From contig NZ_GG692710.1 of assembly GCF_000156175.1 (NCBI RefSeq), positions 188,160-252,159 of the forward strand: a stretch of DNA of 64,000 nucleotides, read 5' to 3'. Below, piece after piece: positions 1 through 64,000 of this stretch (within the stretch, counting starts at the first letter, position 1; each line of letters begins with the position of its first letter). The position numbers and the translations under genes were made by a program. A model generated the notes under the pieces. It did no database searches and was not told the origin of the DNA. It was given only the letters and a program-made list of their open reading frames with translations. This DNA comes from Collinsella intestinalis DSM 13280. Lineage in GTDB: Bacteria; Actinomycetota; Coriobacteriia; Coriobacteriales; Coriobacteriaceae.

Positions 1-2
1 TG

Positions 3-626
3 CTCACGGTTCGCATGGCGGGCGATGAGCATGCGCTTGTGCGCGTTGACGAACTGCGCATCGTGGGCGCCCATAACGTCCTCAACGCGTTGGCGGCGTC
101 CGCTGCGGCGCTTGCGTGCGGCGCCTCCGTTACGGGCGTTTGCTCCGGTCTTAGGGAGTTCAAGCCCCTTCCGCATCGACTTGAGCCCGTCGACACGGTC
201 GACGGCGTGCGATATGTGAACGATTCCAAGGCCACGAACACCGACGCGGTCCTCACCGCTCTTGCCGCCTTTGACGGCGCGCGCATCGTTCTGCTGCTGG
301 GCGGCTCCGATAAGGGGACGCCGCTTGAGGAGTTCATGGCGAAGGTCGCCTCCCGCGTCGCCTGCGTGGTCTGCTTTGGCGAGGCGCGCGAGCGCCTGCG
401 CACGGCCCTCATGGATGCTCCTGGCGCGACGGACATCGATATCGCCGAGGCTGAGGACCTGCGCGATGCCGTCGATGTGGCGCGTTCGCTCGCGCAGCGC
501 GGCGACACGGTTCTGCTTTCGCCCGCCTGCGCGTCGTTTGACGAGTTCTCCGGCTTTGAGGAGCGCGGCGAGGCATTTCGTTCGTATGTGGCCGATTTGG
601 CCGCCCTGTCCGAGGCGGAGGCCTAG
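3..626 (+). CDS. murD: UDP-N-acetylmuramoylalanine--D-glutamate ligase, C-terminal part (5' end outside window)
   Basis: Cytoplasmic Mur ligase that adds D-glutamate to UDP-MurNAc-L-Ala in peptidoglycan precursor synthesis. The open frame enters from the left edge of the window, so only about the last 207 residues are visible. They correspond to the end of the central ATPase domain and the C-terminal domain: the NVLNALAA stretch, the PLPHRLEPV motif, and NDSKATNTDAV with the conserved Ser-Lys of Mur ligases, followed by LLLGGSDKG. The position directly before ftsW and murG in the division/cell-wall cluster, together with the motif spelling, fits MurD rather than MurF or MurC (a separate MurC is encoded downstream). 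It ends 5 bases before the ftsW start. The true start cannot be judged here. Confidence 0.93.
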   Translation, partial: LTVRMAGDEHALVRVDELRIVGAHNVLNALAASAAALACGASVTGVCSGLREFKPLPHRLEPVDTVDGVRYVNDSKATNTDAVLTALAAFDGARIVLLLGGSDKGTPLEEFMAKVASRVACVVCFGEARERLRTALMDAPGATDIDIAEAEDLRDAVDVARSLAQRGDTVLLSPACASFDEFSGFEERGEAFRSYVADLAALSEAEA

Positions 627-631
627 GAATC

Positions 632-2338
632 GTGTGGTTCTCTAAAACAAAGGAAAGCACAGCCGAGTCCGAGGCCCCGTCCGCCGGCGCGCGTTCGGCA
701 GCTCGCCCCAAGGTCCGCCGCCGCGCTACGGCGACGAGCCATTCCGATTGGGGCGAGAAGTACATCGCGGGCGTTCCCGCCCGCATCATGCGTCCCCGCT
801 TGGTCTTCCTGTCCTGCCTCATCGCCATTTGCATGTTCGGCTTGCTCATGATCTACTCAGCATCTTCCGTCGAGTCCCTGCAGGAGAACGGCAGCTCGTG
901 GTTCTTCCTGTATCGCCAGGCGATCTTCATGTTCATCGGCTTCGTGCTGTTCGCCGTGATCGGCAGTAGGTTGCTGCCGTGGCCGCTCTTTCGATCCAAG
1001 CTCGTCTGGGGAGTGTGGTTCGGAGTGCTCGTGCTGCTCATCGCGGTGCTTTTCCTCGGCCAGGGCGCCGAGGAGTGGGGTGCTTCGCGCTGGATCGACC
1101 TCGGATTCTTCAACCTGCAGCCCGCCGAGGTCGCCAAGCCGGTGATCATCGTCTTGACGGCCAAGATCTTTGCCGATTACTTCGAGGACGGCACCATCGA
1201 CACCCGTGCGTTCCTCATCCAGATGCTCATCATGCTCCCGATTCCGCTGTTCTTGATCTTCAAGGAGCCCGATCTGGGCACCACGATCATCATCGCGCTG
1301 ACGGTGTTCGCCATCGCTATCTTGTGCGGGCTTCCCTGGCGCGTGGTCGCATTCGTCACCATCGCCGCGTTCGTGTTCGGCGCCGCTGCCATCGTCACCT
1401 CGCCGTATCGCGCCAAGCGCTTCCTCGCCTTCTTGGATCCGTGGAGTGACCCGTACGACACCGGCTACCAGGCGACGCTTGCCATCATGGCCTTCGCCTC
1501 AGGCGGCCTGTTCGGCCGTGGCATCGGCAACTCGACGATGAAGTACCACTACCTGCCCGAGGCCCACAACGACTACATCCTCGCCATCATCGGCGAGGAG
1601 CTCGGTTTTGTGGGGACCGCCATCTTCGTGTTGGTGTTTGTCGCCATGATCATCGCTGCGTTCTACATCTGTCGCGAGGCGCCGACGCTTCACGCGCAGC
1701 TGTTGGCGAGCGGCTGCACGATCATCCTTGCCGTGCAGTTCCTCATCAACGTCTTTGGCATCCTGGGCGTCATGCCCATGACCGGCAAGCCGCTGCCGTT
1801 CGTGAGCTACGGCGGCTCGTCGATTATCGCCTCGCTCGTGCTCGCTGCGCTGATATTCCGCGTCTCGGTCGAGAGCAACGTCGAGACCGCGGCCGATCGC
1901 CGCCGTTCCGGCATGGCCGTGATGGGGGAGCGTTCCGCCCGAGCATCTACGCGCCGTTCCGTGGGCTCCGGTGACGATGTGTCGGGCCATATCGGCCGCA
2001 GTACCGCCGGCGAGGCCCGCGTTCGTTCGACCCGCCGCGACGGGTCGGCTCCTCGTGCGGACCGCGCCGTTTCGAGCCGATCGGCGCTGAGCGTCTACGA
2101 CGGCGGCCGGCAGGGCCGCGGTGAAGCGGCGCCGACCCGCCGAGAGTCGCGCGGCACCGCGGGCGGTTACGGCCGTATCGACCTTGGGTCGGATGCCGGG
2201 GAGCGCCTTCGCCCCCGTCAGGAACGCCCGCGAGTCGATTATCGCGGCGTCACGGGCGGAAATGCCCCGCGCCGCTCGGGTGACGGGCGTCCGCCCAGGG
2301 GGATGAACGATCGGGAAAGGGGTCGTTATGACCGATAA
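632..2338 (+). CDS. ftsW: SEDS-family septal peptidoglycan glycosyltransferase FtsW with long C-terminal tail
   Basis: Polytopic membrane polymerase of the divisome that uses lipid II. The GTG start at 632 lies 5 bases after the murD stop. After a basic N-terminal segment of about 50 residues, roughly ten hydrophobic helices follow (the first around residues 55-77), with the family hallmark PLPFVSYGGSS near residue 390. From about residue 418 to 568 the protein ends in a hydrophilic Arg/Ser/Gly-rich tail with no recognisable domain, some 150 residues longer than typical FtsW (about 380-420 aa); such disordered tails occur in actinobacterial FtsW. Location between murD and murG favours FtsW over RodA. 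The 3' end overlaps the murG start by 11 bases, suggesting translational coupling. Confidence 0.93.
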   Translation: MWFSKTKESTAESEAPSAGARSAARPKVRRRATATSHSDWGEKYIAGVPARIMRPRLVFLSCLIAICMFGLLMIYSASSVESLQENGSSWFFLYRQAIFMFIGFVLFAVIGSRLLPWPLFRSKLVWGVWFGVLVLLIAVLFLGQGAEEWGASRWIDLGFFNLQPAEVAKPVIIVLTAKIFADYFEDGTIDTRAFLIQMLIMLPIPLFLIFKEPDLGTTIIIALTVFAIAILCGLPWRVVAFVTIAAFVFGAAAIVTSPYRAKRFLAFLDPWSDPYDTGYQATLAIMAFASGGLFGRGIGNSTMKYHYLPEAHNDYILAIIGEELGFVGTAIFVLVFVAMIIAAFYICREAPTLHAQLLASGCTIILAVQFLINVFGILGVMPMTGKPLPFVSYGGSSIIASLVLAALIFRVSVESNVETAADRRRSGMAVMGERSARASTRRSVGSGDDVSGHIGRSTAGEARVRSTRRDGSAPRADRAVSSRSALSVYDGGRQGRGEAAPTRRESRGTAGGYGRIDLGSDAGERLRPRQERPRVDYRGVTGGNAPRRSGDGRPPRGMNDRERGRYDR

Positions 2339-3458
2339 GCGTCAACTCACCGTCGCCATTGCCGCGGGCGGTACCGCGGGCCACGTCAATCCGGCGTTGG
2401 CCCTTGCCGACGAGCTCCGCGATCGGGGGCATGAGGTCCATTTCTTCGGAGAGAGCCGCCGCTTGGAAGGCACGCTCGTGCCCAAGGAGGGCTTCCCGTT
2501 CCATCCCGTCCACGTCACCGGTTTCGATCGCCGCCGCCCCTGGACGCTCGTGACCGCGCTCATGCATTTGTCACATGAAGAGCACCGCTTGATCGAGGCG
2601 TTCGGTTCGGGCGAGCTTCCCATGCCCGATGTCGCCATCGGATTTGGTGCCTACCTCGAGCTTCCCCTTATGCGCGCCGCCGCGAAGCTGGGGATTCCGA
2701 TCGCCTTGCACGAGCAGAACTCCGTACCGGGTCTCGCGAACAAGCGCACGGCCAAGTCCGCGCGTCTCATAGCGCTGGGGCAGCCCGCCGCCGAGGACGT
2801 CATGCGCTCCTGCGCCGGACGTTCCTCCGAAGTGGTCTTTACCGGCAATCCCGTCCGTTCAAGCGTGCTCGAGGGCGATCGATCTCGCGGCCGCGTCGCG
2901 CTCGGTATCCCGCAAGACGCCACGGTCCTGCTGGTATTCGGCGGCTCCCTCGGCGCGCGCCATGTCAACGAGCGCCTGGCCTCCCTTAAACGCGAGCTGC
3001 TCGCCATCGAGGGGCTGCACGTGGTCCACTCCACCGGGAAGAACGGCTACGACGAGACGCTTCAGGCCCTCGACCTCACCGACGCAGAGGCCTCTCGATG
3101 GCGCGTGGTGCCCTACATCGACGATATGGGCGATACCCTCGCCGCCGCGGACCTCGTGGTCTCACGCGCCGGCGCGTCGTCGGTGGCCGAGATCGCCGCG
3201 CTCGCGGTCCCGTCCATCCTGGTTCCGTATCCGCTTGCGACGGCCGATCATCAGACCACCAACGCCCGTTTGCTGACCGATGCCGGAGCAGCGGTCAAGT
3301 TCTCCGACGGTGATATCGATGGAGATGCCTTCCGCGACGAGCTGCTCGGATTGCTGGGGGATGCACCGCGCCGCGCCTCCATGCGCGAGGCCGCGCGTGG
3401 GTTGGCGCAGGATAAGGCGGCCGCCATGCTTGCCGACCTCCTCGAGGGGATCGCGTAG
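2328..3458 (+). CDS. murG: UDP-N-acetylglucosamine--lipid I transferase MurG
   Basis: Membrane-associated GT-B glycosyltransferase that converts lipid I to lipid II. At 376 residues it has the usual family length. The N-terminal domain carries the glycine-rich GGTAGHVNPALALA loop (about residues 14-27) and the HEQNSVPG motif; the C-terminal UDP-GlcNAc domain carries FGGSLGARHVN, SRAGASSVAEI and a PYPLATADHQTTNA segment, all standard MurG signatures. The ATG at 2328 lies inside the last codons of ftsW and follows a GAAAGG ribosome-binding site. Order ftsW-murG-murC-murB is the classical division/cell-wall order. Nothing unusual is seen in the catalytic motifs. Confidence 0.96.
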   Translation: MTDKRQLTVAIAAGGTAGHVNPALALADELRDRGHEVHFFGESRRLEGTLVPKEGFPFHPVHVTGFDRRRPWTLVTALMHLSHEEHRLIEAFGSGELPMPDVAIGFGAYLELPLMRAAAKLGIPIALHEQNSVPGLANKRTAKSARLIALGQPAAEDVMRSCAGRSSEVVFTGNPVRSSVLEGDRSRGRVALGIPQDATVLLVFGGSLGARHVNERLASLKRELLAIEGLHVVHSTGKNGYDETLQALDLTDAEASRWRVVPYIDDMGDTLAAADLVVSRAGASSVAEIAALAVPSILVPYPLATADHQTTNARLLTDAGAAVKFSDGDIDGDAFRDELLGLLGDAPRRASMREAARGLAQDKAAAMLADLLEGIA

Positions 3459-3547
3459 GCGCGACAATCGAGCTTCACTTCATCTGGATTCGTCCGCGAA
3501 GGGATTGTGACCGTACGCATCCGTCTGCGGGTGCGCCGGCGATGGCG

Positions 3548-3553
3548 TATACT
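3548..3553 (+). promoter_or_regulatory. possible -10 box (TATACT) before murC
   Basis: A TATACT hexamer lies about 40 bases before the murC ATG in the 132-base gap after murG, the largest gap in the murD-ftsQ run. No good -35 hexamer is present at 16-18 bases upstream, so this is a weak call based on the -10 match and the gap. Confidence 0.3.
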
Positions 3554-3590
3554 TAATGAGTTTATATGTACGAAACGACGAGGAGCTGCC

Positions 3591-5015
3591 ATGCCGTCCA
3601 TCGCTGTCCCTGAGGCGACCACCGCCCCGACCTTCAAGAGCGCCCACTTCATTGGCGTCGGCGGAGCCGGCATGAGCGGCATCGCGCTCGTTTTGCATGA
3701 GCGCGGCTGCAGGGTTACCGGTTCCGACCTTAAGACCTCCCGCTACATCCGCCAGCTCACCCGCGCGGGCGTTCCGATCCATGTCGGTCACGCCGCTTCG
3801 ACCATCGATGAGTTCCAGCCCGACGTCGTGGTCGTCTCGACCGCGATCCCCGAGACCAACCCCGAGCTCGTGCGCGCCCGCGAGCTCGGCATTCCCGTGT
3901 GGCACCGCGCCAAGATGCTCTCCGCGCTCGGCTACGGCCGCACGACCGTCGCCTGCGCCGGCACCCACGGTAAGACGACCACGTCCTCCATGGTCGCCAC
4001 CATGCTCGACCGCATGGAGCTCGACCCGAGCTTTTTGATCGGCGGTGTCGTGGAGGGTTACGGCACCAACGGCAAGAACGGCGACGGCGAGTACTTCGTC
4101 GTCGAGGCCGATGAGTCCGACAGCTCCTTCCTCTACCTCGACCCGCACGTGGTCATCGTGACCAACATCGAGGCCGACCATATGGACCACTACGACTCCT
4201 TGGAGCAGATCGAGGAGACCTTCTGCACGTTCATGGGCCTCGTGGGTGAGGATGGCACGGTCATCGTCTGCGGTGAGGACCCGCGCCTCGTCGAGCTGGC
4301 CCGCTCCTGTGGGCGCACTGTGTTCACCTACGGCGAGGGCGACGGCATGGACGTGTGCCTCAACCCGGCCGCCACGCGCCATGCCTTCGGCTCCGACTTC
4401 ACCGTCACCCTTCCTGACGGTTCCAAGCGTGAGGTCTCCATTAAGAACAACCCCGGTCGCCATAACATGCTGAACGCTACTGCGGCCCTCACCGCCGCTT
4501 ACGTGCTCGGCCTCAACACCGAGCGCGCCGCCGAGGCCCTCTCCACGTTCGAGGGCGCCCGTCGTCGTTTCACCCAGGTGGGCGAGGTGCGCGGTGTCAC
4601 CCTCGTCGACGATTACGGTCATCACCCGACCGAGGTCCGCGCCACGCTCGCCGCGGCCAAGTCCCTCGACTTCCAGCACGTCGATGTGGTTTTCCAGCCG
4701 CATCGCTACTCGCGTCTCCAGGCGCTGTGCGACGACTTCGTGGACGCCTTCGCCGATGCCGACACGGTCATTCTCGTTGATGTCTTCCCCGCGGGCGAAA
4801 TGCCCATCCCCGGTGTCACCAGCAAGATGCTGGCCGATAAGATTCGCGCCGCCCATCCCGGCAAGTCCGTCTACTACGTGTCCGATCATGCGGCGCTCAT
4901 GGCTCGCATCGACGACGTCGCCCAGGCCGGCGATCTGCTCATCACGATGGGCGCCGGTGACATCACCACCGTCGGTCCCGAGTATCTCGAGCACGTCGCG
5001 AACGAGGCAGAGTAG
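3591..5015 (+). CDS. murC: UDP-N-acetylmuramate--L-alanine ligase MurC
   Basis: Cytoplasmic Mur ligase that attaches L-alanine to UDP-MurNAc. The 474-residue product shows the N-terminal Rossmann motif HFIGVGGAGMSGIA (about residues 19-31), the ATP-binding loop AGTHGKTTTSSMV, the EADESD motif, NIEADHMDHY and the C-terminal DDYGHHPTE segment, a full MurC set. The frame is open back to a GTG at 3507, but the ATG at 3591 is preceded by a GAGGAG ribosome-binding site at 7 bases and begins just before the conserved domain, so it is preferred. murB starts 3 bases after the stop, so the two are co-transcribed. Confidence 0.96.
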   Translation: MPSIAVPEATTAPTFKSAHFIGVGGAGMSGIALVLHERGCRVTGSDLKTSRYIRQLTRAGVPIHVGHAASTIDEFQPDVVVVSTAIPETNPELVRARELGIPVWHRAKMLSALGYGRTTVACAGTHGKTTTSSMVATMLDRMELDPSFLIGGVVEGYGTNGKNGDGEYFVVEADESDSSFLYLDPHVVIVTNIEADHMDHYDSLEQIEETFCTFMGLVGEDGTVIVCGEDPRLVELARSCGRTVFTYGEGDGMDVCLNPAATRHAFGSDFTVTLPDGSKREVSIKNNPGRHNMLNATAALTAAYVLGLNTERAAEALSTFEGARRRFTQVGEVRGVTLVDDYGHHPTEVRATLAAAKSLDFQHVDVVFQPHRYSRLQALCDDFVDAFADADTVILVDVFPAGEMPIPGVTSKMLADKIRAAHPGKSVYYVSDHAALMARIDDVAQAGDLLITMGAGDITTVGPEYLEHVANEAE

Positions 5016-5018
5016 CCC

Positions 5019-5930
5019 ATGGGTGCGTTCAACGCGATGATGGCCCTCTCGGGCATGATCGACACGGATGTCATCGAGAACGAGAAGCTCGCACGCCACA
5101 CCAGCTATCGCATCGGCGGTAAGGCCGACCTCTTTGTGACTTGCCACAGCTACCATTCGCTGCGCCGCACGATCGAGGTGTTGGCCCGCGAGCGCGTCCC
5201 GTGGGTCATCATCGGCAAGGGCTCGAACCTGCTTGTCGCGGATGCCGGGTATCGCGGTGCTGTGATTACACTTGGCAGTGAGTTCTCCCGCTTCGTGGTC
5301 GGGGAGGACGGTTGCACCATCACCGTCGGCGCCGGTGCGATTCTGGCTCGCCTGGTGAACGAGGCGCTCTCGCGCGAGTTGACGGGCCTCGAGTTCGCCG
5401 TGGGCATCCCGGGCACGGTCGGAGGCGCCATCTCCATGAACGCCGGTTCGCGCACCGAGTGGATCGGTTCGCTCGTCCGTGACGTGGTCACGTACAAGCC
5501 AGGCGAGGGCATCCGTCATTATTCCGGCGAGCAGATCGCGTGGGGGTACCGCCTCTGCGGTCTTCCCCACGACGAGATCGTGCTCGAGGCTACGCTCGAG
5601 CTCGAGCAGGCGACCAAGGACGATATCCGCGCCCGGATGGAGCGCGCCCTCACGCGCCGTCGCCGTACGCAGCCGCTGGGGGTTCCCTCATGTGGGTCGG
5701 TCTTCAAGAACCCGCCCGATCGCGCGGTCGGCGCCATGATCGAGGAATGCGGATTAAAGGGTTTTTGCCAGGGCGGGGCGGAGGTCTCGTCGGTTCACGC
5801 TAACTTTATCGTGAACAAGGGCGCCGCCACGGCGGCAGACGTTGAGGCGGTCATCCGCCATGTGCATGCGAAGGTAAGGGAGACGTATGGGGTCGAGCTT
5901 CAGCCGGAAGTCAAGTTCCTCGGCTTCTAA
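5019..5930 (+). CDS. murB: UDP-N-acetylenolpyruvoylglucosamine reductase MurB
   Basis: FAD- and NADPH-dependent enzyme that reduces the enolpyruvyl group to give UDP-MurNAc. The 303-residue protein has the FAD-binding features GKGSNLLVADAGYRG and GIPGTVGGAISMNAGS, the catalytic serine region CGSVFKNP, and the C-terminal LQPEVKFLGF with the conserved glutamate, typical of a type II (short) MurB. It starts 3 bases after murC. Its last 44 bases overlap the start of ftsQ, an overlap long enough to imply translational coupling. Confidence 0.95.
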   Translation: MGAFNAMMALSGMIDTDVIENEKLARHTSYRIGGKADLFVTCHSYHSLRRTIEVLARERVPWVIIGKGSNLLVADAGYRGAVITLGSEFSRFVVGEDGCTITVGAGAILARLVNEALSRELTGLEFAVGIPGTVGGAISMNAGSRTEWIGSLVRDVVTYKPGEGIRHYSGEQIAWGYRLCGLPHDEIVLEATLELEQATKDDIRARMERALTRRRRTQPLGVPSCGSVFKNPPDRAVGAMIEECGLKGFCQGGAEVSSVHANFIVNKGAATAADVEAVIRHVHAKVRETYGVELQPEVKFLGF

Positions 5931-7167
5931 GACGCCGAAGCCCACGTATCGTCGCGCATCCGCGGCGGGCAAGGGCCAGGCCTCGGCCCGTCCCGCCTCG
6001 TCTGTATCGCCAAAGACCCCGCGTCCGCGGACCGCGCCCGCAAAGGCTGTATCTCGCCCTGCCGCCAAGCCGCGCGTGATGGCCAAGGCCGCGCCAAAAT
6101 CGCTGAAGTCCGTCGGAGAGAAGACCGTCGGCGGCATCAAGGGCGCTGGCAAGGCCGCGGCCAAGCCCATCGCCAAAACCTCCCTCAAGCAAGCTGTCCC
6201 TGCTGTCAAGATCCCCGCTTCCAAGCTTCCCAAGACTGTGAGCCCCAAAGCGGGTGCCGTTGCGGGTCCAAAAAAGGCCGTGTCGTCCGTCATGGCTTCC
6301 GCGGCGTCCGCTGCGGGTGGCCTTGCCGGCCGCATCCCGCGGCCCAAGATCAATCCCGGCAAGGCCCTCATCGTCATCGGCGTCGTGTTCGCGCTCTTCC
6401 TCGCCGGCTTCATCCTGGCCAATTCACCGTTGTTCGCCGCAACGGACATCCAGGTCAAGGGTTCCGACCATGTTGAGGTCGAGACAGCGCGCGCCCTCAT
6501 CGAGGTCCCGGAGGGCACCACGATGTTCAATGTCGACGAGAAGGCGATATACGACTCGCTCAAGGCGATTCCCTGGGTCAAGGGAGTCGATGTTAAGCGT
6601 GAATGGCCGCACACCCTCGTCGTGACCCCCGTCGAGCGCAAGATGCGCGCCATCGCCTTCATAACCGCCGACGAGGTGGCATGGGCGATCGGCGAAGACG
6701 GCACCTGGATCGCGCCGTTGAGCCTGGTTGTTGCCGTGGATGCCGAGGGTAACGAGGTCGCGTTGAACGACGACGGCTCGGTGCCAGAGGGCGCAGCGCA
6801 ACTGCCCGCGTTCGAGGCCGCGCTGCGCATCGCGCAGGACTCCGGCAGCCTGCTGCTCACTGACGTCCCGAGCGACATTTCGCCCAAGGGGGGAGAGCCG
6901 GTCAACGCCAAGGTCGTCCTCGCCGGTCTCGATTACGCCAATGGCTTCTCCGACGAGTTCGTCGCGCAGATCAAGGACATCTCCGTCGCATCGGTCGAGG
7001 CCATCTCGGCCAATCTCGTATCCGGCGTGGAGGTCTCGCTGGGCAAGCCGCAAAACATCGTGGAGAAGGAGCGCGTGGTGACCAAGCTCCTCGCCGAGCA
7101 TCAGGGGGTCACGTACATCAATGTGCGTGAGCCCGGCGCCTACACGTTCCGCAGCACACCGCTGTAG
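5887..7167 (+). CDS. ftsQ: cell division protein FtsQ/DivIB with long basic N-terminal tail
   Basis: Bitopic divisome protein that links early and late division proteins. The 426-residue product has an Ala/Lys/Pro/Ser-rich, strongly basic cytoplasmic tail of about 155 residues, a single membrane helix (about 159-180, LIVIGVVFALFLAGFIL), then an extracytoplasmic POTRA-like domain (ATDIQVKGSDHVEVE, IPWVKGVDVKREWPHTLVV) and a beta domain. FtsQ usually has a cytoplasmic tail of 20-100 residues, so this one is long. The ATG lies within murB, after AAGGTAAGGGAG. No ftsA follows; ftsZ comes next, as is usual in actinobacteria. Confidence 0.9.
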   Translation: MGSSFSRKSSSSASKTPKPTYRRASAAGKGQASARPASSVSPKTPRPRTAPAKAVSRPAAKPRVMAKAAPKSLKSVGEKTVGGIKGAGKAAAKPIAKTSLKQAVPAVKIPASKLPKTVSPKAGAVAGPKKAVSSVMASAASAAGGLAGRIPRPKINPGKALIVIGVVFALFLAGFILANSPLFAATDIQVKGSDHVEVETARALIEVPEGTTMFNVDEKAIYDSLKAIPWVKGVDVKREWPHTLVVTPVERKMRAIAFITADEVAWAIGEDGTWIAPLSLVVAVDAEGNEVALNDDGSVPEGAAQLPAFEAALRIAQDSGSLLLTDVPSDISPKGGEPVNAKVVLAGLDYANGFSDEFVAQIKDISVASVEAISANLVSGVEVSLGKPQNIVEKERVVTKLLAEHQGVTYINVREPGAYTFRSTPL

Positions 7168-7281
7168 GACGCGCAGTCCGCATTCGCGCAGCTACCGCTT
7201 GCGCTCGGTGAACGGTCTCGTAGCTATACCTGCGGAAATGGCAAACGTTCCACATTCTGACCAGCGCGGTTTGACTTACAT

Positions 7282-7307
7282 CCGTGTTTTGTGCAAACAT
7301 AACACGG
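7282..7307 (+). promoter_or_regulatory. inverted repeat in ftsZ upstream region
   Basis: Between ftsQ and ftsZ (232 bases) CCGTGTT and AACACGG form a perfect 7-bp inverted repeat with a 12-base spacer. A TTGACT hexamer at 7271-7276 could be a -35 box, though no convincing -10 follows at 17 bases. A second small palindrome GCCTGTAGACAGGC lies at 7356-7369, close to the ribosome-binding site. This gap is where an ftsZ promoter would be expected; the assignment is tentative. Confidence 0.3.
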
Positions 7308-7399
7308 TTTATCTCGACTTTTAATCTCTACTTGAGGGTTAACGTCGTGACGATCGCCTGTAGACAGGCTTGCCAATAGTAGTGTTCGGAGGACCGCAC

Positions 7400-8527
7400 A
7401 TGCACGAGAACGAGATCAACAACTACCTTGCTGTCATCAAGGTCGTCGGCGTGGGCGGCGGCGGCACGAACGCCGTGAACCGCATGATCGAGGAGGGTAT
7501 CCGCGGCGTCGAGTTCGTCGCCATCAACACGGACGCCCAGGCCCTCGCCATTTCCGATGCGGACATCAAGGTCCACATCGGCACCGACATCACTCGCGGT
7601 CTCGGCGCTGGTGCCAACCCCGAGGTCGGTCGCAAGGCCGCCGAGGAGAGCCGTGACGATATCGCCGAGGCGCTCGCTGGCGCCGACATGGTGTTCATCA
7701 CCTGCGGCGAGGGTGGTGGCACCGGTACGGGCGCCGCTCCCATCGTTGCCGACATCGCGATGAACGACGTGGGCGCGCTGACCGTTGCCGTTGTTACCAA
7801 GCCGTTCACCTTTGAGGGCCGCAAGCGTAAGAACTCCGCCGAGGAGGGCATCAAGACGCTCGCCGAGTCTGTCGACACCATGATCGTCATCCCGAATGAC
7901 CGTCTGCTCGACATCGCCGAGAAGAAGACCACCATGCTCGAGGCCTTCACCACGGCCGATGGCGTTCTGTCTCAGGGCACCCAGGGTATCACCGACCTGA
8001 TCACCGTCCCCGGCGTCATCAACCTCGACTTCGCCGACGTCAAGACGATCATGAAGCAGGCCGGCACCGCCATGATGGGCATCGGCGTCGCTTCCGGCGA
8101 CACCCGTGCCGTCGATGCTGCTCAGCAGGCCATTTCCAGCCCGCTGCTCGAGAGCTCCGTGGACGGCGCCACGCGCGTCCTGCTCTCCATCGCCGGCTCC
8201 AAGGACCTCGGCATCCAGGAGATCAACGACGCCGCCGATCTCGTGGCCAACGCGGTCGATCCCGACGCCAACATCATCTTCGGTACCGTCGTGGACGAGT
8301 CCCTCGGTGACCAGGTGCGCATCACTGTCATCGCCACCGGCTTCTCCGATTCCAACGTGAACCGTCAGGACGAGCTGTTCGCCGCTTCCAAGGCTCCGCG
8401 TTCCGACCGCGGCTCCGAGCCCACGGCCGCTCCCGCCGCCACGCGCAACATCGGCGGCACCGAGCTCCCGAACTTCGGTAACGACCAGTTCGAGCTGCCC
8501 GATTTCCTCAAGCGCGGTAACTTCTAA
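7400..8527 (+). CDS. ftsZ: cell division GTPase FtsZ
   Basis: Tubulin-like GTPase that forms the cytokinetic ring. The 375-residue product has the N-terminal [16 protein letters not shown] nucleotide loop, the tubulin signature [12 protein letters not shown], the T7-loop region and a short C-terminal tail ending [11 protein letters not shown], which resembles the conserved tail peptide that binds partners such as SepF. The frame is open to a TTG at 7370, but the ATG at 7400 has a strong GGAGGA ribosome-binding site 6 bases upstream and starts at the family's usual place. A strong terminator follows at 8568. Confidence 0.97.
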
Positions 8528-8567
8528 GGCAAGCGGGCTTTCCAGCGACATTCGTCAAGCTTGAGTC

Positions 8568-8601
8568 ATGGGGTGAGCGGTGTATCCGCCCGCCCCATTT
8601 T
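8568..8601 (+). terminator. Rho-independent terminator after ftsZ
   Basis: ATGGGGTGAGCGG at 8568-8580 pairs with CCGCCCGCCCCAT at 8586-8598 (13-bp stem with one mismatch and one G-T pair, 5-base loop), followed by TTTTC. It lies 40 bases after the ftsZ stop. Confidence 0.75.
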
Positions 8602-8605
8602 CATG

Positions 8606-8651
8606 CCCCGCTTCGATTGGTTGGACCACCCCGCTTCGATTGGCTGGAACC
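8606..8651. repeat. 23-bp tandem duplication
   Basis: CCCCGCTTCGATTGGTTGGA begins at 8606 and reappears as CCCCGCTTCGATTGGCTGGA at 8629, two adjacent copies with period 23. It does not lie in a gene. Confidence 0.85.
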
Positions 8652-8701
8652 GCCCCAGGCGATGTCGAGCACGCGTCGACGCTTAGCCGGGCGTCTGAGG
8701 G

Positions 8702-8822
8702 TGGTCGCGATGTGCTGCGCTGTTCCAAAGTGGCATATCGCGACCAAAAACACCCCTATTTGCAGCAAGAAATGGTCGAGAATTGCCACGCTGTGACAAC
8801 GTGGCAATTCTCGACCATTTCT
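8702..8822. repeat. two adjacent hairpins made of four alternating copies of a 17-bp motif
   Basis: The motif TGGTCGMGAWDTGCCAC occurs four times in alternating orientation: + at 8702-8718 (imperfect at its end), - at 8730-8746, + at 8773-8789 and - at 8801-8817. The first pair makes a 14-bp hairpin (arms 8702-8715 and 8733-8746, one G-T pair). The second pair makes a perfect 23-bp hairpin (arms 8768-8790 and 8800-8822, 9-base loop). No poly-T run follows, so a simple terminator is not the obvious reading. The gene downstream is pgeF. Confidence 0.85.
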
Positions 8823-8924
8823 CTCCGGCCCCTGTTCAATTGCGGGACGCGGTGTTCGGATCGCGGATTGCGGAGGCGCAGGGGTAGAATCTTCAACATC
8901 ATTTGCAGAGGAGGAAGGCGTTTC

Positions 8925-9713
8925 ATGGGACAGTTCAACCGCAACGACTACGACGGCCTTGTGCTCAACGAGTTTCATGACGGAACTGTTGCTGCGGCGT
9001 TTACCGAGCGCACGGGCGGCGCTTCCGAGTCGCCGTATGCCTCTTTGAACCTCGGTTCCCATGTGGGGGACGACCTGGCTGCCGTGATGGAGAATCGCCG
9101 CCGCGTGCTCGCGGCGCTCGGGTGCGCCGGCGATTTCGAGCTGCTGCTCGTGCCCAACCAAGTGCACGGCGATTGCGTCGCCGTCGTTCGGGAGGGCTCG
9201 GATGATGAGCTCGCCCGCGTGCGCGAGCAAATAGCCGAGGGTTCCGATGCCATTGTGTGCGTCGCCGCGCATGTCCCGGTGATGCTGTGCTTCGCCGACT
9301 GCGTGCCGGTTGTGCTCACCTGCCCAGGCGGGTTCGCGGTCATTCACTCGGGATGGAAGGGGACGATCGCCCGCATCTCGGCCAAAGCTGCGAGCATCCT
9401 GTGCGAGACCGCAGCATGCCCTGCAGGCTCCGTTCGGGCATATATCGGTCCGTATATCCTCGGTGACGAATACGAGGTCTCCCAAGAGCTCATGGAGCGT
9501 TTTTGCGCGGAGTTCGGGTGGGTCAACGTGGGGGATTCCCGCATGCTCGATCTCGGCCGTGCGATCAGGCAGGCCCTCGTCGAGACAGGGGTACCTGAGG
9601 ATGCCATCTGCGACCTCGGTCTCTCGACCGTTCGATGCAACGACCGCTTTTTCTCTTATCGTGCGGAGAAGGGGACGTGCGGGCGCCATGCGGCGGTCGC
9701 GGTCATGGTGTAG
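8925..9713 (+). CDS. pgeF: peptidoglycan editing factor PgeF / YfiH-type multicopper-like oxidase fold
   Basis: Member of the YfiH/PgeF family (formerly 'laccase domain' proteins); in other bacteria it removes L-Ser-containing mis-made muropeptide precursors, and purine nucleoside hydrolysis has also been reported. The 262-residue protein shows FTERTGGASESPYASLNL, CFADCVPVVL, HSGWKGT and IGPYI, which include the conserved Cys/His zinc ligands. The ATG at 8925 follows GAGGAGGAAGG. In many genomes this gene sits directly after ftsZ and before yggS; here a phosphate operon separates them. A TAGAAT element at 8885 could be a -10 box. Confidence 0.9.
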   Translation: MGQFNRNDYDGLVLNEFHDGTVAAAFTERTGGASESPYASLNLGSHVGDDLAAVMENRRRVLAALGCAGDFELLLVPNQVHGDCVAVVREGSDDELARVREQIAEGSDAIVCVAAHVPVMLCFADCVPVVLTCPGGFAVIHSGWKGTIARISAKAASILCETAACPAGSVRAYIGPYILGDEYEVSQELMERFCAEFGWVNVGDSRMLDLGRAIRQALVETGVPEDAICDLGLSTVRCNDRFFSYRAEKGTCGRHAAVAVMV

Positions 9714-9776
9714 CTCCGAGAAATCGCGTTCGTTGCGCACGGTAAGGTCATCGTGCCCAACATCCTCGTGGCGCAT

Positions 9777-9848
9777 CGCCATCCCGCCGTGCGCCGTCAC
9801 CCCGCCGCGCACCGCCATCCCGCCGCGCACCGCGGTCCCATCGTGTAC
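9777..9848. repeat. four tandem copies of a degenerate 18-bp repeat
   Basis: Units start at 9777, 9795, 9813 and 9831, the clearest being CGCCATCCCGCCGCGCAC; a weaker fifth unit may precede at 9759. The repeat lies in the 261-base gap between pgeF and phoU and codes for nothing evident. Confidence 0.7.
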
Positions 9849-9974
9849 CGCAACTTTACGCTGCATCGCATCCAGACGAACTTTTCATTCTCCTGACATT
9901 GCGTTTACGCGCCCGAGGGGTGCGCGCGGCTAGACTCGGCTGCGTGTGTGATACGCCCGTCGAAAAGGATCGCT

Positions 9975-10817
9975 ATGCGCAAGCTCTTCTCACGTCAGCT
10001 CATCGAGGCCCGCCACGAGATGCTCTCCATCTTCGAGGCCATTGACCTCACCCTGCACGATGCCGTCAACGCCTTTATGGTCGACGATAAGGAGCTGGCC
10101 CGCCGCGCCCAGCAGGCGACGCTGGCGATCGATGCCCGCAGCGCGAACCTCGAGGCCGTGTGCTACAACCTCATTGCCACTCAGAGCCCGGTCGCGTCCG
10201 ACTTTCGCCTGCTCCAGACGATCATTTACGTCAATTTCAACCTCCAGCGCATGAGCGACAAGGTTCGTCGTATCGCCCGCGCCGCCAAGCGCAAAGTCAA
10301 CAACGATATCGAGCTGCCGACCGAGCTGGTCGATCTCATTCAGCGCGAGTCCGAGTGCGTGTACCGCGTCCTGGGCGCCTCTGCTTCCGCCCTGGTCAAC
10401 AACGACCTTGCCGCCATGGCGGACCTCGCGCAGCGCGACGATGAGGTGCACGAGGTGTACGAGCGCTTCTTTCGTACGTACAACCGCATGGACGCCGAGG
10501 AGCTCGCCGACGACGCCTCCCTGGACGACCTGCGCCGCGTCATCATGGTCTCCCGCTATCTGGATCGTATCGCCGCCATCTCCATCGACGCGGCGTTCCG
10601 CATCGCCTTCCTGCTGACCGGTCAGCGCTGGAGCGTGGCGGACCTCATCGAGACCGATGAGGGCGAGCTCGAGAGCATGCGCATCCCCTCCGGCGAGGGC
10701 GTGACGCTCGACCCGGTCCGCGATGCCCGAGCTGTGGCGTCCCTGGCTCCCGACGAGGTGGGTGGTAAGCTTGCCTCGCTCATCCGCGAGGTCGAATCCG
10801 AGGATGGTGGCGAATAG
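9975..10817 (+). CDS. phoU: PhoU-family phosphate signalling regulator (first copy)
   Basis: Cytoplasmic metal-binding helical-bundle protein that couples the Pst transporter to phosphate signalling. The 280-residue product opens with MRKLFSRQLIEARHEM and has the two three-helix repeats of PhoU, including ARRAQQATLAIDARSANLE and a repeated E/D-rich metal site region. It is strongly similar over its whole length to the second PhoU at 14618. The ATG at 9975 follows AAAAGGAT; an upstream in-frame start at 9948 lacks a good ribosome-binding site. It leads the operon ahead of pstS. No phosphate-type sensor kinase or response regulator lies in the window. Confidence 0.92.
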   Translation: MRKLFSRQLIEARHEMLSIFEAIDLTLHDAVNAFMVDDKELARRAQQATLAIDARSANLEAVCYNLIATQSPVASDFRLLQTIIYVNFNLQRMSDKVRRIARAAKRKVNNDIELPTELVDLIQRESECVYRVLGASASALVNNDLAAMADLAQRDDEVHEVYERFFRTYNRMDAEELADDASLDDLRRVIMVSRYLDRIAAISIDAAFRIAFLLTGQRWSVADLIETDEGELESMRIPSGEGVTLDPVRDARAVASLAPDEVGGKLASLIREVESEDGGE

Positions 10818-10950
10818 GGGCAAGGCGCACTGGAAATCCCAGCGCTGGGCGGTTGCGCGCTTAAAATTTGATACCATGAATCGAACATTGCGCGGGCGCA
10901 TGGGCGTCCGCGCGTTTGCGTCTATCGCTCGAAGAGATCGGAGTCCCTCC

Positions 10951-11883
10951 GTGCGACGTTCACGTCATGCCTGTCCGGGCGCGGCGCCCCATCCCTTGGG
11001 TGCGCATCGCTGCTCGGGAGGCGCGCACTGCGCCCTGCCGTTCAGGGCGTCTCGGCTGTTCATCACGGCCGCCCTGTCCCTTTCCACCATGCTCGCCCTG
11101 ACGTCGTGCAGCTCGGGAACGTCGACGGAGTCGATCACCGTCGCGGGTTCGACGACCTGCCTGCCGATCGCAGAACAGGCGGCCGAGCTGTTCAAGGAGG
11201 AGACCGGAACCGGCGTCCTCGTGAGCGGCCTGGGCTCTTCCGCCGGCATCGAGGCCGTCTCCACCGGCACCGCCGAGATCGCGACGTCCTCTCGCGGCCT
11301 GAACGCCGAGGAGCAAAAACTCGGCCTCACCACGATCCCCGTCGCCCATGACGGCATCGCCGTGATCGTGAACACCGCCAACCCCGTTCAGAACCTCTCC
11401 ATCGAACAGCTGCGCGGCATCTACTCAGGCAAGATCTCCAACTGGAGCGAGGTGGGGGGAGAGGACCTGCCCATCCAGCTCGTGAATCGCGACGAGGCCT
11501 CCGGCACGCGCGAGGCCTTCAAGTCCATCGTCATGGATGGCGAGCCCTTCGACCGTCGCGCCGCCGTTCTCTCCGGCACCGGCCAGGTGCGCGACGTCGT
11601 CAGTCGTTCCCGCGGCGCCATCGGCTACATCTCCATGGGCTTCGTGGAGTCCGCCTATGCCGAGACCGAGGTCCGCGCCCTCAACGTGAACCACGTCGAG
11701 CCCCAGGAGAAGACCATCGCCTCCGGTGGCTATCCCATTTCCCGCGATCTGTACTTCTTCACCAAGGGCGAGCCCACGGGCGCAGCCGCTGAGTACATCG
11801 CCTACGTCCTGTCCGATGAGATGGACGATCAGATTCGCGAGGCCGGCTTCATCCCGGTCTCGGGCAACGCGGAGGGGGAGTGA
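10951..11883 (+). CDS. pstS: phosphate ABC transporter substrate-binding lipoprotein PstS
   Basis: Surface lipoprotein that captures phosphate for PstCAB. It has a hydrophobic signal ending in the lipobox LTSC, then VAGSTTCLPIAEQAAELF, the TSSRGLNAEE segment and NRDEASGTREAF, the standard phosphate-contact motifs of PstS (the last with the conserved SGTRE). The start is uncertain: GTG at 10951 has GGAG 7 bases upstream and gives 310 residues with a rather long n-region, while an ATG at 10876 would add 25 more residues without a ribosome-binding site. The gap of 133 bases from phoU could hold a promoter. pstC starts immediately after the stop. Confidence 0.9.
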   Translation: MRRSRHACPGAAPHPLGAHRCSGGAHCALPFRASRLFITAALSLSTMLALTSCSSGTSTESITVAGSTTCLPIAEQAAELFKEETGTGVLVSGLGSSAGIEAVSTGTAEIATSSRGLNAEEQKLGLTTIPVAHDGIAVIVNTANPVQNLSIEQLRGIYSGKISNWSEVGGEDLPIQLVNRDEASGTREAFKSIVMDGEPFDRRAAVLSGTGQVRDVVSRSRGAIGYISMGFVESAYAETEVRALNVNHVEPQEKTIASGGYPISRDLYFFTKGEPTGAAAEYIAYVLSDEMDDQIREAGFIPVSGNAEGE

Positions 11884-11884
11884 G

Positions 11885-12814
11885 ATGACCGACGCCAAAA
11901 GCTCTGAGACGACGCCCTCCGAGAACACCGGCGCCCGCAAGCGCGACCTCGCGCTCGTCTCGCGTAGCACCTATCTCAAGGAGAAGGGGCTGCAGTACCT
12001 GTTCTTCGCCTGCGCCTTCCTGGCCGTGGTCACCGTCCTGCTCATCTTCGCGTTCACGATGATGCAGGCCGCGCCGGTGTTCACCGACATCGGCCTGGCC
12101 AATTTCTTCAGCTTCACCTGGGCTCCCACCGAGGGCCACTACGGCATCATGTCGCTCGCCGCCGGCACTGCCCTGGTGACGGTCGGCGCCCTCGTGATCG
12201 GTGTCCCACTCGGTGTGGGCACCGCCGTCTACCTGACCGAGATCGCCTCCGCTCGTGTCCGCGCGCTCATCAGCCCCGCCGTTGACTTGCTCGCGGGCAT
12301 CCCCTCGATCATCTACGGCTTTTTCGGCATGGTGATCATCCGCCCGTTCGTGGCCGACCTCACCGGCGGACTGGGATTCGGAGCCCTCACCGCGTGGTTC
12401 GTGCTGGCTATCATGATCGTCCCGACCATCACCACCCTTACCATCGACGCGCTCAACTCCATCCCCATGGGCATTCGTGAGGCGAGCTTCGCCATGGGCG
12501 CCACCAAGTGGCAGACCATCTACAAGGTCGTGCTGCCTGCGGCCAAGTTCGGCATCGTCGATGCAGTCGTGCTCGGCATGGGCCGTGCCATCGGCGAGAC
12601 CATGGCCGTCCTCATGGTCGTCGGCAACGCGCCCGTGATCCCCGAGTCCATCTCGAGTCCGGTTTCCACGCTCACGAGCCAGATCGCGCTCGACATGAGC
12701 TATTCCTCCGGCCTGCACCGCACCGCCCTGTTCGGTATGGGCGTGGTGCTGTTCGTCGTGTCCGCGTCCTTGGTGGGCTTTGTGCGCCTGCTGTCGAAGA
12801 TGAGGAAGGGGTAG
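11885..12814 (+). CDS. pstC: phosphate ABC transporter permease PstC
   Basis: Inner-membrane permease subunit of the high-affinity phosphate transporter. The 309-residue protein has a hydrophilic N-terminus of about 35 residues, then six hydrophobic segments, and the permease EAA-loop region REASFAMGATKWQTIYKVVLPAA with the following GMGRAIGETMAVLMVVGN, typical of PstC. The ATG overlaps the pstS stop region (TGAGATGA), indicating coupling. The PstC assignment over PstA rests on operon order and on the AGIPSIIYGFFG and IGETMAV motifs. Confidence 0.95.
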   Translation: MTDAKSSETTPSENTGARKRDLALVSRSTYLKEKGLQYLFFACAFLAVVTVLLIFAFTMMQAAPVFTDIGLANFFSFTWAPTEGHYGIMSLAAGTALVTVGALVIGVPLGVGTAVYLTEIASARVRALISPAVDLLAGIPSIIYGFFGMVIIRPFVADLTGGLGFGALTAWFVLAIMIVPTITTLTIDALNSIPMGIREASFAMGATKWQTIYKVVLPAAKFGIVDAVVLGMGRAIGETMAVLMVVGNAPVIPESISSPVSTLTSQIALDMSYSSGLHRTALFGMGVVLFVVSASLVGFVRLLSKMRKG

Positions 12815-12817
12815 ACC

Positions 12818-13741
12818 ATGGCTGACAACATCGATATCCATGAGGCCGCCAAAGCCGATGCCCCGGCTCTGACCTCGGCCCAGCGCATCAAGCGCGCGCT
12901 TGCGAACGGCAAGAAGGAGCGCATCTCTAAGAACGCCTCCAACAAGATCATGCTCGGCGTGTTCCGCGTGGCCGCTGCCATCACGACCCTCGTGCTCGTC
13001 GCCATCATCGCCTACGTGGTGATCAATGGCCTGCCGCATGTGAGCCCCGCGTTCATCTTCACCTGGCCCCATGGCGTCAACGCCGAGGGCGGCATCTGGC
13101 CCACCATCGTGTCCACCGTGTACGTCACGGCGCTCGCCATGCTCATCTGCACGCCCATCGCCGTGCTCGCCGCCGTGTACCTGGCCGAGTACGCCAAGCA
13201 GGGCCGCCTGGTGAACATCATCCGCTATGCGGCCGACACGCTGGCCTCCGTGCCCTCCATCGTCATGGGCCTGTTCGGATACGCCCTGTTCGTCGAGGCG
13301 ATGGGTCTGGGTCTCTCCATGATCTCAGCCGCCCTCGCCCTCGCTCTGCTCATGCTGCCCATCATCATGCGCACCACCGAGGAGGCCATCCGTGCCGTGC
13401 CTCGCTACATTCGCTGGGGCGCCTACGGCCTGGGTGCCACCAAGTGGCAGGTCGTGAGCAAGATCGTCCTGCCCTCCGCCTTCGGTCGCATCGCGACGGG
13501 CATCGTGCTCGGCATCGGCCGCGCCATCGGCGAGACCGCCGTGGTGCTCTACACCATGGGCCAGGCCATCAACATGCCCTTCACGCCGCTCGATTCGGGC
13601 CGTCCCATGACCGTCCACTTGTACCTGCTGGCCAACGACGGCATCAACATGAATGCGGCATATGGCACCGCCCTGCTGCTCATGGCCATCATCCTGGCCT
13701 TCAACCTGTTCGCCCGCTGGCTTTCCCGCAAAAGCAAGTAA
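12818..13741 (+). CDS. pstA: phosphate ABC transporter permease PstA
   Basis: Second inner-membrane permease subunit of the Pst transporter. The 307-residue product has a basic N-terminus of about 48 residues, six membrane segments, and the EAA-loop region RAVPRYIRWGAYGLGATKWQ followed by GIGRAIGETAVVLYTMG. DTLASVPSIVMGLFGYALFV is the PstA counterpart of the PstC segment. It starts 3 bases after pstC and ends 9 bases before pstB, so the permeases and ATPase are one transcript. Confidence 0.95.
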   Translation: MADNIDIHEAAKADAPALTSAQRIKRALANGKKERISKNASNKIMLGVFRVAAAITTLVLVAIIAYVVINGLPHVSPAFIFTWPHGVNAEGGIWPTIVSTVYVTALAMLICTPIAVLAAVYLAEYAKQGRLVNIIRYAADTLASVPSIVMGLFGYALFVEAMGLGLSMISAALALALLMLPIIMRTTEEAIRAVPRYIRWGAYGLGATKWQVVSKIVLPSAFGRIATGIVLGIGRAIGETAVVLYTMGQAINMPFTPLDSGRPMTVHLYLLANDGINMNAAYGTALLLMAIILAFNLFARWLSRKSK

Positions 13742-13750
13742 GGAGCACCC

Positions 13751-14554
13751 GTGACCGTTTACCGTAACGCGCCCGAGGCCGCGCAGAGCGCCATCACCGT
13801 TTCCGACTTCAACTTCTGGTACGGCGACTTCCACGCCCTCACCGACGTGAACCTCAACATCGCCAAGAACAAGATCACCGCCTTCATCGGCCCGTCCGGC
13901 TGCGGCAAGTCCACCTTCCTGCGCTGCATGAACCGCATGAACGACCTTATCGAGGGCACGCACATCGAGGGCACCATGCAGCTCGACGGCTCGGACATCT
14001 ACGCCGAGGGCGTTGACCCGGTCGACCTGCGCCGTCGCGTGGGCATGATCTTTCAGCAGCCCAACCCGTTCCCCAAGTCCATCTACGAGAACGTCGCGTT
14101 CGGTCCGCGTCTGCAAGGCGTGACCAGCAAGAGCGACTTGGACGACATTGTCGAGGAGTCCCTCAAGCGCGCCAATCTTTGGAAAGAGGTTTCAAACCAG
14201 CTCTCCAAGGACGGCCTTGCCCTCTCCGGTGGCCAGCAGCAGCGCCTGTGCATCGCGCGCGTGCTTGCCGTTCAGCCCGACGTGCTGCTCATGGACGAGC
14301 CCTGTTCCGCCATCGACCCCACCTCCGTGCAGAAGGTCGAGGACCTTATGGTGGAGCTCGCGCCCGAGATGACGATCATCATCGTCACCCACAACATGCA
14401 ACAGGCCGCCCGTATCTCCGACCACACCGCATTCTTCCTGCAGGAGGTCGCCGGCGAGCCCGCCACGCTCATCGAGTACGGCCAGACCAACGACATCTTC
14501 ACCACGCCCATGGACAAGCGCACCGAGGACTACATCACCGGTCGCTTCGGTTAA
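13751..14554 (+). CDS. pstB: phosphate ABC transporter ATP-binding protein PstB
   Basis: Cytoplasmic ATPase that powers phosphate import. The 267-residue product has the Walker A loop GPSGCGKST, the PstB-specific [12 protein letters not shown] segment, the Q-loop [18 protein letters not shown], the ABC signature [13 protein letters not shown], Walker B LLMDEP followed by CSAIDPTS, and the H-loop TH. The GTG start at 13751 follows AAGGAG in the pstA tail. A hairpin of 9 bp separates it from the second phoU. Confidence 0.97.
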
Positions 14555-14565
14555 TGTGTAGAAAC

Positions 14566-14590
14566 GGGCGGCGCGCCATATGCGCCGCCC
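14566..14590 (+). terminator. GC-rich hairpin between pstB and second phoU
   Basis: GGGCGGCGC at 14566-14574 pairs with GCGCCGCCC at 14582-14590. There is no T-run, so it may lower read-through, protect the upstream mRNA or have no termination role. Confidence 0.5.
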
Positions 14591-14617
14591 GCACGCGTAT
14601 CTGTTAAGGAGGCGCAT

Positions 14618-15445
14618 ATGCGCAAACTCTTCTCCAGCCAGCTCATCGAGGCGCGCCACGAGATGCTGTCCATCTTCGAGGCCATCGACCTGACCCTCCA
14701 CGACGCCGTCGATGCCTTTGTGAATGACGACCGCGAGCTCGCCCGTCGCGCTCAGAACAAGACCCTCAAGATCGACGCCCGCTGCGCCAACCTCGAGGCC
14801 GTGTGCTACAACCTGATCGCCACCCAGAGCCCGGTTGCATCCGACTTCCGTCTGCTCCAGACGATCATCTACATCGACTTCAACCTTCAGCGCATGAGCG
14901 ACAAGGTGCGTCGCATCGCCCGTGCGGCCAAGCGCAAGGTCAACAACGACATCGAGTTTCCTCCGCAGATGGTCGCCCTTATCGAGGAGGAGGCTGCCAG
15001 TGTCTATCGCGTGCTGGGCGCCACCGCCTCCGCGCTCGTGAACAACGATCTCGCCACGGTCCTGACCCTGTCCGAAGAGGATGAGGCGGTCCACGGCGCG
15101 TATCAGGAGTTCTTCCGCGTCTTCAATCGCACGGAGACCATGGAGGTCGCCGATGATGCGCAGATGGACGATTTCCGTCGCACGGTCATGGTGTCTCGCT
15201 ATCTGGACCGCGTCGCGAGCATTTCCATGGAGTGCGCGTACCGCCTCGTGTTCCTGCTGACCGGCCAGCGCTGGAGCGCTGACGATATCGCCGAGGCCGA
15301 CGAGGATGAGCTCGAGAGCCTGCGCATCCCCTCCGGCGAGGGCGTGACGCTCGACCCTGAGTCCGATGCGCGCTTCGTGTCCCACCTCGCGCTCGATGAG
15401 GTCGGTCACGATCTGGCAACTCTCATCGCGGAGCTTGCGGAGTAG
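14618..15445 (+). CDS. phoU: PhoU-family phosphate signalling regulator (second copy)
   Basis: A second full-length PhoU (275 residues) downstream of pstB, the position usual for phoU. It starts MRKLFSSQLIEARHEM after a strong AAGGAGG ribosome-binding site and aligns without large gaps to the copy at 9975; both keep the NLIATQSPVASDFRLLQTI and NLQRMSDKVRRIARAAKRKVNND stretches. Differences cluster in the second half (for example MEVADDAQMDD against AEELADDASLDD). The operon is thus bracketed by two phoU genes, presumably from duplication; they may form heterodimers or have distinct targets (inference). Confidence 0.92.
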   Translation: MRKLFSSQLIEARHEMLSIFEAIDLTLHDAVDAFVNDDRELARRAQNKTLKIDARCANLEAVCYNLIATQSPVASDFRLLQTIIYIDFNLQRMSDKVRRIARAAKRKVNNDIEFPPQMVALIEEEAASVYRVLGATASALVNNDLATVLTLSEEDEAVHGAYQEFFRVFNRTETMEVADDAQMDDFRRTVMVSRYLDRVASISMECAYRLVFLLTGQRWSADDIAEADEDELESLRIPSGEGVTLDPESDARFVSHLALDEVGHDLATLIAELAE

Positions 15446-15487
15446 GTCAAGCGAACCGTTTCGCGCGGCTTGCTTGATGATTCGTGG

Positions 15488-15526
15488 CAGGGATGCGGCG
15501 TCCGTCATGGCCGCCGCATCCCTGCG
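15488..15526 (+). terminator. strong hairpin after the phosphate operon
   Basis: GCAGGGATGCGGCG at 15488-15501 pairs perfectly with CGCCGCATCCCTGC at 15513-15526 (14-bp stem, 11-base loop). Only a weak T content follows (GTTACTAT). It ends the phoU transcript before yggS. Confidence 0.65.
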
Positions 15527-15594
15527 TTACTATGGCGTATGGTCGCGCGCCAGCAGCGTTGCGGCCATGGTACGTGGATGCGAAAGGATGTGCG

Positions 15595-16332
15595 ATGGAA
15601 GAGGATTACAGCGCCTTCATCGAGGATCGGCGCGCGGAGATTTTGCAGCGCGTTGACGCGTCCCTCGCTGTGGGAGGCCGCACTCGTGACGAGGCGGAGC
15701 TCGTCGCCGTTTCCAAGACCGTGGGCCTTATGCAAGTACTCGCCGCCATCGATGCCGGATATCGTGTATTTGGTGAGAACCGTCCTCAGGAGCTGCATCG
15801 CAAGCTCGAGGGTCTCGAGCTCGTCCAGGAGACGCGTCCCGTGCGCTTCGACATGATCGGCAACTTGCAGACGAACAAGATCAACGCCGTGCTCGGCCGC
15901 GTCGAGCTCATCCACTCGATTGGCACCATGCATTTGGCCGAGGCCGTGAGCAACCGGGCGTTGCGTCGTTTGGACGCCGGGGAGCTTGCTGCCCCGCAGA
16001 GGGTGCTCATCGAGGTCAATGTCAGCGGCGAGGAGACCAAGGGCGGTTTTTCGCCCGACGAGCTGCGTCGCTCGATGGACGGGCTGCAGAACCTTTGTGG
16101 AATTCGCATCGAGGGGCTTATGACCATGGCTCCTCGTGGGGATAAATCCAGGGCGCGTGAGTGTTTTGCCGGCCTGCGCGAGCTGCGCGACGAGCTTCGC
16201 GTCTCGAGCGGGTTGGAGCTCCGCGAGCTGTCCTGCGGCATGAGCGAGGATTACGAGATCGCGCTCGAGGAGGGGTCCACCATCGTTCGCCTGGGGCGTG
16301 TGGTATTTGACCCATCCTTTGAAGTACTATAG
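15595..16332 (+). CDS. yggS: YggS/PROSC-family pyridoxal phosphate homeostasis protein
   Basis: PLP-binding single-domain TIM-barrel protein that buffers cellular PLP; no catalytic reaction is established for the family. The 245-residue product carries LVAVSKTVG, whose lysine is the PLP-binding residue, GENRPQELHRK, HMIGNLQTNK-like FDMIGNLQTNKI, and LIEVNVSGEETKGGF. The ATG at 15595 lies after AAAGGATG. In many actinobacteria and firmicutes yggS precedes sepF and yggT downstream of ftsZ, as here. Confidence 0.93.
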   Translation: MEEDYSAFIEDRRAEILQRVDASLAVGGRTRDEAELVAVSKTVGLMQVLAAIDAGYRVFGENRPQELHRKLEGLELVQETRPVRFDMIGNLQTNKINAVLGRVELIHSIGTMHLAEAVSNRALRRLDAGELAAPQRVLIEVNVSGEETKGGFSPDELRRSMDGLQNLCGIRIEGLMTMAPRGDKSRARECFAGLRELRDELRVSSGLELRELSCGMSEDYEIALEEGSTIVRLGRVVFDPSFEVL

Positions 16333-16371
16333 GCAGGTACGCTCGCACACGGCGCAAAGAGAGGTATAACC

Positions 16372-17097
16372 GTGGGATTTCTAGATGACATCAAGAGCCG
16401 CCTCGGCATGGCCCAGCCCGCCGCCGAGCCGTACGGCGACGAGCCCTATGACGATTACTACGACGAGGGTGTAGACGGCGGCTACGAGGATTACCCCGAG
16501 GGTTACGGCCAGCCGGCCCAGGACTCCTATCGCGGCTACGAGCCCCAGGAGCCTGGTAACGGCATGCTCGGCCAGACGCGCCGTGGCGAGGCCGAGTCCG
16601 TCGCCGTGTACACGCGCTCCGGCCAGCTGGTGGGGGAGGCCGATCGCCATGCGACGACCTACGGCCCTTCCGCCGAGCCCGCCTATCGTCCCGGTGCCTA
16701 CGACACGCCCTCGAGCTACGCCCAGGCCCAGAGCCAGCGCGCGGCCCTGTCCTCCGTTCCCACCACGGCCCCGGTGAGCAGCACCGAGGCTCGTGTGAAC
16801 GCCGTTTTGGAGGGTACGCCCCAGCTTCCGGCGTACGTCTTGCGCCCCGAGAGCTATGACGACGTCGAGACCGTGGTGCGCCGCGTGCGCACCCGTCAGC
16901 CCGTCGTTCTGGTGTTCGCCGGCGTCCGCACCGAGGTCGCCAAGCGCGTGCTCGATTTCAGCTATGGATTCGCTTGCGGCTCCGGCGCCTCTGTGCGCGA
17001 GCTCGGCGACCGCGTGTTCATCGTCTTGCCGGTGGGTTGCGAGGTCAAGGAGACCGACCTTGCCAAGCTGCGTAAAGACGGCTATCTCAAGCAGTAG
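16372..17097 (+). CDS. sepF: cell division protein SepF
   Basis: Membrane-binding FtsZ anchor, which substitutes for FtsA in actinobacteria. The GTG start gives MGFLDDIKSRLGM, an amphipathic membrane-targeting helix, then an acidic, Tyr/Gly/Pro-rich linker (about residues 18-145), then the conserved SepF core from about residue 155 (LRPESYDDVETVVRRVR, PVVLVFAG, RVLDFSYGFACGSGASVREL). At 241 residues it is longer than B. subtilis SepF (about 150) because of the linker. Since no ftsA occurs beside ftsZ here, SepF is the likely ring anchor. Confidence 0.92.
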   Translation: MGFLDDIKSRLGMAQPAAEPYGDEPYDDYYDEGVDGGYEDYPEGYGQPAQDSYRGYEPQEPGNGMLGQTRRGEAESVAVYTRSGQLVGEADRHATTYGPSAEPAYRPGAYDTPSSYAQAQSQRAALSSVPTTAPVSSTEARVNAVLEGTPQLPAYVLRPESYDDVETVVRRVRTRQPVVLVFAGVRTEVAKRVLDFSYGFACGSGASVRELGDRVFIVLPVGCEVKETDLAKLRKDGYLKQ

Positions 17098-17110
17098 GAG
17101 CTGCCATCTC

Positions 17111-17380
17111 GTGAATGCCATCACCATTGCCCGTCTTGTTCGAACCCTATTCGAGTTCTACAACTATCTGATTCTCGGGTACGTCTTGCTGTCGTGGTTC
17201 CCGATTCGCCCGGGTAGCCTCATGGACGACATCGGGGCCGTTTTGCAAAGCCTCGTCGGCCCGTATCTCAACTTCTTCCGCCGCTTCATCCCCCCGTTGG
17301 GAATGATCGACTGGTCGCCGGTTGTTGCGATACTTGTGTTGAGTCTGCTTGAGAACTTCATTATCAGGCTAATATTGTAG
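17111..17380 (+). CDS. yggT: YggT-family membrane protein
   Basis: Small membrane protein of 89 residues with two hydrophobic helices (ILGYVLLSWFPI and VVAILVLSLLENFIIRLIL) and the family's LVGPYLNFFRRFIPP segment. Function is not settled; YggT proteins are found between sepF and divIVA in many Gram-positive division clusters and have been linked to osmotic tolerance and cell morphology. The GTG start at 17111, 13 bases after sepF and after a TAGGAG site, gives the family's usual beginning. Confidence 0.85.
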   Translation: MNAITIARLVRTLFEFYNYLILGYVLLSWFPIRPGSLMDDIGAVLQSLVGPYLNFFRRFIPPLGMIDWSPVVAILVLSLLENFIIRLIL

Positions 17381-17445
17381 GAACTGACGCAGAGCGGTCC
17401 TCGCTCCAAACCGGAGCGTCCCTCGCGTATGAAAGGATAAGTATC

Positions 17446-18093
17446 ATGGCCATCACCCCCGCTGACATCCAGGCGCAGACCTTCTCCGAGGCCAAGCGCG
17501 GTTACGACCCCGCTGAGGTCGACGTCTTCCTCGAGCAGCTCGCCTCCGAGGTCGACGCCATGCTCAATAAGATCGTGGACCTCAAGACCCGTCTGACCGC
17601 TACCGAGCAGGAGCTCGCCGCCGCCCAGGCTCAGGCCCAGGTCGCCGTTGCCGCCCCCGCTCCGGCTCCCGCCCCCGTGGCCAGCCCCGAGTACACCGCT
17701 ACCGCCAGCCAGATCTCCGCCGCCCTTATCGCGGCTCAGCAGTCTGCCGACAACATCGTCGCCGAGGCCCGCGAGAATGCCGACCGCATCCGCAACGAGG
17801 CCGACGCCAAGGCCCGCGAGGTCATCCGTCAGGCGCTCAACGAGAAGCAGAATGAGCTCGCCGAGATCGACCGCCTGAAGGCCTCTCGTGAGGAGTTCAA
17901 GGCTGAGTACCTCAAGCTCATCCAGCACTTCATGGACGAGGCTCAGAACGAGTTCCCGGCCGATCTGCTGGTCAGCGCTCCCACCGGCTCCGAGCCCGCG
18001 GCTGCTCCGGCTCCTGCGCCCGCTCCCGAGCCGATGCCCGTGGCCGATCCGTTCGCCCCGCTCCCGAACTTCGGTGCCGACGACCTCGACTAG
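17446..18093 (+). CDS. divIVA: DivIVA / Wag31-like polar scaffold protein
   Basis: Coiled-coil protein that marks curved membrane at poles and septa. The first 40 residues (ITPADIQAQTFSEAKRGYDPAEVDVFL) are the membrane-binding DivIVA domain with the crossed-loop FxxxxRGYxxxEVDxFL pattern. Heptad-rich coiled coils follow (about 45-75 and 95-170), separated and ended by Ala/Pro-rich linkers. At 215 residues it lies between B. subtilis DivIVA and mycobacterial Wag31 in size. ATG at 17446 follows AAAGGATAAG. Confidence 0.92.
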   Translation: MAITPADIQAQTFSEAKRGYDPAEVDVFLEQLASEVDAMLNKIVDLKTRLTATEQELAAAQAQAQVAVAAPAPAPAPVASPEYTATASQISAALIAAQQSADNIVAEARENADRIRNEADAKAREVIRQALNEKQNELAEIDRLKASREEFKAEYLKLIQHFMDEAQNEFPADLLVSAPTGSEPAAAPAPAPAPEPMPVADPFAPLPNFGADDLD

Positions 18094-18186
18094 GCATTGA
18101 ATCTCGATTGGGCGGCTATTGAGGTGCGACTTCGACTTTGATTGGAAGTCGACCCGATAAAGCCCTGTTTTTACATGTCATTGAAG

Positions 18187-18222
18187 ACGGACCCGCGTCA
18201 ATCGACGCGGGTCCGTCGTTTT
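18187..18222 (+). terminator. Rho-independent terminator after divIVA
   Basis: ACGGACCCGCGTC at 18187-18199 pairs perfectly with GACGCGGGTCCGT at 18204-18216 (13-bp stem, 4-base loop), followed by CGTTTTC. Confidence 0.8.
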
Positions 18223-18440
18223 CGGGGTTAATTGCGCGTTTCCAAGCAGCATCGGATGGAAAGCGCCTCGGTCGGATGGACAAACGGCCGTGCCCCCGTC
18301 CTCTACTCGCGCCTTGTTGAGCTTTTTCGTATCGATACTGGGAAAGCCAATGTATGGCGGGAGCCCGCAAAGTCTCCACCTGGGGATTTGAAATGCACCG
18401 AATTGCCTCTATCCGGCTTATCTCAATTCGAATACGAAAA

Positions 18441-18489
18441 AGCTCAAGCTCTCACGGCCGTGCAATTGGACGTGAGAGCTTGAGCTGTT
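18441..18489. terminator. bidirectional terminator between divIVA and the pit operon
   Basis: AGCTCAAGCTCTCACG at 18441-18456 pairs perfectly with CGTGAGAGCTTGAGCT at 18471-18486. On the minus strand the stem is followed by TTTTTCGT, a good terminator for the DUF47 gene that ends at 18521; on the plus strand GTTTTG follows. Confidence 0.8.
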
Positions 18490-18520
18490 TTGCAAAGAGG
18501 GGAGATGGGCGGATGTTCGC

Positions 18521-19144
18521 CTAGCTGTTCTTCATCACGATGGACTCGACCGTGTCGGCGACAAACTCGCAGGAGTCGGCGCAGTACTCGAGGAAGGTGT
18601 AGACGTCACGCCAGGAGATGACGGTCAGCGGGTCGAAATCGCCGGTGTGCAGCTCGCGCATGGCGGCGATGTAAATGTCGTCGCACTCGCTCTCGATGGT
18701 GTTCACGGTGATGACGTGCTCGCGAAGGCTCTTGGAGCGCTTGAACTGAGGGAGCTCGAGTACGAGATCGTGCATCTGCTCCGTGGCGCGCATGACCTTG
18801 GCCGACATCTCAGGCGCGTCGGGGCGCATCTCCTGGATGTTGGTGAAGTAGATGCGGTGCAGGACGCCTTCGATGCGGTCGACGACGACATCGATGGCGC
18901 CGGCGAGCGTGGCGATGTCCTCGCGCTCGATGGGGGTGATGAACGCGCTGATGAGGGCGTCGTTCACGTCATGTACGATCTCGTCGGCCTCCTGCTCGAT
19001 GGCGTGCATCTCGGCCACGGCCTCTTCAATCTTGGCCGGGTCGAAATCGTGCATGATCTCATCGAGCTTCTGGGCGGCCTTGCAAGCGAGCTCGGCGGCA
19101 GAAGCGAAGCTGTCGAAGTAGAACGCGTCGTTTTTCTTAGCCAT
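18521..19144 (-). CDS. DUF47 (PhoU-like) Pit accessory protein
   Basis: Cytoplasmic helical protein of the DUF47/PhoU-like family, usually encoded beside a Pit phosphate transporter and thought to regulate it. The 207-residue product has the family features ACKAAQKLDEIMHDF, the acidic IEQEADEIVHDVNDAL segment, and FITPIEREDIATLAGAIDVVVDRIEGV. The ATG follows AAAGGAC. It lies 47 bases downstream of the Pit gene in the same direction, forming a two-gene unit. Confidence 0.9.
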   Translation of the reverse strand: MAKKNDAFYFDSFASAAELACKAAQKLDEIMHDFDPAKIEEAVAEMHAIEQEADEIVHDVNDALISAFITPIEREDIATLAGAIDVVVDRIEGVLHRIYFTNIQEMRPDAPEMSAKVMRATEQMHDLVLELPQFKRSKSLREHVITVNTIESECDDIYIAAMRELHTGDFDPLTVISWRDVYTFLEYCADSCEFVADTVESIVMKNS

Positions 19145-19191
19145 GGTGGGGTCCTTTCAGGATGGTTTGAGAGGGTGTGACGGGATTCGAA

Positions 19192-20268
19192 CTAGATGAA
19201 CAGCAGGAAGAGCTTGGCCATGCAGAAGCTGATGAGACCGCAGCCCGGGAAGGTGAAGATCCAGGTCAGGAGCATGTCCTTGACCACGCCGAAGTTGATG
19301 GCGGAGATGCGCTTCACCGCACCCACGCCCATGATGGCCGTGGTCTTGACGTGCGTGGTGGAAACCGGGATGCCAGTGAGGGTCGCGAGCAGCAGACACA
19401 GGGAGCTGGAGAGGTCGGCGGAGAAACCCTGGTACTTCTCAAGCTTCACCATATCCATGCCCACGGACTTGATGATCTTCTCGCCGCCCACGGACGTGCC
19501 GACACCCATGACGACGGAGCACAGCAGCATGAGCCACACGGGGATGATCATGTTCTCGACGGAGGATTGGCCGTTGCAGAAAGCCACGCCCAGGAACAGG
19601 ACGCCGATGAACTTCTGGCCGTCCTGCGCGCCGTGCATGAAGCTCATGCCCGCGGCGCCGGCGATCTGCGCCCAACGGAAAAACGTGTTGGATTTACGCC
19701 TGTCGGTGTTGGCGAATAGGAGGGTGACGATCTTGCACACGCCCCAGCCGGCGGCGAAGCCCAGGCCGAGGGAGAGGACGAGTCCGTAAAGGACCTTGAC
19801 CCACTCGTTCATGTTGACGCCATCGGCACCGCCCAGGGCGATGGCCGCGCCGGTGAGTCCGGCGATGAGGCTGTGGCTCTCACTCGTGGGGATGCCGAAG
19901 ACGCTTGCTCCCACGGAGTACACGACGATCGAGAAGAGCGCCGCACACAGGGCGATGAGGGCGATCTGCGTGTTCGAGCCGAAGTCGACCATGTTGGAGA
20001 TGGTCGAGGCGACGCTCGCGTTGATGTGCGTCATGATGAAGACACCCAGGAAGTTGAAGATCGCGCTCATGATGATGGCGGCCTTGGGCGGCAGGCAACG
20101 CGTGGTCACGCACGTGGCGATTGCGTTTGGTGCGTCGGTCCAGCCGTTGACGAAGATGACGCCCAGCGTGAGCAAGACGGTCATGGCAAGTATTGGATTG
20201 GAAAAGACTTGCGCAATGAAATAGGAGAAGGATACGTCCACTGATACCACATTCCCATACCGGCGCAT
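19192..20268 (-). CDS. pitA: low-affinity inorganic phosphate transporter, Pit family
   Basis: Secondary phosphate (metal-phosphate):proton symporter. The 358-residue membrane protein contains the PD001131-type repeats GWTDAPNAIATCV (near the N-terminus) and GIPVSTTHVKTTAIMGVGAVK (near the C-terminus), and GIPTSESHSLIAGLTGAAIA, hallmark motifs of Pit/PHO-4 carriers. The ATG at 20268 has no good ribosome-binding site; a GTG at 20241, preceded by GGGAA, is an alternative start and would remove nine residues. A TATACAAT element lies upstream at 20296-20303 on the minus strand. The genome therefore has high-affinity (Pst) and low-affinity (Pit) uptake side by side. Confidence 0.93.
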   Translation of the reverse strand: MRRYGNVVSVDVSFSYFIAQVFSNPILAMTVLLTLGVIFVNGWTDAPNAIATCVTTRCLPPKAAIIMSAIFNFLGVFIMTHINASVASTISNMVDFGSNTQIALIALCAALFSIVVYSVGASVFGIPTSESHSLIAGLTGAAIALGGADGVNMNEWVKVLYGLVLSLGLGFAAGWGVCKIVTLLFANTDRRKSNTFFRWAQIAGAAGMSFMHGAQDGQKFIGVLFLGVAFCNGQSSVENMIIPVWLMLLCSVVMGVGTSVGGEKIIKSVGMDMVKLEKYQGFSADLSSSLCLLLATLTGIPVSTTHVKTTAIMGVGAVKRISAINFGVVKDMLLTWIFTFPGCGLISFCMAKLFLLFI

Positions 20269-20295
20269 GACAGCGCCTGTTTACACAGCCCTCCT

Positions 20296-20303
20296 ATTGT
20301 ATA
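20296..20303 (-). promoter_or_regulatory. possible -10 box (TATACAAT) for the pit operon
   Basis: TATACAAT on the minus strand lies 28 bases before the annotated Pit start. The same TACAAT core is seen before rnpB, the zinc-ribbon gene and guaB in this window. No clear -35 box is visible. Confidence 0.4.
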
Positions 20304-20417
20304 CCTTACGCAATGCTTACCAGGGCTTAACGTCGGAATGCTTTGTAATGGTCGTGTAAGGTTTGGCAAGAGGGAGACGGGTATCCGGTTCGTGTGCGTC
20401 TATTGCATTGTTGGATG

Positions 20418-20789
<372 letters not shown>

Positions 20790-20795
20790 AGAGGT

Positions 20796-20801
20796 ATTGT
20801 A
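20796..20801 (-). promoter_or_regulatory. -10 box (TACAAT) of rnpB
   Basis: TACAAT on the minus strand, about 7 bases before the start of the P1 helix of RNase P RNA. The -35 region is not convincing. Confidence 0.5.
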
Positions 20802-20814
20802 CCATGTGGCCGGA

Positions 20815-20938
20815 GGTCTTGCGAGCGGACGGGGCTTCACCCGTGCTCAAACAGTCCTGGGCTCGCGCGAAGGCCCCACGGGGCCTTCGGCTCGTGCGGA
20901 AGCTGCGCGCGGATGAAGCCCCGTCCGCTCGCAAGACC
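20815..20938. repeat. 124-bp element with 25-bp perfect inverted ends and nested palindrome
   Basis: Positions 20815-20839 and 20914-20938 are perfect reverse complements (outer parts GGTCTTGCGAGCGGAC and GTCCGCTCGCAAGACC). Inside, CGAAGGCCCC (20868-20877) and GGGGCCTTCG (20880-20889) make a second palindrome. It lies directly upstream of the rnpB promoter and ends about 80 bases before yigZ. No open frame of note. It looks like a MITE-like element or a strong structured RNA. Confidence 0.85.
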
Positions 20939-21020
20939 AAACGATCTCGGTGCAATACCGGGACTGCATTATGTTGTTGGCACGTGGCCCTTGCCGATGT
21001 GGGCCCGGTTGTGAGGGGTT

Positions 21021-21659
21021 ATGGCTGATTCGTATTTCACGGTTCGTTCCGGCGCCGAGGTGTCGGGGGAGTTCGAGGACCGCAAGAGCCGGTTTATCGC
21101 CCAGCTCGTGCATGTCGAGTCAGTGGATGAGGCCCAGGCGCATCAGGCGGCCATGCGGGCGAGGCATTACGACGCTCGGCACAATGTACCCGCGTTCATT
21201 TTGGTAGACGGCACCGAGCGTGCAAGCGATGACGGGGAGCCGCAGCGTACGAGCGGGATGCCGACGCTCGAGGTGCTGCGCGGTGCCGGGCTCAAGGATG
21301 TGTGCTGTGTGACCACGCGCTATTTCGGCGGAACGCTGCTTGGGCCGGGTGGTCTCGTGCGTGCGTATACGGCGGCGGCGCAGGCGGCCGTCGAGGCCGC
21401 GCGCGCGGCAGGCGATATCGTCGAGATGACAAGCGTGGTGAATGTGGACGTCCCGGTGGCGTATCCCCTCTACGAGCAGGTGGTCCGTATGATCGCCGAT
21501 ACCGGGGGCAAGATCGCCGGCACCGATTACACCGATCAGGTGCTGATTCACGCAATATATCGCGAAGGGGAGCACGAGGCCCTGCGTCCGCTGCTCACCG
21601 AGCTCATGGCCGGCAAGGAGGTCGTCGAGGTCGGGAGGGCGCATTTCGACGAGTTCTAG
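21021..21659 (+). CDS. yigZ: YigZ/IMPACT-family protein
   Basis: Cytoplasmic protein of the UPF0029/IMPACT family; biochemical role in bacteria is unsettled (the eukaryotic relative modulates GCN1/GCN2). The 212-residue product shows EFEDRKSRFIAQLVHVES at the N-terminus, the family signature DDGEPQRTSGMPTLEVLRGAGL, and VVTRYFGGTLLG-type CVTTRYFGGTLLGPGGLVRAY, followed by a ferredoxin-like C-terminal domain. The ATG follows GAGGGG. It stands alone and is closed by a strong terminator. Confidence 0.9.
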   Translation: MADSYFTVRSGAEVSGEFEDRKSRFIAQLVHVESVDEAQAHQAAMRARHYDARHNVPAFILVDGTERASDDGEPQRTSGMPTLEVLRGAGLKDVCCVTTRYFGGTLLGPGGLVRAYTAAAQAAVEAARAAGDIVEMTSVVNVDVPVAYPLYEQVVRMIADTGGKIAGTDYTDQVLIHAIYREGEHEALRPLLTELMAGKEVVEVGRAHFDEF

Positions 21660-21696
21660 GCGCCTGAGTCGCCCCGGTGTGTGATTGCAACGGAAT

Positions 21697-21734
21697 CGGG
21701 CCCGGACCGAGGCGTGTGTCTCGGTCCGGGCCCG
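21697..21734. terminator. bidirectional terminator between yigZ and the convergent cysteine protein
   Basis: CGGGCCCGGACCGAG at 21697-21711 pairs perfectly with CTCGGTCCGGGCCCG at 21720-21734 (15-bp stem, 8-base loop). It lies between convergent genes. Confidence 0.75.
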
Positions 21735-21771
21735 CTTTGCATGCGGTTTCGCATGCGGCGATGGTGGCGTT

Positions 21772-22212
21772 TTAAGCCTCGAGGGTGTCGACGAGCAGGT
21801 CGATGGCGTCGTCGATGCAGCCGGCGCAGCTACGCAGCGCCCCGGTGTCCGTACCCACGCCCTTGAGCTCGCGGCAGATGGTGGAGCCGTTCTTATCGCG
21901 GAACGCGTCGCAGTACGCGCGCGCCATGCGATAGGTGGCGCCCTTGCTGCCAGGTGCGTCGAAACCCGAGCTTCTCACCTGTCCGAGCGCCATGATGCCG
22001 CCTGCAATGGCGCCGCAGGTCTCGGTCATGCCGCCCATGCCCGCTCCAAAGCCCTCGGCGAGTGCGAAGGCGGTGTGGTCATCGAGTCCGAGTTTCGGCG
22101 CCATCGCGCAGATCACGGATTGCGCGCAGTTGAACCCTTGGGCATGATAGTCGGCTGCCGCCGCCTTGAGCGCTTCGCGGTCGAGCGAGATTTCATCTTT
22201 GTTGATTGCCAT
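21772..22212 (-). CDS. C_GCAxxG_C_C family redox-active protein
   Basis: Small cysteine-rich protein of 146 residues of the C_GCAxxG_C_C family (Pfam redox-active protein), whose cysteines are proposed to bind metal or act in redox reactions; function unproven. The pattern is visible as NCAQSVICA, GFGAGMGGMTETCGAIAGGIMALG, YCDAF, TICRELKGV and SCAGCIDDAIDLL. It starts MAINKDEIS after AAGGAAG. It is convergent with yigZ and divergent from the metY-like gene, with about 100 bases between the two starts. Confidence 0.88.
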   Translation of the reverse strand: MAINKDEISLDREALKAAAADYHAQGFNCAQSVICAMAPKLGLDDHTAFALAEGFGAGMGGMTETCGAIAGGIMALGQVRSSGFDAPGSKGATYRMARAYCDAFRDKNGSTICRELKGVGTDTGALRSCAGCIDDAIDLLVDTLEA

Positions 22213-22312
22213 AGTTCTTCCTTTTCGATTGCTCTGAACGGTATACCATTTTACCTATCTGAACGCAGGGGAGGGCCCGAGTGGCCGAACCCGTATGAAC
22301 GAAGGAGAGCCC

Positions 22313-23593
22313 ATGGCCGAGCATATCGGAACCACGTGCGTGCAGGGCGGCTACCGTCCCGGTGACGCGGAGCCCCGTCAGGTGCCCATCTATCAGTCCA
22401 CCACCTGGAAGTACGACACCTCCGAGCACATGGGCAAACTGTTCGATCTCGAGGAATCGGGTTATTTCTACACCCGCCTTCAGAATCCCACCAACGATGC
22501 CGTCGCGGCCAAGATCTGCGAGCTCGAGGGCGGCACCGCCGCCATGTTGACGAGCTCCGGTCAGGCCGCGAACTTCTTCGCCGTCTTCAATATCGCCGGG
22601 GCGGGCGATCACGTGGTGGCGAGCTCGGCCATCTACGGGGGCAGCTACAATCTGCTCGTCCACACCATGCGCCGCATGGGCCTGGAGTGCACCTTTGTCG
22701 CCCCCAACGCGACCGATGAGGAGCTCGAGGCGGCCTTCCGCCCCAACACCAAGTGCGTCTTCGGCGAGACCATCGCCAATCCGGCACTCGCCGTGCTCGA
22801 CATCGAGCGTTTCGCCGCCGCCGCGCATGCCCATGGCGTGCCGCTGATCGTGGACAACACGTTCCCCACGCCCGTCAATTGCCGTCCCATTGAGTGGGGC
22901 GCCGATATCGTGACGCACTCCACTACCAAGTACATGGACGGTCACGGCGCGGCCGTGGGCGGTGCCATCGTGGACTCCGGTCGCTTCGACTGGACTGCGC
23001 ACGCCGATAAGTTCCCCGGTCTCACCACCCCCGACGAGTCGTATCACGGCGTCGTCTACACCGAGCGCTTCGGTCTCGAGGGTGCCTTCATCACCAAGGC
23101 GACCGCCCAGCTCATGCGCGACCTCGGCTCCATCCAGAGCCCCCAAAACGCCTACCTGCTGAATCTCGGTCTGGAGAGCCTGCATGTGCGCATGCCCCAA
23201 CACTGCAAGAACGGTCAGGCCATGGCCGAGTTCCTCGCCGGGCACCCCGCCGTGCGCTTCGTGCGCTACCCCGGTCTTCCCGGTGACGAGTATTACGAGC
23301 TCGCGCAGAAGTACCTGCCGAACGGCTCCTGCGGCGTGGTGAGCTTCGGCTTCAACGGTGGGCGCGAGGCGGCCGAGCAGTTCATGAAGAGCCTCAAGAT
23401 CGCGCAGATCGCCACGCACGTGGCCGATGCCCGCACCTGCTGCCTGCATCCGGCCAATGCCACGCACCGTCAGATGAACGACGCCGAGCTCGAGGCCTGC
23501 GGCATCGCCCCCGATATGGTGCGTCTGTCGTGCGGTATCGAGAGCACTGATGATCTGATCGCGGATGTCGAGCAGGCGCTCGCCGGTCTGTAA
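22313..23593 (+). CDS. metY: O-acetylhomoserine sulfhydrylase-type PLP enzyme
   Basis: PLP-dependent enzyme of the Cys/Met metabolism family; most likely makes homocysteine from O-acetylhomoserine and sulfide, though methionine gamma-lyase activity is possible. The 426-residue product contains the phosphate-binding SSGQAAN (about residue 82), SSAIYGGSYNLL, VDNTF (about 181) and STTKYMDGHG with catalytic Lys206, plus the C-terminal VRLSCGIESTDDLIADVEQAL. The ATG at 22313 has GAAGGAGAG at 4-12 bases upstream; an earlier ATG at 22295 does not. No SAM or other riboswitch is evident upstream. Next gene starts 10 bases later. Confidence 0.85.
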   Translation: MAEHIGTTCVQGGYRPGDAEPRQVPIYQSTTWKYDTSEHMGKLFDLEESGYFYTRLQNPTNDAVAAKICELEGGTAAMLTSSGQAANFFAVFNIAGAGDHVVASSAIYGGSYNLLVHTMRRMGLECTFVAPNATDEELEAAFRPNTKCVFGETIANPALAVLDIERFAAAAHAHGVPLIVDNTFPTPVNCRPIEWGADIVTHSTTKYMDGHGAAVGGAIVDSGRFDWTAHADKFPGLTTPDESYHGVVYTERFGLEGAFITKATAQLMRDLGSIQSPQNAYLLNLGLESLHVRMPQHCKNGQAMAEFLAGHPAVRFVRYPGLPGDEYYELAQKYLPNGSCGVVSFGFNGGREAAEQFMKSLKIAQIATHVADARTCCLHPANATHRQMNDAELEACGIAPDMVRLSCGIESTDDLIADVEQALAGL

Positions 23594-23603
23594 GGAGACG
23601 GGA

Positions 23604-24512
23604 ATGGCAGATCGCAAGCCCAATTCCAAGAAGCAGGCGCGTGCGGAGAAGGCGCAGCGCCATGCCGAGCAGATGGCTGCCCGCTTTGGCAAGGAGATCG
23701 AGCGCAGCCTCGCCGGCGTCCAGCGTCTTGAGGCCCCCGTCACCTCCGAGGTCGAGGGCCGCGTGCCCGAGGTCCGTGTCATGGCCGCCGACGCCGTGGC
23801 GGCGATTCTCGAGAACGGCCGTGGCCGCGCCGAGTTCTGCGACTTGGCGGTCCTCGACTTCGCCTCATTCACCAACCCGGGCGGCGGCTACATCCGCGGC
23901 TCCTGGGCGCAGGAGGAGGCCTTGTGCGCCGAGTCGTTCCTGTACAACGTGCTCGAGAAACAGGGCGACTGGTACGGTGAGAATTGCCGTCGCAATATCA
24001 ACTGCGATCTCTACCGTAATCGCGCACTCGTCGTTCCCAAGGTGCGCTTCTCCCGTGAGAAGATCCACGCCTACGCCGATGTGCTCGTGGTGGCCGCGCC
24101 CAACGCCCGCCTCGCCCGCGAGGAGTACAAGGTCGACGAGGCCGCCCTCGTGCGCGCTATGCGCGACCGCATTCACTTCGCCCTCAACATCGTCGATGCG
24201 CTGGGCCACAAGCAGGTCGTACTGGGCGCTTGGGGCTGCGGCGTCTTTGGCTGGGAGGCCGAGCTCGTGTCCGAGCTGTTCCGCGAGGAGCTGGCGTCGG
24301 GTTCCCATGGCATCGAGCTCGCGATCTTCGCCGTTCCGCGCGATCGCTTCAACGAGAATCTCGCGTGCTTTGAGCACGCGCTCTCGACCTTCCCCGAGAG
24401 GAATCAGGTGAGCTTCGCCGACGCCCTCGCCGAGCGCCGTGCCGCCGAGCAAGCCGCCGCTGCCGCCGAAGAGGATGATGGGGAAGAGGACGACTGGCGC
24501 AAGTACCTGTAG
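23604..24512 (+). CDS. TIGR02452 / microbial poly(ADP-ribose) glycohydrolase-like protein
   Basis: Predicted macrodomain-fold glycohydrolase that removes ADP-ribose chains (family inference). The 302-residue protein has the PARG signature as FTNPGGGYIRGSWAQEEALC (about residues 91-110), with the glycine-rich loop and the QEE catalytic glutamates, then VLVVAAPNARL and LGAWGCGVFG, matching DUF2263/TIGR02452 proteins. The first 45 residues are basic and coil-like; the last 20 are acidic. It follows the metY-like gene by 10 bases and precedes a nitroreductase by 24 bases, so it is probably in an operon with them. Confidence 0.85.
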   Translation: MADRKPNSKKQARAEKAQRHAEQMAARFGKEIERSLAGVQRLEAPVTSEVEGRVPEVRVMAADAVAAILENGRGRAEFCDLAVLDFASFTNPGGGYIRGSWAQEEALCAESFLYNVLEKQGDWYGENCRRNINCDLYRNRALVVPKVRFSREKIHAYADVLVVAAPNARLAREEYKVDEAALVRAMRDRIHFALNIVDALGHKQVVLGAWGCGVFGWEAELVSELFREELASGSHGIELAIFAVPRDRFNENLACFEHALSTFPERNQVSFADALAERRAAEQAAAAAEEDDGEEDDWRKYL

Positions 24513-24536
24513 CGCCGACCATCGAAGGAGAGATGC

Positions 24537-25070
24537 ATGTCTTTTGCAGAACTGACCCGTTCCCGGTATGCCTGCCGCAGCTATGAGGAGCGCGCGATCG
24601 AGCCCGAGAAGCTCTCCGCGATTTTGGAGGCCGGTCGCATCGCCCCGTCCGCCTGCAACAAGCACCCGAGTCGCGTGCTCGTGTGCGACACGGACGCCCT
24701 GCGCGAGAAGGCGGCCAAAGCGGCCAAGCACTTCGCCAAGGACGGCAGCGTGTTTGGCGCGCCGGTCGTCCTGATGGTGTGCGAGAAGGTCGACACGGCT
24801 TGGGTGCGCAAGTACGACCAGATGGGCTCGGGTGACATCGACACGAGCATCGTGGTCGACCAGATGATGATGCAGGCCGAGGACCTCGGGCTTTCCACCT
24901 GCTGGGTCTGCCATTTCGACCCGCGCGTGGCCATCGATGAGTTTGGGTTGCCCGCCGACCTGTACCCGGTGCATATGCTCACCGTGGGTTACGCCGCCGA
25001 CGAGATCGCGAGCGAGTGCGTTCGCGAGGCCCGCACCATCCCGATGTCCGATTTCCGCATCGTCCTCTAA
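24537..25070 (+). CDS. nitroreductase-family FMN oxidoreductase
   Basis: Predicted FMN-dependent NAD(P)H oxidoreductase of the nitroreductase family, substrate unknown. At 177 residues it shows the N-terminal FMN contacts LTRSRYACRSYEERAI and RIAPSACNKHPSRVLV, and the middle ASIVVDQMMMQAEDLGLSTCWV-like DTSIVVDQMMMQAEDLGLS motif. The ATG has GAAGGAG upstream. Probably an operon partner of the PARG-like gene. Confidence 0.88.
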   Translation: MSFAELTRSRYACRSYEERAIEPEKLSAILEAGRIAPSACNKHPSRVLVCDTDALREKAAKAAKHFAKDGSVFGAPVVLMVCEKVDTAWVRKYDQMGSGDIDTSIVVDQMMMQAEDLGLSTCWVCHFDPRVAIDEFGLPADLYPVHMLTVGYAADEIASECVREARTIPMSDFRIVL

Positions 25071-25202
25071 CCGGCTCATCCGACCGCTCGTCGGTCTCCG
25101 CGCCCGTTCACCTCGTCCGCCGACCCTCCCTTTCATTTTGGGTACAAGGAGCGAGATGCGCGCACGCGCCATGAGACCATACCCCGACCCGGAGAGCACG
25201 CG

Positions 25203-26174
25203 ATGAAGACCACGACCATCACCTATGCCAGCCGCGACAACGCCTCCACGGTGCGCGCCCTCATGTGGGAGCCCGACGAGGTCGCCTCGGGGGGCGAGGC
25301 GCCCCGTGGGCTTGTCCAGATCGTGCACGGCATGTCCGAGCACGTGGAGCGCTACGAGGGCTTCGCCTCCTTCCTTTGCGAGCAGGGTTTCGCCGTCTGC
25401 GCGAACGATCATATAGGTCATGGCAAGAGCGTCTCGAGCGCCGAGGACTTGGGTCACATGCCACTCGAGGTCGGCGAGGACGTGCTCGTCGCCGATGTGC
25501 AGACGCTGCGCGAGCTCGCCCTTGAGCGCCTGTCTCAGCGCTGCGACATGCGGGTGAGCGGCATCCCGTACGTGATCTTCGGTCACTCCATGGGAAGCTT
25601 CATCACCCGCGTGTTCCTGACCCGCCATGCCTTTGGCGTGCGCGCCGCCGTCCTGTGCGGCACCGGTCATCAGCCCCGTCCCCTTTCGGCGGCGGGCAAG
25701 GCCCTTACGGGTTCATTGGCCAAAAAGCATGGCGAGCGCTACGTGAGCGAGCTCGTTGACGGAATGGGTGCCGGCGGCTACGGCAGGGCCATCAAGGACG
25801 CCGAGACAGATCTGGACTGGATCGCCACCGACCCCGAGGTCGTTGCCGAATACCAGCGCGACCCTCTGTGCGGTCAAAAGTTCACCGTCGGCGCATATCA
25901 CGTGCTGACGAGCTTGGTGTCCGACGCCACGGACCTGCGTTTGGCGCGCAGGGTCCCACATGCGCTGCCACTGTTGTTCGTGTCTGGCGATCAGGACCCG
26001 GTGGGCGAGTGCGGCGCCGGCGTTCATCGCGCGGCGGAGATGTATCGCAAGGCGGGCGTTGAGAGCGTGACCGAGAAGCTTTACCCCGGCATGCGCCATG
26101 AGATTTTGAACGAGCCCGTCAAGGGCGAGGTTCATCGCGACGTGCTCGCTTGGCTGGAGCGCCAGGGGCTCTAG
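25203..26174 (+). CDS. alpha/beta-hydrolase (monoacylglycerol lipase / serine aminopeptidase S33 type)
   Basis: Cytoplasmic alpha/beta-hydrolase of 323 residues similar to lysophospholipase/monoglyceride lipase proteins. The oxyanion region QIVHGMSEHVERYEGFA, the NDHIGHGKSV segment, nucleophile elbow VIFGHSMGSF, acidic residue region LFVSGDQDPVGECG and the terminal histidine MRHEILNE give a full triad. No signal peptide is visible, so it acts inside the cell. The 132-base gap before it contains no gene; an ATG at 25203 follows GGAGAGC. Confidence 0.87.
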   Translation: MKTTTITYASRDNASTVRALMWEPDEVASGGEAPRGLVQIVHGMSEHVERYEGFASFLCEQGFAVCANDHIGHGKSVSSAEDLGHMPLEVGEDVLVADVQTLRELALERLSQRCDMRVSGIPYVIFGHSMGSFITRVFLTRHAFGVRAAVLCGTGHQPRPLSAAGKALTGSLAKKHGERYVSELVDGMGAGGYGRAIKDAETDLDWIATDPEVVAEYQRDPLCGQKFTVGAYHVLTSLVSDATDLRLARRVPHALPLLFVSGDQDPVGECGAGVHRAAEMYRKAGVESVTEKLYPGMRHEILNEPVKGEVHRDVLAWLERQGL

Positions 26175-26234
26175 GCCGTTCCTTTGGGTCGGTCGCATGG
26201 GGCTGTGCCGCGTCGCTGGAAGGGGGCGCTCGAA

Positions 26235-26615
26235 ATGGATGATGCGCGGGTTTCTCGCGAGCGTTATGCCAAATGGGCGTCGATGCCGATCGACGAGCTC
26301 GTTCGCGATTGCGATATCCAGGCTTTTCGGGCATCTGGACCCGGAGGTCAGGGCGTGAATACCACGGATTCCGCGGTGCGCATGCGCCATGTTCCGAGCG
26401 GCATCGTGGTCACGGCGCGAGAGAGCCGAAGCCAGTTTCAGAATAGGGCGAGCTGCCTGCGTAAGCTCAAAGAGGAACTCACCCGCAGGGCGCGTCCTTT
26501 CAAGAAGCGTGTGGCGACGAAGCCCGGCAAGGCGGCCAAGGCCCGAAGGCTTGCCGACAAACGCCATCGGGCACGGATCAAGGCGGCGCGCAGGCGCTAT
26601 GACGGGAGTGAGTGA
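26235..26615 (+). CDS. release-factor-like peptidyl-tRNA hydrolase domain protein (ArfB/YaeJ-like)
   Basis: Short RF-1 domain protein of 126 residues with the catalytic GGQ motif in RASGPGGQGVNTTDSAVRMRHVPSG and a basic tail (KKRVATKPGKAAKARRLADKRHRARIK) like the ribosome-entering tail of ArfB/ICT1. Expected role is rescue of stalled ribosomes by hydrolysing peptidyl-tRNA; a peptide-release-like chaperone role cannot be excluded because the N-terminus (SMPIDELVRDCDIQAFR) differs from ArfB. ATG at 26235 is preceded by GAAGGGGG at about 8 bases. Confidence 0.85.
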   Translation: MDDARVSRERYAKWASMPIDELVRDCDIQAFRASGPGGQGVNTTDSAVRMRHVPSGIVVTARESRSQFQNRASCLRKLKEELTRRARPFKKRVATKPGKAAKARRLADKRHRARIKAARRRYDGSE

Positions 26616-26627
26616 TCGAGGTAGCGG

Positions 26628-27605
26628 CTACCTCGGCCAGAGCACGCTGAGCGCCGAGGGGAGCACCTCGATTGACATCTCGGCTGCACCCACTTGCTCG
26701 CCGTCGAGTTGGATGGGGTAGGTCGGGCTCGGAAATACGAGATCGACGCGTTTTGCACGCTGCAGATGCACATGCGGGTTGTGCGTGTGCCCGCCGTTTT
26801 TAGCCGAGAGAAAGACGGGCAATGCCACCGCGCGCGGCACCGGGCCGGTGGCGTAACACACATCGAACAATCCATCGCAGGGGTCCGCCTGCGGGCAGAT
26901 GCGAAAGCCAGAGCCGTAAGTCGGGCCGTTTTGAATCGCGAAGATGATCGCGCGGACGCGTTTCTCGGCGCCGCCGTCGAAGCGGACGTGGGCGGGGAAA
27001 TCGCGGTAGTCGCGTCCGAATGCCTTGAGGCCGCTTGCCAGATAGAGCGGGGCGCCGGTCAGGCCCGTGATTTTGCGCATGGCATGCGTGTCGATGGCAA
27101 TGGCGGCGTCGAGGCCGAACGAGACGGTCTGCACCGCGTATTCCGTCCATGTGCGGGTCGTTCCGCCGCTATGGGAGCGGCAGGTGATTTCGAGTACGTC
27201 GATGGGCGCCGCCGAGCTCGTCAAAAGCGGGGAGAAATCCGTGCCCGAGACATCCGTGACATCGGTGAGGCCAAGCGTCCGTGCGAAATCGTTGCCCGAG
27301 CCCACGGGAATCACGCCGAGGGTGGGGCGCCTGCCCTCCTCGATGCGCATGAGACCGCAGGTGACCTCGTGCACCACGCCGTCGCCGCCGAGCGCTATGA
27401 CGGTGTCGTATTCCGCCGCACCGGCCGCGATCTCGGTCGCATGGCGCGGGCGCTCGGTCTGCGCGATGTCGAAGGCCTCGCGATGGCAGTACATGGTGAG
27501 GAATCGCTTGAGGCGCTCGGCCGCTCCCGCCGCGGCACCGCTTTGCGCCGCGGGATTCACCACGATCAGCACTCGCCCGAGGGCGTCCATGCGGTTCACG
27601 TTCAC
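26628..27605 (-). CDS. diacylglycerol kinase / LCB5-family lipid kinase
   Basis: Soluble lipid kinase of the DAGK catalytic family that phosphorylates diacylglycerol or a related lipid with ATP. The 325-residue product has VLIVVNPAAQSGAA, the glycine loop IALGGDGVVHEV and IPVGSGNDFARTLGL at the N-terminal domain, and a beta-sandwich C-terminal domain (NGPTYGSGFRICPQADPCDGLFDV). The GTG at 27605 overlaps the CLC stop codon (GTGA) and has GAGGAG upstream; ATG at 27590 is an alternative. It is translationally coupled to the CLC gene. Confidence 0.9.
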   Translation of the reverse strand: MNVNRMDALGRVLIVVNPAAQSGAAAGAAERLKRFLTMYCHREAFDIAQTERPRHATEIAAGAAEYDTVIALGGDGVVHEVTCGLMRIEEGRRPTLGVIPVGSGNDFARTLGLTDVTDVSGTDFSPLLTSSAAPIDVLEITCRSHSGGTTRTWTEYAVQTVSFGLDAAIAIDTHAMRKITGLTGAPLYLASGLKAFGRDYRDFPAHVRFDGGAEKRVRAIIFAIQNGPTYGSGFRICPQADPCDGLFDVCYATGPVPRAVALPVFLSAKNGGHTHNPHVHLQRAKRVDLVFPSPTYPIQLDGEQVGAAEMSIEVLPSALSVLWPR

Positions 27606-28960
27606 TCGTCCATCAGCTCCTCGAGTTCGCGGCGATGGCGCTCGAGGGCACCTTCGACGGTAAGGGCGGCGTCGTCCTTGAGCCCCCTTCGCTTGGGGGT
27701 CACGATGCGCTGTGCCGGGTATACGGCCGCGTGCCCCGCCACGAGATAGCTCACAAAGCCGACGATGACAAAATACCCAGCTGCCTGAGCGCCAAACATA
27801 TCGATTCCGAGCATGATGGTGGTGATGGGCACGTTGAGGGCCGCGCCGAACACGCCGACCATCCCGAGCGCCGCCACGAGGCTCGGATCGCCCATGGTGA
27901 CCTGGCCGATCCATCCGCCCAGGGATGCGCCGATGCCGAACAGCGGCGTGACCTCGCCGCCCTGCAGGCCCGCGCCAACGGTGAGCGCGGTCATGCCGAG
28001 CTTGGCGACTGGATCGACGAGGGTGGTCTCGCCTCGGAAGGCTGCTCCGACCATCCATTCGGACAGGCCGGCGTAGGGGGCCATGCCGAGGCACAAGAAC
28101 AGCACGGCGATCACGATGCCGCCGGTCGCGGCGGCCGCCAGGTAGTTGGTGAAGAGGCGTGCGTACAGGCGCTTGACCGTGCGGATGCAGAGGGTGAACA
28201 GTCGGGCCACCAGGCCGAACACCACGGCGGCGGCGATGACGATGGCGATGGTGCGCGCGTCCATCGCCGGAACGCGTGCGATGGATTGGAAGACGAAGTG
28301 ACTTCCCAGCGCGCGGCTCACGGCGTTGCCGACGAACGATCCGGTCAGGCAGTAGAGCGCGGCACTGTAGTCGATCTTGCCCACGAAGCACATCTCCATG
28401 CCAAAGAATGCGCCGGCAAGCGGGGTGCCGAACGCCGCGCCGAACGCCGCGGAGATGCCGGCCATCATGAGGTCGCGTCGATCGTGGCCCTCTACGTGGA
28501 ACAGGCTCGCCACATTGCTCGCGATGGTGCCGCCCATCTGCACCGCGGCTCCCTCGCGTCCGGCCGAGCCGCCGGCCAGATGCGTTGCGGTGGAGCACAG
28601 GAAGGTGAGCGGGGCCATGCGAACGTGGATCGGCGTGCCGGTGATGGTGCTGTCGATGACGAGGTTGTTGCCGCGCTGCGCGCGCAGGCCGTGGTTGCGG
28701 TAGAGCCAGGCTGTCGCGACGTTTACGATTGGGAGCAGGGCGAACAGCCATGCGTGGGCTTCGCGCGTTGTGGTGGCCATGTCGAGGGCGGCGAGGAACG
28801 CCCAGCCCGCGACGCCCATGAGGGCAGAGGCGAGGATGCTGAGCGCCAACACGCGCGCACTCGCACAGGCGTTGCCCGCGCCCCGACGCGCCTGCGCGCC
28901 CACGCCGTGGGCACCGCGCTTGAGCTCTTTCTGAGCCGTTTCGAGCATGCGCTTGGGCAT
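27602..28960 (-). CDS. CLC-family anion transporter, fluoride (CLC-F) type
   Basis: Polytopic CLC antiporter of 452 residues. Instead of the GSGIP motif of chloride CLCs it has GNNLVIDSTI, followed by RMAPLTF and THLAGGSAGREGAAVQMGG with the gating glutamate, a spelling characteristic of the CLC-F fluoride/proton antiporters (family knowledge). The start is the ATG at 28960 with GGGAGG 5 bases upstream; the frame is open further but unsupported. No fluoride riboswitch was recognised in the 200 bases before it. It is divergent from moeA and shares an intergenic region holding a palindromic operator. Confidence 0.82.
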   Translation of the reverse strand: MPKRMLETAQKELKRGAHGVGAQARRGAGNACASARVLALSILASALMGVAGWAFLAALDMATTTREAHAWLFALLPIVNVATAWLYRNHGLRAQRGNNLVIDSTITGTPIHVRMAPLTFLCSTATHLAGGSAGREGAAVQMGGTIASNVASLFHVEGHDRRDLMMAGISAAFGAAFGTPLAGAFFGMEMCFVGKIDYSAALYCLTGSFVGNAVSRALGSHFVFQSIARVPAMDARTIAIVIAAAVVFGLVARLFTLCIRTVKRLYARLFTNYLAAAATGGIVIAVLFLCLGMAPYAGLSEWMVGAAFRGETTLVDPVAKLGMTALTVGAGLQGGEVTPLFGIGASLGGWIGQVTMGDPSLVAALGMVGVFGAALNVPITTIMLGIDMFGAQAAGYFVIVGFVSYLVAGHAAVYPAQRIVTPKRRGLKDDAALTVEGALERHRRELEELMDE

Positions 28961-29072
28961 GACGCCTCCCCTGGATCTCGTTTCCGTCAAATGCGTCCAG
29001 TATACGCCCCTTGGCCGTCGGGGCTTTGCGTGGGTGGGCGCCTTGTCCATAGGCAAACGGCGGTCCATACAC

Positions 29073-29090
29073 TATTCTCTATTGAGAATA
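29073..29090. promoter_or_regulatory. perfect palindromic operator TATTCTC-N4-GAGAATA before moeA
   Basis: TATTCTC (29073-29079), TATT, GAGAATA (29084-29090) is a perfect 7-bp inverted repeat. It lies 70 bases before the moeA start and about 110 before the divergent CLC gene. Related sites occur before modA at 31070 and 31087. A molybdate-responsive ModE-type regulator (encoded at 58977) is the obvious candidate to bind it, by inference. Confidence 0.6.
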
Positions 29091-29159
29091 TACGGGCGCG
29101 TATATCACGTCGGATGAACGACGGTGGATGGCGCGTCAAAACGAGGGAAGGGGCGAGGT

Positions 29160-30440
29160 ATGGCTCGCGGAAAGAATCCCGATGCGAACATGATCCCAGT
29201 CGAGGAGGCGCGCCGCATCGTGCTCGGATGCATGCGCTCCACCGAGGTGCGCGAGGTGCCGGCGTGGCAGGCCGCGGGATTGCCGCTGGCGGCCGACATC
29301 GAGACCGACATCGATCTGGCACCCTTCGCCAACAGCGCCATGGACGGCTATGCCCTGCATGCCGCCGACCTCGCCGCCGCCACGGCCGACGGCCCCGTCG
29401 TGCTCGACGTCGTGGGTCACGAGGCGGCCGGCCATGTCTTCGAGGGCGAGGTCGGCCACGGCCAGACCGTGCGCATCATGACGGGCGCGCCGGTACCGGA
29501 GGGCCTGGACGCCGTGGTGAAGTACGAGGTCGTCGAGGTGCTCGAGGGCGACGGCAACGAGGGCTCGCGCGTGTCGTTTGCCGCGCCGGCAAAGCCCGGT
29601 GAGAATATCCGCGCCGCAGGTCTCGAGGCCCGTGCGGGCGATGTGGTCATGGCCGCCGGCGAGGTCGTGACGCCGGCGGGCGCGGGTCTACTTGCCAATG
29701 CCGGCCATGCGTTCGTGCCGGTGCATCGCGCCCCGCGCGTGGGCATCATCTCGCTCGGCACCGAGCTCGTCGATGCCGGTGCGGTTCCCGCGCGCGGCCA
29801 GATCCGAGATGTCAACGGGCCCGCGCTCATGGCGTCGGCCCGCGAGGCGGGCGCAGAGCCCGTGTTCTACGGCATCGCGCCCGACGACGAGGAGCGTATC
29901 TGCGAGCTCGTCCGTCGCGCGGCGTCTGAGTGCGATGTCGTGGTGACGTCCGGCGGCGCGTCCGCCGGCGATTACGACTATGTGACGGCGCTCATCGAGC
30001 GCGAAGGCGAGGTCCTCTTCGACCGCGTCTCCATCAAGCCGGGCAAAGCCGTGACCTTTGGCCTGCTGGGCGAGACGCCGTTTTTCGGCCTCTCGGGCAA
30101 CCCCGCCGGCGCGTTCGTGGGTTTTGAGTTGTTCGTGCGCCCGGCGCTGCGCAAGATGATGGGGCATACGGAGCTCGCGCGTCCCGTTCAGGAGGCTCGC
30201 GCCACCCATGGCATCAAGAAGCGCCCGGGCCGCGCCGCGTACAACCGTGCGCGCGTGGAGCGAGCCGGTGCCGATGGCGAGCTCGAGGTGATGCAGGCAC
30301 CCACGCAAAACTCCGCCTTGCTCGTGGACCTGCATCGGGGCAACTGCCTGGTCATGCTCGATGAGGATGCCGGTCGCGTTGACGCGGGGGAGGCCGTTGC
30401 GGTCCTGCGCTACGACGTGCCCGAGGGCACGGTCCTGTAG
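29160..30440 (+). CDS. moeA: molybdopterin molybdenumtransferase MoeA
   Basis: Inserts molybdate into adenylated molybdopterin to form Moco. The 426-residue product has the MoeA N-terminal region (FANSAMDGYALHAADL, MTGAPVPEGLDAVVKYE), a beta domain, then the MogA-like domain (GIISLGTELVDAG, GQIRDVNGPALMA, VTSGGASAGDYDYV, GLSGNPAGAFVGFELFV) and a C-terminal beta domain. ATG at 29160 is preferred: it follows GAAGGGGCGAGG; an in-frame GTG at 29124 lacks a site. First gene of the molybdenum block, directly behind a palindromic operator. Confidence 0.93.
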   Translation: MARGKNPDANMIPVEEARRIVLGCMRSTEVREVPAWQAAGLPLAADIETDIDLAPFANSAMDGYALHAADLAAATADGPVVLDVVGHEAAGHVFEGEVGHGQTVRIMTGAPVPEGLDAVVKYEVVEVLEGDGNEGSRVSFAAPAKPGENIRAAGLEARAGDVVMAAGEVVTPAGAGLLANAGHAFVPVHRAPRVGIISLGTELVDAGAVPARGQIRDVNGPALMASAREAGAEPVFYGIAPDDEERICELVRRAASECDVVVTSGGASAGDYDYVTALIEREGEVLFDRVSIKPGKAVTFGLLGETPFFGLSGNPAGAFVGFELFVRPALRKMMGHTELARPVQEARATHGIKKRPGRAAYNRARVERAGADGELEVMQAPTQNSALLVDLHRGNCLVMLDEDAGRVDAGEAVAVLRYDVPEGTVL

Positions 30441-30557
30441 TCCGTCTGCCTCGTGCGCCCCGGGTGGGCTTCGTCCTTCGAAAAGGACGACGTCTGCCCG
30501 TTCCTCATGTTCCAAACGACGCGCTCGACGGGGGCGTCGGCGCCGAAGGGGGTTTCC

Positions 30558-31064
30558 ATGGATATCAAGTTCGCGATCGTGACCTGCTCTGATACGCGCA
30601 CCATCGAGCAGGATGAGGCCGGCTCCGCGCTTGTCGGGCTCATCGAGGGCGCGGGCTGGCACGTCGTCTCTCACGTGGTGGCTTGTGATGATGCGCGCGA
30701 CATCTCGGACGCCATCCGCGCCGCGACCGATGAGCTCGGTGTGGATATCGTCCTGACCTGCGGCGGTACGGGCCTGTCTGCCCGCGATGTGACGCCCGAG
30801 GCCACGGCCGTGGTCTGCGAGCGTGACGTGCCCGGCATCGCCGAGGCGATCCGCGCGTATTCGCTTGCAAAGACCCGTCGTGCCATGCTCTCGCGCGCTC
30901 GTTGCATGCAGCGCCTGGTGCGCGGCTCGGATGGATCGTTCACCGGCCGCCTGGCGCTCGTCATCAATTTCCCGGGCTCCACCAAGGCCGCGCGGGAATG
31001 TTGGGAGGCCGTGTCCGACCAACTCGAGCACGCCATGAAGATGGCGGCCGGTGGCGGGCATTAA
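30558..31064 (+). CDS. mogA: molybdopterin adenylyltransferase / MoaB-MogA family protein
   Basis: Activates molybdopterin by adenylation ahead of MoeA. The 168-residue single-domain protein has FAIVTCSDTRTIEQDEAG, VLTCGGTGLSARDVTPEAT and the LVINFPGSTKAARECWE end, which are typical for the MogA/MoaB fold. MogA and MoaB are hard to separate by motif; pairing with moeA supports the adenylyltransferase role. It starts after GAAGGGGG 117 bases downstream of moeA, a rather long gap for an operon. Its stop codon is immediately followed by the modA operator region. Confidence 0.88.
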   Translation: MDIKFAIVTCSDTRTIEQDEAGSALVGLIEGAGWHVVSHVVACDDARDISDAIRAATDELGVDIVLTCGGTGLSARDVTPEATAVVCERDVPGIAEAIRAYSLAKTRRAMLSRARCMQRLVRGSDGSFTGRLALVINFPGSTKAARECWEAVSDQLEHAMKMAAGGGH

Positions 31065-31069
31065 TACAT

Positions 31070-31104
31070 TATTCTCAGTAGAGTATTATTCTCGAACGAA
31101 TATA
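31070..31104. promoter_or_regulatory. tandem operator-like palindromes and -10 box before modA
   Basis: Two degenerate relatives of the moeA operator lie 17 bp apart: TATTCTC-AGTA-GAGTATT (31070-31087) and TATTCTC-GAAC-GAATATA (31087-31104). A TATAAT -10 box (31101-31106) overlaps the second. A bound regulator would cover the promoter core. There is no good -35 box. This spacing suggests side-by-side binding on one face or nearly so of the helix. Confidence 0.55.
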
Positions 31105-31117
31105 ATATGATCGACTC

Positions 31118-31150
31118 GAAGGGGGGGCGGCCCGGCTGCACCCCTTCTTT
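31118..31150 (+). terminator. hairpin in modA leader
   Basis: GAAGGGG (31118-31124) pairs with CCCCTTC (31141-31147), with extra GC pairing inside, then TTTC. It may be a terminator of mogA transcripts or a leader attenuator for modA. Confidence 0.4.
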
Positions 31151-31248
31151 CATGACCGGGTCCGATCGGGGTTGCGCTCACGTGGATATCCCATTTGTTC
31201 CATTTAGGGACAGGTACAAATTGAGACGGTTGTAGGAGGACCGCAAAG

Positions 31249-32118
31249 ATGGAAAAGACGCTCAACACGCCCGCCCGCGCTATGTCGCGCCGCTCGCTCG
31301 TCGCGTTCGGCCTCACCGCTCTGTTCGCCGGCACGCTCGCCGGCTGCGGCGCCAAGCCCGCCGATACCGCCGGGTCCACTCCCGCCAAGGCCGTCGAGCT
31401 GCAGATCTTCGCAGCCAATTCCCTCGAGAAGGCCATGCCCGAGGTCCAGGCCCTCTACACCGAGAAGACCGGCGTGACCTTTGCCGACACCCAGTTCAAG
31501 GCATCTGGCGATCTCATCGAGCAGATGCGTGCCGGCGCCCAGGCCGACGCCCTGATCACCGCTTCCAAGGGCACCATGGATGACGCCGTCGCGGGCGGGC
31601 TCGTCGACGAGGCCACGCGCCTGGACATGTTCGTGAACGATCTGGTGGTCGTGAAGGCGGAGGGTTCCGGTGCCGTGATCGCCTCGCTCGAGGATGTGAA
31701 GAACATCGAGGGCAAGGTCGCCATCGGCGATGCCGTGACCGTCCCGGCCGGCAAGTACGCCAACCAGGCCCTGAACACCATCGGCCTGTATACCGGCGCC
31801 GCCGGTGACGACGGCGAGTACGCGCCCGAGTTTGCTAGCTGCGTCGCCCTGGCCGACAAGGTGGGCACCGCCGCCAAGTACGTTTCCACCGGCGATGCGA
31901 CCATCGGCTTTGTCTACAGCTCTGACATCTTTCGCTACGACGGCATCGAGCAGGCTTTTGTCTGCCCTGAGGATTCCCATAAGCCCATCGTCTACCCCGG
32001 TGCCGTTGCCGCCTCGAGCGAGCATGCTAAAGCAGCGGCCGACTTCCTCGACTTCTGCATGAACGATGCCGAGGCTCAGAAGGTTTGGGCCAAGTACGGC
32101 TTCGAGCTGTTTGCGTAA
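31249..32118 (+). CDS. modA: molybdate ABC transporter substrate-binding lipoprotein ModA
   Basis: Surface lipoprotein that binds molybdate or tungstate. The 289-residue product has an n-region with SRRSLVAF, a hydrophobic core and a lipobox LAGC at Cys33, followed by the ModA core (LQIFAANSLEKAMPEVQALY, GVTFADTQFKASGDLIEQMRAGAQADALI, VPAGKYANQAL, YPGAVAASSEHAKAAADFLDF). The ATG follows a perfect AGGAGG site. First gene of modABC, preceded by the tandem operator and a hairpin leader. Confidence 0.93.
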   Translation: MEKTLNTPARAMSRRSLVAFGLTALFAGTLAGCGAKPADTAGSTPAKAVELQIFAANSLEKAMPEVQALYTEKTGVTFADTQFKASGDLIEQMRAGAQADALITASKGTMDDAVAGGLVDEATRLDMFVNDLVVVKAEGSGAVIASLEDVKNIEGKVAIGDAVTVPAGKYANQALNTIGLYTGAAGDDGEYAPEFASCVALADKVGTAAKYVSTGDATIGFVYSSDIFRYDGIEQAFVCPEDSHKPIVYPGAVAASSEHAKAAADFLDFCMNDAEAQKVWAKYGFELFA

Positions 32119-32179
32119 GTGCTTCCCCGCGCGCCTCTGGCATACTGATGCCGGGGGCGCGTGTTATGCGTAGGTTCGA

Positions 32180-32205
32180 GGGCGGTCCCGGTGACCGCCC
32201 TTATT
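32180..32205 (+). terminator. hairpin between modA and modB
   Basis: GGGCGGTC (32180-32187) pairs with GACCGCCC (32193-32200), followed by TTATTC. A further GC-rich hairpin precedes it at about 32129-32160. These may reduce modBC expression relative to modA, usual for binding-protein operons. Confidence 0.5.
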
Positions 32206-32230
32206 CATGTCGAGGGTAGGAGCGTGCCAT

Positions 32231-33934
32231 ATGGGCATGGGCCGAGATAGTTGGGATCTTTGCGGGGGTTGCGCAGGCGGCATCGTGCGACGGGTCGGCG
32301 CGCTTCGGCGATTCGTCGGCGGCCGCGCGGCGCGTTCATGGGTTTTGGCCCCTGTCGTGATCGTATCGTGCGTGTTGATGGTCGCTGCCGCTGCAATGCC
32401 GGTCTCCGCCATGGCCGTCCCGACGGTACTCGAGGCTCCCGAACAACAGACTGTGGAGATCCTCGCAGATGACTCCGCTCGAGTGGATGGCGCCTCGTTT
32501 GGCATCATCGGATTTGAGCGCCTCGCCAAAGGCACGGCCCGTGCGTCCGAGGGTGCGCCCGAAGGCTATCGACTTCCAATCTCGGATTCTGCCGGCTTGG
32601 TGGTTGTCCGCGCGCCCGGTGAGGTACTCTTGCACGTCGATCGCGAGGTCGCGGCAATGTTCGATCTGGATGACCCGAGCGGCGCGGACCTATCTGCCTT
32701 GTGGTCGATGGTCTGCGCGCTCGACGAGGCCGGCAGCATGGGCGGCGCCCTGCTCTCGGAGGGAGAAGTGCCTCTCAGGCTCGTGACTGATTCCGAGTGC
32801 GTGTCCGGTGCCTTTCGGTATCGCTTCGATGCGCGTGGCGATGACGGCGCGCGCTATGTGACTGTGACATTGGCGAAGGCCGAGGAGGGCGAGGCCGGTC
32901 TGGATGCGGCGCGTGCCGCCGGCGTCGACCTGGGCGACGGCGTGTTGTGGTGCGATTTCGCCCAGGTTGTCGATGCGGGAAACATGGTCGCCAAAGACGA
33001 TCCGGGCGTTGTCGGAGAGGCCCTCGCCTTCTTCTCGTCCATCGATTACCGCCCATTTTGGGTATCGCTCAAGACCAGCGGCCTGGCGCTGGCCATCTCC
33101 TTTGCGTTGGGGTTGTTCGCCGCATGGCGCGTCATGGGCACGTCGAGTCGTCTCAAGGGCGTCCTCGATTCGGTGTTCACCATTCCCATGGTGCTGCCCC
33201 CCACGGTCTGCGGCTTTTTGCTGCTCATGCTGTTCGGGCAATCCACGGCCGTGGGCCGCTGGCTCATAGCGCACGGCATCACGATCGTCTTCACGTGGGA
33301 GGCGGCGGTCATCTCGGCCATCGTGGTGAGCTTCCCGCTCGTGTACCGCACGGCTCTCGGCGCATTCGAGTCGCTCGACGGGCGCATGATCGACGCCGCC
33401 CGCACGCTCGGCTGGTCTGAGGTGCGAATCTTTTGCAGGCTCATGATGCCGCTTGCCTGGCCCTCCATCGCGGCCGGAACCGTGCTCGCCTTCGCTCGAG
33501 CTATGGGCGAGTTTGGCTGTACGCTGTTTTTCGCCGGCAACTACGCGGGCATCACCCAGACGATTCCCATCGCGATCTACTTCGAATGGATGGGCGGCAA
33601 TACCGCCGTTGCCCTGTTCTGGGTGATGGTCGTGATCGCGTTCAGCTTCCTGGTGGTCTGGGGCATCAACGCATATACCGCGCGCCATCAGGGGTACCGC
33701 GACGGTGCGCATGTAGGGGTCGTCGCACGCGGGGGAGTGAGAGAGAAGACGCGCGGTCATGCCCTCGCTCGTTCGTCGGCGGGCGCGGCGGCGGATGCCG
33801 GCGGGTCCCGCGCGGCGGCTATCACGAGTTTCGATGCGGACATGGTCGTCGACGATTTGGAATCGACGGGCGGAGATGCGGCTGCCATCGACCTGTCCGC
33901 TCTGCGCGAGCTATTTGAGGACGGTGCGGCATGA
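32231..33934 (+). CDS. modB: molybdate ABC transporter permease ModB with extra N-terminal extracytoplasmic domain
   Basis: Membrane permease of the molybdate importer. The C-terminal half (about residues 275-485) is a standard ModB: five to six helices, VFTIPMVLPPTVCGFLLL, and the EAA loop LDGRMIDAARTLGWSEVRIFCRLMMPLAWP with RAMGEFGCTLFFAGN. Unusually, it is preceded by a membrane anchor (about 36-60) and some 210 residues predicted outside the cell (VPTVLEAPEQQTVEILADDS to LWCDFAQVVDAGN) that I do not recognise. A hydrophilic tail of about 75 residues follows. At 567 residues it is over twice the normal size (about 225-260). ATG at 32231 follows GTAGGAG. It ends by ATGA overlap with modC. 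Confidence 0.85.
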   Translation: MGMGRDSWDLCGGCAGGIVRRVGALRRFVGGRAARSWVLAPVVIVSCVLMVAAAAMPVSAMAVPTVLEAPEQQTVEILADDSARVDGASFGIIGFERLAKGTARASEGAPEGYRLPISDSAGLVVVRAPGEVLLHVDREVAAMFDLDDPSGADLSALWSMVCALDEAGSMGGALLSEGEVPLRLVTDSECVSGAFRYRFDARGDDGARYVTVTLAKAEEGEAGLDAARAAGVDLGDGVLWCDFAQVVDAGNMVAKDDPGVVGEALAFFSSIDYRPFWVSLKTSGLALAISFALGLFAAWRVMGTSSRLKGVLDSVFTIPMVLPPTVCGFLLLMLFGQSTAVGRWLIAHGITIVFTWEAAVISAIVVSFPLVYRTALGAFESLDGRMIDAARTLGWSEVRIFCRLMMPLAWPSIAAGTVLAFARAMGEFGCTLFFAGNYAGITQTIPIAIYFEWMGGNTAVALFWVMVVIAFSFLVVWGINAYTARHQGYRDGAHVGVVARGGVREKTRGHALARSSAGAAADAGGSRAAAITSFDADMVVDDLESTGGDAAAIDLSALRELFEDGAA

Positions 33935-35037
33935 GCCTGAGCATGGCGATTAAGAAACGGTACCCGGGTTTTACGCTCGACGTCGCCCTTGAGGTGGGGG
34001 AGGAGCGCGTGGCCCTACTCGGGGCATCCGGGTGCGGCAAGAGCCTCACGCTGCGCTGCATCGCCGGCGTGGAGACCCCGGACGAGGGCCGCATCGTGGT
34101 GAACGGCGTGACCTTCTTCGATTCCGAGGCGGGGGTGAACCTCTCGCCGCAGGAGCGCAAGACGGCCTTGCTGTTCCAGAATTACCAGCTGTTCCCGCAT
34201 ATGACGGTGCTTGAGAACGTATGCGCCGGTATGGCGGGGCCGCGACTCGGACTGGGCGGCCGCATGGACGGGGAGGCTGCGAGGCGCGAGTCTCGGGCAC
34301 TACGGTTCCTCGAGATTTTCGGCGTCTCCACCTTTGCGGATCGGTTCCCCACACAGCTCTCCGGCGGCCAGCAGCAGCGCGTCGCGCTTGCCCGCATGCT
34401 TGCCGCTCGTCCGGGGATCCTCATGTTCGACGAGCCGTTCTCGGCGTTGGACTCATATCTCAAGAGCGCGCTCGAGCAAAACCTGCTCGACGTGTTCTCC
34501 GTGGTGGACCGTACGGTGCTCTACGTGAGTCACGATATCGACGAGGCGTGCCGCCTATGCGATCGCATCTGCGTGATGCATAACGGCCGCGTGGAGGAGA
34601 GCGGGACGGCAGGGGAGTTGATCGCGCGTCCGCAAACGCTGGCAGGCATGAGGCTTACGGGGTGCAAGAACACCTCGCGGGCCCGCAAGGTGTCTGACAC
34701 GGTGGTCGAGGCGCTTGATTGGGGCATGACGTTCGACATGGGCCGCGAGGTCCCCGATGACGTGGCCTACCTCGGCGTCCGTGCCCGGCATATTCACCGC
34801 GACCGTGCTCGTGCGGCAGGTGAGCTCGGGCGCAACAGCTTCGATCTGCACGTGGCGCGTGTGAGCGATGCACGATTCGAGCGGCTGGTGCTTCTTGAGC
34901 CGCCACTCGGGGGGTCGCGGTCCCGCATCCAATGGAAGGTCGACATCCTCGATGCGCCCACGGGTTCTCTGCCCGAGGCGGGCGAGACGCTTCGTCTGCA
35001 CTTCGATGCGAGCAGGCTGCTCTTGGTGAATCGATGA
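33931..35037 (+). CDS. modC: molybdate ABC transporter ATP-binding protein ModC
   Basis: Cytoplasmic ATPase of the molybdate importer. The 368-residue protein has Walker A GASGCGKSLT, Q-loop LFQNYQLFPHMT, signature [15 protein letters not shown], Walker B ILMFDEPFSALD and the H-loop SHD. After about residue 235 a regulatory beta-barrel (TOBE/MOP-like) domain follows, as usual for ModC. The start overlaps the modB stop by four bases (ATGA). Position after modA and modB makes molybdate the expected substrate; sulfate- or tungstate-type systems look similar. Confidence 0.9.
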   Translation: MSLSMAIKKRYPGFTLDVALEVGEERVALLGASGCGKSLTLRCIAGVETPDEGRIVVNGVTFFDSEAGVNLSPQERKTALLFQNYQLFPHMTVLENVCAGMAGPRLGLGGRMDGEAARRESRALRFLEIFGVSTFADRFPTQLSGGQQQRVALARMLAARPGILMFDEPFSALDSYLKSALEQNLLDVFSVVDRTVLYVSHDIDEACRLCDRICVMHNGRVEESGTAGELIARPQTLAGMRLTGCKNTSRARKVSDTVVEALDWGMTFDMGREVPDDVAYLGVRARHIHRDRARAAGELGRNSFDLHVARVSDARFERLVLLEPPLGGSRSRIQWKVDILDAPTGSLPEAGETLRLHFDASRLLLVNR

Positions 35038-35097
35038 CGCGTTCGGCGTCCTTTTGCGTTTCTCAAATTGTATAACACCCCTTATGACCTGCGCTAA

Positions 35098-35111
35098 GCT
35101 ACATCTGTAGC
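35098..35111. promoter_or_regulatory. palindromes upstream of the sialidase
   Basis: GCTACATCTGTAGC (35098-35111) is a perfect palindrome with a 2-base centre. A second inverted pair, AACTTA (35154-35159) and TAAGTT (35172-35177), lies closer to the gene. Both could be operators in the 199-base gap before the sialidase; no regulator is known. Confidence 0.35.
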
Positions 35112-35236
35112 CGCTTATCGGCGGGCTGGCGCCGTTTGCCTAAAACAAATGCCAACTTAACGACTATGAAAATAAGTTAATGACGTTGTGTCGACCGAGT
35201 GTTTCGCGGCCGAAGGGCCGCGGCTTGGAGGATTGC

Positions 35237-38200
35237 ATGGTCAAGGAACGTCGAATCGCCCTTGCGGCTTTGACTGCGGGGACGGCGCTCGCGTTGTCGT
35301 GGACACCTGCGCTGGCGATCGCCGCCGAGGTGGATGGACCCGTGGCGGCTGTCGAGCGCGTGGGTTCAACCGCGAACCTGCCCAAGACGAATGAGTTTCA
35401 CAAGGTGACGAAGGGAATTGAATCGGGTCAGACGTACACGCTCGTCTCCTCTGATGCCCCTGCCGGTCAAAAACAGCGCATCTTGCACCTGACCGCTGGC
35501 AACCCAAAACTCGATCGTTGCCAGGTCGGGAGTGCCGCCGACAAGCTGACGCCGGTCGACTGCACGATTGGCGGGCATGCGGACAAGCATGAGCATGAGT
35601 GGACGGTCTCTGCAGTAGAGGGCGGCTATGCGATCAAGTCGAATGTCGAGGATGTCTACCTCAACCTGACCAAGGGCGGGGGAGAGGCGCGTACGACTCC
35701 CCAGGTGCTTTCCATCGCCCCCGGCGAGCATGGCGGATACGTTGTGAGCGCGCAGGTCGAGGGAGCGACTCGGTACCTCATGCATAACGACCGCGGTTGG
35801 ACCTCTGCAGATAAGCCGTATGAAGTGCTGTTCTATCAGCGCGTCGAGGTGCTGCCGGAGGTTGTGCCGAACCGCAAGCTGACCACGGGAACCACCCAAG
35901 ATCGCCCCTTCGCCCCCAATACGGGCGGAAGCAAGAACTTCCGCATCCCGTCCCTCATCACGCACAAGGACGGCAGCCTGCTCGCTGCCATCGACGCTCG
36001 CTGGAACCATGTGGGCGATGCCGCCGGTTTGGACACCATCTTCAGCCGCTCGACGGACGGCGGAAAGACCTGGTCCTTCAACTTCCCCAACTATTTCCCC
36101 GACTCCGTCGACGCCTTTAGCAACGAGGCGACCGCGTTCATCGACCCGGTGATGGCCCAGAAGGGCGATACGACCTACATGATGGTCGACCTATGGCCCG
36201 GCGGCGTCGCGCTCAACACGGCAAAGCACCAAGACCCCGTCAACGGCAGCGGATACGTTCAGATCGACGGGCGCCAGCGCCTCGTGCTCTTTGCTTCGCC
36301 GGTGCCGAGCGAGCAGCGCAAGGTGGGTGCCGAGCAGGGCGAGGGATATACGCACTATGTGGGCGATTTCGCCGCCGACGGTCTCGCGCCCGTCTACCGG
36401 AAGGATGGGGGCGCGGTCGAGCGGTATGTCGACCGGCACTACTACCTCTATGATCAGAATAAAGACCCGCTCTATTGCCAGCAGCTTGGCAGCTCCGCCT
36501 TCGTGCAGCAAAACGTGTTTTTCTACAAGGCGGAACTCCACGTGATGGCGACGTCGTACCTGTGGCTCATCAGCTCGAATGACGCAGGGGCGACGTGGAC
36601 CGATCCGCTCATGCTGAACGAGCAGGTTCGCACCAATCTGCCCGGCGGCAACGCGGCGTTTTACGGCGTGGGGCCGGGTCGCGGCCTGGTGACGTCGGGC
36701 GGCCGCATCGTGCTCCCGTGCTATACCTTCATCCGCGGCAAGGGTGATGGCAATGCCAGCGTCATCTATTCCGACGACGGCGTTACCTGGAAGCGCAGCA
36801 CCTCCCTGCAGTGCCAGACATCGGAGTCGACGGTTGTCGAAGTCGACGGCGTCCTTTATCTGTTCGCGCGCCACGGCTGGTATGCGGTTTCGCACGACGG
36901 CGGTGCCACGTGGGAAGAGGAGAGGAGCCTGCGCGATTCCGGCATAGACGTCTACACCGGCTGCCAGATCAGCGCGCTCAAGTATTCCAAGCTCATCGAC
37001 GGCAAGCCGGCGATTCTGCTCTCGTGTCCCACGGGGAGCAGTCGCGCAAACGGAAAGGTATACGTCGGCCTCGTCGGTGAAGACGGCAGCATCGAGTGGA
37101 AATACAGTCATGAGGTGCCCGATGCCAAGGGGCGGTTCGCCTACTCCTGTCTGACCGAGCGGACGGACGGTTCCGTCGATCTGCTCTGGGAAGGCGAGGG
37201 CGACGCCTCGAACTTCACGCACTTCGAGATGGCCCAAATCGCTCCGGGTGCGGAGGTTTCCAACAAGCGTGCGGTCTCAGTCCCGCTGTACGGGTCGGTC
37301 AAGATGAAGGTCGCCGCTTCGTTCTCCGGCTTTGGGGGCGTTGACGGTTCCATCGCCAAGATCAAGCTCGACAAAAACGATGACGGTACGGCGACGTTGA
37401 CAATCGAAGGCCTCAAGGAGGGGGAAGCTACCTTCACCGATGCGGCTTCGGGCATCGAGTACGTGGTCACAGTCGCCCCCTCTGCGCTGGAGGAAGTGAA
37501 GGTAGAGCAGGGAAAGGAAGTGTTCATCCCTGTATCCGCCGGCACGATCGAGCGCAAACCCGATGTCTCGGTGGCGCGAGTCGAGATGACTCAGGCTCCC
37601 TTTGTCGAGGTTTGGGGCGAGCCGGCGGCGGCTCTGGGCTCGGATCCCTCCTTTGCCGAGGGCGTGGCGCGCCTGAGCTCGGCGCTTTACACGTTCGAGA
37701 AGACAGATGATGCATGGGCCATCTCCGGGAAGACGGCTGCCGGTGAGCGGGTGTACCTGAACCTGTCCGGTGGCAAGATGCTGAGCCCCAACAAGGCTCA
37801 ATCTCATCCCATCGAGCTCAAATCGAATGATGACGGTACGTTCAAGCTATACGACCGCGGTCAGCTCGACGACAAAGTGAGTGGAGCTCATCTGCATTTT
37901 TGGCGCGATGGAAAGGCGAAGTTCGACCGCTGTCGTAACTCCTGTGGAGCCGGTGATGCATTTGAGCTGTGGAAGCTCGCCGGGGAAGCGCGGGGTGCGT
38001 CCGAAATCCCCGGGTACGAGCGCGTCGCCTCCGCTTCGGAGCTTGAGGACGGAGAGAGCTACCTGATCGTCGCAAAGGTGGGGGACGCTCGCTACGTTTT
38101 GAATCCCGCACGCGAGGGGGCGGGAGAGTACGCCCATGTCGCCAAGGTCGACCCCGATCGCGTCCAGTACCGACTCAAGGTCACGGCCGTGGGTCCCGGA

Positions 38201-38521
38201 ACGACGGATGTCCTGGTGGGTGGCACTGTCCATCGCATCACGGTTCCTGGTGACCCCACCCCTGAATTCCCTGAGGGCACGGGTCAGGGAAATGAGCAGG
38301 GTAATGGGCAATTGGGCCCGGAGGGCCAGGAGCAGGACTCCGGTCAGGGCCAGGTTGGCGGTCAGGGTCATGACGGCGGGCAGCATGGCGGGTCCCACAG
38401 CGCCTCCGCAAAGCCCGGCTCCGAGCTTCCCCAGACCGGCGACCCCGCGGTTATGGCCGCCGGCGTGTCCGCCCTTGGTGCGCTGATCGGCGGTCTTGGC
38501 CTCAGGTCCCGCAAGCGCTAG
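35237..38521 (+). CDS. nanH: LPXTG-anchored exo-alpha-sialidase (GH33)
   Basis: Cell-wall-anchored enzyme that releases sialic acid from host glycans. The 1094-residue protein has a signal peptide (about 1-35), an N-terminal domain, then a six-bladed propeller with the arginine-triad FRIPSLI motif (about residue 235) and four Asp-boxes: SRSTDGGKTW, SSNDAGATW, YSDDGVTW and VSHDGGATW (about 271, 446, 513, 552). A C-terminal region repeats features of the N-terminal one (VYLNL...GG). A Gly/Gln/Glu linker precedes LPQTGD (about 1063), a hydrophobic helix and RSRKR, a sortase signal. ATG follows TGGAGG. No sortase or sialic-acid catabolism gene lies in the window. Confidence 0.93.
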   Translation: MVKERRIALAALTAGTALALSWTPALAIAAEVDGPVAAVERVGSTANLPKTNEFHKVTKGIESGQTYTLVSSDAPAGQKQRILHLTAGNPKLDRCQVGSAADKLTPVDCTIGGHADKHEHEWTVSAVEGGYAIKSNVEDVYLNLTKGGGEARTTPQVLSIAPGEHGGYVVSAQVEGATRYLMHNDRGWTSADKPYEVLFYQRVEVLPEVVPNRKLTTGTTQDRPFAPNTGGSKNFRIPSLITHKDGSLLAAIDARWNHVGDAAGLDTIFSRSTDGGKTWSFNFPNYFPDSVDAFSNEATAFIDPVMAQKGDTTYMMVDLWPGGVALNTAKHQDPVNGSGYVQIDGRQRLVLFASPVPSEQRKVGAEQGEGYTHYVGDFAADGLAPVYRKDGGAVERYVDRHYYLYDQNKDPLYCQQLGSSAFVQQNVFFYKAELHVMATSYLWLISSNDAGATWTDPLMLNEQVRTNLPGGNAAFYGVGPGRGLVTSGGRIVLPCYTFIRGKGDGNASVIYSDDGVTWKRSTSLQCQTSESTVVEVDGVLYLFARHGWYAVSHDGGATWEEERSLRDSGIDVYTGCQISALKYSKLIDGKPAILLSCPTGSSRANGKVYVGLVGEDGSIEWKYSHEVPDAKGRFAYSCLTERTDGSVDLLWEGEGDASNFTHFEMAQIAPGAEVSNKRAVSVPLYGSVKMKVAASFSGFGGVDGSIAKIKLDKNDDGTATLTIEGLKEGEATFTDAASGIEYVVTVAPSALEEVKVEQGKEVFIPVSAGTIERKPDVSVARVEMTQAPFVEVWGEPAAALGSDPSFAEGVARLSSALYTFEKTDDAWAISGKTAAGERVYLNLSGGKMLSPNKAQSHPIELKSNDDGTFKLYDRGQLDDKVSGAHLHFWRDGKAKFDRCRNSCGAGDAFELWKLAGEARGASEIPGYERVASASELEDGESYLIVAKVGDARYVLNPAREGAGEYAHVAKVDPDRVQYRLKVTAVGPGTTDVLVGGTVHRITVPGDPTPEFPEGTGQGNEQGNGQLGPEGQEQDSGQGQVGGQGHDGGQHGGSHSASAKPGSELPQTGDPAVMAAGVSALGALIGGLGLRSRKR

Positions 38522-38602
38522 TGACAGGGCCGGGTTCGAAAACGGTGCCATTTGATGGAAAAGGGCCCGGCACCACAACGGTACCGGGCCCATAACGTTT
38601 CC

Positions 38603-38676
38603 TGGAGCGGGCGACGGGAGTCGAACCCGCCTCATCAGCTTGGAAGGCTGAGGTTCTACCGATGAACTACGCCCGC
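38603..38676 (-). tRNA. tRNA-Gly (TCC anticodon)
   Basis: On the minus strand GCGGGCGTAGTTCATCGGTA starts the gene; the anticodon arm is CTCAGCC-TTCCAA-GCTGAG with anticodon TCC; the T arm has GGTTCGACTCC, and acceptor GCGGGC pairs with GCCCGC followed by discriminator T and encoded CCA (74 bases). A short GGGCCCGG-type hairpin region lies between it and the sialidase. Confidence 0.96.
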
Positions 38677-38681
38677 ATGTA

Positions 38682-38758
38682 TGGTCGGGACGACAGGATT
38701 TGAACCTGCGACATCCTGCTCCCAAAGCAGGCGCGCTACCAAACTGCGCCACGTCCCG
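38682..38758 (-). tRNA. tRNA-Pro (TGG anticodon)
   Basis: On the minus strand CGGGACGTGGCGCAGTTTGG starts the gene; the anticodon stem CCTGC/GCAGG encloses TTTGGGA with anticodon TGG; the T arm has GGTTCAAATCC, and CGGGACG pairs with CGTCCCG before A and encoded CCA (77 bases). It lies 5 bases from tRNA-Gly, upstream in the same transcript. Confidence 0.96.
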
Positions 38759-38971
38759 AAGGTGCTGAGCAGCTGGGGTACCAAGACCCTGCTTATCCCA
38801 AGGCGTTAGCGATTATAGAGTACCCGCGCGACTTCGGCAACGGTTGCCGACAATTGAGCACATGACGTTTCGAAACCACTACGAAACCTAGAGCCCTTCT
38901 CCCTAATCGCTTTATGCCGCCGTAGTACCATATGCAGCGCAAGAGAATTCCCACTTCTGAGGAGCACTATC

Positions 38972-40327
38972 ATGACCTATACCGATAGGGTCATCGCCCA
39001 GCTGCACGAGCGCTACGCCGATCAGCCCGAGTTCATCCAGGCCGCCGACGAGGTCCTGACCTCGATCGCCCCGGCCGTCAACGACAATCCCGCCTATGAG
39101 GCCGCCGGTCTGCTCGAGCGCCTCGTGGAGCCCGAGCGCGTGATCATGTTCCGCGTCCCCTGGATCGACGACGAGGGCAAGTGCCAGGTCAACCGCGGTT
39201 TCCGCGTGGAGTACAGCTCCGCCATCGGCCCGTACAAGGGCGGCCTGCGCTTCAATCCCACTGTCACCCTCGGCATGCTCAAATTTCTCGGTTTCGAGCA
39301 GATCTTCAAGAACGCACTCACCACGCTGCCTATGGGCGGCGGCAAGGGCGGCTCGGACTTCGACCCCAAGGGCAAGTCCAACAACGAGATCATGCGCTTC
39401 TGCCAGTCCTTCATGACCGAGCTCTACCGCCACATCGGCCCCAACACCGATGTCCCGGCTGGCGACCTGGGCGTGGGCGGCCGTGAGGTTGCGTACATGT
39501 TCGGTCAGTACAAGCGTCTCAAGAACGAGTGGACCGGCGTGCTCACCGGCAAGGGCCTCTCCTTCGGCGGTTCGCTCGCCCGCACCGAGGCGACCGGCTA
39601 CGGCCTCGTCTATTTCGTGGATGAGTATCTCAAGTGCCACAACGACTCCTTCGAGGGCAAGACCGTCGTGGTGCACGGCTCCGGTAACGTGGCGATCTAT
39701 GCCGTCCAGAAGGCGACCCAGCTCGGCGGCAAGGTCATCGCCGCTTCCGACACCAAGGGCTGGATCGAGGATCCCGAGGGCATCGATTACAAGGTTCTTG
39801 AGGACATCTACAACAAGAAGCGCTCCGGCAACGACCGCGGTGTGAGCCTCGCCCTGTATGTCGACGCCCGTCCCAATGCCGTGTGGCATGCCGAGGACGG
39901 CCGCGGTGTCTGGCAGCTTCCCTGCGATATCGCACTGCCCTGCGCGCGTGAGAACACCCTTCTGCTCGAGGACGCCCAGGCGCTCGTGGCGAACGGCTGC
40001 AAGGTGGTGGGAGAGGGCGCCAACATGCCCACGACCACCGAAGCCACCAACTACCTCATCGAGAACGGCGTCGCGTTCATGCCCGGCAAGGCGGCCAACG
40101 CCGGCGGCGTGGCGACCTCCGGTCTGGAGATGAGCCAGAACGCCGAGCACCTGTCCTGGAGCTTCGAAGAGGTTGACGCCAAGCTCGAGGGCATCATGCG
40201 CGGCATCTATCATGCCTGCGACAATGCGGCCACCGAGTACGGCTATGAGGGCAACTACATGGTCGGCGCCAACATCGCCGGCTTCAAAAAGGTCGCCGAC
40301 GCCATGATGGCCCAGGGCATCGTGTAG
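38972..40327 (+). CDS. gdhA: NADP-specific glutamate dehydrogenase
   Basis: Hexameric enzyme that interconverts 2-oxoglutarate plus ammonium and glutamate. The 451-residue length fits the small, NADP-type class. Motifs seen: GPYKGGLRF, the catalytic lysine region PMGGGKGGSDFDPKGKS, DVPAGDLGVGGREVAYMFGQ, and the Rossmann GSGNVAIYAVQKA. The ATG follows TGAGGAG. It is monocistronic: a 213-base gap with no gene lies upstream, and a strong terminator follows. Confidence 0.97.
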   Translation: MTYTDRVIAQLHERYADQPEFIQAADEVLTSIAPAVNDNPAYEAAGLLERLVEPERVIMFRVPWIDDEGKCQVNRGFRVEYSSAIGPYKGGLRFNPTVTLGMLKFLGFEQIFKNALTTLPMGGGKGGSDFDPKGKSNNEIMRFCQSFMTELYRHIGPNTDVPAGDLGVGGREVAYMFGQYKRLKNEWTGVLTGKGLSFGGSLARTEATGYGLVYFVDEYLKCHNDSFEGKTVVVHGSGNVAIYAVQKATQLGGKVIAASDTKGWIEDPEGIDYKVLEDIYNKKRSGNDRGVSLALYVDARPNAVWHAEDGRGVWQLPCDIALPCARENTLLLEDAQALVANGCKVVGEGANMPTTTEATNYLIENGVAFMPGKAANAGGVATSGLEMSQNAEHLSWSFEEVDAKLEGIMRGIYHACDNAATEYGYEGNYMVGANIAGFKKVADAMMAQGIV

Positions 40328-40714
40328 TCATTTTTAGTTGATTTAACCTTTTGGTTCTCCCGCCGATGGAGCGTTTGTCTCATCGGCGGGAGTTTTGCGT
40401 CGAATGTCGGTTTCTGTGGGTGGCCGGGGCTCGCACGCCTTTGCCCCCCTTGGTCGCTTGAGCGCGCGTCTGCGGACCTGGTTCGTACTGTCAAATTCGA
40501 CAGATGTGTGACCGATGCCTAGCGAAGGGCGCTGCTTGCCATCTTATTGCCGGCAATTTAGAAGATATTCTGGGTATTGGTGCGCCAAAGTTGGACGTCA
40601 GAGCTTCGAACGTTCAATTTTTTTGGCTTGGCGGCTCTAAACTCGACATCCGATGGTTACACTTTGGTCGAATTTGGCAATCGGGGCCTCTAACCACAGT
40701 CTTTTGGCACTGAT
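40328..40714. other. 387-base intergenic region after gdhA
   Basis: Contains the gdhA terminator at 40357-40396. The remaining 318 bases are more AT-rich than the surroundings and hold only a short open frame (40504-40713) without ribosome-binding site; I see nothing else with confidence. Confidence 0.7.
40357..40396 (+). terminator. Rho-independent terminator after gdhA
   Basis: CTCCCGCCGATG (40357-40368) pairs perfectly with CATCGGCGGGAG (40381-40392), followed by TTTTGC; 12-bp stem, 12-base loop. Confidence 0.85.
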
Positions 40715-41755
40715 TTAATTCAGGCCAAAGGCTTTTCTAAGCCCGTTGAGTAATTGCAGGTGTTTTTGTTGATAGCACTTTGCCCTGGGCCTGAAAAATC
40801 TTCCCGATCTTCGGTAGATCATACGCGCAATAGCCTCGAGCGCGTTCGGGTCTCTCAGCTGGTCGCTGTTGAGCCGGTATACGTCGATGCCCATCGACAT
40901 AAGTCCGAGTGTCCGGGCTTCGTCACGGCGCCTGATCGTTGCGTCGTCGTGGTATGAGCCGTTGTATTCCAAGATCGTATTGAACCGGGGCAGATACGCA
41001 TCCGCGATAACGTAGGGCAGGCCCGAGAGTGCGTGCGCCGTTTCGTCCATTGCGATCTTACGATTGGTTTCGACGGGCCTGCAGTTGAGTCCGCCGTATT
41101 CATGTGGGAGCGCGAAGACGCAGTTCATAATTGCTTCCATTGGCGAGCGGCTTCCCCCGACCGCGTATTTCACTGCCGTTTCTGCCGCCTTTCGGCCGCG
41201 CATGCGCGTGGCTGCTGCATGAAAAGACCGGAGCTCTTCGAGGTCGAGGGCGGGAGCGCTCTCGTAGTAGCCGCACGGCTTATCAATGAAATCAAGACTG
41301 TCATCCAGCTCGTTGGTTCCGAGGGGCCGTTCAGGTAACGACCAATTGCCGGAGAGCTCTTCCATCAGGGCGAGAAGTCCTTCGAACGATGAGTCGCGGG
41401 CGAGGTCGAGCGTAAGTGCGGCGGGAGATAGGGCATACAGCTCTTTGGCTATGCGCATCAGCCCGCCCTCTCCAAGGTTTCCGATGCAATGGGCGATTAC
41501 GGGAGGGGTTGCCGTGCGCTTTGCGATGCGTCCGACGGCAAGGTCGATCCGCTCGTTTTCAACAAGGATGCCGAGTCGCTCAAGATCTTCGAGATCGATG
41601 AGGCTGGACAGGCATGTTGCGCGCCTCATGGCATCGATTTGCTCGTTCAGCTCGACCGGGCCCCACGTGATCTGACTTGAAATACGCCTTTCGCGCCTCA
41701 GGGCGCGCAGGGCTGTAACCCCCGACAACACGACGGTGTGCTTTGTTTGCTCCAT
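40715..41755 (-). CDS. orphan protein with C-terminal DUF559/Vsr-like nuclease fold, AbiEi-like architecture
   Basis: Unnamed 346-residue protein. The C-terminal third (from about residue 205: SPMEAIMNCVFALPHEYGGL, then ADAYLPRFNTILEYNGSYHDD and RRRDEARTLGLMSMGIDVYRL) has the D...ExN/K pattern of the PD-(D/E)XK-like DUF559/Vsr fold (Asp about 250, Glu about 261). The N-terminal part (LSGVTALRALR, LYALSPAALTLDLA) resembles the middle domain of AbiEi-like proteins, which are antitoxin/regulators, but no toxin gene is adjacent. A distant relative lies at 62757. The ATG follows GGGAGGGA; an upstream in-frame start at 41773 is less likely. Function unknown. Confidence 0.7.
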   Translation of the reverse strand: MEQTKHTVVLSGVTALRALRRERRISSQITWGPVELNEQIDAMRRATCLSSLIDLEDLERLGILVENERIDLAVGRIAKRTATPPVIAHCIGNLGEGGLMRIAKELYALSPAALTLDLARDSSFEGLLALMEELSGNWSLPERPLGTNELDDSLDFIDKPCGYYESAPALDLEELRSFHAAATRMRGRKAAETAVKYAVGGSRSPMEAIMNCVFALPHEYGGLNCRPVETNRKIAMDETAHALSGLPYVIADAYLPRFNTILEYNGSYHDDATIRRRDEARTLGLMSMGIDVYRLNSDQLRDPNALEAIARMIYRRSGRFFRPRAKCYQQKHLQLLNGLRKAFGLN

Positions 41756-41969
41756 AACAGTCCCTCCCCGCACGACGGGCCTTCCGTGTGCCTTGCGACG
41801 GAGGGCAGAAGGAGCAAGGCGACAACAAGTTTGTTGTTTTCATACTGTACCCATGCGGGAGCCACTGTATGCGATGGATGTGCAGGGTCGGTGCGGCAAT
41901 GTGTCCACTTTTATGCTCACGTACACGAAAACGGCCTTTTTGCTATTATGTTCGCCTGTGTGACCAGCT

Positions 41970-42054
<85 letters not shown>

Positions 42055-42120
42055 GTCGCGCACACAAGGTATCAAGGGATCGGCACCCAAATCCTTGCCG
42101 AGTGTATTAGAGGAGGAACG

Positions 42121-43416
42121 TTGAACATCACTTCTGACGTGAAGGACGCCAAGCTCACCGCTACGGTCACCATCCCGGCCGCCGACGTCGACGCCATCAT
42201 CAAGAAGGCCTACAAGGCTGCCGCCAAGCAGTATCGCTTCCCCGGCTTCCGCGCCGGCAAGGCCCCCCGTCCCGTGATCGATTCCGCCCTGGGCAAGGAC
42301 GCCGTGCTCGCGCAGGCCACCAACGAGCTGATCGGCTCCAACGAGGGCAACGTCCTCAACGAGCTGGACATCGTCCCCGTCAAGGAGGGCGATTACCAGG
42401 AGATCGACCTGTGCGCCGATGGCACCGACTACACCTACACCGTCGAGTTCACCCTGCGCCCGTCCGCTGAGCTCTCCTCCTACGACGCCGTCGAGATCGA
42501 GATGCCCCCCGCGGAGGTCACCGAGGCCGAGATCGACCAGCAGGTCGACATGCTCATGGGTTACCACGCCACCTTCGAGGACGTCGAGCGCGCCGTCGAG
42601 GGTTCCGACTACGTGACCGTCGACATCAAGAACGTCGCGAACGCCGAGGCGCTCGCCGGCGAGGGCCGCGTCATCGCCATGGGCGCCGGTCACCTGCCCA
42701 AGGAGTTCGACGAGGGCCTGCTGGGCATGAACGTCGACGAGACCAAGACCATCTCCTGGACCCCCGAGGTCGAGGGTGCCGAGGGGGCTTCCGTCGAGGT
42801 CACCGTCAAGGGCGTCAAGGAGCGCAAGCTCCCCGAGCTCAACGATGAGTTCGCGAAGACCAACTTCGGCTTCGACGGCGTGGACGCCATGCGCGACGCC
42901 GTGAAGCTCGAGATCGAGTCCGACAAGTCCTCCCAGCTTCCCCAACTCAAGGAGAACCGCTGCGTCGCCAAGCTCGCCGAGCGTCTCCAGCTCGACGAGA
43001 TGGACGAGGATTACGAGCAGTCCGTCTTCCAGGAGCTCGGCCAGAACTTCCTGCAGAGCCTTTCCGCCCGCGGCATGAGCCTCGACGGCTGGCTGCAGGC
43101 CAACCGCATCAGCTCCGAGGACTTCATCGCCGACCTGCACCGTCAGGCCAACGACGTCGCCCGTGAGTCCCTCGCGCTGGATGCCCTCGCCCGTGAGCTC
43201 AAGGTCGAGGTCTCCGCTGAGGACGTCGACGGCGAGTTCGAGCGCGCCGGCATTGAGGACGTCGAGGCCTCCAAGGCCCAGTTCGTCGCCGATGGCCGCA
43301 TGCCCGCCGTCCGCGACTCCATCCGTCGCTCCAAGGCCGTTGACTGGCTGGTCGAGAACGCGAAGGTGACCGAGGTTGACGAGGCTGCTCGCGCCGCCGA
43401 GGCCAAGGCCGAGTAA
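42121..43416 (+). CDS. tig: trigger factor, ribosome-associated chaperone and peptidyl-prolyl isomerase
   Basis: Binds nascent chains at the ribosome exit. The 431-residue product has the ribosome-binding signature FPGFRAGKAPRPVI (about residues 41-54; family G-F-R-x-G-x-x-P), an FKBP-type isomerase domain in the middle (about 155-235) and a long helical C-terminal domain. The start is a TTG at 42121, decided by a strong AGAGGAGGAACG site and by homology of MNITSDVKDAKLTATVTI to other trigger factors. It is followed by clpP and clpX, the usual order. Confidence 0.95.
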   Translation: MNITSDVKDAKLTATVTIPAADVDAIIKKAYKAAAKQYRFPGFRAGKAPRPVIDSALGKDAVLAQATNELIGSNEGNVLNELDIVPVKEGDYQEIDLCADGTDYTYTVEFTLRPSAELSSYDAVEIEMPPAEVTEAEIDQQVDMLMGYHATFEDVERAVEGSDYVTVDIKNVANAEALAGEGRVIAMGAGHLPKEFDEGLLGMNVDETKTISWTPEVEGAEGASVEVTVKGVKERKLPELNDEFAKTNFGFDGVDAMRDAVKLEIESDKSSQLPQLKENRCVAKLAERLQLDEMDEDYEQSVFQELGQNFLQSLSARGMSLDGWLQANRISSEDFIADLHRQANDVARESLALDALARELKVEVSAEDVDGEFERAGIEDVEASKAQFVADGRMPAVRDSIRRSKAVDWLVENAKVTEVDEAARAAEAKAE

Positions 43417-43472
43417 CCCTTAGGGCTCTCCATCACGTGATGCGGCGCATGCAAGTTTGTGTCCGCGAAAAC

Positions 43473-43485
43473 GTGTATCATACAC
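43473..43485. promoter_or_regulatory. palindrome GTGTATCATACAC upstream of clpP
   Basis: A perfect 6-bp inverted repeat around one base, in the 215-base gap between tig and clpP. Its right half (CATACA) could be a -10 box with TTTGTG 17 bases upstream as -35, so it may be a promoter/operator. Unassigned regulator. Confidence 0.35.
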
Positions 43486-43506
43486 AGCTGAACGGCTGAA
43501 GTTCTT

Positions 43507-43544
43507 ACGGTGCCCAACCGCGCGAAGTCGAGGTAGGGCACCGT
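43507..43544 (+). promoter_or_regulatory. hairpin in clpP leader
   Basis: ACGGTGCCC (43507-43515) pairs perfectly with GGGCACCGT (43536-43544) around a 20-base loop, about 90 bases before the clpP start and downstream of the palindrome at 43473. No T-run, so more likely a leader structure than a terminator. Confidence 0.4.
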
Positions 43545-43631
43545 ATGTTTCTATCTCGCGGGCGCACGTCGTCCGCACATGCCGAACTTGCCTCGCGTCG
43601 CATATGCGCCGCACAACCCGAAAGGAGCCAT

Positions 43632-44251
43632 ATGATCAATCGCATCGACTCCGCGCTCGTGCCCTACGTCATCGAGCAGACCCCTCGCGGTGAGCGCAGC
43701 TATGACATCTACTCCCGTCTCCTGAACGACCGCATCGTCTTTTTGGGCGAGGAGGTCAACTCGGTGACTGCCAACCTGGTCATCGCGCAGCTTCTGCACC
43801 TCGAGAGCCAGGATGCCGAGAAGGACATCTCCCTCTACATAAACTCGCCCGGTGGCGAGGTCTATTCCGGTCTGGCCATCTTGGACACGATGAACTACAT
43901 CAAGCCCGACGTTTCCACCATCTGTGTCGGTATGGCCGCCTCCATGGCCGCCGTCCTCCTGGCCGCCGGCGCCCCCGGCAAGCGTTTCAGCCTGCCGCAC
44001 TCCAAGATCATGATCCACCAGCCCAGCGGCGGCGCCCAGGGCCAGCAGACCGAAATCGAGATCGCCGCTCGTGAGATCCGCGAGACCCGCAATACCCTGA
44101 ACCAGATTCTCGCCGATTGCACCGGCAAGCCGTTCGAGCAGGTCGAGCGCGACACTGAGCGCGACAACTACCTCCGTGCCGAGCAGGCCCTCGAGTACGG
44201 CCTCATCGACCGCATCGTCACGTCCCGCAACGACTCCGGGAGCGAGCGCTA

Positions 44252-44252
<1 letters not shown>
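43632..44252 (+). CDS. clpP: ATP-dependent Clp protease proteolytic subunit
   Basis: Serine protease that forms the double heptameric chamber fed by ClpX. The 206-residue product shows [30 protein letters not shown], the nucleophile serine in [11 protein letters not shown], the catalytic histidine in [12 protein letters not shown], and the aspartate in [25 protein letters not shown] at 43632 follows AAAGGAG. Its stop overlaps the clpX start (TAATG). Confidence 0.97.
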
Positions 44253-45658
<1,406 letters not shown>

Positions 45659-45694
45659 CATCTTCGACGCGCATGCATGCGTTGTCTATCTTTG

Positions 45695-45729
45695 AAACGG
45701 CTGGCCATGTGCCAGCCGTTTTTCTTTTG
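45695..45729 (+). terminator. Rho-independent terminator after clpX
   Basis: AAACGGCTGGC (45695-45705) pairs perfectly with GCCAGCCGTTT (45711-45721), then TTTCTTTTG; a textbook terminator. Confidence 0.9.
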
Positions 45730-45842
45730 ATGCCTTGACGGGATTTGCCCGTGAGCAATGGCGCGCCAGCCTCCAAAGCGCATCTCCCACGTGCTATCCT
45801 GTTGAGCAATTACGCAAACTTCGACTCTTCGGGAGCATGGCT

Positions 45843-48554
45843 ATGGCAGAAGAGATGCCCAAGAACTACGATCCGGCGGTCAACGAGCCGGCTATCCTGC
45901 AGAAGTGGCTCGACGGCGGCTACTACAAGCGTCGCGAGGGCGTGGGCGATTGCACCGTTACCATCCCGCCGCCCAACGTCACCGGCATCCTGCACATGGG
46001 TCACGCCACGGACGACTCCATCCAGGACGCCATCGTTCGCATGGCCCGCATGCGCGGTCGCTCCACCCGCTGGATTCTCGGCACCGACCACGCCGGTATC
46101 GCCACGCAGACCAAGGTGGATAAGAAGCTGAAGAGCGAGGGCGTTTCCCGCCTGGAGATCGGGCGCGAGAAGTTCCTCGATGCCTGCTGGGATTGGACGC
46201 ACGAGTACGGCGGCACCATTGTCGAGCAGATCAAGCGCATGGGTTGCTCCGTCGACTTCGATGGTGAGCGCTTCACCATGGATGACGAGTACGCCGAGGC
46301 GGTCCGCAAGGTCTTTTGCGACTGGTACCACGACGGCCTGATTTATCGCGGTAAGCGCATCGTCAACTGGTGCCCCGACTGCACCACCGCCATCTCCGAT
46401 GACGAGGCGGAGTACAAGGACGAGAAGGGCCACCTTTGGCACCTGCGCTATCCCTTGACCGAGCCGGTCAACGGCCAGGAGTACATCGTCGTCGCCACCA
46501 CGCGCCCCGAGACCATGCTCGGCGATACCGGTATCGCTGTTTCGAGCAAGGACCCCGAGAAGGCGGCGTTCGTGGGCAAGTCGGTCAAGCTGCCCATCGT
46601 CGACCGCGAGATCCCGATTTTCGACGATTGGCACGTTGACCCGGATTTCGGCTCCGGCTTTGTCAAGGTCACCCCGGCGCACGACCCCAACGACTATGCG
46701 ATGGGCGAGGCTCACGGCTTGGAGAAGATCAACATCTTCGACGAGCATGCCGTCGTCGTCGAGGGCTATGGCGAGTTCACCGGCATGACGCGCGACGAGT
46801 GCCGTGAGGCCGTCCTGGCGTGGTTCGAGGAGCACGACCTGCTCGATCACGTGGATGAGCACGATCATTCCGTCATGCATTGCTACCGCTGCGACCAAAC
46901 GCTCGAGCCTTGGCTCTCCGAGCAGTGGTTCGTCGCCGTGGACAAGCTCAAGGAGCCCGCGCTCAAGGCCGTCCAGGATGGTCGCGTGACCTTCCACCCG
47001 GCCCGCTGGACCGAGACCTACACCACCTGGATGGAGAACCTGAAAGACTGGTGCATCTCCCGTCAGCTGTGGTGGGGCCACCGCATTCCCGTGTTCTACT
47101 GCGAGGAGTGTGGCTGGGAGGACGCCTGCATGGACGACGTGACGGTCTGCCCCAAGTGCGGCTGCACCCATGTCCACCAGGACGAGAACGTGCTGGACAC
47201 CTGGTTCAGCTCCCAGCTGTGGACCTTTGCCACGCAGGGCTGGCCGCAGCATCCCGAGCAACTCGAGGGCCATCATCCCACCACGGCGCTCGTCACCGCG
47301 CGCGACATCATCGCACTGTGGGTCGCCCGCATGGTCATGAGCTCGCTGTACTTCCTCGACGAGGTCCCGTTCCATGACGTCGTGATCTACCCCACGATCC
47401 TTGCCAAGGACGGCAGCCGCATGTCCAAGTCCAAGGGCAACGGTGTGAACCCCATGGATCTCATCGACATGTACGGCGCCGATGCCATGCGCTATAACCT
47501 GCTCACGCTGTGCACCACCAACCAGGACGTCAAGTTCGACGCCGATATCGACAAGAAGACGAAGGCCCTCAAGGGTTCGGCCCGTACCGAGCAGGCCCGC
47601 TCCTTTGTCACCAAGATCTGGAACGCCAGCCGTTTCCTGCTCATGAACATGGATGGCTACACCCCGGGCGAGCCCGTCGCCGAGACCGCGGCCGATGCCT
47701 GGATGTTCAGCCGACTGGCCAAGGCCACGCGCATGGTGACCGAGGGTATTGAGAAGTACACCTTCGGCGAGATGGCGCGCGGCGTCCAGAACTTCTTCTG
47801 GAACGAGGTCTGCGACTGGTACGTCGAGGTCACCAAGACCCGCCTCAAGGACGATGCGGCGTGCCTGCAGGCCCAGCGCAACCTGATCTTCGTGCTCGAT
47901 GCGTCGATGCGCCTCATGCACCCGCTCATGCCGTTCGTCACCGAGGCCATTTGGGACCAGATGCCCGCCAGCTGGCTGGATATGAACGAGGGCGGCGTCA
48001 TCGAGCGCGCCGAGGCCCTCATGGTCGCCGCCTGGCCCGAGCCCGAGGCCTTCGAGCGCTTCATCGATGAGGAGGCCGAGCGCTCCTTCGAGCTCGCCCG
48101 CGCCGTCGTGTCTGATGCCCGCTCCACCCGCGCTCGCTACCGCCTGAGCCCCAAGGAGGCTTTGCCCGTGGTCGTCAAGGCTGCGAGCGCCGAGGTCGCC
48201 GAGGCGATCGAGGGCATGGCCGACTTCATCTGCGGACTGGCCAACATCAGCGAGCTTTCCGTGTGCGCCTCCGAGGGCTTTGAGAAGCCCGCTGCCGCCA
48301 TCGCACTTGCCGGCGCCGATTTCGACGCCTATGTCGTCGTGGGCGATTTGGTCGACTTCGACGCCGAGAAGGCCCGCCTGAACAAGGAGCTTGCCACGGC
48401 GGAGAAGGAGCTCGCCGCCGCCGAGCGCACCCTGGGCAACGAGGGCTTCATCGCCAAGGCCGCGCCCGAGGTCGTCGCCAAGAAGCGCGAGCGCGCCGCC
48501 GAGCTCACCGAGACCATCGCTGCGGTCAAGGCCCAGCTCGCCGACTTCGAGTAA
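45843..48554 (+). CDS. valS: valyl-tRNA synthetase
   Basis: Class I synthetase that charges tRNA-Val. The 903-residue product has the HIGH motif as PPNVTGILHMGHA, the FTMDDEY and GTDHAGIATQ segments, the editing domain (VVATTRPETMLGDTGIAV), the KMSKS motif as DGSRMSKSKGNG, and a C-terminal coiled coil (LNKELATAEKELAAAERTL). ATG at 45843 has GGGAG at 8 bases; an ATG two codons earlier (45837) is possible. No T-box leader is visible in the 190 bases upstream. Confidence 0.97.
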   Translation: MAEEMPKNYDPAVNEPAILQKWLDGGYYKRREGVGDCTVTIPPPNVTGILHMGHATDDSIQDAIVRMARMRGRSTRWILGTDHAGIATQTKVDKKLKSEGVSRLEIGREKFLDACWDWTHEYGGTIVEQIKRMGCSVDFDGERFTMDDEYAEAVRKVFCDWYHDGLIYRGKRIVNWCPDCTTAISDDEAEYKDEKGHLWHLRYPLTEPVNGQEYIVVATTRPETMLGDTGIAVSSKDPEKAAFVGKSVKLPIVDREIPIFDDWHVDPDFGSGFVKVTPAHDPNDYAMGEAHGLEKINIFDEHAVVVEGYGEFTGMTRDECREAVLAWFEEHDLLDHVDEHDHSVMHCYRCDQTLEPWLSEQWFVAVDKLKEPALKAVQDGRVTFHPARWTETYTTWMENLKDWCISRQLWWGHRIPVFYCEECGWEDACMDDVTVCPKCGCTHVHQDENVLDTWFSSQLWTFATQGWPQHPEQLEGHHPTTALVTARDIIALWVARMVMSSLYFLDEVPFHDVVIYPTILAKDGSRMSKSKGNGVNPMDLIDMYGADAMRYNLLTLCTTNQDVKFDADIDKKTKALKGSARTEQARSFVTKIWNASRFLLMNMDGYTPGEPVAETAADAWMFSRLAKATRMVTEGIEKYTFGEMARGVQNFFWNEVCDWYVEVTKTRLKDDAACLQAQRNLIFVLDASMRLMHPLMPFVTEAIWDQMPASWLDMNEGGVIERAEALMVAAWPEPEAFERFIDEEAERSFELARAVVSDARSTRARYRLSPKEALPVVVKAASAEVAEAIEGMADFICGLANISELSVCASEGFEKPAAAIALAGADFDAYVVVGDLVDFDAEKARLNKELATAEKELAAAERTLGNEGFIAKAAPEVVAKKRERAAELTETIAAVKAQLADFE

Positions 48555-48576
48555 TCGGTCCATACGTTGATTCGAG

Positions 48577-48609
48577 CCCCGCCGCATCGGTTGCGGCGGG
48601 GTTTGTGTT
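48577..48609 (+). terminator. Rho-independent terminator after valS
   Basis: CCCCGCCGC (48577-48585) pairs with GCGGCGGGG (48593-48601), followed by TTTGTGTT. Confidence 0.8.
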
Positions 48610-48631
48610 GCATACGGAACAGGGGGAAATG

Positions 48632-49441
48632 ATGGCTGAAAACGAGACGGGCACGGTTATGCTGCCGCCGGCTAAGACTCAGGAGCCGTTCGTCCACATC
48701 GGGTTCGCCAAGGCCAAGCTTACGCGTGGGAGGGCGTTTGTGCTCGCGATCCTCGCGGGCGCCTTCGTAGCGCTCGGTGCGTCCTTCATGCTGATGGTCC
48801 GGGCGGATTCCACGCTCTCGCCGTCGGTGTCGCTCATCCTGGGCGGTCTGGCGTTTTGCCTGGGTCTGTTTCTCGTGCTCGTCGCCGGTGCCGAGCTGTT
48901 CACGGGCAATTGCCTCATGCTCATCGGCGCGCTCGACGGTCGGTACCCGATGATGAAGATGGTCCGCAAGTGGGCCGTCGTGTACGCGGGCAACGCCGTG
49001 GGCGCGCTGCTCGCCGTCGCATTGCTTCTCGCCTCGGGATTCCTCTCCATGCAGGAGGGTTCGGTGGGCGAGCTCGCCTATGCCGTCGCACTCTCCAAGG
49101 CCTCGCTCGACCCTGTGACCGCCTTTGCGCGCGGCGTCCTGTGCAACGTCCTTGTGTGCCTGGGCGTTTGGATGGGCAGTGCCGGCAAGACGGTGTGCGA
49201 CAAGCTCGCCGCGACGATTCTACCGGTCGTGTCCTTCGTGGTGCTGGGATTCGAACACTCCGTTGCGAACATGTTCTTCCTTCCTTTGGGCGTTGCCGCA
49301 CAGTCCATGCTGGGCGTCGGTGCGATCCCGCTTGCGGGCATGGTATCCAACCTCATGTTCGTCACGCTCGGCAACATTGTGGGAGGTGCGGCTGTGGCGG
49401 CCGCCTATTGGTTCGTCTACGGCCGCGATGTGCGCGAATAG
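48632..49441 (+). CDS. formate/nitrite transporter (FNT) family channel
   Basis: Six-helix pentameric channel for small monovalent anions such as formate, nitrite or lactate. The 269-residue product shows the FNT features AGAFVALGASFMLM, GAELFTGNCLMLIGAL and the second-half GVLCNVLVCLGVWMG and GFEHSVANMFFLPLG, with the conserved FEHSVANM motif including the pore histidine. The FEHS spelling is typical for formate-type members, but the substrate cannot be assigned. Two adjacent ATGs exist (48629, 48632) after AGGGGG; the second gives better spacing. folC follows 9 bases later. Confidence 0.9.
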   Translation: MAENETGTVMLPPAKTQEPFVHIGFAKAKLTRGRAFVLAILAGAFVALGASFMLMVRADSTLSPSVSLILGGLAFCLGLFLVLVAGAELFTGNCLMLIGALDGRYPMMKMVRKWAVVYAGNAVGALLAVALLLASGFLSMQEGSVGELAYAVALSKASLDPVTAFARGVLCNVLVCLGVWMGSAGKTVCDKLAATILPVVSFVVLGFEHSVANMFFLPLGVAAQSMLGVGAIPLAGMVSNLMFVTLGNIVGGAAVAAAYWFVYGRDVRE

Positions 49442-49450
49442 GGGATTGAT

Positions 49451-50818
49451 ATGAAGCGCGAAGGTGCCTATGTCGTGCCGTTCGGGTTCGAGGAGCTTTC
49501 CTACGAGCGGGCGGTGACAATCGCCGCCGACACCGGAAAGATCGTCGGCGAGGCGGGCCCGCTGCTTGAGACTGTCATCGATATGCTCGATGAGCTCGGT
49601 CGGCCCGACGAATACTTCGATTGCATCCAGGTTGCGGGAACCAACGGCAAGACGTCGACCACTCGGTTCACCGCGGCGATTCTGCGCGGAGAGGGGCTGC
49701 GAACGGCGCTGTACACCTCTCCCCAGCTCGTGCGCTACGAGGAGCGCATGGAGGTCGATGGCGGCGTGGTGAGCCCCTCTGCATTCGCGCACGGCGTCTC
49801 CGCTGCCGCAGAGGCGGGCCGTCGTGTGAACGAACGCCGCGCAGCCTCGGGCGAGCCGACCTACACCATCACGCCGTTCGACCTCCTGACTGCGGCTGCC
49901 ATGGTCGTGTTCGCCGAGGCGAGAGTCGATGTGGCGGTGCTCGAAGTGGGCCTGGGCGGTCGTTGGGACGCCACCAGCGCCACCGACCCCGTGGCCGTGG
50001 CCATCACGGGCATCGGGCTCGATCACACGCATATCCTGGGCGATACGCTCGAGGAGATCGCGAGCGAGAAGGCCGCCGTCATCAAGCCCGGTCGCACGGT
50101 CGTGCTCGGCGAGGGCACGCACGAGCCGAGCGTCGAGCGCGTGATGCGCGCACGTTGCGACGCCTGCGGTGTCGTGCCCTGGGTTGTAGAGCATATGGTC
50201 ATCGAATTGCCCGTGGGCATCGACAGCGCAGTTTCGTTTTCGACCGAGACCGCTCGTTCCACGTACGAGGTCTCAATGCACAAACCCGCTTACCAGCCGC
50301 AGAACGCCGCCTGTGCCATAGCGCTGGCGGAAGGGTATCTGGGCCGCCCGCTCGATGCGTCCTCGCTCGCCGTCTCTCTCGAGTCCTGTCCCATACCGGG
50401 TCGTTTCGACGTGGTACGCCCTGAGCCGTTCGTATTGGTCGATGCATGCCACAATCCGCAGAGCTGCGAGAATTTCATCAATGCGGTTCGCGAGGCCGAG
50501 CCTGAGCGCGAAGCGCGGCCCGTACTTCTAGTCGCCGCGCTCTCGGACAAGGACGTACGGGGCATCCTCGATGTGCTCGTGCCGGAGTTTCCCCGTATCG
50601 TGGTGAGCGCCACGGCGAGCGATCGCGCCCTGCCTGCGGGGGAGCTCGCCCAGCTCGTCTACGGTGAGCTCGACGCGCTTAATCGTCCGCATACGGATGT
50701 CATCGCCATCTACCCCTCGGTTCGCGAGGCGCTCGACGCCCTCACGGAGGCGGGGGAGCCTGTCATCGCGGCCGGCACCATCACGCTTGCGGGCGAGGTC
50801 GCGGGTCTGCTCAGGTAA
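49451..50818 (+). CDS. folC: folylpolyglutamate synthase / dihydrofolate synthase
   Basis: Mur-ligase-like enzyme that adds glutamate to folates (and glutamate to dihydropteroate). The 455-residue product has the P-loop IQVAGTNGKTSTTRFTAAIL (about residues 60-79), LEVGLGGRWDATSA, TGIGLDHTHILGDTLEEIASEKAAVIKPG, and GRFDVVRP...LVDACHNPQS in the C-terminal domain. No dihydropteroate synthase or other folate gene is adjacent. Start ATG at 49451 after AGGGGA. Confidence 0.94.
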   Translation: MKREGAYVVPFGFEELSYERAVTIAADTGKIVGEAGPLLETVIDMLDELGRPDEYFDCIQVAGTNGKTSTTRFTAAILRGEGLRTALYTSPQLVRYEERMEVDGGVVSPSAFAHGVSAAAEAGRRVNERRAASGEPTYTITPFDLLTAAAMVVFAEARVDVAVLEVGLGGRWDATSATDPVAVAITGIGLDHTHILGDTLEEIASEKAAVIKPGRTVVLGEGTHEPSVERVMRARCDACGVVPWVVEHMVIELPVGIDSAVSFSTETARSTYEVSMHKPAYQPQNAACAIALAEGYLGRPLDASSLAVSLESCPIPGRFDVVRPEPFVLVDACHNPQSCENFINAVREAEPEREARPVLLVAALSDKDVRGILDVLVPEFPRIVVSATASDRALPAGELAQLVYGELDALNRPHTDVIAIYPSVREALDALTEAGEPVIAAGTITLAGEVAGLLR

Positions 50819-50830
50819 GGGCGATTCTCG

Positions 50831-51970
50831 CTACAGGAAGCGGTACTGGACGGTCGCCACGCCCACGCTCAGGAAGTTCAGGGCGCGGGCCACGGCGGGC
50901 TGCATGTCGATCACGCGACCGTGCACATAAGGGCCGCGGTCGTTCACATAGGCGATCACCGAACGGCCGCCATAGCGAATCTCGACGCGGGTGCCGAACG
51001 GGACGTTGAGCATCGCGATGCCCATCGAGGTCTCGGTGACCGTCTCGCCGTTAGCGGTCGTGCCGCCCATGAATCCGTCGCCGATGCCGTAATAGGACGC
51101 CACGCCCGTCTTCCATGTGATGGCCGGCGGCGCCGGAGGCGTTGGCGTTACAGGGGGCGCCGGGGGCGCGGGAGGCGTGGTGGTGTCTTCGGGCTTGGGC
51201 GCCGCCGGTGTGTCGGGTGCCTGCGGGGTTGTGGTGCCGGCGTTGTTTGAGCCCGTGTCGGGGGTCGGAGCGCTGGGCCTGTTCTGGCTCGCGTTTTGCT
51301 GCGCCTGCAGCTGGGCGGCCTGCTCGGCGGCCTGACGCGCGATCTCGGCCTCCTCGGCGTCTTCGGCATTCGCCTTCGCCTGGATCTTGGCGGCTGCGGA
51401 TTGCGCGGTGTCGAGCGCGTCCTGCGCACGGGAGAGTTGCAGGTCGGCCTCGTCTTTTGCGGAGCTCAGCTCCGCGAGCTTGCCGTTGAGCTCGTCTTCG
51501 AGTGCATGCAGCTCGTCGAGAGCGGCGATGTTGGCGCTCTGCACGGTGCCCAGGTACTTGGTCATGCTGAGGAAATCGGCGAAGGAACCGGCGTTGAGGA
51601 GCATGGAGAGGGCGCCGCCGTTGGACGCATGGCGTTTGTACAGCTCGCGCGCTGCCAGGGCGGCGCGGTTCTGCGCCTGCGGCATGAGCTCCTGCTCAAT
51701 GCGAAGGATATCGTCGGCGGCCGTTCGCACCTGCTCGTTGAGCTCGGCGGCGCGTGACGTGGCGTCGGCGTAGGTGCCGGCGGCGCGGGAGACCTCTTTT
51801 TGCAGGGAGGCGAGCTCGCCGCGCGTCGCCGCCGTTGCGGCCAGTGCGGGCTCAGGCGTGCCCGTGAGCGCGGGTATGCCGGCGCCCAGGGCGAGTGCCG
51901 CCGTGAGCCCAGCGACGCAGGCGATCCGCCCTCTGTGCGTACAAATCCCTCTCATGGTGGCACGTGCCAT
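50831..51970 (-). CDS. secreted coiled-coil protein with C-terminal RlpA-like double-psi beta-barrel
   Basis: Predicted cell-wall protein of 379 residues. An N-terminal signal peptide (about 1-45, ending ALAATAA) is followed by a long coiled coil (about 48-215) like those of peptidoglycan hydrolase activators, a Pro/Thr-rich linker (about 220-280), then an RlpA-like domain (GVASYYGIGDGFMGG, TANGE, VPFGTRVEIRYGGRSVIAYVNDRGPYVHGRVIDM). RlpA-like domains are lytic transglycosylases or binding modules. Such coiled coils usually carry NlpC/P60, CHAP or M23 partners instead. Role in septal wall remodelling is an inference. Confidence 0.82.
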   Translation of the reverse strand: MARATMRGICTHRGRIACVAGLTAALALGAGIPALTGTPEPALAATAATRGELASLQKEVSRAAGTYADATSRAAELNEQVRTAADDILRIEQELMPQAQNRAALAARELYKRHASNGGALSMLLNAGSFADFLSMTKYLGTVQSANIAALDELHALEDELNGKLAELSSAKDEADLQLSRAQDALDTAQSAAAKIQAKANAEDAEEAEIARQAAEQAAQLQAQQNASQNRPSAPTPDTGSNNAGTTTPQAPDTPAAPKPEDTTTPPAPPAPPVTPTPPAPPAITWKTGVASYYGIGDGFMGGTTANGETVTETSMGIAMLNVPFGTRVEIRYGGRSVIAYVNDRGPYVHGRVIDMQPAVARALNFLSVGVATVQYRFL

Positions 51971-52083
51971 GTAACAACCGCCTTTTCTCGTTGACGGTAT
52001 CAGTATAAGGCAACCCTCAAGCTGAGGTTGAGCCTAAGGGTTGCGTTCAAATCTTCTATGCGACTGTGTCGGCGTGCGGAAGC

Positions 52084-52467
52084 CTATGCGAGTCCTACGT
52101 CCATACTCGCGACCAGGTCGACGCCTGTGTCGAGCAGGTTGGCGGCGATGACGTCCCCCATGCGCACGGGGGCGGAAACGCGCAGCTCCCGTATGGTTTC
52201 CATGGCGTCCTTGTGCAGGGCGCGAGGAATGGGGGAGCAGGTTCGCACGGGGACGAGGCGCTCGTCTCCGCCTTCGACCACGACCGTTGTGGCTAGGATG
52301 CGCATCGGGCACACGACTTCCTGCTCGGCGAAGCGCTTGCCGCGCGGGCACCGGTTGCCATGTACGCTCGTGACGCGCGCGACTCCGTCCCCGTCTCGCT
52401 CCACGCATACCGTGAGCAGGCATTCGGATGGGCAGGTCGTGCAGTGGAACGTCTCAGTGCTCGTCAT
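52084..52467 (-). CDS. DUF1667 domain protein of the FAD-oxidoreductase operon
   Basis: Cysteine-rich protein of 127 residues with FHCTTCPSECLLTVCVERDG, HGNRCPRGKRFAEQEV and CPMRILATTVVVEGG, the DUF1667 pattern; the cysteines are proposed to bind a metal centre. It lies 6 bases after the preceding FAD oxidoreductase. The same trio (GlpA-like, FAD oxidoreductase, DUF1667) recurs in anaerobic Gram-positive bacteria. The reaction is not established. Confidence 0.85.
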   Translation of the reverse strand: MTSTETFHCTTCPSECLLTVCVERDGDGVARVTSVHGNRCPRGKRFAEQEVVCPMRILATTVVVEGGDERLVPVRTCSPIPRALHKDAMETIRELRVSAPVRMGDVIAANLLDTGVDLVASMDVGLA

Positions 52468-52473
52468 GGGACA

Positions 52474-53769
52474 TCACGCTTCTTCCACGGGGTCGATGGA
52501 TACGGTCAGGGTCTCGCCCGGTTTCACGGCGGCGAGCATCTTGGGCGTTATAGGGGCCGCTTCCATGATGCTCGGCTTGTAGTCGCGCGTCTTGCCGTGG
52601 AAGAGAACGGCATCGCCCGCACGGATCACGAGCTGGGCGTGCTCGAGGGGGCGACGCACGCGGAAGAACGCCTTCGTGGCGACCGTTCGGTTGATGCGGG
52701 CCGGCACGATGTAGCCGGCCATGCCGCAGGGCTCGAGGGTCACGGGTTCTGAGAGAACATCGGGTCTCGCCGTGCCGAGGGCGTGGGCGGCCGCGGCCGC
52801 TCCCGCGCGCGTCGCCTCGGCGGTGACGTTGTCGGCAAGGTCGTGTACCTGCAAGACGTTTCCGCAGGAGAAGATACCGTCGACGTTCGTTTGCAGGTCC
52901 TGATCCACGCGTGCGCCGCGTGTGCGCGGGTCGATCTCGACCCCGGCGGCTCGGGCGAGCTCGTTTTCGGGGATGAGGCCAACGGAGAGCAGCAGCGTGT
53001 CGCAGGGGATGATACGCTCGGTCCCGGGGATAGGGGAGAGGTCCTCTCCAACGTTCGAGACCTCGACGGCCTCGACGCGGTCTCGACCGATCACGCGCGT
53101 GACGGTGGTGGATAGGTGCAGCGGGATCCCAAAGTCCTCAAGGCAGTTCTTGACGTTGCGGTGCAGCCCGTTGGCATAGGGCATGAGCTCGTAGACGCCC
53201 TCGACTTCGAGGCCTTCCAGGGCGCATCGACGCGCCATGATGAGACCGATGTCGCCCGACCCCAAGATCACGACGCGGTGTCCGGGGCGCAGGTTCTCGA
53301 TGTTGATGTAACGCTGGGCGAGGCCCGCGGTGTATACACCGGCAGGACGGCTGCCCGGGATTTTGATCTCGAAGCGGGTGCGCTCGCGACAGCCCATGGC
53401 GAGCACCACCGAGCGGCAGGTGAGGCGGGCCATGCCGTCTTCGCCCATGACGGTGACGCTGTGCGCCGCGTCTTCTCGTCCGCCTTCGTCGATGCCGAGC
53501 GCCATGGACCCGAGCATGACATCGATGCCGGCCTCGCGCACGCGGTTGATGAAACGCTGGGCGTATTCGGGGCCGGTGAGCTCTTCTTTGAAATGGGTGA
53601 GGCCGAAGCCGGGGTGGATGCACTGGCGCAGGATGCCGCCAAGATGCTCGTTGCGCTCGATGACTACGGTCGACGCGCCGGCTTCGTGCGCTGCGAGGGC
53701 AGCTCCCATGCCCGCGGGGCCGCCGCCGATGACGACGACGTCATAATCGCGTGTTTCGATCTGAGCCAT
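52474..53769 (-). CDS. FAD/NAD(P)-dependent pyridine-nucleotide oxidoreductase
   Basis: Flavoprotein of 431 residues with FAD loop VVVIGGGPAGMGAALAAHEAGA at the N-terminus, IHPGFGLTHFKEELTGPEYAQRF, a second Rossmann loop VVILGSGDIGLIMARRCALEGLEV (NAD(P)H) and CDTLLLSVGLIPENELARAAG. The absence of CxxC disulfide argues against a thioredoxin-type reductase. It lies one base after the GlpA-like gene and before DUF1667, so the three are likely one electron-transfer complex, for example glycerol-3-phosphate or 2-hydroxyacid oxidation (inference). Confidence 0.88.
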   Translation of the reverse strand: MAQIETRDYDVVVIGGGPAGMGAALAAHEAGASTVVIERNEHLGGILRQCIHPGFGLTHFKEELTGPEYAQRFINRVREAGIDVMLGSMALGIDEGGREDAAHSVTVMGEDGMARLTCRSVVLAMGCRERTRFEIKIPGSRPAGVYTAGLAQRYINIENLRPGHRVVILGSGDIGLIMARRCALEGLEVEGVYELMPYANGLHRNVKNCLEDFGIPLHLSTTVTRVIGRDRVEAVEVSNVGEDLSPIPGTERIIPCDTLLLSVGLIPENELARAAGVEIDPRTRGARVDQDLQTNVDGIFSCGNVLQVHDLADNVTAEATRAGAAAAAHALGTARPDVLSEPVTLEPCGMAGYIVPARINRTVATKAFFRVRRPLEHAQLVIRAGDAVLFHGKTRDYKPSIMEAAPITPKMLAAVKPGETLTVSIDPVEEA

Positions 53770-53770
53770 G

Positions 53771-55249
53771 CTAGCAGTCCTCCTCGGCGATGGCGCCCAT
53801 GTGGGCGCCCGGGTTCTTGAGCGGTCCGTCGACGATCCATGAGCCCGTGTCTTCCAGCGGGACTTCGGAGGGGGCGACGCCGAGTTCGCGGGCGAGGATC
53901 TCCACGACGCGACTCTGACAGAAGCCGCTCTGGCAGCGGCCCATGCCGGCGCGGCAGCGGCGTTTGACGCCCTCGACCGAGATGGCGCCCGGCTTGCGGT
54001 GGATGGCGGCGACGATTTCGGCCTCCGGCACCGTCTCGCAGCGGCATACGATGCGGCCCCATGCTGGGTCCGCCTCGATGAGCTCCTCCTTGCGCTCGAG
54101 GGGGGCGAGGTCGAAGTCGTCCGGCATGCGGCGGATGGGGTTCCAATCGGCGCGTTCGACGAGCTCTACGCCTGCCTCGCGCAGGAGCTGTTCCATGCGC
54201 TCGGCAACCGCCGGTGCGCTTGCGACGCCGGGGGACTGGATGCCCGCGGCGTGGAACAGGCCGGGCGTGGACTCGGAGGCTTCGATGAGGAAGTCGTTCG
54301 TTTTCTCAAGTACGGCGCGGCCCCCTGCGAAGGTGCGGACGACGCGGCGGGTATCCAGGTCTGGTACGAGCTTGCGCGCGCCGGAGAGCAGGGCCTCCAC
54401 ATCGCCGGCGTACGTGTCCTTGTCGCCTTGCTCTCGCATCTCGGCGGTGGCGGTGATGACCGTGTTGTTGTGCACGGTTCCCGTGACGATGACGCCCTTG
54501 GACACCGGTGTCGGCACCGGGTAGAGCGGCATGATGGCGCGGGGCTCCTTGTCGAGCACGGCGATGTTGCCTTGGCGCCATACCATGCGTAGCCCGCGAT
54601 CTCCGGCCATGCGCGAGATCTCGCCTGCGCCGCTGCCAGCGGCGTTGATCAAGATCTCGCATCGAACGTCTCCCTTGGGCGTGGAGAGGACGAACTCCCC
54701 CTCTTCCGGGCGGGCGATGGCCGTTACTGGGGCGCCGCGCAAGAAGGCGGCTCCGTTGGCTACGGCGTTCTCGGCTGCGGCGATGGCAACCTCGAACGGG
54801 TCGACATAGCCGGTGGAGGGGCACCATAGGGCGCAGGTGGCGTCCGGATTGGCGCGCGGTTCCAATTCGGCGATGCGATCGGGGCCGACGATCTCGAGGT
54901 GGGGGACGCCGTTGGCCAGGCCGTTGTCGCGCAGGTGCTCGAGGGTGGCGAGGTCCTCGTCGGTAAAGCCGAGAACGAGGGAGCCCGTGCGGTGGAACAG
55001 GAAACCGAGTTCCTTTGACCACGTTCTGTACAGCTCGCACCCGCGGGCGTTCATCTTCGCCTTCATCGTCCCGGGGGCGGGGTCGTATCCGGCGTGGATC
55101 AGGCCACCGTTGGCCTTCGATGCCCCGAGCGCGATGTCGTCGGTCGCCTCGATGAGGCATATCGTCTTGTCGTATCGCGCGAGCTGCCGTGCGATGGCGC
55201 AACCGGTGATGCCCGCGCCTACGATGGCGATGTCGTACCTAGGTTCCAT
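53771..55249 (-). CDS. GlpA/LhgO-like FAD dehydrogenase with C-terminal [2Fe-2S] BFD-like domain
   Basis: DAO-type flavoprotein of 492 residues. N-terminal FAD loop YDIAIVGAGITGCAIARQLARYD, then the substrate domain (GASKANGGLIHAGYDPAPGT, STGYVDPFEVAIAAAENA). The C-terminal part has the four-cysteine BFD-like [2Fe-2S] binding motif: IVCRCETV, RRCRAGMGRCQSGFCQS. This resembles GlpA of anaerobic glycerol-3-phosphate dehydrogenase and L-2-hydroxyglutarate oxidase. First gene of a three-gene minus-strand operon. A palindrome GACAAAGTGTC lies 63 bases upstream. Confidence 0.88.
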   Translation of the reverse strand: MEPRYDIAIVGAGITGCAIARQLARYDKTICLIEATDDIALGASKANGGLIHAGYDPAPGTMKAKMNARGCELYRTWSKELGFLFHRTGSLVLGFTDEDLATLEHLRDNGLANGVPHLEIVGPDRIAELEPRANPDATCALWCPSTGYVDPFEVAIAAAENAVANGAAFLRGAPVTAIARPEEGEFVLSTPKGDVRCEILINAAGSGAGEISRMAGDRGLRMVWRQGNIAVLDKEPRAIMPLYPVPTPVSKGVIVTGTVHNNTVITATAEMREQGDKDTYAGDVEALLSGARKLVPDLDTRRVVRTFAGGRAVLEKTNDFLIEASESTPGLFHAAGIQSPGVASAPAVAERMEQLLREAGVELVERADWNPIRRMPDDFDLAPLERKEELIEADPAWGRIVCRCETVPEAEIVAAIHRKPGAISVEGVKRRCRAGMGRCQSGFCQSRVVEILARELGVAPSEVPLEDTGSWIVDGPLKNPGAHMGAIAEEDC

Positions 55250-55550
55250 GGTGCCGCTCCCGTCTGAGCACCGGGCGTGTGTCCATGGGCTCGCAGCCGG
55301 TGCATTCTATAGACAAAGTGTCAACAAACAATGCTACGCATGTCATTTATCTTCGCCAGGGCCAATCGGGCAAGCGGGCGGCTTGGCCCGCAAACGGCCC
55401 CGGTGCCGCGCGGTCGCGGTGGTCGATGGGTCCGCTGTGTCGTTAACGTGCGCGGTTGCCGGTCGTTTCCGATGAGGGGGCGGGTGGTATACAATACGGT
55501 GCGATTATGAACAGCTTTGCAATCTCGCAACCGGCTGAAAGGTGAGGCTC
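55250..55550. other. 301-base divergent intergenic region
   Basis: Between the redox operon (minus) and the zinc-ribbon gene (plus). It contains the palindrome GACAAAGTGTC at 55312-55322 (GACA, AAG, TGTC) near the redox operon, overlapping a TTGACA sequence on the minus strand, and the TATACAAT element at 55488-55495 before the plus-strand gene. The middle is GC-rich and featureless. Confidence 0.6.
55488..55495 (+). promoter_or_regulatory. -10 box (TATACAAT) for the zinc-ribbon gene
   Basis: TATACAAT lies 56 bases before the ATG at 55551; TTTCCG, a weak -35, lies 18 bases before the TACAAT core. Confidence 0.45.
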
Positions 55551-55982
55551 ATGTCCAAGTACATCGAGGAGCTCATGTCCCCGCAGTTGATGTTTGCCAT
55601 GTACGGCTTCATCGCCTTCGTGGTCGCTCTCTACCTGCTCTCCGTCGTGTATGTCTTCATCGACGCGAAGCGTCGCGGCGTCCAGGCGTTTTGGGCCTGG
55701 GGCCTGCTCGCCCTCGTCCCGTTCGTTGGCCTTATGGCCTATATCGTGATGCGCCCGGCGTCCTACGTGGCGGATCGCGAGGAGCAGGAGCTCGACATGG
55801 CGCTGCGCGAGCGTCAGCTCGCCCAGTATGGCAGCTGCCCCAACTGCGGCACCACAATCGAGAAGGACTTCATCGTCTGCCCGGTGTGCAACACGCAGGT
55901 CCGCAACGTCTGTCCCACGTGCAAGCGCCCGCTGGAGGCGCACTGGAAGGTCTGCCCCTTCTGCCGAACTCACATCCAATAG
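55551..55982 (+). CDS. two-helix membrane protein with double zinc ribbon
   Basis: 143-residue protein of unknown function. Two hydrophobic helices (about 13-35 and 45-65: MYGFIAFVVALYLLSVVYVF, AFWAWGLLALVPFVGLMAYIV) resemble the PLD nuclease N-terminal membrane domain. A hydrophilic stretch leads to two zinc ribbons with four CxxC pairs: CPNCGTTIEKDFIVCPVC and CPTCKRPLEAHWKVCPFC. The ATG has GAAAGGTGAG upstream. It stands alone between the redox operon and thrS. A membrane sensor or assembly role is possible, but nothing shows it. Confidence 0.8.
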   Translation: MSKYIEELMSPQLMFAMYGFIAFVVALYLLSVVYVFIDAKRRGVQAFWAWGLLALVPFVGLMAYIVMRPASYVADREEQELDMALRERQLAQYGSCPNCGTTIEKDFIVCPVCNTQVRNVCPTCKRPLEAHWKVCPFCRTHIQ

Positions 55983-56030
55983 GCGCGAGCTTCCCCCCGT
56001 GCGCCGCACGGGGCCGATGAACCGCGCCGT

Positions 56031-56072
56031 AACGCACCCGTCACCCTTTGGATGGCGGGTGCGTTCCTATTC
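56031..56072 (+). terminator. hairpin terminator before thrS
   Basis: AACGCACCCG (56031-56040) pairs perfectly with CGGGTGCGTT (56056-56065), followed by CCTATTCC. It ends the zinc-ribbon transcript; no anti-antiterminator with T-box motif is present. Confidence 0.6.
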
Positions 56073-56176
56073 CGTGCTTCTTGGCGCTCTTCTGGATTGG
56101 AGGCGCAATTGCGCGGGCAAACGGGTACACTGGAAAAGTTACAGAGGTAATGCACCGTATCGGAAAGGTTCTAGAT

Positions 56177-57937
56177 ATGAAGGCACTGTACAACGACGGC
56201 TCCGTGGCCGAGGTTGAGGCCGACGAGGCCCAGCACGTCATCCGCCATTCCGCCGCCCACATCATGGCCCAGGCCATCAAGCACCTCTACCCCGAGGCCG
56301 ACTTCGCCTACGGTCCCGCGACCGATAACGGCTTCTATTATGACGTCGACCTCGGCGATAAGAAGATCTCCGAGGACGATCTGCCCACCATCGAGGCCGA
56401 GATGAAGAAGATCGTCAAGGAGAACCTTAAGTTCCAGGTCTTCGAGCTGCCTCGCGAGGAGGCCATCGCCCTCATGGAGGAGCGCGGTGAGAAGTATAAG
56501 GTCGAGCACATCGGTGACCTGGCCGATGACGCTCGCATCACCTTCTACCAGCAGGGCGATTACATCGACATGTGCGTCGGACCACACCTCACTTATACCA
56601 AGGCCCTCAAGGCCTTCAAGCTCACCGGCGTGTCTGGCGCCTACTGGAAAAACGATGCCAACAACAAGATGCTCACGCGCATCAACGGCACGGCTTTCGC
56701 CACCAAGGATGAACTGGAGGCGCACCTCACCCTCCTCGAGGAGGCCAAGAAGCGTGACCATCGACGCATCGGTCGCGAGATGGACCTGTTCATGATGCGC
56801 GACGAGGCCCCCGGCTTCCCGTTCTTCCTGCCCAACGGCATGGTCCTCAAGAACACCCTGCTCGACTACTGGCGCGAGATCCATCACAAGGCTGGGTACG
56901 TCGAGATTTCCACGCCCCAGATCATGAACAAGAGCCTGTGGCTCACCTCCGGTCACTGGGACCACTACAAGGACAACATGTACTCCACGATGATCGACGA
57001 CGAGGAGTACTGCATCAAGCCCATGAACTGCCCGGGCGGTGTGCTCGTCTACAGCTCCAAGCCGCATAGCTACCGCGAGCTGCCCATCCGCGCCGGCGAG
57101 ATCGGCCTGGTGCACCGCCACGAGCTCAGGGGCGCCCTGCACGGCCTGTTCCGCGTCCGCTGCTTCAACCAGGATGACGCGCACTTGTTCGTCACGCCCG
57201 AGCAGCTGACCGACGAGATCGTGGGCGTTGTGCGCCTGATCGACTCCGTGTATCAGAAGTTCGGCTTCAAGTACCACGTTGAGCTTTCCACCCGCCCCGA
57301 GGACTCCATGGGCTCCGATGAGGACTGGGCCGCCGCCGAGGAGGGCCTCAAGGTCGCACTCGATAAGCTGGGCATGGATTACGTGGTCAACGAGGGTGAC
57401 GGCGCCTTCTACGGTCCCAAGATCGACTTCCACCTGGAGGACTCCCTCGGCCGCACCTGGCAGTGCGGTACCGTGCAGCTGGACTTCCAGATGCCGCAGA
57501 ACTTCGACCTCACCTACGTGGATGCCGACGGCGAGAAGAAACGCCCCATCATGCTGCATCGCGTGTGCTTCGGCTCCATCGAGCGCTTCATCGGCATCCT
57601 GATCGAGCATTATGCCGGCAAGTTCCCGGTTTGGCTCGCCCCCATGCAGGTCAAGGTCCTGCCCGTGTCTGAGAAGAGCCGCGACTACGCTCACCAGGTC
57701 ACCGAGCAGCTCGAGGCCGCCGGCATCCGCGTGGTGTGCGACGATCGCGACGAGAAGATCGGCTACAAGATTCGCGAGGCCCGCGGCGTCGATCGCGTGC
57801 CCTACATGCTGATCCTGGGTGAGAAGGAGGTCGAAGCCGGCAACATCTCCGTCCGCGACCGTTCCAACGAGACCGTTCCGATGGCCGTCGATGAGTTCAT
57901 TGCCAAGGTCGTTGAGGAGACCCGTACGCGCGCGTAG
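56177..57937 (+). CDS. thrS: threonyl-tRNA synthetase lacking the TGS domain
   Basis: Class II synthetase that charges tRNA-Thr. The 586-residue product starts MKALYNDGSVAEVEADE and goes straight into the N2 editing domain (HSAAHIMAQAI with HxxxH, DMCVGPHL with CxxxH), then the catalytic core (motif 2 RHELRGALHGLFRVRCF, motif 3 GSIERFIGILIEHYAG) and anticodon domain. The usual N-terminal TGS domain (about 60 residues) is missing. The ATG at 56177 has GGAAAGG at 8 bases; the frame is open to 56048 but the extra residues (LALFWIGGAIARANG) do not look like TGS. Confidence 0.95.
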   Translation: MKALYNDGSVAEVEADEAQHVIRHSAAHIMAQAIKHLYPEADFAYGPATDNGFYYDVDLGDKKISEDDLPTIEAEMKKIVKENLKFQVFELPREEAIALMEERGEKYKVEHIGDLADDARITFYQQGDYIDMCVGPHLTYTKALKAFKLTGVSGAYWKNDANNKMLTRINGTAFATKDELEAHLTLLEEAKKRDHRRIGREMDLFMMRDEAPGFPFFLPNGMVLKNTLLDYWREIHHKAGYVEISTPQIMNKSLWLTSGHWDHYKDNMYSTMIDDEEYCIKPMNCPGGVLVYSSKPHSYRELPIRAGEIGLVHRHELRGALHGLFRVRCFNQDDAHLFVTPEQLTDEIVGVVRLIDSVYQKFGFKYHVELSTRPEDSMGSDEDWAAAEEGLKVALDKLGMDYVVNEGDGAFYGPKIDFHLEDSLGRTWQCGTVQLDFQMPQNFDLTYVDADGEKKRPIMLHRVCFGSIERFIGILIEHYAGKFPVWLAPMQVKVLPVSEKSRDYAHQVTEQLEAAGIRVVCDDRDEKIGYKIREARGVDRVPYMLILGEKEVEAGNISVRDRSNETVPMAVDEFIAKVVEETRTRA

Positions 57938-57964
57938 GACGCAACCGGGTTCATCGCTATGATG

Positions 57965-58005
57965 CGCACGCCGCCTCGGGCCCCACGGGCTCGGCGCGGC
58001 GTGCG
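57965..58005 (+). terminator. hairpin terminator after thrS
   Basis: CGCACGCCGC (57965-57974) pairs perfectly with GCGGCGTGCG (57996-58005) around a GC-rich loop; TTATG follows. Confidence 0.6.
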
Positions 58006-58053
58006 TTATGCTTCGGGCCTACTGTCCAGGAGAGGAAGGGCGGTTTCAGCGTG

Positions 58054-58878
58054 ATGGCTCAACAGGAACTCGAGACCCGATATGCGCAGCTCGTTTGCGC
58101 CGAGATCGCCGTCTTCGTGTACGGCGATCGCGTTGACGAGGCGCTCGCGCGCCTTGGCGTCATGGCGGACGAAGACCGTTTGGCTGATATGGTCGGCGGC
58201 ACGGGCCTTCGCGTGGCGGATGTCCGTGCCGAGTCTCGTGAGGTTCATGCCCACAGCGGTCTTATGTGGGTTGACATCACTGTGCCGTCGCATTTCGGTT
58301 GCCATGCTTTCGAGCTTGGTGCCGACGTGCAGTGCGAGGCGCTCGACCGCGTTGCTGGCGGGTTACTCGATCGCAAGGTGGTTGCGCTTTCCGCACGTGG
58401 CGCTCGCGCGGTCGCTCGCGTGGGGGACCAGCCTTCTTGCGCGTTGGCTCAGGCCGATCTCGAGGTCATCGCCCATGGACTCGATAGCGTCTCGACGCGT
58501 ATGCAGCGCCATTTCGATCATGCCCGCGCCCTCGCTGAGTACCTTGCCTGTTGTGATGGTTTGGTCCGGGTCGATTACCCCGGTCTCGCCACACATCCCG
58601 ATCGCTCTCTGGCTGAGCGTGTGCTGCGTCACGGCTTCGGCCCCGCCGTCGATTTCGAGCTCCCTGGGGACTGGGGCGCCACGGCGGGGGATTTCATCGG
58701 GCGCTGTCGTCTCAGCGGCCGAGATTGCCACGCCGGCGGACCCCGCACGCGCCTGCATGCGCGCGATGGGTGGCAGGGGAGCGCGGTTCGCATATTCGCC
58801 GGCCTCGATGACCCCCTCGCTATAGCCGACGATCTCGATCAGGCCATGCGCTGGTTCCGCAATCCTCCGCAGCCGTAG
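58054..58878 (+). CDS. degenerate, truncated Cys/Met-metabolism PLP-fold protein lacking the catalytic lysine
   Basis: 274-residue protein whose middle and C-terminal parts match the fold of cystathionine gamma-synthase-type enzymes: HAHSGLMWVDITVPSH aligns with VDNTF, GADVQCEALDRVAGG with GAD...STTKYMDGHG, DSVSTRMQRHFDHARALAEYL and VDYPGLATHPDRSLAERV with the C-terminal domain, and VRIFAGLDDPLAIADDLDQAM with its end. The lysine that holds PLP is replaced by Arg99, and the N-terminal phosphate-binding half (about 100 residues) is absent. Likely non-catalytic; a regulatory or PLP-independent role is possible. Start GTG at 58051 or ATG at 58054 after GGAAGGG. Confidence 0.7.
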   Translation: MAQQELETRYAQLVCAEIAVFVYGDRVDEALARLGVMADEDRLADMVGGTGLRVADVRAESREVHAHSGLMWVDITVPSHFGCHAFELGADVQCEALDRVAGGLLDRKVVALSARGARAVARVGDQPSCALAQADLEVIAHGLDSVSTRMQRHFDHARALAEYLACCDGLVRVDYPGLATHPDRSLAERVLRHGFGPAVDFELPGDWGATAGDFIGRCRLSGRDCHAGGPRTRLHARDGWQGSAVRIFAGLDDPLAIADDLDQAMRWFRNPPQP

Positions 58879-58976
58879 GAGGCCATCGTGCTCATCCTGA
58901 TCGGCGTCAAGGCGTTTTTGGGGTTGTAGTTTCCCTGTCCGAGCTTTTGCCAGGAGGGCGCTCGTGCCCGAGGTGG

Positions 58977-59306
58977 CTAAAACAGCTCGGTGAGGCGCTT
59001 CGCGATCATCGCGTCGAGCTCTGCCTGGAGGGTTCGATAGGCGTGGAGGGCATGTTCGCCCTCAGGGGTGAGCACCGAGCCGCGCGCACCGTCGCGGGCG
59101 AGCAGTTCGCAGCCCAGATGCCCCTCGGCCTCGCGTACGATTCTCCACGCCTTGGAATACGCCATGCCCATGCGTTTCGCCGCACGGTTGAGCGAGCCCT
59201 CTTCGGCGACGCCCTCCAGCAGTGAGGCGCACCCGCCGCCGAAAGCACCGGGTAGGTCGCGGTCGTCGTCGGAGATGGTGAGTCGGGCGTGGGCGGAAAG
59301 CGACAT
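58977..59306 (-). CDS. ModE-type molybdate-responsive winged-helix regulator (N-terminal domain only)
   Basis: 109-residue DNA-binding protein. LLEGVAEEGSLNRAAKRMGMAYSKAWRIVREAE is the LysR/ModE-type helix-turn-helix with the ModE spelling (GS...AAK.MGMSYKxAW), followed by a wing (GSVLTPEGEHALHAYRTL). It lacks the C-terminal MOP molybdate-binding domains of E. coli ModE (262 aa), as do many single-domain ModE relatives. The ATG follows TTGGAGCCCAT. Candidate regulator of the modABC/moeA block 28 kb away (inference). Confidence 0.85.
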   Translation of the reverse strand: MSLSAHARLTISDDDRDLPGAFGGGCASLLEGVAEEGSLNRAAKRMGMAYSKAWRIVREAEGHLGCELLARDGARGSVLTPEGEHALHAYRTLQAELDAMIAKRLTELF

Positions 59307-59611
59307 ATGGGCTCCAAGCTGGTGGTACGGTCGCGATGGCGCAGGGCCCGCGCCATCGCCGATAAGATCCTTGCGTCTTTTTTGGGCGGCATCGAGGCGC
59401 CCTTACGCGAATCCGGGATGCGGGCGGGTGTGTCGATTGGCCGAAGGCGGCGTCGGAGAGACATTGAGATTGGGCAGACCATTTGAAGTCTGGTAACGAG
59501 AGCCATTGTAGCAGTGGCTCTGCGCTACAATACCCCCACTTGTATCGGGAGCGAATGGCACGGCGGCAAGGAGTCGCCGCCGCGTCGGCAGCAAAGAGTC
59601 GAAGGAGCGAC
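59307..59611. other. 305-base divergent intergenic region before guaB
   Basis: Divergent between the ModE-type gene and guaB. It holds a hairpin AGAGCCA/TGGCTCT (59499-59505 with 59515-59521) and the -10 candidate TACAAT (59526-59531). No gene is supported on either strand. Confidence 0.7.
59526..59531 (+). promoter_or_regulatory. -10 box (TACAAT) of guaB
   Basis: TACAAT lies 81 bases before the guaB ATG, immediately after the small hairpin at 59499-59521. A CATTGT at 16 bases upstream is a poor -35. Confidence 0.4.
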
Positions 59612-61123
59612 ATGGCAACGTTTTTCCCTGGTGAATCCCATACTTTCTCTGAGTATCTGCTCGTCCCCGGATACTCCTCCGCTGAGTGCGTTCCCACGAA
59701 CGTCTCCCTCAAGACCCCGCTGACCCGCTTCAAGCGCGGCGAGGAGCCCGAGATCACGCTGAACATCCCCATGGTCTCCGCCATTATGCAGTCCGTCTCC
59801 GGCGTGGACATGGGCGTCGCCCTGGCCACCGAGGGCGGCATCTCCTTCATCTACGGTTCCCAGACCCCCGAGTCCGAGGCCGCCATGGTCAAGGCCGTCA
59901 AGGACCACAAGGCCGGTTTCGTGCAGTCCGACTCCACCCTTACGCCCGACATGACCATGGAGCAGGTCATGCAGCTCAAGGACCGCACCGGTCACTCCAC
60001 CATGCCCGTTACCGATGACGGCACCCCCACCGGCAAGCTCCTCGGCATCGTCACCAGCCGCGACTACCGCCCCAGCCGTGATGATCACTCCAAGCTCGTC
60101 TCCGAGTTCATGACCCCTCGCGCCGAGCTCATCGTGGGCGACAAGGACATCACCCTCAAGGACGCCAACGACCTCATCTGGGACAAGAAGCTCAACGCCC
60201 TGCCTGTCGTCGATGACAACGACCACCTGGTCGGCATCGTCTTCCGCAAGGATTACGACTCCCACAAGACCAACCCCAACGAGCTGCTCGATGCCAACAA
60301 GCGCTACATGGTCGGCGCGGGCATCAACACCCGTGACTACGCCGAGCGCGTGCCGCTGCTCGTCGAGGCCGGTGCCGACGTGCTGTGCATCGACTCCTCC
60401 GAGGGTTACTCCGAGTGGCAGAAGCGCACCATCGAGTGGATCCGCGAGAACTACGGCGATTCCGTCAAGGTCGGCGCGGGCAACGTCGTCGACGCCGACG
60501 GCTTCCGCTTCCTGGCCGATTGCGGTGCCGACTTCATCAAGGTCGGTATCGGCGGCGGCTCCATCTGCATCACCCGTGAGACCAAGGGCATCGGCCGTGG
60601 CCAGGCCACCGCGCTGATCGACGTCTGCCGCGCCCGCGATGAGTACTTCGAGGAGACCGGCGTCTACGTGCCCGTCTGCTCCGACGGCGGCATCGTCTAC
60701 GACTACCACATGACCCTGGCGCTCGCCATGGGTGCCGACTTCCTCATGCTCGGCCGCTATTTCGCCCGCTTCGACGAGTCCCCGACGTCCCGCGTGAACG
60801 TCAACGGCCAGTACATGAAGGAGTACTGGGGCGAGGGTTCCGCGCGCGCCCGTAACTGGCAGCGCTACGACCTGGGCGGCGCCCAGAAGCTCTCCTTCGT
60901 CGAGGGCGTCGACTCCTACGTGCCCTACGCCGGCTCCCTCAAGGACGGCGTGAACGGCACCCTGTACAAGGTCAAGTCCACCATGTGCAACTGCGGCGCG
61001 CTCTCCATCCCCGAGCTGCAGGACAAGGCCCGTCTCACCCTCGTCTCCGCCACCTCCATCGTCGAGGGCGGCGCTCACGACGTCGTGGTCAAGGACTCCC
61101 AGCAGACGGTGAGCTACAACTAA
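59612..61123 (+). CDS. guaB: IMP dehydrogenase
   Basis: Catalyses the first committed step to GMP, oxidising IMP to XMP with NAD. The 503-residue product has the CBS pair (about 95-215: [41 protein letters not shown]), the [16 protein letters not shown] segment, and the active-site loop [14 protein letters not shown] with catalytic Cys in SICITRE, followed by [14 protein letters not shown] and the flap. It lacks the common GIGPGS form, having GIGGGS, as in some IMPDH-like branches. ATG at 59612 follows GAAGGAG. Terminator at 61155. Confidence 0.95.
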
Positions 61124-61154
61124 ACGGTTCCAAATCATCCTACAGGCTAATGCT

Positions 61155-61198
61155 CAGAAGGCTCGTGTGCGCTCGCATGCGAGCCTTCTGCTATTTTG
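61155..61198 (+). terminator. Rho-independent terminator after guaB
   Basis: CAGAAGGCTCG (61155-61165) pairs perfectly with CGAGCCTTCTG (61180-61190), followed by CTATTTT. A second small hairpin, ACGTGGG/CCCACGT, lies at 61259-61277. Confidence 0.85.
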
Positions 61199-61383
61199 AG
61201 TATGAAGGATTTGTCAGTATTTAATGTGAGGCTGGTTTGACGGCGTTCTGCCAAATTGACGTGGGTGCAGCCCACGTTTCAAAGCTGCCTGTCATTGCCC
61301 CGTTGCTCGTTTGCTGCTATCTACAATCGCTTGTCGTAGTTCACTGGTCATGGTCGCCTCTTTCCCAATGAATCGAGTTCAGA

Positions 61384-62535
61384 GTGGATAAATTTTCTCC
61401 AAAAACAATCGAAGCGCTTGGGTATTACGTCTATATATATTCCGATCCCGTGACCAAAGTTCCTTTTTATGTTGGCAAAGGAAAGGGCAATAGGGCATTC
61501 GCTCATTTGCACGACGGTTCCGAAAGCGATAAGGCACGCAAGATTGCCGAGATACAAGCGCGTGGCAGGCAACCTCTCATCGAGATTTTGGCTTTCGGCC
61601 TTGATGAGAAGGGCGCATATAAAGTCGAGGCGGCGGCAATTGACTTACTTGGACTGAAGAATCTGACAAACAAACAGGCGGGTCATGAATCGAGCCTATA
61701 TGGGCGGATAGAGGTTTCGGAGCTCGATGCGAGGTTTGATCACGGAGAACTGACCGAGTCGGATTTTCTCGAAGATGCGGTCTTGGTCAAGGTCAACCAG
61801 CTCTACCGAAACGGAATGTCCGATTTTGAGTTGTATGAGGTAACACGAGGGTTTTGGCGTGTGGACAAAAGTAAGGTAGAGGGAATCCATCTTGCTCTGG
61901 CGGTCTATGACGGCATGGTTCTTGAAGCCTATGAAATCGCGACATGGTTGCCGGCGGGTTCGGGCATGTGTGCAGCTCGCTCGGTCAGTCAAGCCGAGTT
62001 GGCTCATCGCATGGAGTTCGTGGGGCGCGTTGCCGATCGGTGTATTAGAGATCGCTATGTCGGAAAGGGCGTCTCGGGGTTGTACGCGCCGGGGAGCGCA
62101 AATCCCATCCGCTATGTGAAGGCTGCTTATTCACGTAAGGCGCTTGCGGAGATCCACAGGGTGCTCGAGGATATCGAGTTGACAGGGGAGAAGAGAGAAT
62201 GGTGCTCAAATTTCAGCTTCTATGACCCACTGCAGGATGATCCCTACGGTCTTGAAAACAGCTTGAATGAGTTGCTGGATTTGGCCTACCGAGGAGGATT
62301 TGTCCCCGTTGACTATGAGGTTGTATATCAATCGATAGGAAAAGATGATATAGCGCTTAGAAAGGCATCCAAGAAGGAGCTTTCGAACCTGAGCGACCAC
62401 CAGCTAGTTTCGATTTTGGGTTATCAGTTTAGGGACGACCACTTCGATAATGGATCGTGGATTAGGACGTATGTGGCAAATGGATTGGCTTATCACTACT
62501 TCCATGAGCTGGCCGCGCGTTGGGGTTGCGCGTAA
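61384..62535 (+). CDS. GIY-YIG domain protein (LEM-3-like / COG3680 type) of unknown role
   Basis: 383-residue protein. The first 100 residues have a GIY-YIG nuclease-type core: YYVYIYSDPVTKVPFYVGKGKG (about 13-34), the R...H pair (NRAFAHLHDG), and the EAAAIDLLGLKNLTN part with a conserved glutamate, most like COG3680/LEM-3-type domains. The remaining 280 residues are unrecognised; they include two copies of a V.G/RYVK-like segment and a C-terminal YHYFHELAARWG. The GTG start at 61384 has no strong ribosome-binding site. Base composition is more AT-rich than the core genes, suggesting transfer. Confidence 0.7.
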   Translation: MDKFSPKTIEALGYYVYIYSDPVTKVPFYVGKGKGNRAFAHLHDGSESDKARKIAEIQARGRQPLIEILAFGLDEKGAYKVEAAAIDLLGLKNLTNKQAGHESSLYGRIEVSELDARFDHGELTESDFLEDAVLVKVNQLYRNGMSDFELYEVTRGFWRVDKSKVEGIHLALAVYDGMVLEAYEIATWLPAGSGMCAARSVSQAELAHRMEFVGRVADRCIRDRYVGKGVSGLYAPGSANPIRYVKAAYSRKALAEIHRVLEDIELTGEKREWCSNFSFYDPLQDDPYGLENSLNELLDLAYRGGFVPVDYEVVYQSIGKDDIALRKASKKELSNLSDHQLVSILGYQFRDDHFDNGSWIRTYVANGLAYHYFHELAARWGCA

Positions 62536-62559
62536 TTTATTTTCGGGTGCTCTAGTTGT

Positions 62560-62702
62560 TGCAAAAATCCCTTGTCGGAAATCACCGGAAACCGCATCTC
62601 AATTCCCGCCTGAATTTCCTGGAATTTCTGCAGGTCGTACTCTGTTGAGGCGCAGCAATTATCAGGTCTTGCACAGTGCTCTACCTTGAAGGGATTATTG
62701 CA
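62560..62702. repeat. 143-bp segment bounded by an imperfect 14-bp inverted repeat
   Basis: TGCAAAAATCCCTT (62560-62573) and AAGGGATTATTGCA (62689-62702) are reverse complements with one mismatch, 115 bases apart. The segment lies between the two accessory genes and holds no supported gene. Confidence 0.5.
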
Positions 62703-62756
62703 GCATTCTTTGGGAACAATGGCCAACACTCAAATCCATGGTAGGGGGGATGGTGA

Positions 62757-63833
62757 ATGAGGGCCTTTGTTCTTTCTCATTTTTCGGCATTGTGGTGGTT
62801 TTTGAGTCATCGTGACCCCCGTGTAGACAGCAATGCGCCAAATCTTGTTATTCCAAAGTCGGCTGATGCTCCCGATGTCTTGTTGGCTGAGCAGCTGCGC
62901 TGGTCCATCGGCCTTGACGGGCCCCTCGATTTCTTGGTTCTGGGTGATGGCGCGTTTCGAAGGAGTGCTTCGGTTCGGCCGCATGGCTGCACGCAGGATC
63001 TGCCGTCCGGCAGCCTGATTCCCATAGCGTGCCATGCCAGAGATGCGGAGCTGTTCGTATGCAGTCCCGAACTTGCCTTTTTGCAGATATGCCAAATTGT
63101 TGACACGACCGAGGCGATCTATTTTGGCATGTGCGCCTGTTCGGATTTTCGGTTCGACCCCTTCGCCCAGGGTGGCGTCGTGTATCGAGCAGAAGGTTTG
63201 CACTCGATTGCGAGCTTGCGCTCAATGGGGGCGTTTCTGGATAGCGCGAAGGGGATCAGGGGCGTCAAGCGGGCACGTTCGTCCTTGGTGCACGTCTGCG
63301 AGCATGCGCGGTCTCCAAAAGAGTGTGCTTTGGGAATGCTCTTCTGTCTTCCATCTAGGCTCGGCGGTTTTGATTTGGGGCAGCTTTCCTTTAACGAGGG
63401 GGTGCGAGTCTTCGATGGGCGCGATCGATGGGGCAGGCCGAAATGCATAACGCGCTACCCTGACATCGTTATTCGTTCTAAGACCTGCAAAGGCGAGCGG
63501 CGCGTGGTGTTTGTTGATTACGATCCTGTGAGTACGCACGCGGGCGACGAGAAAGCCTTGCTCGACTCTCGGCGCAGGAACGATATAGCTACCATTCGCG
63601 ACGCATCGCATTTTTCCATCACCTCTGACGATGCGGGAAGTTTTGACTATTTGGAAATGCTTGCAGACCGGATAAGGAGGGTGCTGGGGAGGAGGGCACG
63701 TCCGTTACTGCGCGGGTCGAAGGACTCCGCGTCGAATAGGGAAGTGCTTCGCAGCGCTCGAGAGCAAAGACATCTCTTGTGGTCGCGATTCGTGGTCAAG
63801 TCGTTCGACTCAGTGATTTACGACATGCGATGA
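62757..63833 (+). CDS. second orphan with the DUF559/AbiEi-like architecture (degenerate active site)
   Basis: 358-residue protein of unknown function. It shares the plan of the gene at 40715: an N-terminal region with LFVCSPELAFLQIC (counterpart of LYALSPAALTLDLA), then SPKECALGMLFCLPSRLGGF, RYPDIVIRS and RVVFVDYDPVSTHAGDEKALLDSRRRNDI. The nuclease-type D...ExN/K pattern reads D...DxD here, so metal-dependent catalysis may be lost. ATG at 62757 follows AGGGGGGATGGTGA. Low GC for this genome and tail-end position with the GIY-YIG gene suggest an accessory patch. Confidence 0.65.
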   Translation: MRAFVLSHFSALWWFLSHRDPRVDSNAPNLVIPKSADAPDVLLAEQLRWSIGLDGPLDFLVLGDGAFRRSASVRPHGCTQDLPSGSLIPIACHARDAELFVCSPELAFLQICQIVDTTEAIYFGMCACSDFRFDPFAQGGVVYRAEGLHSIASLRSMGAFLDSAKGIRGVKRARSSLVHVCEHARSPKECALGMLFCLPSRLGGFDLGQLSFNEGVRVFDGRDRWGRPKCITRYPDIVIRSKTCKGERRVVFVDYDPVSTHAGDEKALLDSRRRNDIATIRDASHFSITSDDAGSFDYLEMLADRIRRVLGRRARPLLRGSKDSASNREVLRSAREQRHLLWSRFVVKSFDSVIYDMR

Positions 63834-64000
63834 TGGCCTGTTTGCTGTTGCGCGGCGCACGGCGCACTGAGGCACGCCCCTGGCCCATCAATCGATGGTG
63901 GGTTTTACCTGGGCGTCTCGAACTGGGCAGCGTTCACGATTGTGTCATGCGGGAATGTTGGTGCTTGGAATACGGCTGTGAACTGGGCTGCTGCATAATT
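63834..64000. other. 167 bases to the right edge without a supported feature
   Basis: No open frame, hairpin or RNA gene is convincing here; the window ends. Confidence 0.6.

Follow-up and report, generated by a model that had tools for sequence, protein, structure and literature searches.

The closest described counterpart of the system reported here is the E. coli-type ModE, a LysR-type winged-helix regulator that controls modABC and cofactor genes and carries tandem C-terminal Mop/TOBE domains; its box has the consensus ATCGNTATATA-N6-TATATANCGAT, a dyad of the geometry TAT-xxx-N6-xxx-ATA (given in passages of PMC545781 and PMC2700814). A ModE consisting of the DNA-binding domain alone is described for Desulfovibrio: passages of PMC545781 give a novel predicted palindrome, CGGTCACG-N14-CGTGACCG, before modABC, call the sensing by ModE proteins without Mop domains unclear, and report separate Mop-domain fusion proteins in Desulfovibrio genomes. 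In addition, a putative ModE of Agrobacterium has a single-domain structure (PDB 2ijl), and part of a further paper (PMC11980592) lists TOBE architectures and cites TaoR.

We analyzed a stretch of 64 kb from Collinsella intestinalis DSM 13280 (the window), which contains a molybdenum gene cluster with palindromic sites and, separately, a gene for a short ModE-like protein of 109 residues (Table 1). The system has in common with E. coli-type ModE the LysR-type winged helix, the dyad geometry and, judging from the position of the sites, the control of modABC and cofactor genes; it differs in that the 109-residue protein lacks Mop/TOBE domains and scores under the TIGR00637 cut-off, in its half-site (TATTCT rather than TATATA), and in the phased arrays before modA. 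With Desulfovibrio ModE it shares the lone DNA-binding domain and a palindrome before modABC, whereas the sequence and spacing of the palindrome are different, and the host genome contains no protein that matches the TOBE domain (PF03459) above the cut-off (best score 13.1 bits). The Agrobacterium protein is the closest in size and has the same single-domain ModE fold (TM-scores of 0.79/0.78, from structure comparison only), but is only 25% identical to the 109-residue protein.

Table 1. Operator sites, promoter element and genes of the locus (positions in the window).
Feature	Position	Strand	Remarks
moeA operator	29073..29090	.	TATTCTCTATTGAGAATA; perfect palindrome TATTCTC-N4-GAGAATA, 0 mismatches, single site, 27.5 bits
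moeA	29160..30440	+	ATG 29160 likely start by ribosome-binding site; ORF open from GTG 29124
mogA/moaB-type molybdopterin protein	30558..31064	+	
distal modA operator	31070..31087	.	TATTCTCAGTAGAGTATT; 2 mismatches, 19.0 bits
proximal modA operator	31087..31104	.	TATTCTCGAACGAATATA; 2 mismatches, 21.2 bits, 17 bp from distal
putative -10 box TATAAT	31101..31106	+	fused to gene-proximal half-site of proximal modA operator
modA	31249..32118	+	TIGR01256 above cut-off
modB	32207..33934	+	TIGR02141 above cut-off
modC, ABC ATPase	33931..35037	+	TOBE domain not found by Pfam
short ModE-like regulator	58977..59306	-	109 aa, DNA-binding domain only

Palindromes at the Molybdenum Genes of Collinsella

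The initial annotation had described a perfect palindrome before moeA, two degenerate copies before modA that overlap a TATAAT box, and a short ModE-type gene elsewhere in the window; all of these are present (Table 1), and the two modA operators have base 31087 in common. At up to three mismatches the window contains six matches to the motif (0.76 expected), a number reached in none of 100 shuffles. It had also been proposed that the motif flanks exactly the molybdenum genes, and indeed the three operators are the only strong sites of the window: a scan with a matrix trained on the relatives' modA promoters (host genome included) gave these three above 12 bits plus one marginal match (12.2 bits) at 9455.

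Six places in the whole host genome (1.81 Mb, three contigs) match the motif with at most two mismatches, four of them before molybdenum/tungsten (Mo/W) genes and two (C3:718698 and C3:1243040) within unrelated genes, while the reversed pattern, used as a control at the same threshold, has no match in the genome. The fourth of the Mo/W-gene sites lies outside the window (C3:1306150-1306167, one mismatch), upstream of a ferredoxin/aldehyde ferredoxin oxidoreductase (AOR) operon, in which a 4Fe-4S protein (with a Tat signal, by eye) is followed by an AOR-type protein (PF02730/PF01314). The matrix scan found no 12-bit operator upstream of the host's moaA or rnfC, nor was an operator found in the promoter of its short modE gene, where the best match has five mismatches.

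Pfam gives no match for the C-terminus of ModC. ModB has an N-terminal extension of about 288 residues (window 32207-33070) with no Pfam match at E<=5, and the ModB relatives of Slackia-like genomes are likewise long. The cluster is followed by a 1113-residue protein (window 35180-38521) that is apparently secreted and looks sialidase-like by eye; it has stretches of the SxDxGxTW type and, at its C-terminus, an LPQTG-like anchor.

Conservation of the Palindrome across the Order

We surveyed 157 genomes of the order: 47 from the host's family, Coriobacteriaceae (f1), and the rest from other families (f2, f3, and f5 among them), of which we read f2 as Eggerthellaceae. modA was found in 99 of the 157 genomes, and 97 modA promoters were analyzed, leaving out G007 and G108 (weak matches) and the extra copies in G110. 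Far from being absent before modA in relatives, the motif occurs with at most two mismatches in the 300 bp upstream of modA in 35 of 40 f1 genomes (0.02 expected) and in 18 of 57 genomes from other families (0.08 expected); the reversed motif is found at this threshold in none of the 97 upstream regions.

Unseeded palindromic expectation maximization (EM) on the modA promoters, with the width fixed at 18, returned TATTCTCanntGAGAATA for the 40 f1 genomes, TATTCTcAtaTgAGAATA for 34 genomes of other families without a strong PF12727 protein, and a weaker palindrome, TATTCTtaattaAGAATA, for the 23 with such a protein. Thus the 18-bp core TATTCT-N6-AGAATA was recovered before modA in f1 and in other families of the order, with both half-sites conserved. 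The unseeded consensus, TATTCTC-N4-GAGAATA, does not match the E. coli operator and has the geometry alone in common with it; since both follow TAT-xxx-N6-xxx-ATA, the motif looks like a diverged ModE box. The initial annotation had contrasted the motif with the E. coli ModE box, and this stands for the half-sites, but the two are not unrelated.

The mean of the EM motifs from f1 and from the 34 genomes without a strong PF12727 protein was used as the scoring matrix, with dinucleotide shuffles as controls. Above 12 bits, sites were found in 85 of the 97 modA promoters, which are the training set (0.65 expected; 12 fall below), in 35 of 39 moeA promoters (0.12 expected), in 19 of 32 moaA promoters (0.00 expected; 13 without), and in 14 of 20 rnfC promoters, all from f1 (loci L236-L255; 0.15 expected; six without). 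The moeA sample comprises 39 of 40 loci (that of G065 has no remaining upstream sequence), and its held-out score is 32 of 36, because in three genomes (G038, G129, and G143) moeA and modA diverge from one gap and have its site in common. For moaA, 40 chosen genomes were searched, 34 matched, and 32 were analyzed; the count becomes 17 of 30 when G025 and G038, whose loci were picked for having a site, are set aside, and it includes one 12.1-bit sequence common to five related genomes. For rnfC, 34 chosen f1 genomes were searched and 20 matched, giving 12 of 18 without G129 and G134, the genomes that first pointed to this gene. All these counts are over related, not independent, genomes, a non-redundant set being used only for the array test below. 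The moeA matches of G129 (contig C23) and G143 (contig C2) each contain one in-frame TAA.

Sites with at most one mismatch are present in 74 of the 157 genomes, and we looked at 72 of the 75 places listed across the order. In f1 there are 40 such sites in 33 of 47 genomes (two for the reversed-pattern control), 36 of which lie upstream of Mo/W-cofactor, transport, AOR, or rnf genes: 26 before modA, three before moeA, two each before ferredoxin-AOR operons, moaA, and rnfC, and one before moaE. The remaining four comprise one before an unassigned fragment and three inside unrelated ORFs; two of these three belong to G092 and G098, both of which lack modA, moeA, and moaA. Among other families except f5, 15 of 26 examined sites (29 listed) precede recognized Mo/W genes (six modA, two MOSC, two moaE, two quinolinate phosphoribosyltransferase-like genes of what we take to be the modD type, one moaA, and two molybdopterin enzymes), and 11 lie elsewhere; one member each of the MOSC and modD pairs was checked by Pfam, the partner being the same protein by eye. 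None of the six f5 sites precedes a recognized Mo/W gene, and modA was not found in f5 save for one weak match in G108. The expectation that the motif is not scattered at random genes is therefore borne out in f1 (36/40), but less so outside it (15/26, and 0/6 in f5). Where recognized genes follow, the sites stand before modABC and molybdenum cofactor genes, which is the target set of a ModE-type regulator.

Two one-mismatch sites lie beside other possible transport genes. The one in G047 (L065/L259, around 3077) precedes a fragment that resembles a periplasmic binding protein but has no Pfam match, and that may be the remnant of a transporter gene; the one in G099 (L092, 1319-2534) is upstream of a Peripla_BP_2 protein, possibly belonging to a second Mo/W uptake system.

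Fusion with the Promoter and Phased Copies at modA

In 34 of 39 f1 modA promoters that have a site with at most three mismatches, an exact TATAAT on the gene strand begins 14 bases into the site, and in none of the 39 does it occur at the mirror position; in other families, exact TATAAT overlap was seen in two of 34. The gene-proximal half-site at f1 modA is thus merged with the -10 box, a geometry as for a repressor. At moeA, the left half-site is TATACT-like on the gene strand in nine of 15 promoters, against one of 15 for the mirror. A relaxed -10-like resemblance was rejected as proof of promoter overlap (59 of 73, vs 45 of 73 for the mirror); since the mirror often satisfies it too, we used the exact-hexamer test alone. 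The rnfC sites fall in two positions, either 47-52 bp or 122-224 bp upstream of where the match begins, which makes repression less evident at this gene.

We looked for additional copies around the strongest site in 63 non-redundant modA promoters (primary site >12 bits, secondary >8 bits), with the flanks shuffled around the fixed primary site as the control; neighboring sites 16 bp apart overlap by a TA, which this control takes into account. Secondary sites were found at offset 16 in 24 promoters (0.40 expected), 17 in four (0.00), 32 in 13 (0.07), 33 in six (0.03), and 66 in three (0.03), with one each at 48 and 49 and none at 65; all other offsets between 10 and 89 sum to 18 (1.7 expected). 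Altogether, at least one of the offsets 16, 17, 32, and 33 is occupied by a secondary site in 39 of the 63 promoters. Given this order-wide phasing, the 17-bp tandem at the host's modA is one case of it. The 34 moeA promoters that have a primary site contain no secondary one.

The Short ModE and Its Association with the Sites

The 109-residue protein matches PF00126 only (E 1.4e-13; LysR-type winged helix), with no Mop/TOBE domain found in it, and scores 38.2 bits against TIGR00637 (ModE_repress), below the cut-off of 98.5, although this is still its best-scoring NCBIfam model. It is 90% identical to the ModE of a Collinsella metagenome-assembled genome (MAG) and 83% identical to that of Collinsella stercoris, and a SLN..AK...MAYSKAWR stretch is invariant in it and 23 relatives. 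Its best sequence match in the PDB is 2ijl (E 2.5e-5). An AlphaFold model (pLDDT 95.2, pTM 0.86) has as its top Foldseek matches E. coli ModE (1b9m/1b9n) and the Agrobacterium single-domain ModE (2ijl); the predicted fold agrees with the ModE DNA-binding domain. A short ModE 57% identical to that of the window occurs in a MAG labelled Oscillospiraceae (L373), by mis-binning or transfer.

In three f2 genomes (G048, G087, and G113) and a further Slackia record (L370), modE and modA diverge from a gap that holds a site, and in another f2 genome (G153) the same is true of modE and modD. A further divergent modE-modA pair (G127, f2) has no site with at most three mismatches, modE adjoins a threonine-synthase-like gene (by eye) and not Mo genes in five other f2 loci, and in most of the inspected loci of other families it is not adjacent to Mo genes. 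We also examined 80 named loci (869 kb) found via ModE itself, among which the G048 record recurs as L363. At up to two mismatches they contain three places, all within two Slackia mod clusters. Above 14 bits there are 10 places: four in the Slackia mod clusters or before moaA of L347, two within 220 bp before modE (L342 and L371), and four in no expected place. The L347 site (22.3 bits) lies 57 bp upstream of the moaA match; there, moeA, mogA, and modE are in line with 16 bp separating mogA and modE, an order that L349 shares by position, and neither locus has a site directly before moeA.

Short ModE is present in 37 of the 47 f1 genomes, and these are 37 of the 41 that have cofactor genes; all six f1 genomes without modA, moeA, and moaA also lack it, with the IMPDH-like neighbor of modE intact in the four tested. 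The motif thus tracks the short ModE gene, as had been anticipated, and the co-occurrence of ModE and cofactor genes in f1 has a Fisher p of 2e-5, which ignores the kinship of the genomes. (The matches in 127 of 157 genomes include LysR-sized f5 proteins and are not a count of short ModE.) Four f1 genomes (G117, G140, G129, and G155) have modA and moeA yet lack short ModE; we rejected them as counter-examples. A search for the flanking IMPDH-like gene, named by eye, at E <= 1e-50 found nothing in three of them and, in G129, the final 118 residues alone, which makes an assembly gap more likely than loss of the entire block. Similarly, G029, which has ModE but not modA or moeA, has moaA and an rnfC site, and therefore its adjacent moeA-modA block may sit in an assembly gap. 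Two f3 genomes that have modA without short ModE score just 5.4 and 10.3 bits, so that neither has a strong site.

Alternative Explanations

We take the palindrome to be a real and conserved Mo/W operator; what binds it is a separate matter. In other anaerobes, AOR and Mo/W transport are reportedly governed by TaoR-type regulators, with an excisionase-like HTH and a PBP-like domain (Rajeev 2019), and the targets found here are of the same sort. One might therefore suppose that such a regulator, which belongs to another protein family, or else an ordinary LysR protein, binds the operator, and that short ModE merely co-occurs with it. Strong PF12727 proteins are present in other families of the order, but the 47 f1 genomes have weak matches only (E no better than 1.6e-14), on which ground we rejected TaoR as the binder in f1; of the host's two weak matches, one (window 10723-11883) is a PstS-like phosphate-binding protein beside a pstC-like gene and the other is at C3:101789. 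Moreover, outside f1, a strong PF12727 protein goes with fewer modA sites at up to two mismatches (3/23 genomes, vs 15/34 in its absence; p 0.02), and modE adjoins operator sites in several genomes. Exclusion of the motif by a strong TaoR-type protein holds only in part, as unseeded EM yields the weaker palindrome in genomes that have one. We regard another binder as improbable, and short ModE is, from the sequence comparisons, very probably the protein that binds the conserved operator.

Even less credible is that the palindrome is simply an AT-rich element of the promoter, or a hairpin in the transcript. The modA sites do overlap the -10 box and the inverted repeat is able to form a stem, but the half-sites are conserved on both sides of the palindrome, the -10 overlap at moeA is one-sided, rnfC sites lie up to 224 bp upstream of the match start, and the modA copies are phased at 16/17 and 32/33 bp. 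Since the modA site overlaps the -10 box and extends upstream from it, most of it would not be transcribed. At the gathering threshold, Rfam has no match between 26000 and 36000, and a Moco riboswitch in the leader was rejected accordingly. The signal raises a different question, and its answer is compatible with a ModE operator: the regulator could respond mainly to tungsten, or to the tungsten/molybdenum cofactor, and not to molybdate. One of the four Mo/W-gene sites of the host serves the Tat ferredoxin/AOR-type operon, 14 of 20 genomes have rnfC among the targets, and passages of PMC13328260 report class V tungsten oxidoreductases for Collinsella, Eggerthella, and Slackia; the main targets, however, are modABC and general cofactor genes, which are common to both metals, and we consider this variant rather doubtful.

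A Model of Control and Its Meaning

We thus favor, with a probability of about 0.83, the reading that the palindrome serves as operator for the window's single-domain ModE-like repressor, which would block RNA polymerase in response to Mo/W status. A dimer of the winged-helix protein would sit on the palindrome. At modA, the gene-proximal half-site would double as part of the -10 box, and at moeA, the left half-site would be the -10-like TATACT in many relatives. Two or more dimers could occupy the 16/17-bp-phased array at modA, while one site would serve moeA; control would then be tightest, and cooperative, at the transporter gene. When the metal or cofactor is plentiful, molybdate/tungstate uptake and cofactor assembly would be switched off, and when it is scarce, on. 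The initial annotation had further suggested that the motif defines a different operator for single-domain ModE proteins. For the Collinsella-type short ModE, this is supported by conservation, linkage, and co-occurrence, but the motif is not a general operator of single-domain ModE, because the Desulfovibrio protein has a different palindrome, predicted in passages of PMC545781.

More tentatively, the sensor-less ModE may polymerize on the modA arrays, where 16-bp phasing is about 1.5 helical turns and would place successive dimers on alternate faces, may read Mo/W through a partner or a non-TOBE site, and may in many relatives control the Rnf ferredoxin:NAD complex. Among the open-access literature matches listed, neither this motif nor a ModE regulon in Coriobacteria is described, a weak indication of novelty; what is new here is the phased copies at modA and, in f1, the fusion of a half-site with the -10 box.

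The analysis provides a concrete operator and regulon for a ModE made of the DNA-binding domain only, in gut bacteria with tungsten and molybdenum enzymes. A ModE without its metal-sensing half poses a testable question, namely how the metal is sensed; and if Rnf is indeed under the control of ModE, molybdenum/tungsten supply would be coupled to energy conservation.

What the first reader, a model, noticed from the sequence alone, without database searches (positions are those of the whole stretch)
58054..58878. PLP-fold protein with catalytic lysine replaced by arginine and phosphate-binding half missing
Alignment with the intact enzyme at 22313 puts Arg99 where the Schiff-base lysine (Lys206 there) should be, and about the first 100 residues of the fold are missing. 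Yet the frame is intact over 274 codons with normal codon use, so it is under selection. It may be a pseudoenzyme that regulates or pairs with a real sulfur amino-acid enzyme.
Basis: partly seen in the sequence, partly recalled or inferred. Interest (0 to 1): 0.6.

Follow-up and report, generated by a model that had tools for sequence, protein, structure and literature searches.

The report
Dead sulfur enzyme beside thrS
This gene encodes a protein built like a vitamin-B6-dependent sulfur amino-acid enzyme that has lost the parts needed to hold the vitamin, yet related gut bacteria have kept it for a very long time, usually just behind the gene for threonyl-tRNA synthetase, so it probably has a non-enzymatic job that has not been described.

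Summary
The ORF at 58054-58878 (274 aa) has the Cys/Met-metabolism (PF01053) fold; Arg99 occupies the Schiff-base lysine position and the PLP-phosphate residues are gone. Missing are a ~60-aa N-terminal arm plus a ~50-60-aa internal block, not simply the first 100 residues. It is not a private relic: 62 of 65 genomes of the window's family (Collinsella, Enorma and others) carry it, Arg is fixed in 50/50 main-group sequences, and dN/dS is 0.13-0.27. A sister family of the same order has Lys-less relatives, with thrS just upstream in 16 of 18 sampled genomes. All 66 form one clade (support 0.99), so the loss looks ancient. The Arg is not universal (divergent members have A, H, S, Y and others); the absence of Lys is. 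AlphaFold gives a confident CGL-like fold. Lengths shrink from ~370 to ~110 aa, always keeping the C-terminal core. The proposed pairing with a sulfur enzyme is disfavoured: three genomes of one genus lack every active PF01053 enzyme yet keep the gene. Best reading: an undescribed, PLP-free, thrS-linked pseudoenzyme that acts by binding; its partner is unknown.

The parts
58054..58878 (+). PLP-free Cys/Met-enzyme-fold pseudoenzyme, short form (274 aa; alternative GTG start 58051)
   Evidence: AlphaFold pLDDT 89.1, pTM 0.84; Z 25.6 to CGL/OAH sulfhydrylase structures
58348..58350 (+). Arg99 codon, position of the Schiff-base lysine; Arg in 50/50 main-group orthologs
58345..58347 (+). Asp98 codon, where active enzymes have the PLP-phosphate Thr; Asp in 50/50 main-group and 8/13 f5/f3 sequences
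58336..58338 (+). Glu95 codon, first residue of the E-x-L-D-R motif, invariant in alignments A1 and A3
58273..58275 (+). Asp74 codon, equivalent of the Asp that contacts the PLP ring nitrogen; retained in 50/50 and 12/13
58789..58791 (+). Arg246 codon, equivalent of the substrate-carboxylate Arg; retained in 50/50 and 11/13
58180..58194 (+). Junction of the internal deletion (about residues 43-47) relative to the 330-380 aa form; shared by five species
58498..58662 (+). Most conserved core (long helix, YPGL, GFGP), the part still present in ~110-aa mini-forms
56174..57937 (+). thrS, threonyl-tRNA synthetase, upstream neighbour in most relatives
57964..58008 (+). Strong GC-rich hairpin between thrS and the gene, without a T-run behind it
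   Evidence: -58.2 kcal/mol for the whole intergenic stretch, z -2.6
58977..59306 (-). ModE-like HTH protein, conserved downstream neighbour in this family (name from sequence by eye)
59612..61123 (+). IMP dehydrogenase-type gene (guaB), conserved downstream neighbour
22313..23593 (+). Active paralog, O-acetylhomoserine sulfhydrylase (TIGR01326), the reference; only full-length PF01053 enzyme found in this genome

Best explanation
Shown: the fold is predicted to be kept; the Schiff-base lysine, the phosphate ligands and the N-terminal arm are gone; the gene is under purifying selection, nearly always present, and usually lies just behind thrS. Inferred: it does no PLP chemistry and works by binding, through its C-terminal domain, which is the most conserved part and the only part left in the shortest members. 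The partner is not (obligatorily) an active enzyme of its own family. Given the gene order, a role tied to threonyl-tRNA synthetase or to expression of that locus is the leading guess (about 0.25). The pseudoenzyme part alone I put at about 0.9.
For: Lys absent in all members examined: Arg in 50/50 of the main group, other residues or gaps in most of 20 divergent ones. N-arm Tyr/Arg, SG and Ser/Thr phosphate ligands lost. 62 of 65 family genomes carry it. thrS upstream in most family loci outside the C. aerofaciens clade and in 16 of 18 sampled sister-family loci. One clade of 66 pseudo versus 17 active sequences, support 0.99. dN/dS 0.13-0.27. Confident AlphaFold models, Z 25.6 and 32 to CGL/OAHS structures. 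Retained without any active sibling in three genomes of one genus. Truncation series ending at a ~110-aa C-terminal core.
Against: No biochemical data. Adjacency to thrS is not kept everywhere: in the C. aerofaciens clade and L041 the gene lies elsewhere, and it is 4.5 and 28 kb from thrS in G129 and G038. Divergence is fast, and dN/dS of mini-forms is higher (0.44-0.46). Three family genomes, two of them 96% and 100% complete, show no copy. Long branches and few active outgroups could inflate the single-origin support.
Confidence: 0.72

Rival explanations
1. It is a regulatory or stabilising subunit that pairs with an active sulfur amino-acid enzyme of the same fold.
For: Same fold as the enzymes. 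The genomes of the window's own family that were tested have at least one active PF01053 enzyme. Dead paralogs that activate live ones are known, e.g. trypanosomatid deoxyhypusine synthase (PMC3663545).
Against: G208, G238 and G222 lack any active PF01053 enzyme but keep the gene under selection. The N-terminal arm that reaches the neighbouring active site is absent. The active paralog lies about 35 kb away, not beside it.
Confidence: 0.1
2. It is an amino-acid sensor (threonine, homoserine or a relative) that uses the retained carboxylate Arg and feeds back on thrS.
For: The Arg that holds the substrate carboxylate in active enzymes is kept in 50/50 and 11/13, and the ring-nitrogen Asp in 50/50 and 12/13. 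Gene order with thrS.
Against: The Arg persists in several mini-forms that have no pocket at all, so it may be structural. Divergent members have lost it.
Confidence: 0.1
3. It is a slowly decaying paralog with no remaining function.
For: Loss of sequence from the N-terminus, fast divergence, occasional absence (G004, G059, G230) and one split copy (G084).
Against: dN/dS 0.13-0.27 in every clade tested of the window's family, open frames in dozens of species, confident fold, retention since before two families split.
Confidence: 0.05
4. It still catalyses something, either with non-covalently held PLP or with a different chemistry.
For: The pocket Asp and Arg are retained, with a new conserved E-x-L-D-R motif.
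Against: All phosphate ligands are lost, and Asp stands where the phosphate-binding Thr was. The new motif is not fully kept in the sister family, and the mini-forms lack the whole site.
Confidence: 0.03

Closest known systems
Cys/Met metabolism PLP-dependent enzymes (PF01053); nearest by profile O-acetylhomoserine sulfhydrylases 2cb1/2ctz, nearest by model CGL 8bis/2nmp and OAHS 8ovh/4kam
   Same: Fold, order of motifs, ring-nitrogen Asp, carboxylate Arg, YPGL and GFG core
   Different: No Schiff-base Lys, no phosphate ligands, no N-terminal arm, internal deletion; shortest members keep only the C-terminal core
SPTLC1 (LCB1) of serine palmitoyltransferase, a fold-type I subunit without the lysine (lysine loss from general knowledge; SPTLC1/SPTLC2 core heterodimer in PMC10196870)
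   Same: PLP-enzyme fold without the catalytic lysine, kept by selection
   Different: SPTLC1 works with its active sibling; here genomes exist with no active sibling, and the N-terminal arm is gone
Catalytically dead paralog of trypanosomatid deoxyhypusine synthase (PMC3663545)
   Same: Dead paralog retained by selection
   Different: Not a PLP enzyme; it activates its live paralog in a heterotetramer, which the co-occurrence data here argue against

Membership tests
PF01053 Cys/Met metabolism PLP-dependent enzyme | Profile score above the curated cut-off | tested here: met
   58.1 bits against 27; long form 94.9 bits, mini-form 27.6 bits
PF01053 Cys/Met metabolism PLP-dependent enzyme | Fold of the family | tested here: met
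   AlphaFold pLDDT 89.1; Z 25.6, rmsd 2.5-2.8 over 264-272 residues
PF01053 Cys/Met metabolism PLP-dependent enzyme | Schiff-base lysine | tested here: not met
   Arg99 here; Arg in 50/50, never Lys in any group
PF01053 Cys/Met metabolism PLP-dependent enzyme | PLP-phosphate ligands (N-arm Tyr/Arg, SG motif, Ser/Thr before Lys) | tested here: not met
   Arm absent 50/50; Ser of SG replaced 50/50 (Ala 47, Gly 2, Val 1); Thr replaced by Asp 50/50
PF01053 Cys/Met metabolism PLP-dependent enzyme | Asp contacting the PLP ring nitrogen and Arg for the substrate carboxylate | tested here: met
   Asp 50/50, Arg 50/50 in the main group
PF01053 Cys/Met metabolism PLP-dependent enzyme | PLP-dependent activity | not testable with these tools
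   Needs purified protein
Pseudoenzyme | Catalytic residues lost across orthologs, not in one genome | tested here: met
Pseudoenzyme | Maintained by purifying selection | tested here: met
   dN/dS 0.13-0.27
Pseudoenzyme | No catalysis, with a non-catalytic function | not testable with these tools
   Needs biochemistry and a knockout
Dead subunit of a heteromeric PLP enzyme (SPTLC1-like) | Always co-occurs with an active sibling | tested here: not met
   G208, G238, G222 have no full-length PF01053 match but keep the gene

The most novel reading that the evidence does not exclude
A dead cystathionine-type enzyme was converted, before two bacterial families split, into a dedicated partner or regulator of threonyl-tRNA synthetase, and is being whittled down in some lineages to a ~110-aa C-terminal domain that carries the whole function.
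Probability: 0.22. Interest if true: 0.72.

Novelty: new variant of a known kind. Interest (0 to 1): 0.52.

Why it matters
Bacterial pseudoenzymes of the PLP fold-type I class are little described, and no paper on this one was found in the library searched. The family is a natural series from nearly full-length to domain-only proteins, all without the lysine, in common gut bacteria. It lets one ask which part of an enzyme fold survives when its chemistry is lost, and what that part then does. The members tested score above the PF01053 cut-off, so annotation by profile alone would call them sulfur amino-acid enzymes and mislead metabolic models.

Tried and rejected
Viral contigs: no relatives. 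Rfam around thrS: no T-box or other RNA family. Promoter/terminator scan: nothing on the coding strand. Papers: no description found of the family or the locus. Considered and rejected: frameshifted active enzyme (the long-form relatives are also dead); single-genome relic; assembly artefact (intact in many independent genomes).

Full report
What was claimed and what is there. The ORF 58054-58878 is intact (274 codons from ATG, 275 from GTG 58051) and follows thrS by 113 bases. It matches only PF01053, Cys/Met metabolism PLP-dependent enzyme, at 58.1 bits against a cut-off of 27; its best NCBIfam match, far below that model's cut-off, is a cystathionine gamma-lyase. BLASTP with the O-acetylhomoserine sulfhydrylase at 22313 gives 23% identity, E 4e-11. 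Arg99 sits on that enzyme's Schiff-base lysine in the family alignment and on the Lys of ESLTK in structure 2cb1.

What is missing. The longer relatives (330-380 aa) align to active enzymes from about residue 60 onwards, so the N-terminal arm, which in active enzymes carries the Tyr and Arg that hold the cofactor phosphate of the neighbouring subunit (general knowledge of the family), is absent in all. The window protein has in addition lost an internal block of ~50-60 residues. Five species share this short form and group together. The SG phosphate motif and the Ser/Thr before the lysine are also replaced. The Thr has become Asp in 50 of 50, while the ring-nitrogen Asp and the substrate-carboxylate Arg are kept in 50 of 50.

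Is it fixed? With a family profile, 62 of 65 genomes of the window's family carry a member. Record titles of the matched contigs include Collinsella, Enorma, Candidatus Coprousia and Candidatus Limicola. All 50 main-group sequences have Arg. Seven divergent members of the same family have lost the Arg too, and none has Lys. The constant is the loss of Lys; the Arg is a lineage feature.

Selection. Pairwise Nei-Gojobori dN/dS is 0.22 in the short-form species, 0.19 in the C. aerofaciens group, 0.27 in the C. tanakaei group and 0.13 in the Coprousia group, lower in the C-terminal core than in the N-terminal part in each. thrS of the same genomes gives 0.05-0.11 where measured. The gene is constrained, though less than a housekeeping synthetase.

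How old. A search of the order found short Lys-less relatives in a second family, called f5 by the tool. In 16 of 18 sampled f5 genomes thrS lies just upstream, in most directly adjacent and in a few 0.8-1.7 kb away, as it does in most loci of the window's family outside the C. aerofaciens clade. In a FastTree tree of the shared region, all 66 pseudoenzymes group together with support 0.99 against 17 active enzymes. The lysine was therefore probably lost once, before the two families split, with the caveat that long branches and few active outgroups may favour this result.

Structure. AlphaFold2 gives mean pLDDT 89.1 and pTM 0.84 for the window protein, and 87.3 and 0.87 for a 363-aa relative. 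They align to cystathionine gamma-lyase and O-acetylhomoserine sulfhydrylase structures with Z 25.6 (264-272 residues) and Z 32 (311-320 residues). This is a compact, plausible fold, not debris.

Partner test. If the protein served an active sulfur enzyme of its own family, it should not occur without one. In one f5 genus, G208 (96% complete), G238 (97%) and G222 (99%) have no full-length PF01053 enzyme, yet all three carry the gene directly behind thrS, with dN/dS 0.15 between two of them. This argues against an obligatory pairing with an active sibling; it does not exclude an optional one elsewhere.

Shrinkage. Lengths fall from ~370 to ~275, ~250, ~210 and finally ~110 aa. Mini-forms downstream of thrS in G210, G147, G120 and G188, and a remnant in G046, keep only the C-terminal core, roughly SDAAQVVASYLxCHPxVxxVRYPGLxxDPSFxxAxxxLxGGFGPxVD. 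One mini-form still scores 27.6 bits to PF01053, profile 255-293. dN/dS of mini-forms is higher (0.44-0.46), so some may be decaying. The carboxylate Arg persists in several mini-forms that lack a pocket, which makes a structural role likelier than substrate sensing.

Locus. In the window's family the usual order is zinc-ribbon-like protein, thrS, pseudoenzyme, mntP, ModE-like protein on the other strand, guaB; the window genome lacks mntP at that place. In the C. aerofaciens clade the gene mostly sits behind a sucrose-hydrolase-like gene instead of thrS. A strong hairpin without a T-run lies between thrS and the gene here. Co-transcription is therefore unproven, and adjacency is ancestral rather than obligatory.

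Mechanism. Shown: no lysine, no phosphate ligands, preserved predicted fold, purifying selection, deep conservation, thrS linkage, independence from active siblings in one genus. Inferred: no PLP chemistry, action by binding through the C-terminal core. Guess: the partner is ThrRS or something expressed with it. Novelty: pseudoenzymes are a known kind; this is an undescribed variant as far as the searched library goes.

Noticed in passing
L157 3245-4105 (genome G041, family f8): A 287-aa Lys-less PF01053 relative (31.9 bits) directly behind a much more distant thrS (48% identity): either a still older occurrence or an independent one.
   Followed up: partly
L140 (genome G036, family f3): Lys-less PF01053 relative (57 bits) on a contig other than that of thrS; at the base of the pseudoenzyme clade in the tree.
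   Followed up: partly
G208, G238, G222 (genus g86): A genus apparently without any active PF01053 Cys/Met enzyme in three genomes, which suggests dependence on external sulfur amino acids.
   Followed up: partly
L128 (genome G084): Copy split by a TAA into two ORFs of 239 and 238 aa, either decay or an assembly error in an incomplete genome.
   Followed up: no
58879-58976: mntP (manganese efflux pump), present between the pseudoenzyme and the ModE-like gene in most relatives, is missing at this place in the window genome and in L039.
   Followed up: partly
61384-62535 +: 383-aa ORF whose start (YYVYIYSDPVTKVPFYVGKGKGNRAFAHL) looks by eye like a GIY-YIG nuclease domain; not tested.
   Followed up: no
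L191, L192, L143, L188: Some sister-family genomes carry a thrS 83-89% identical to the window's while others have one near 70%, so thrS, with or without its neighbour, may have been exchanged between lineages.
   Followed up: no
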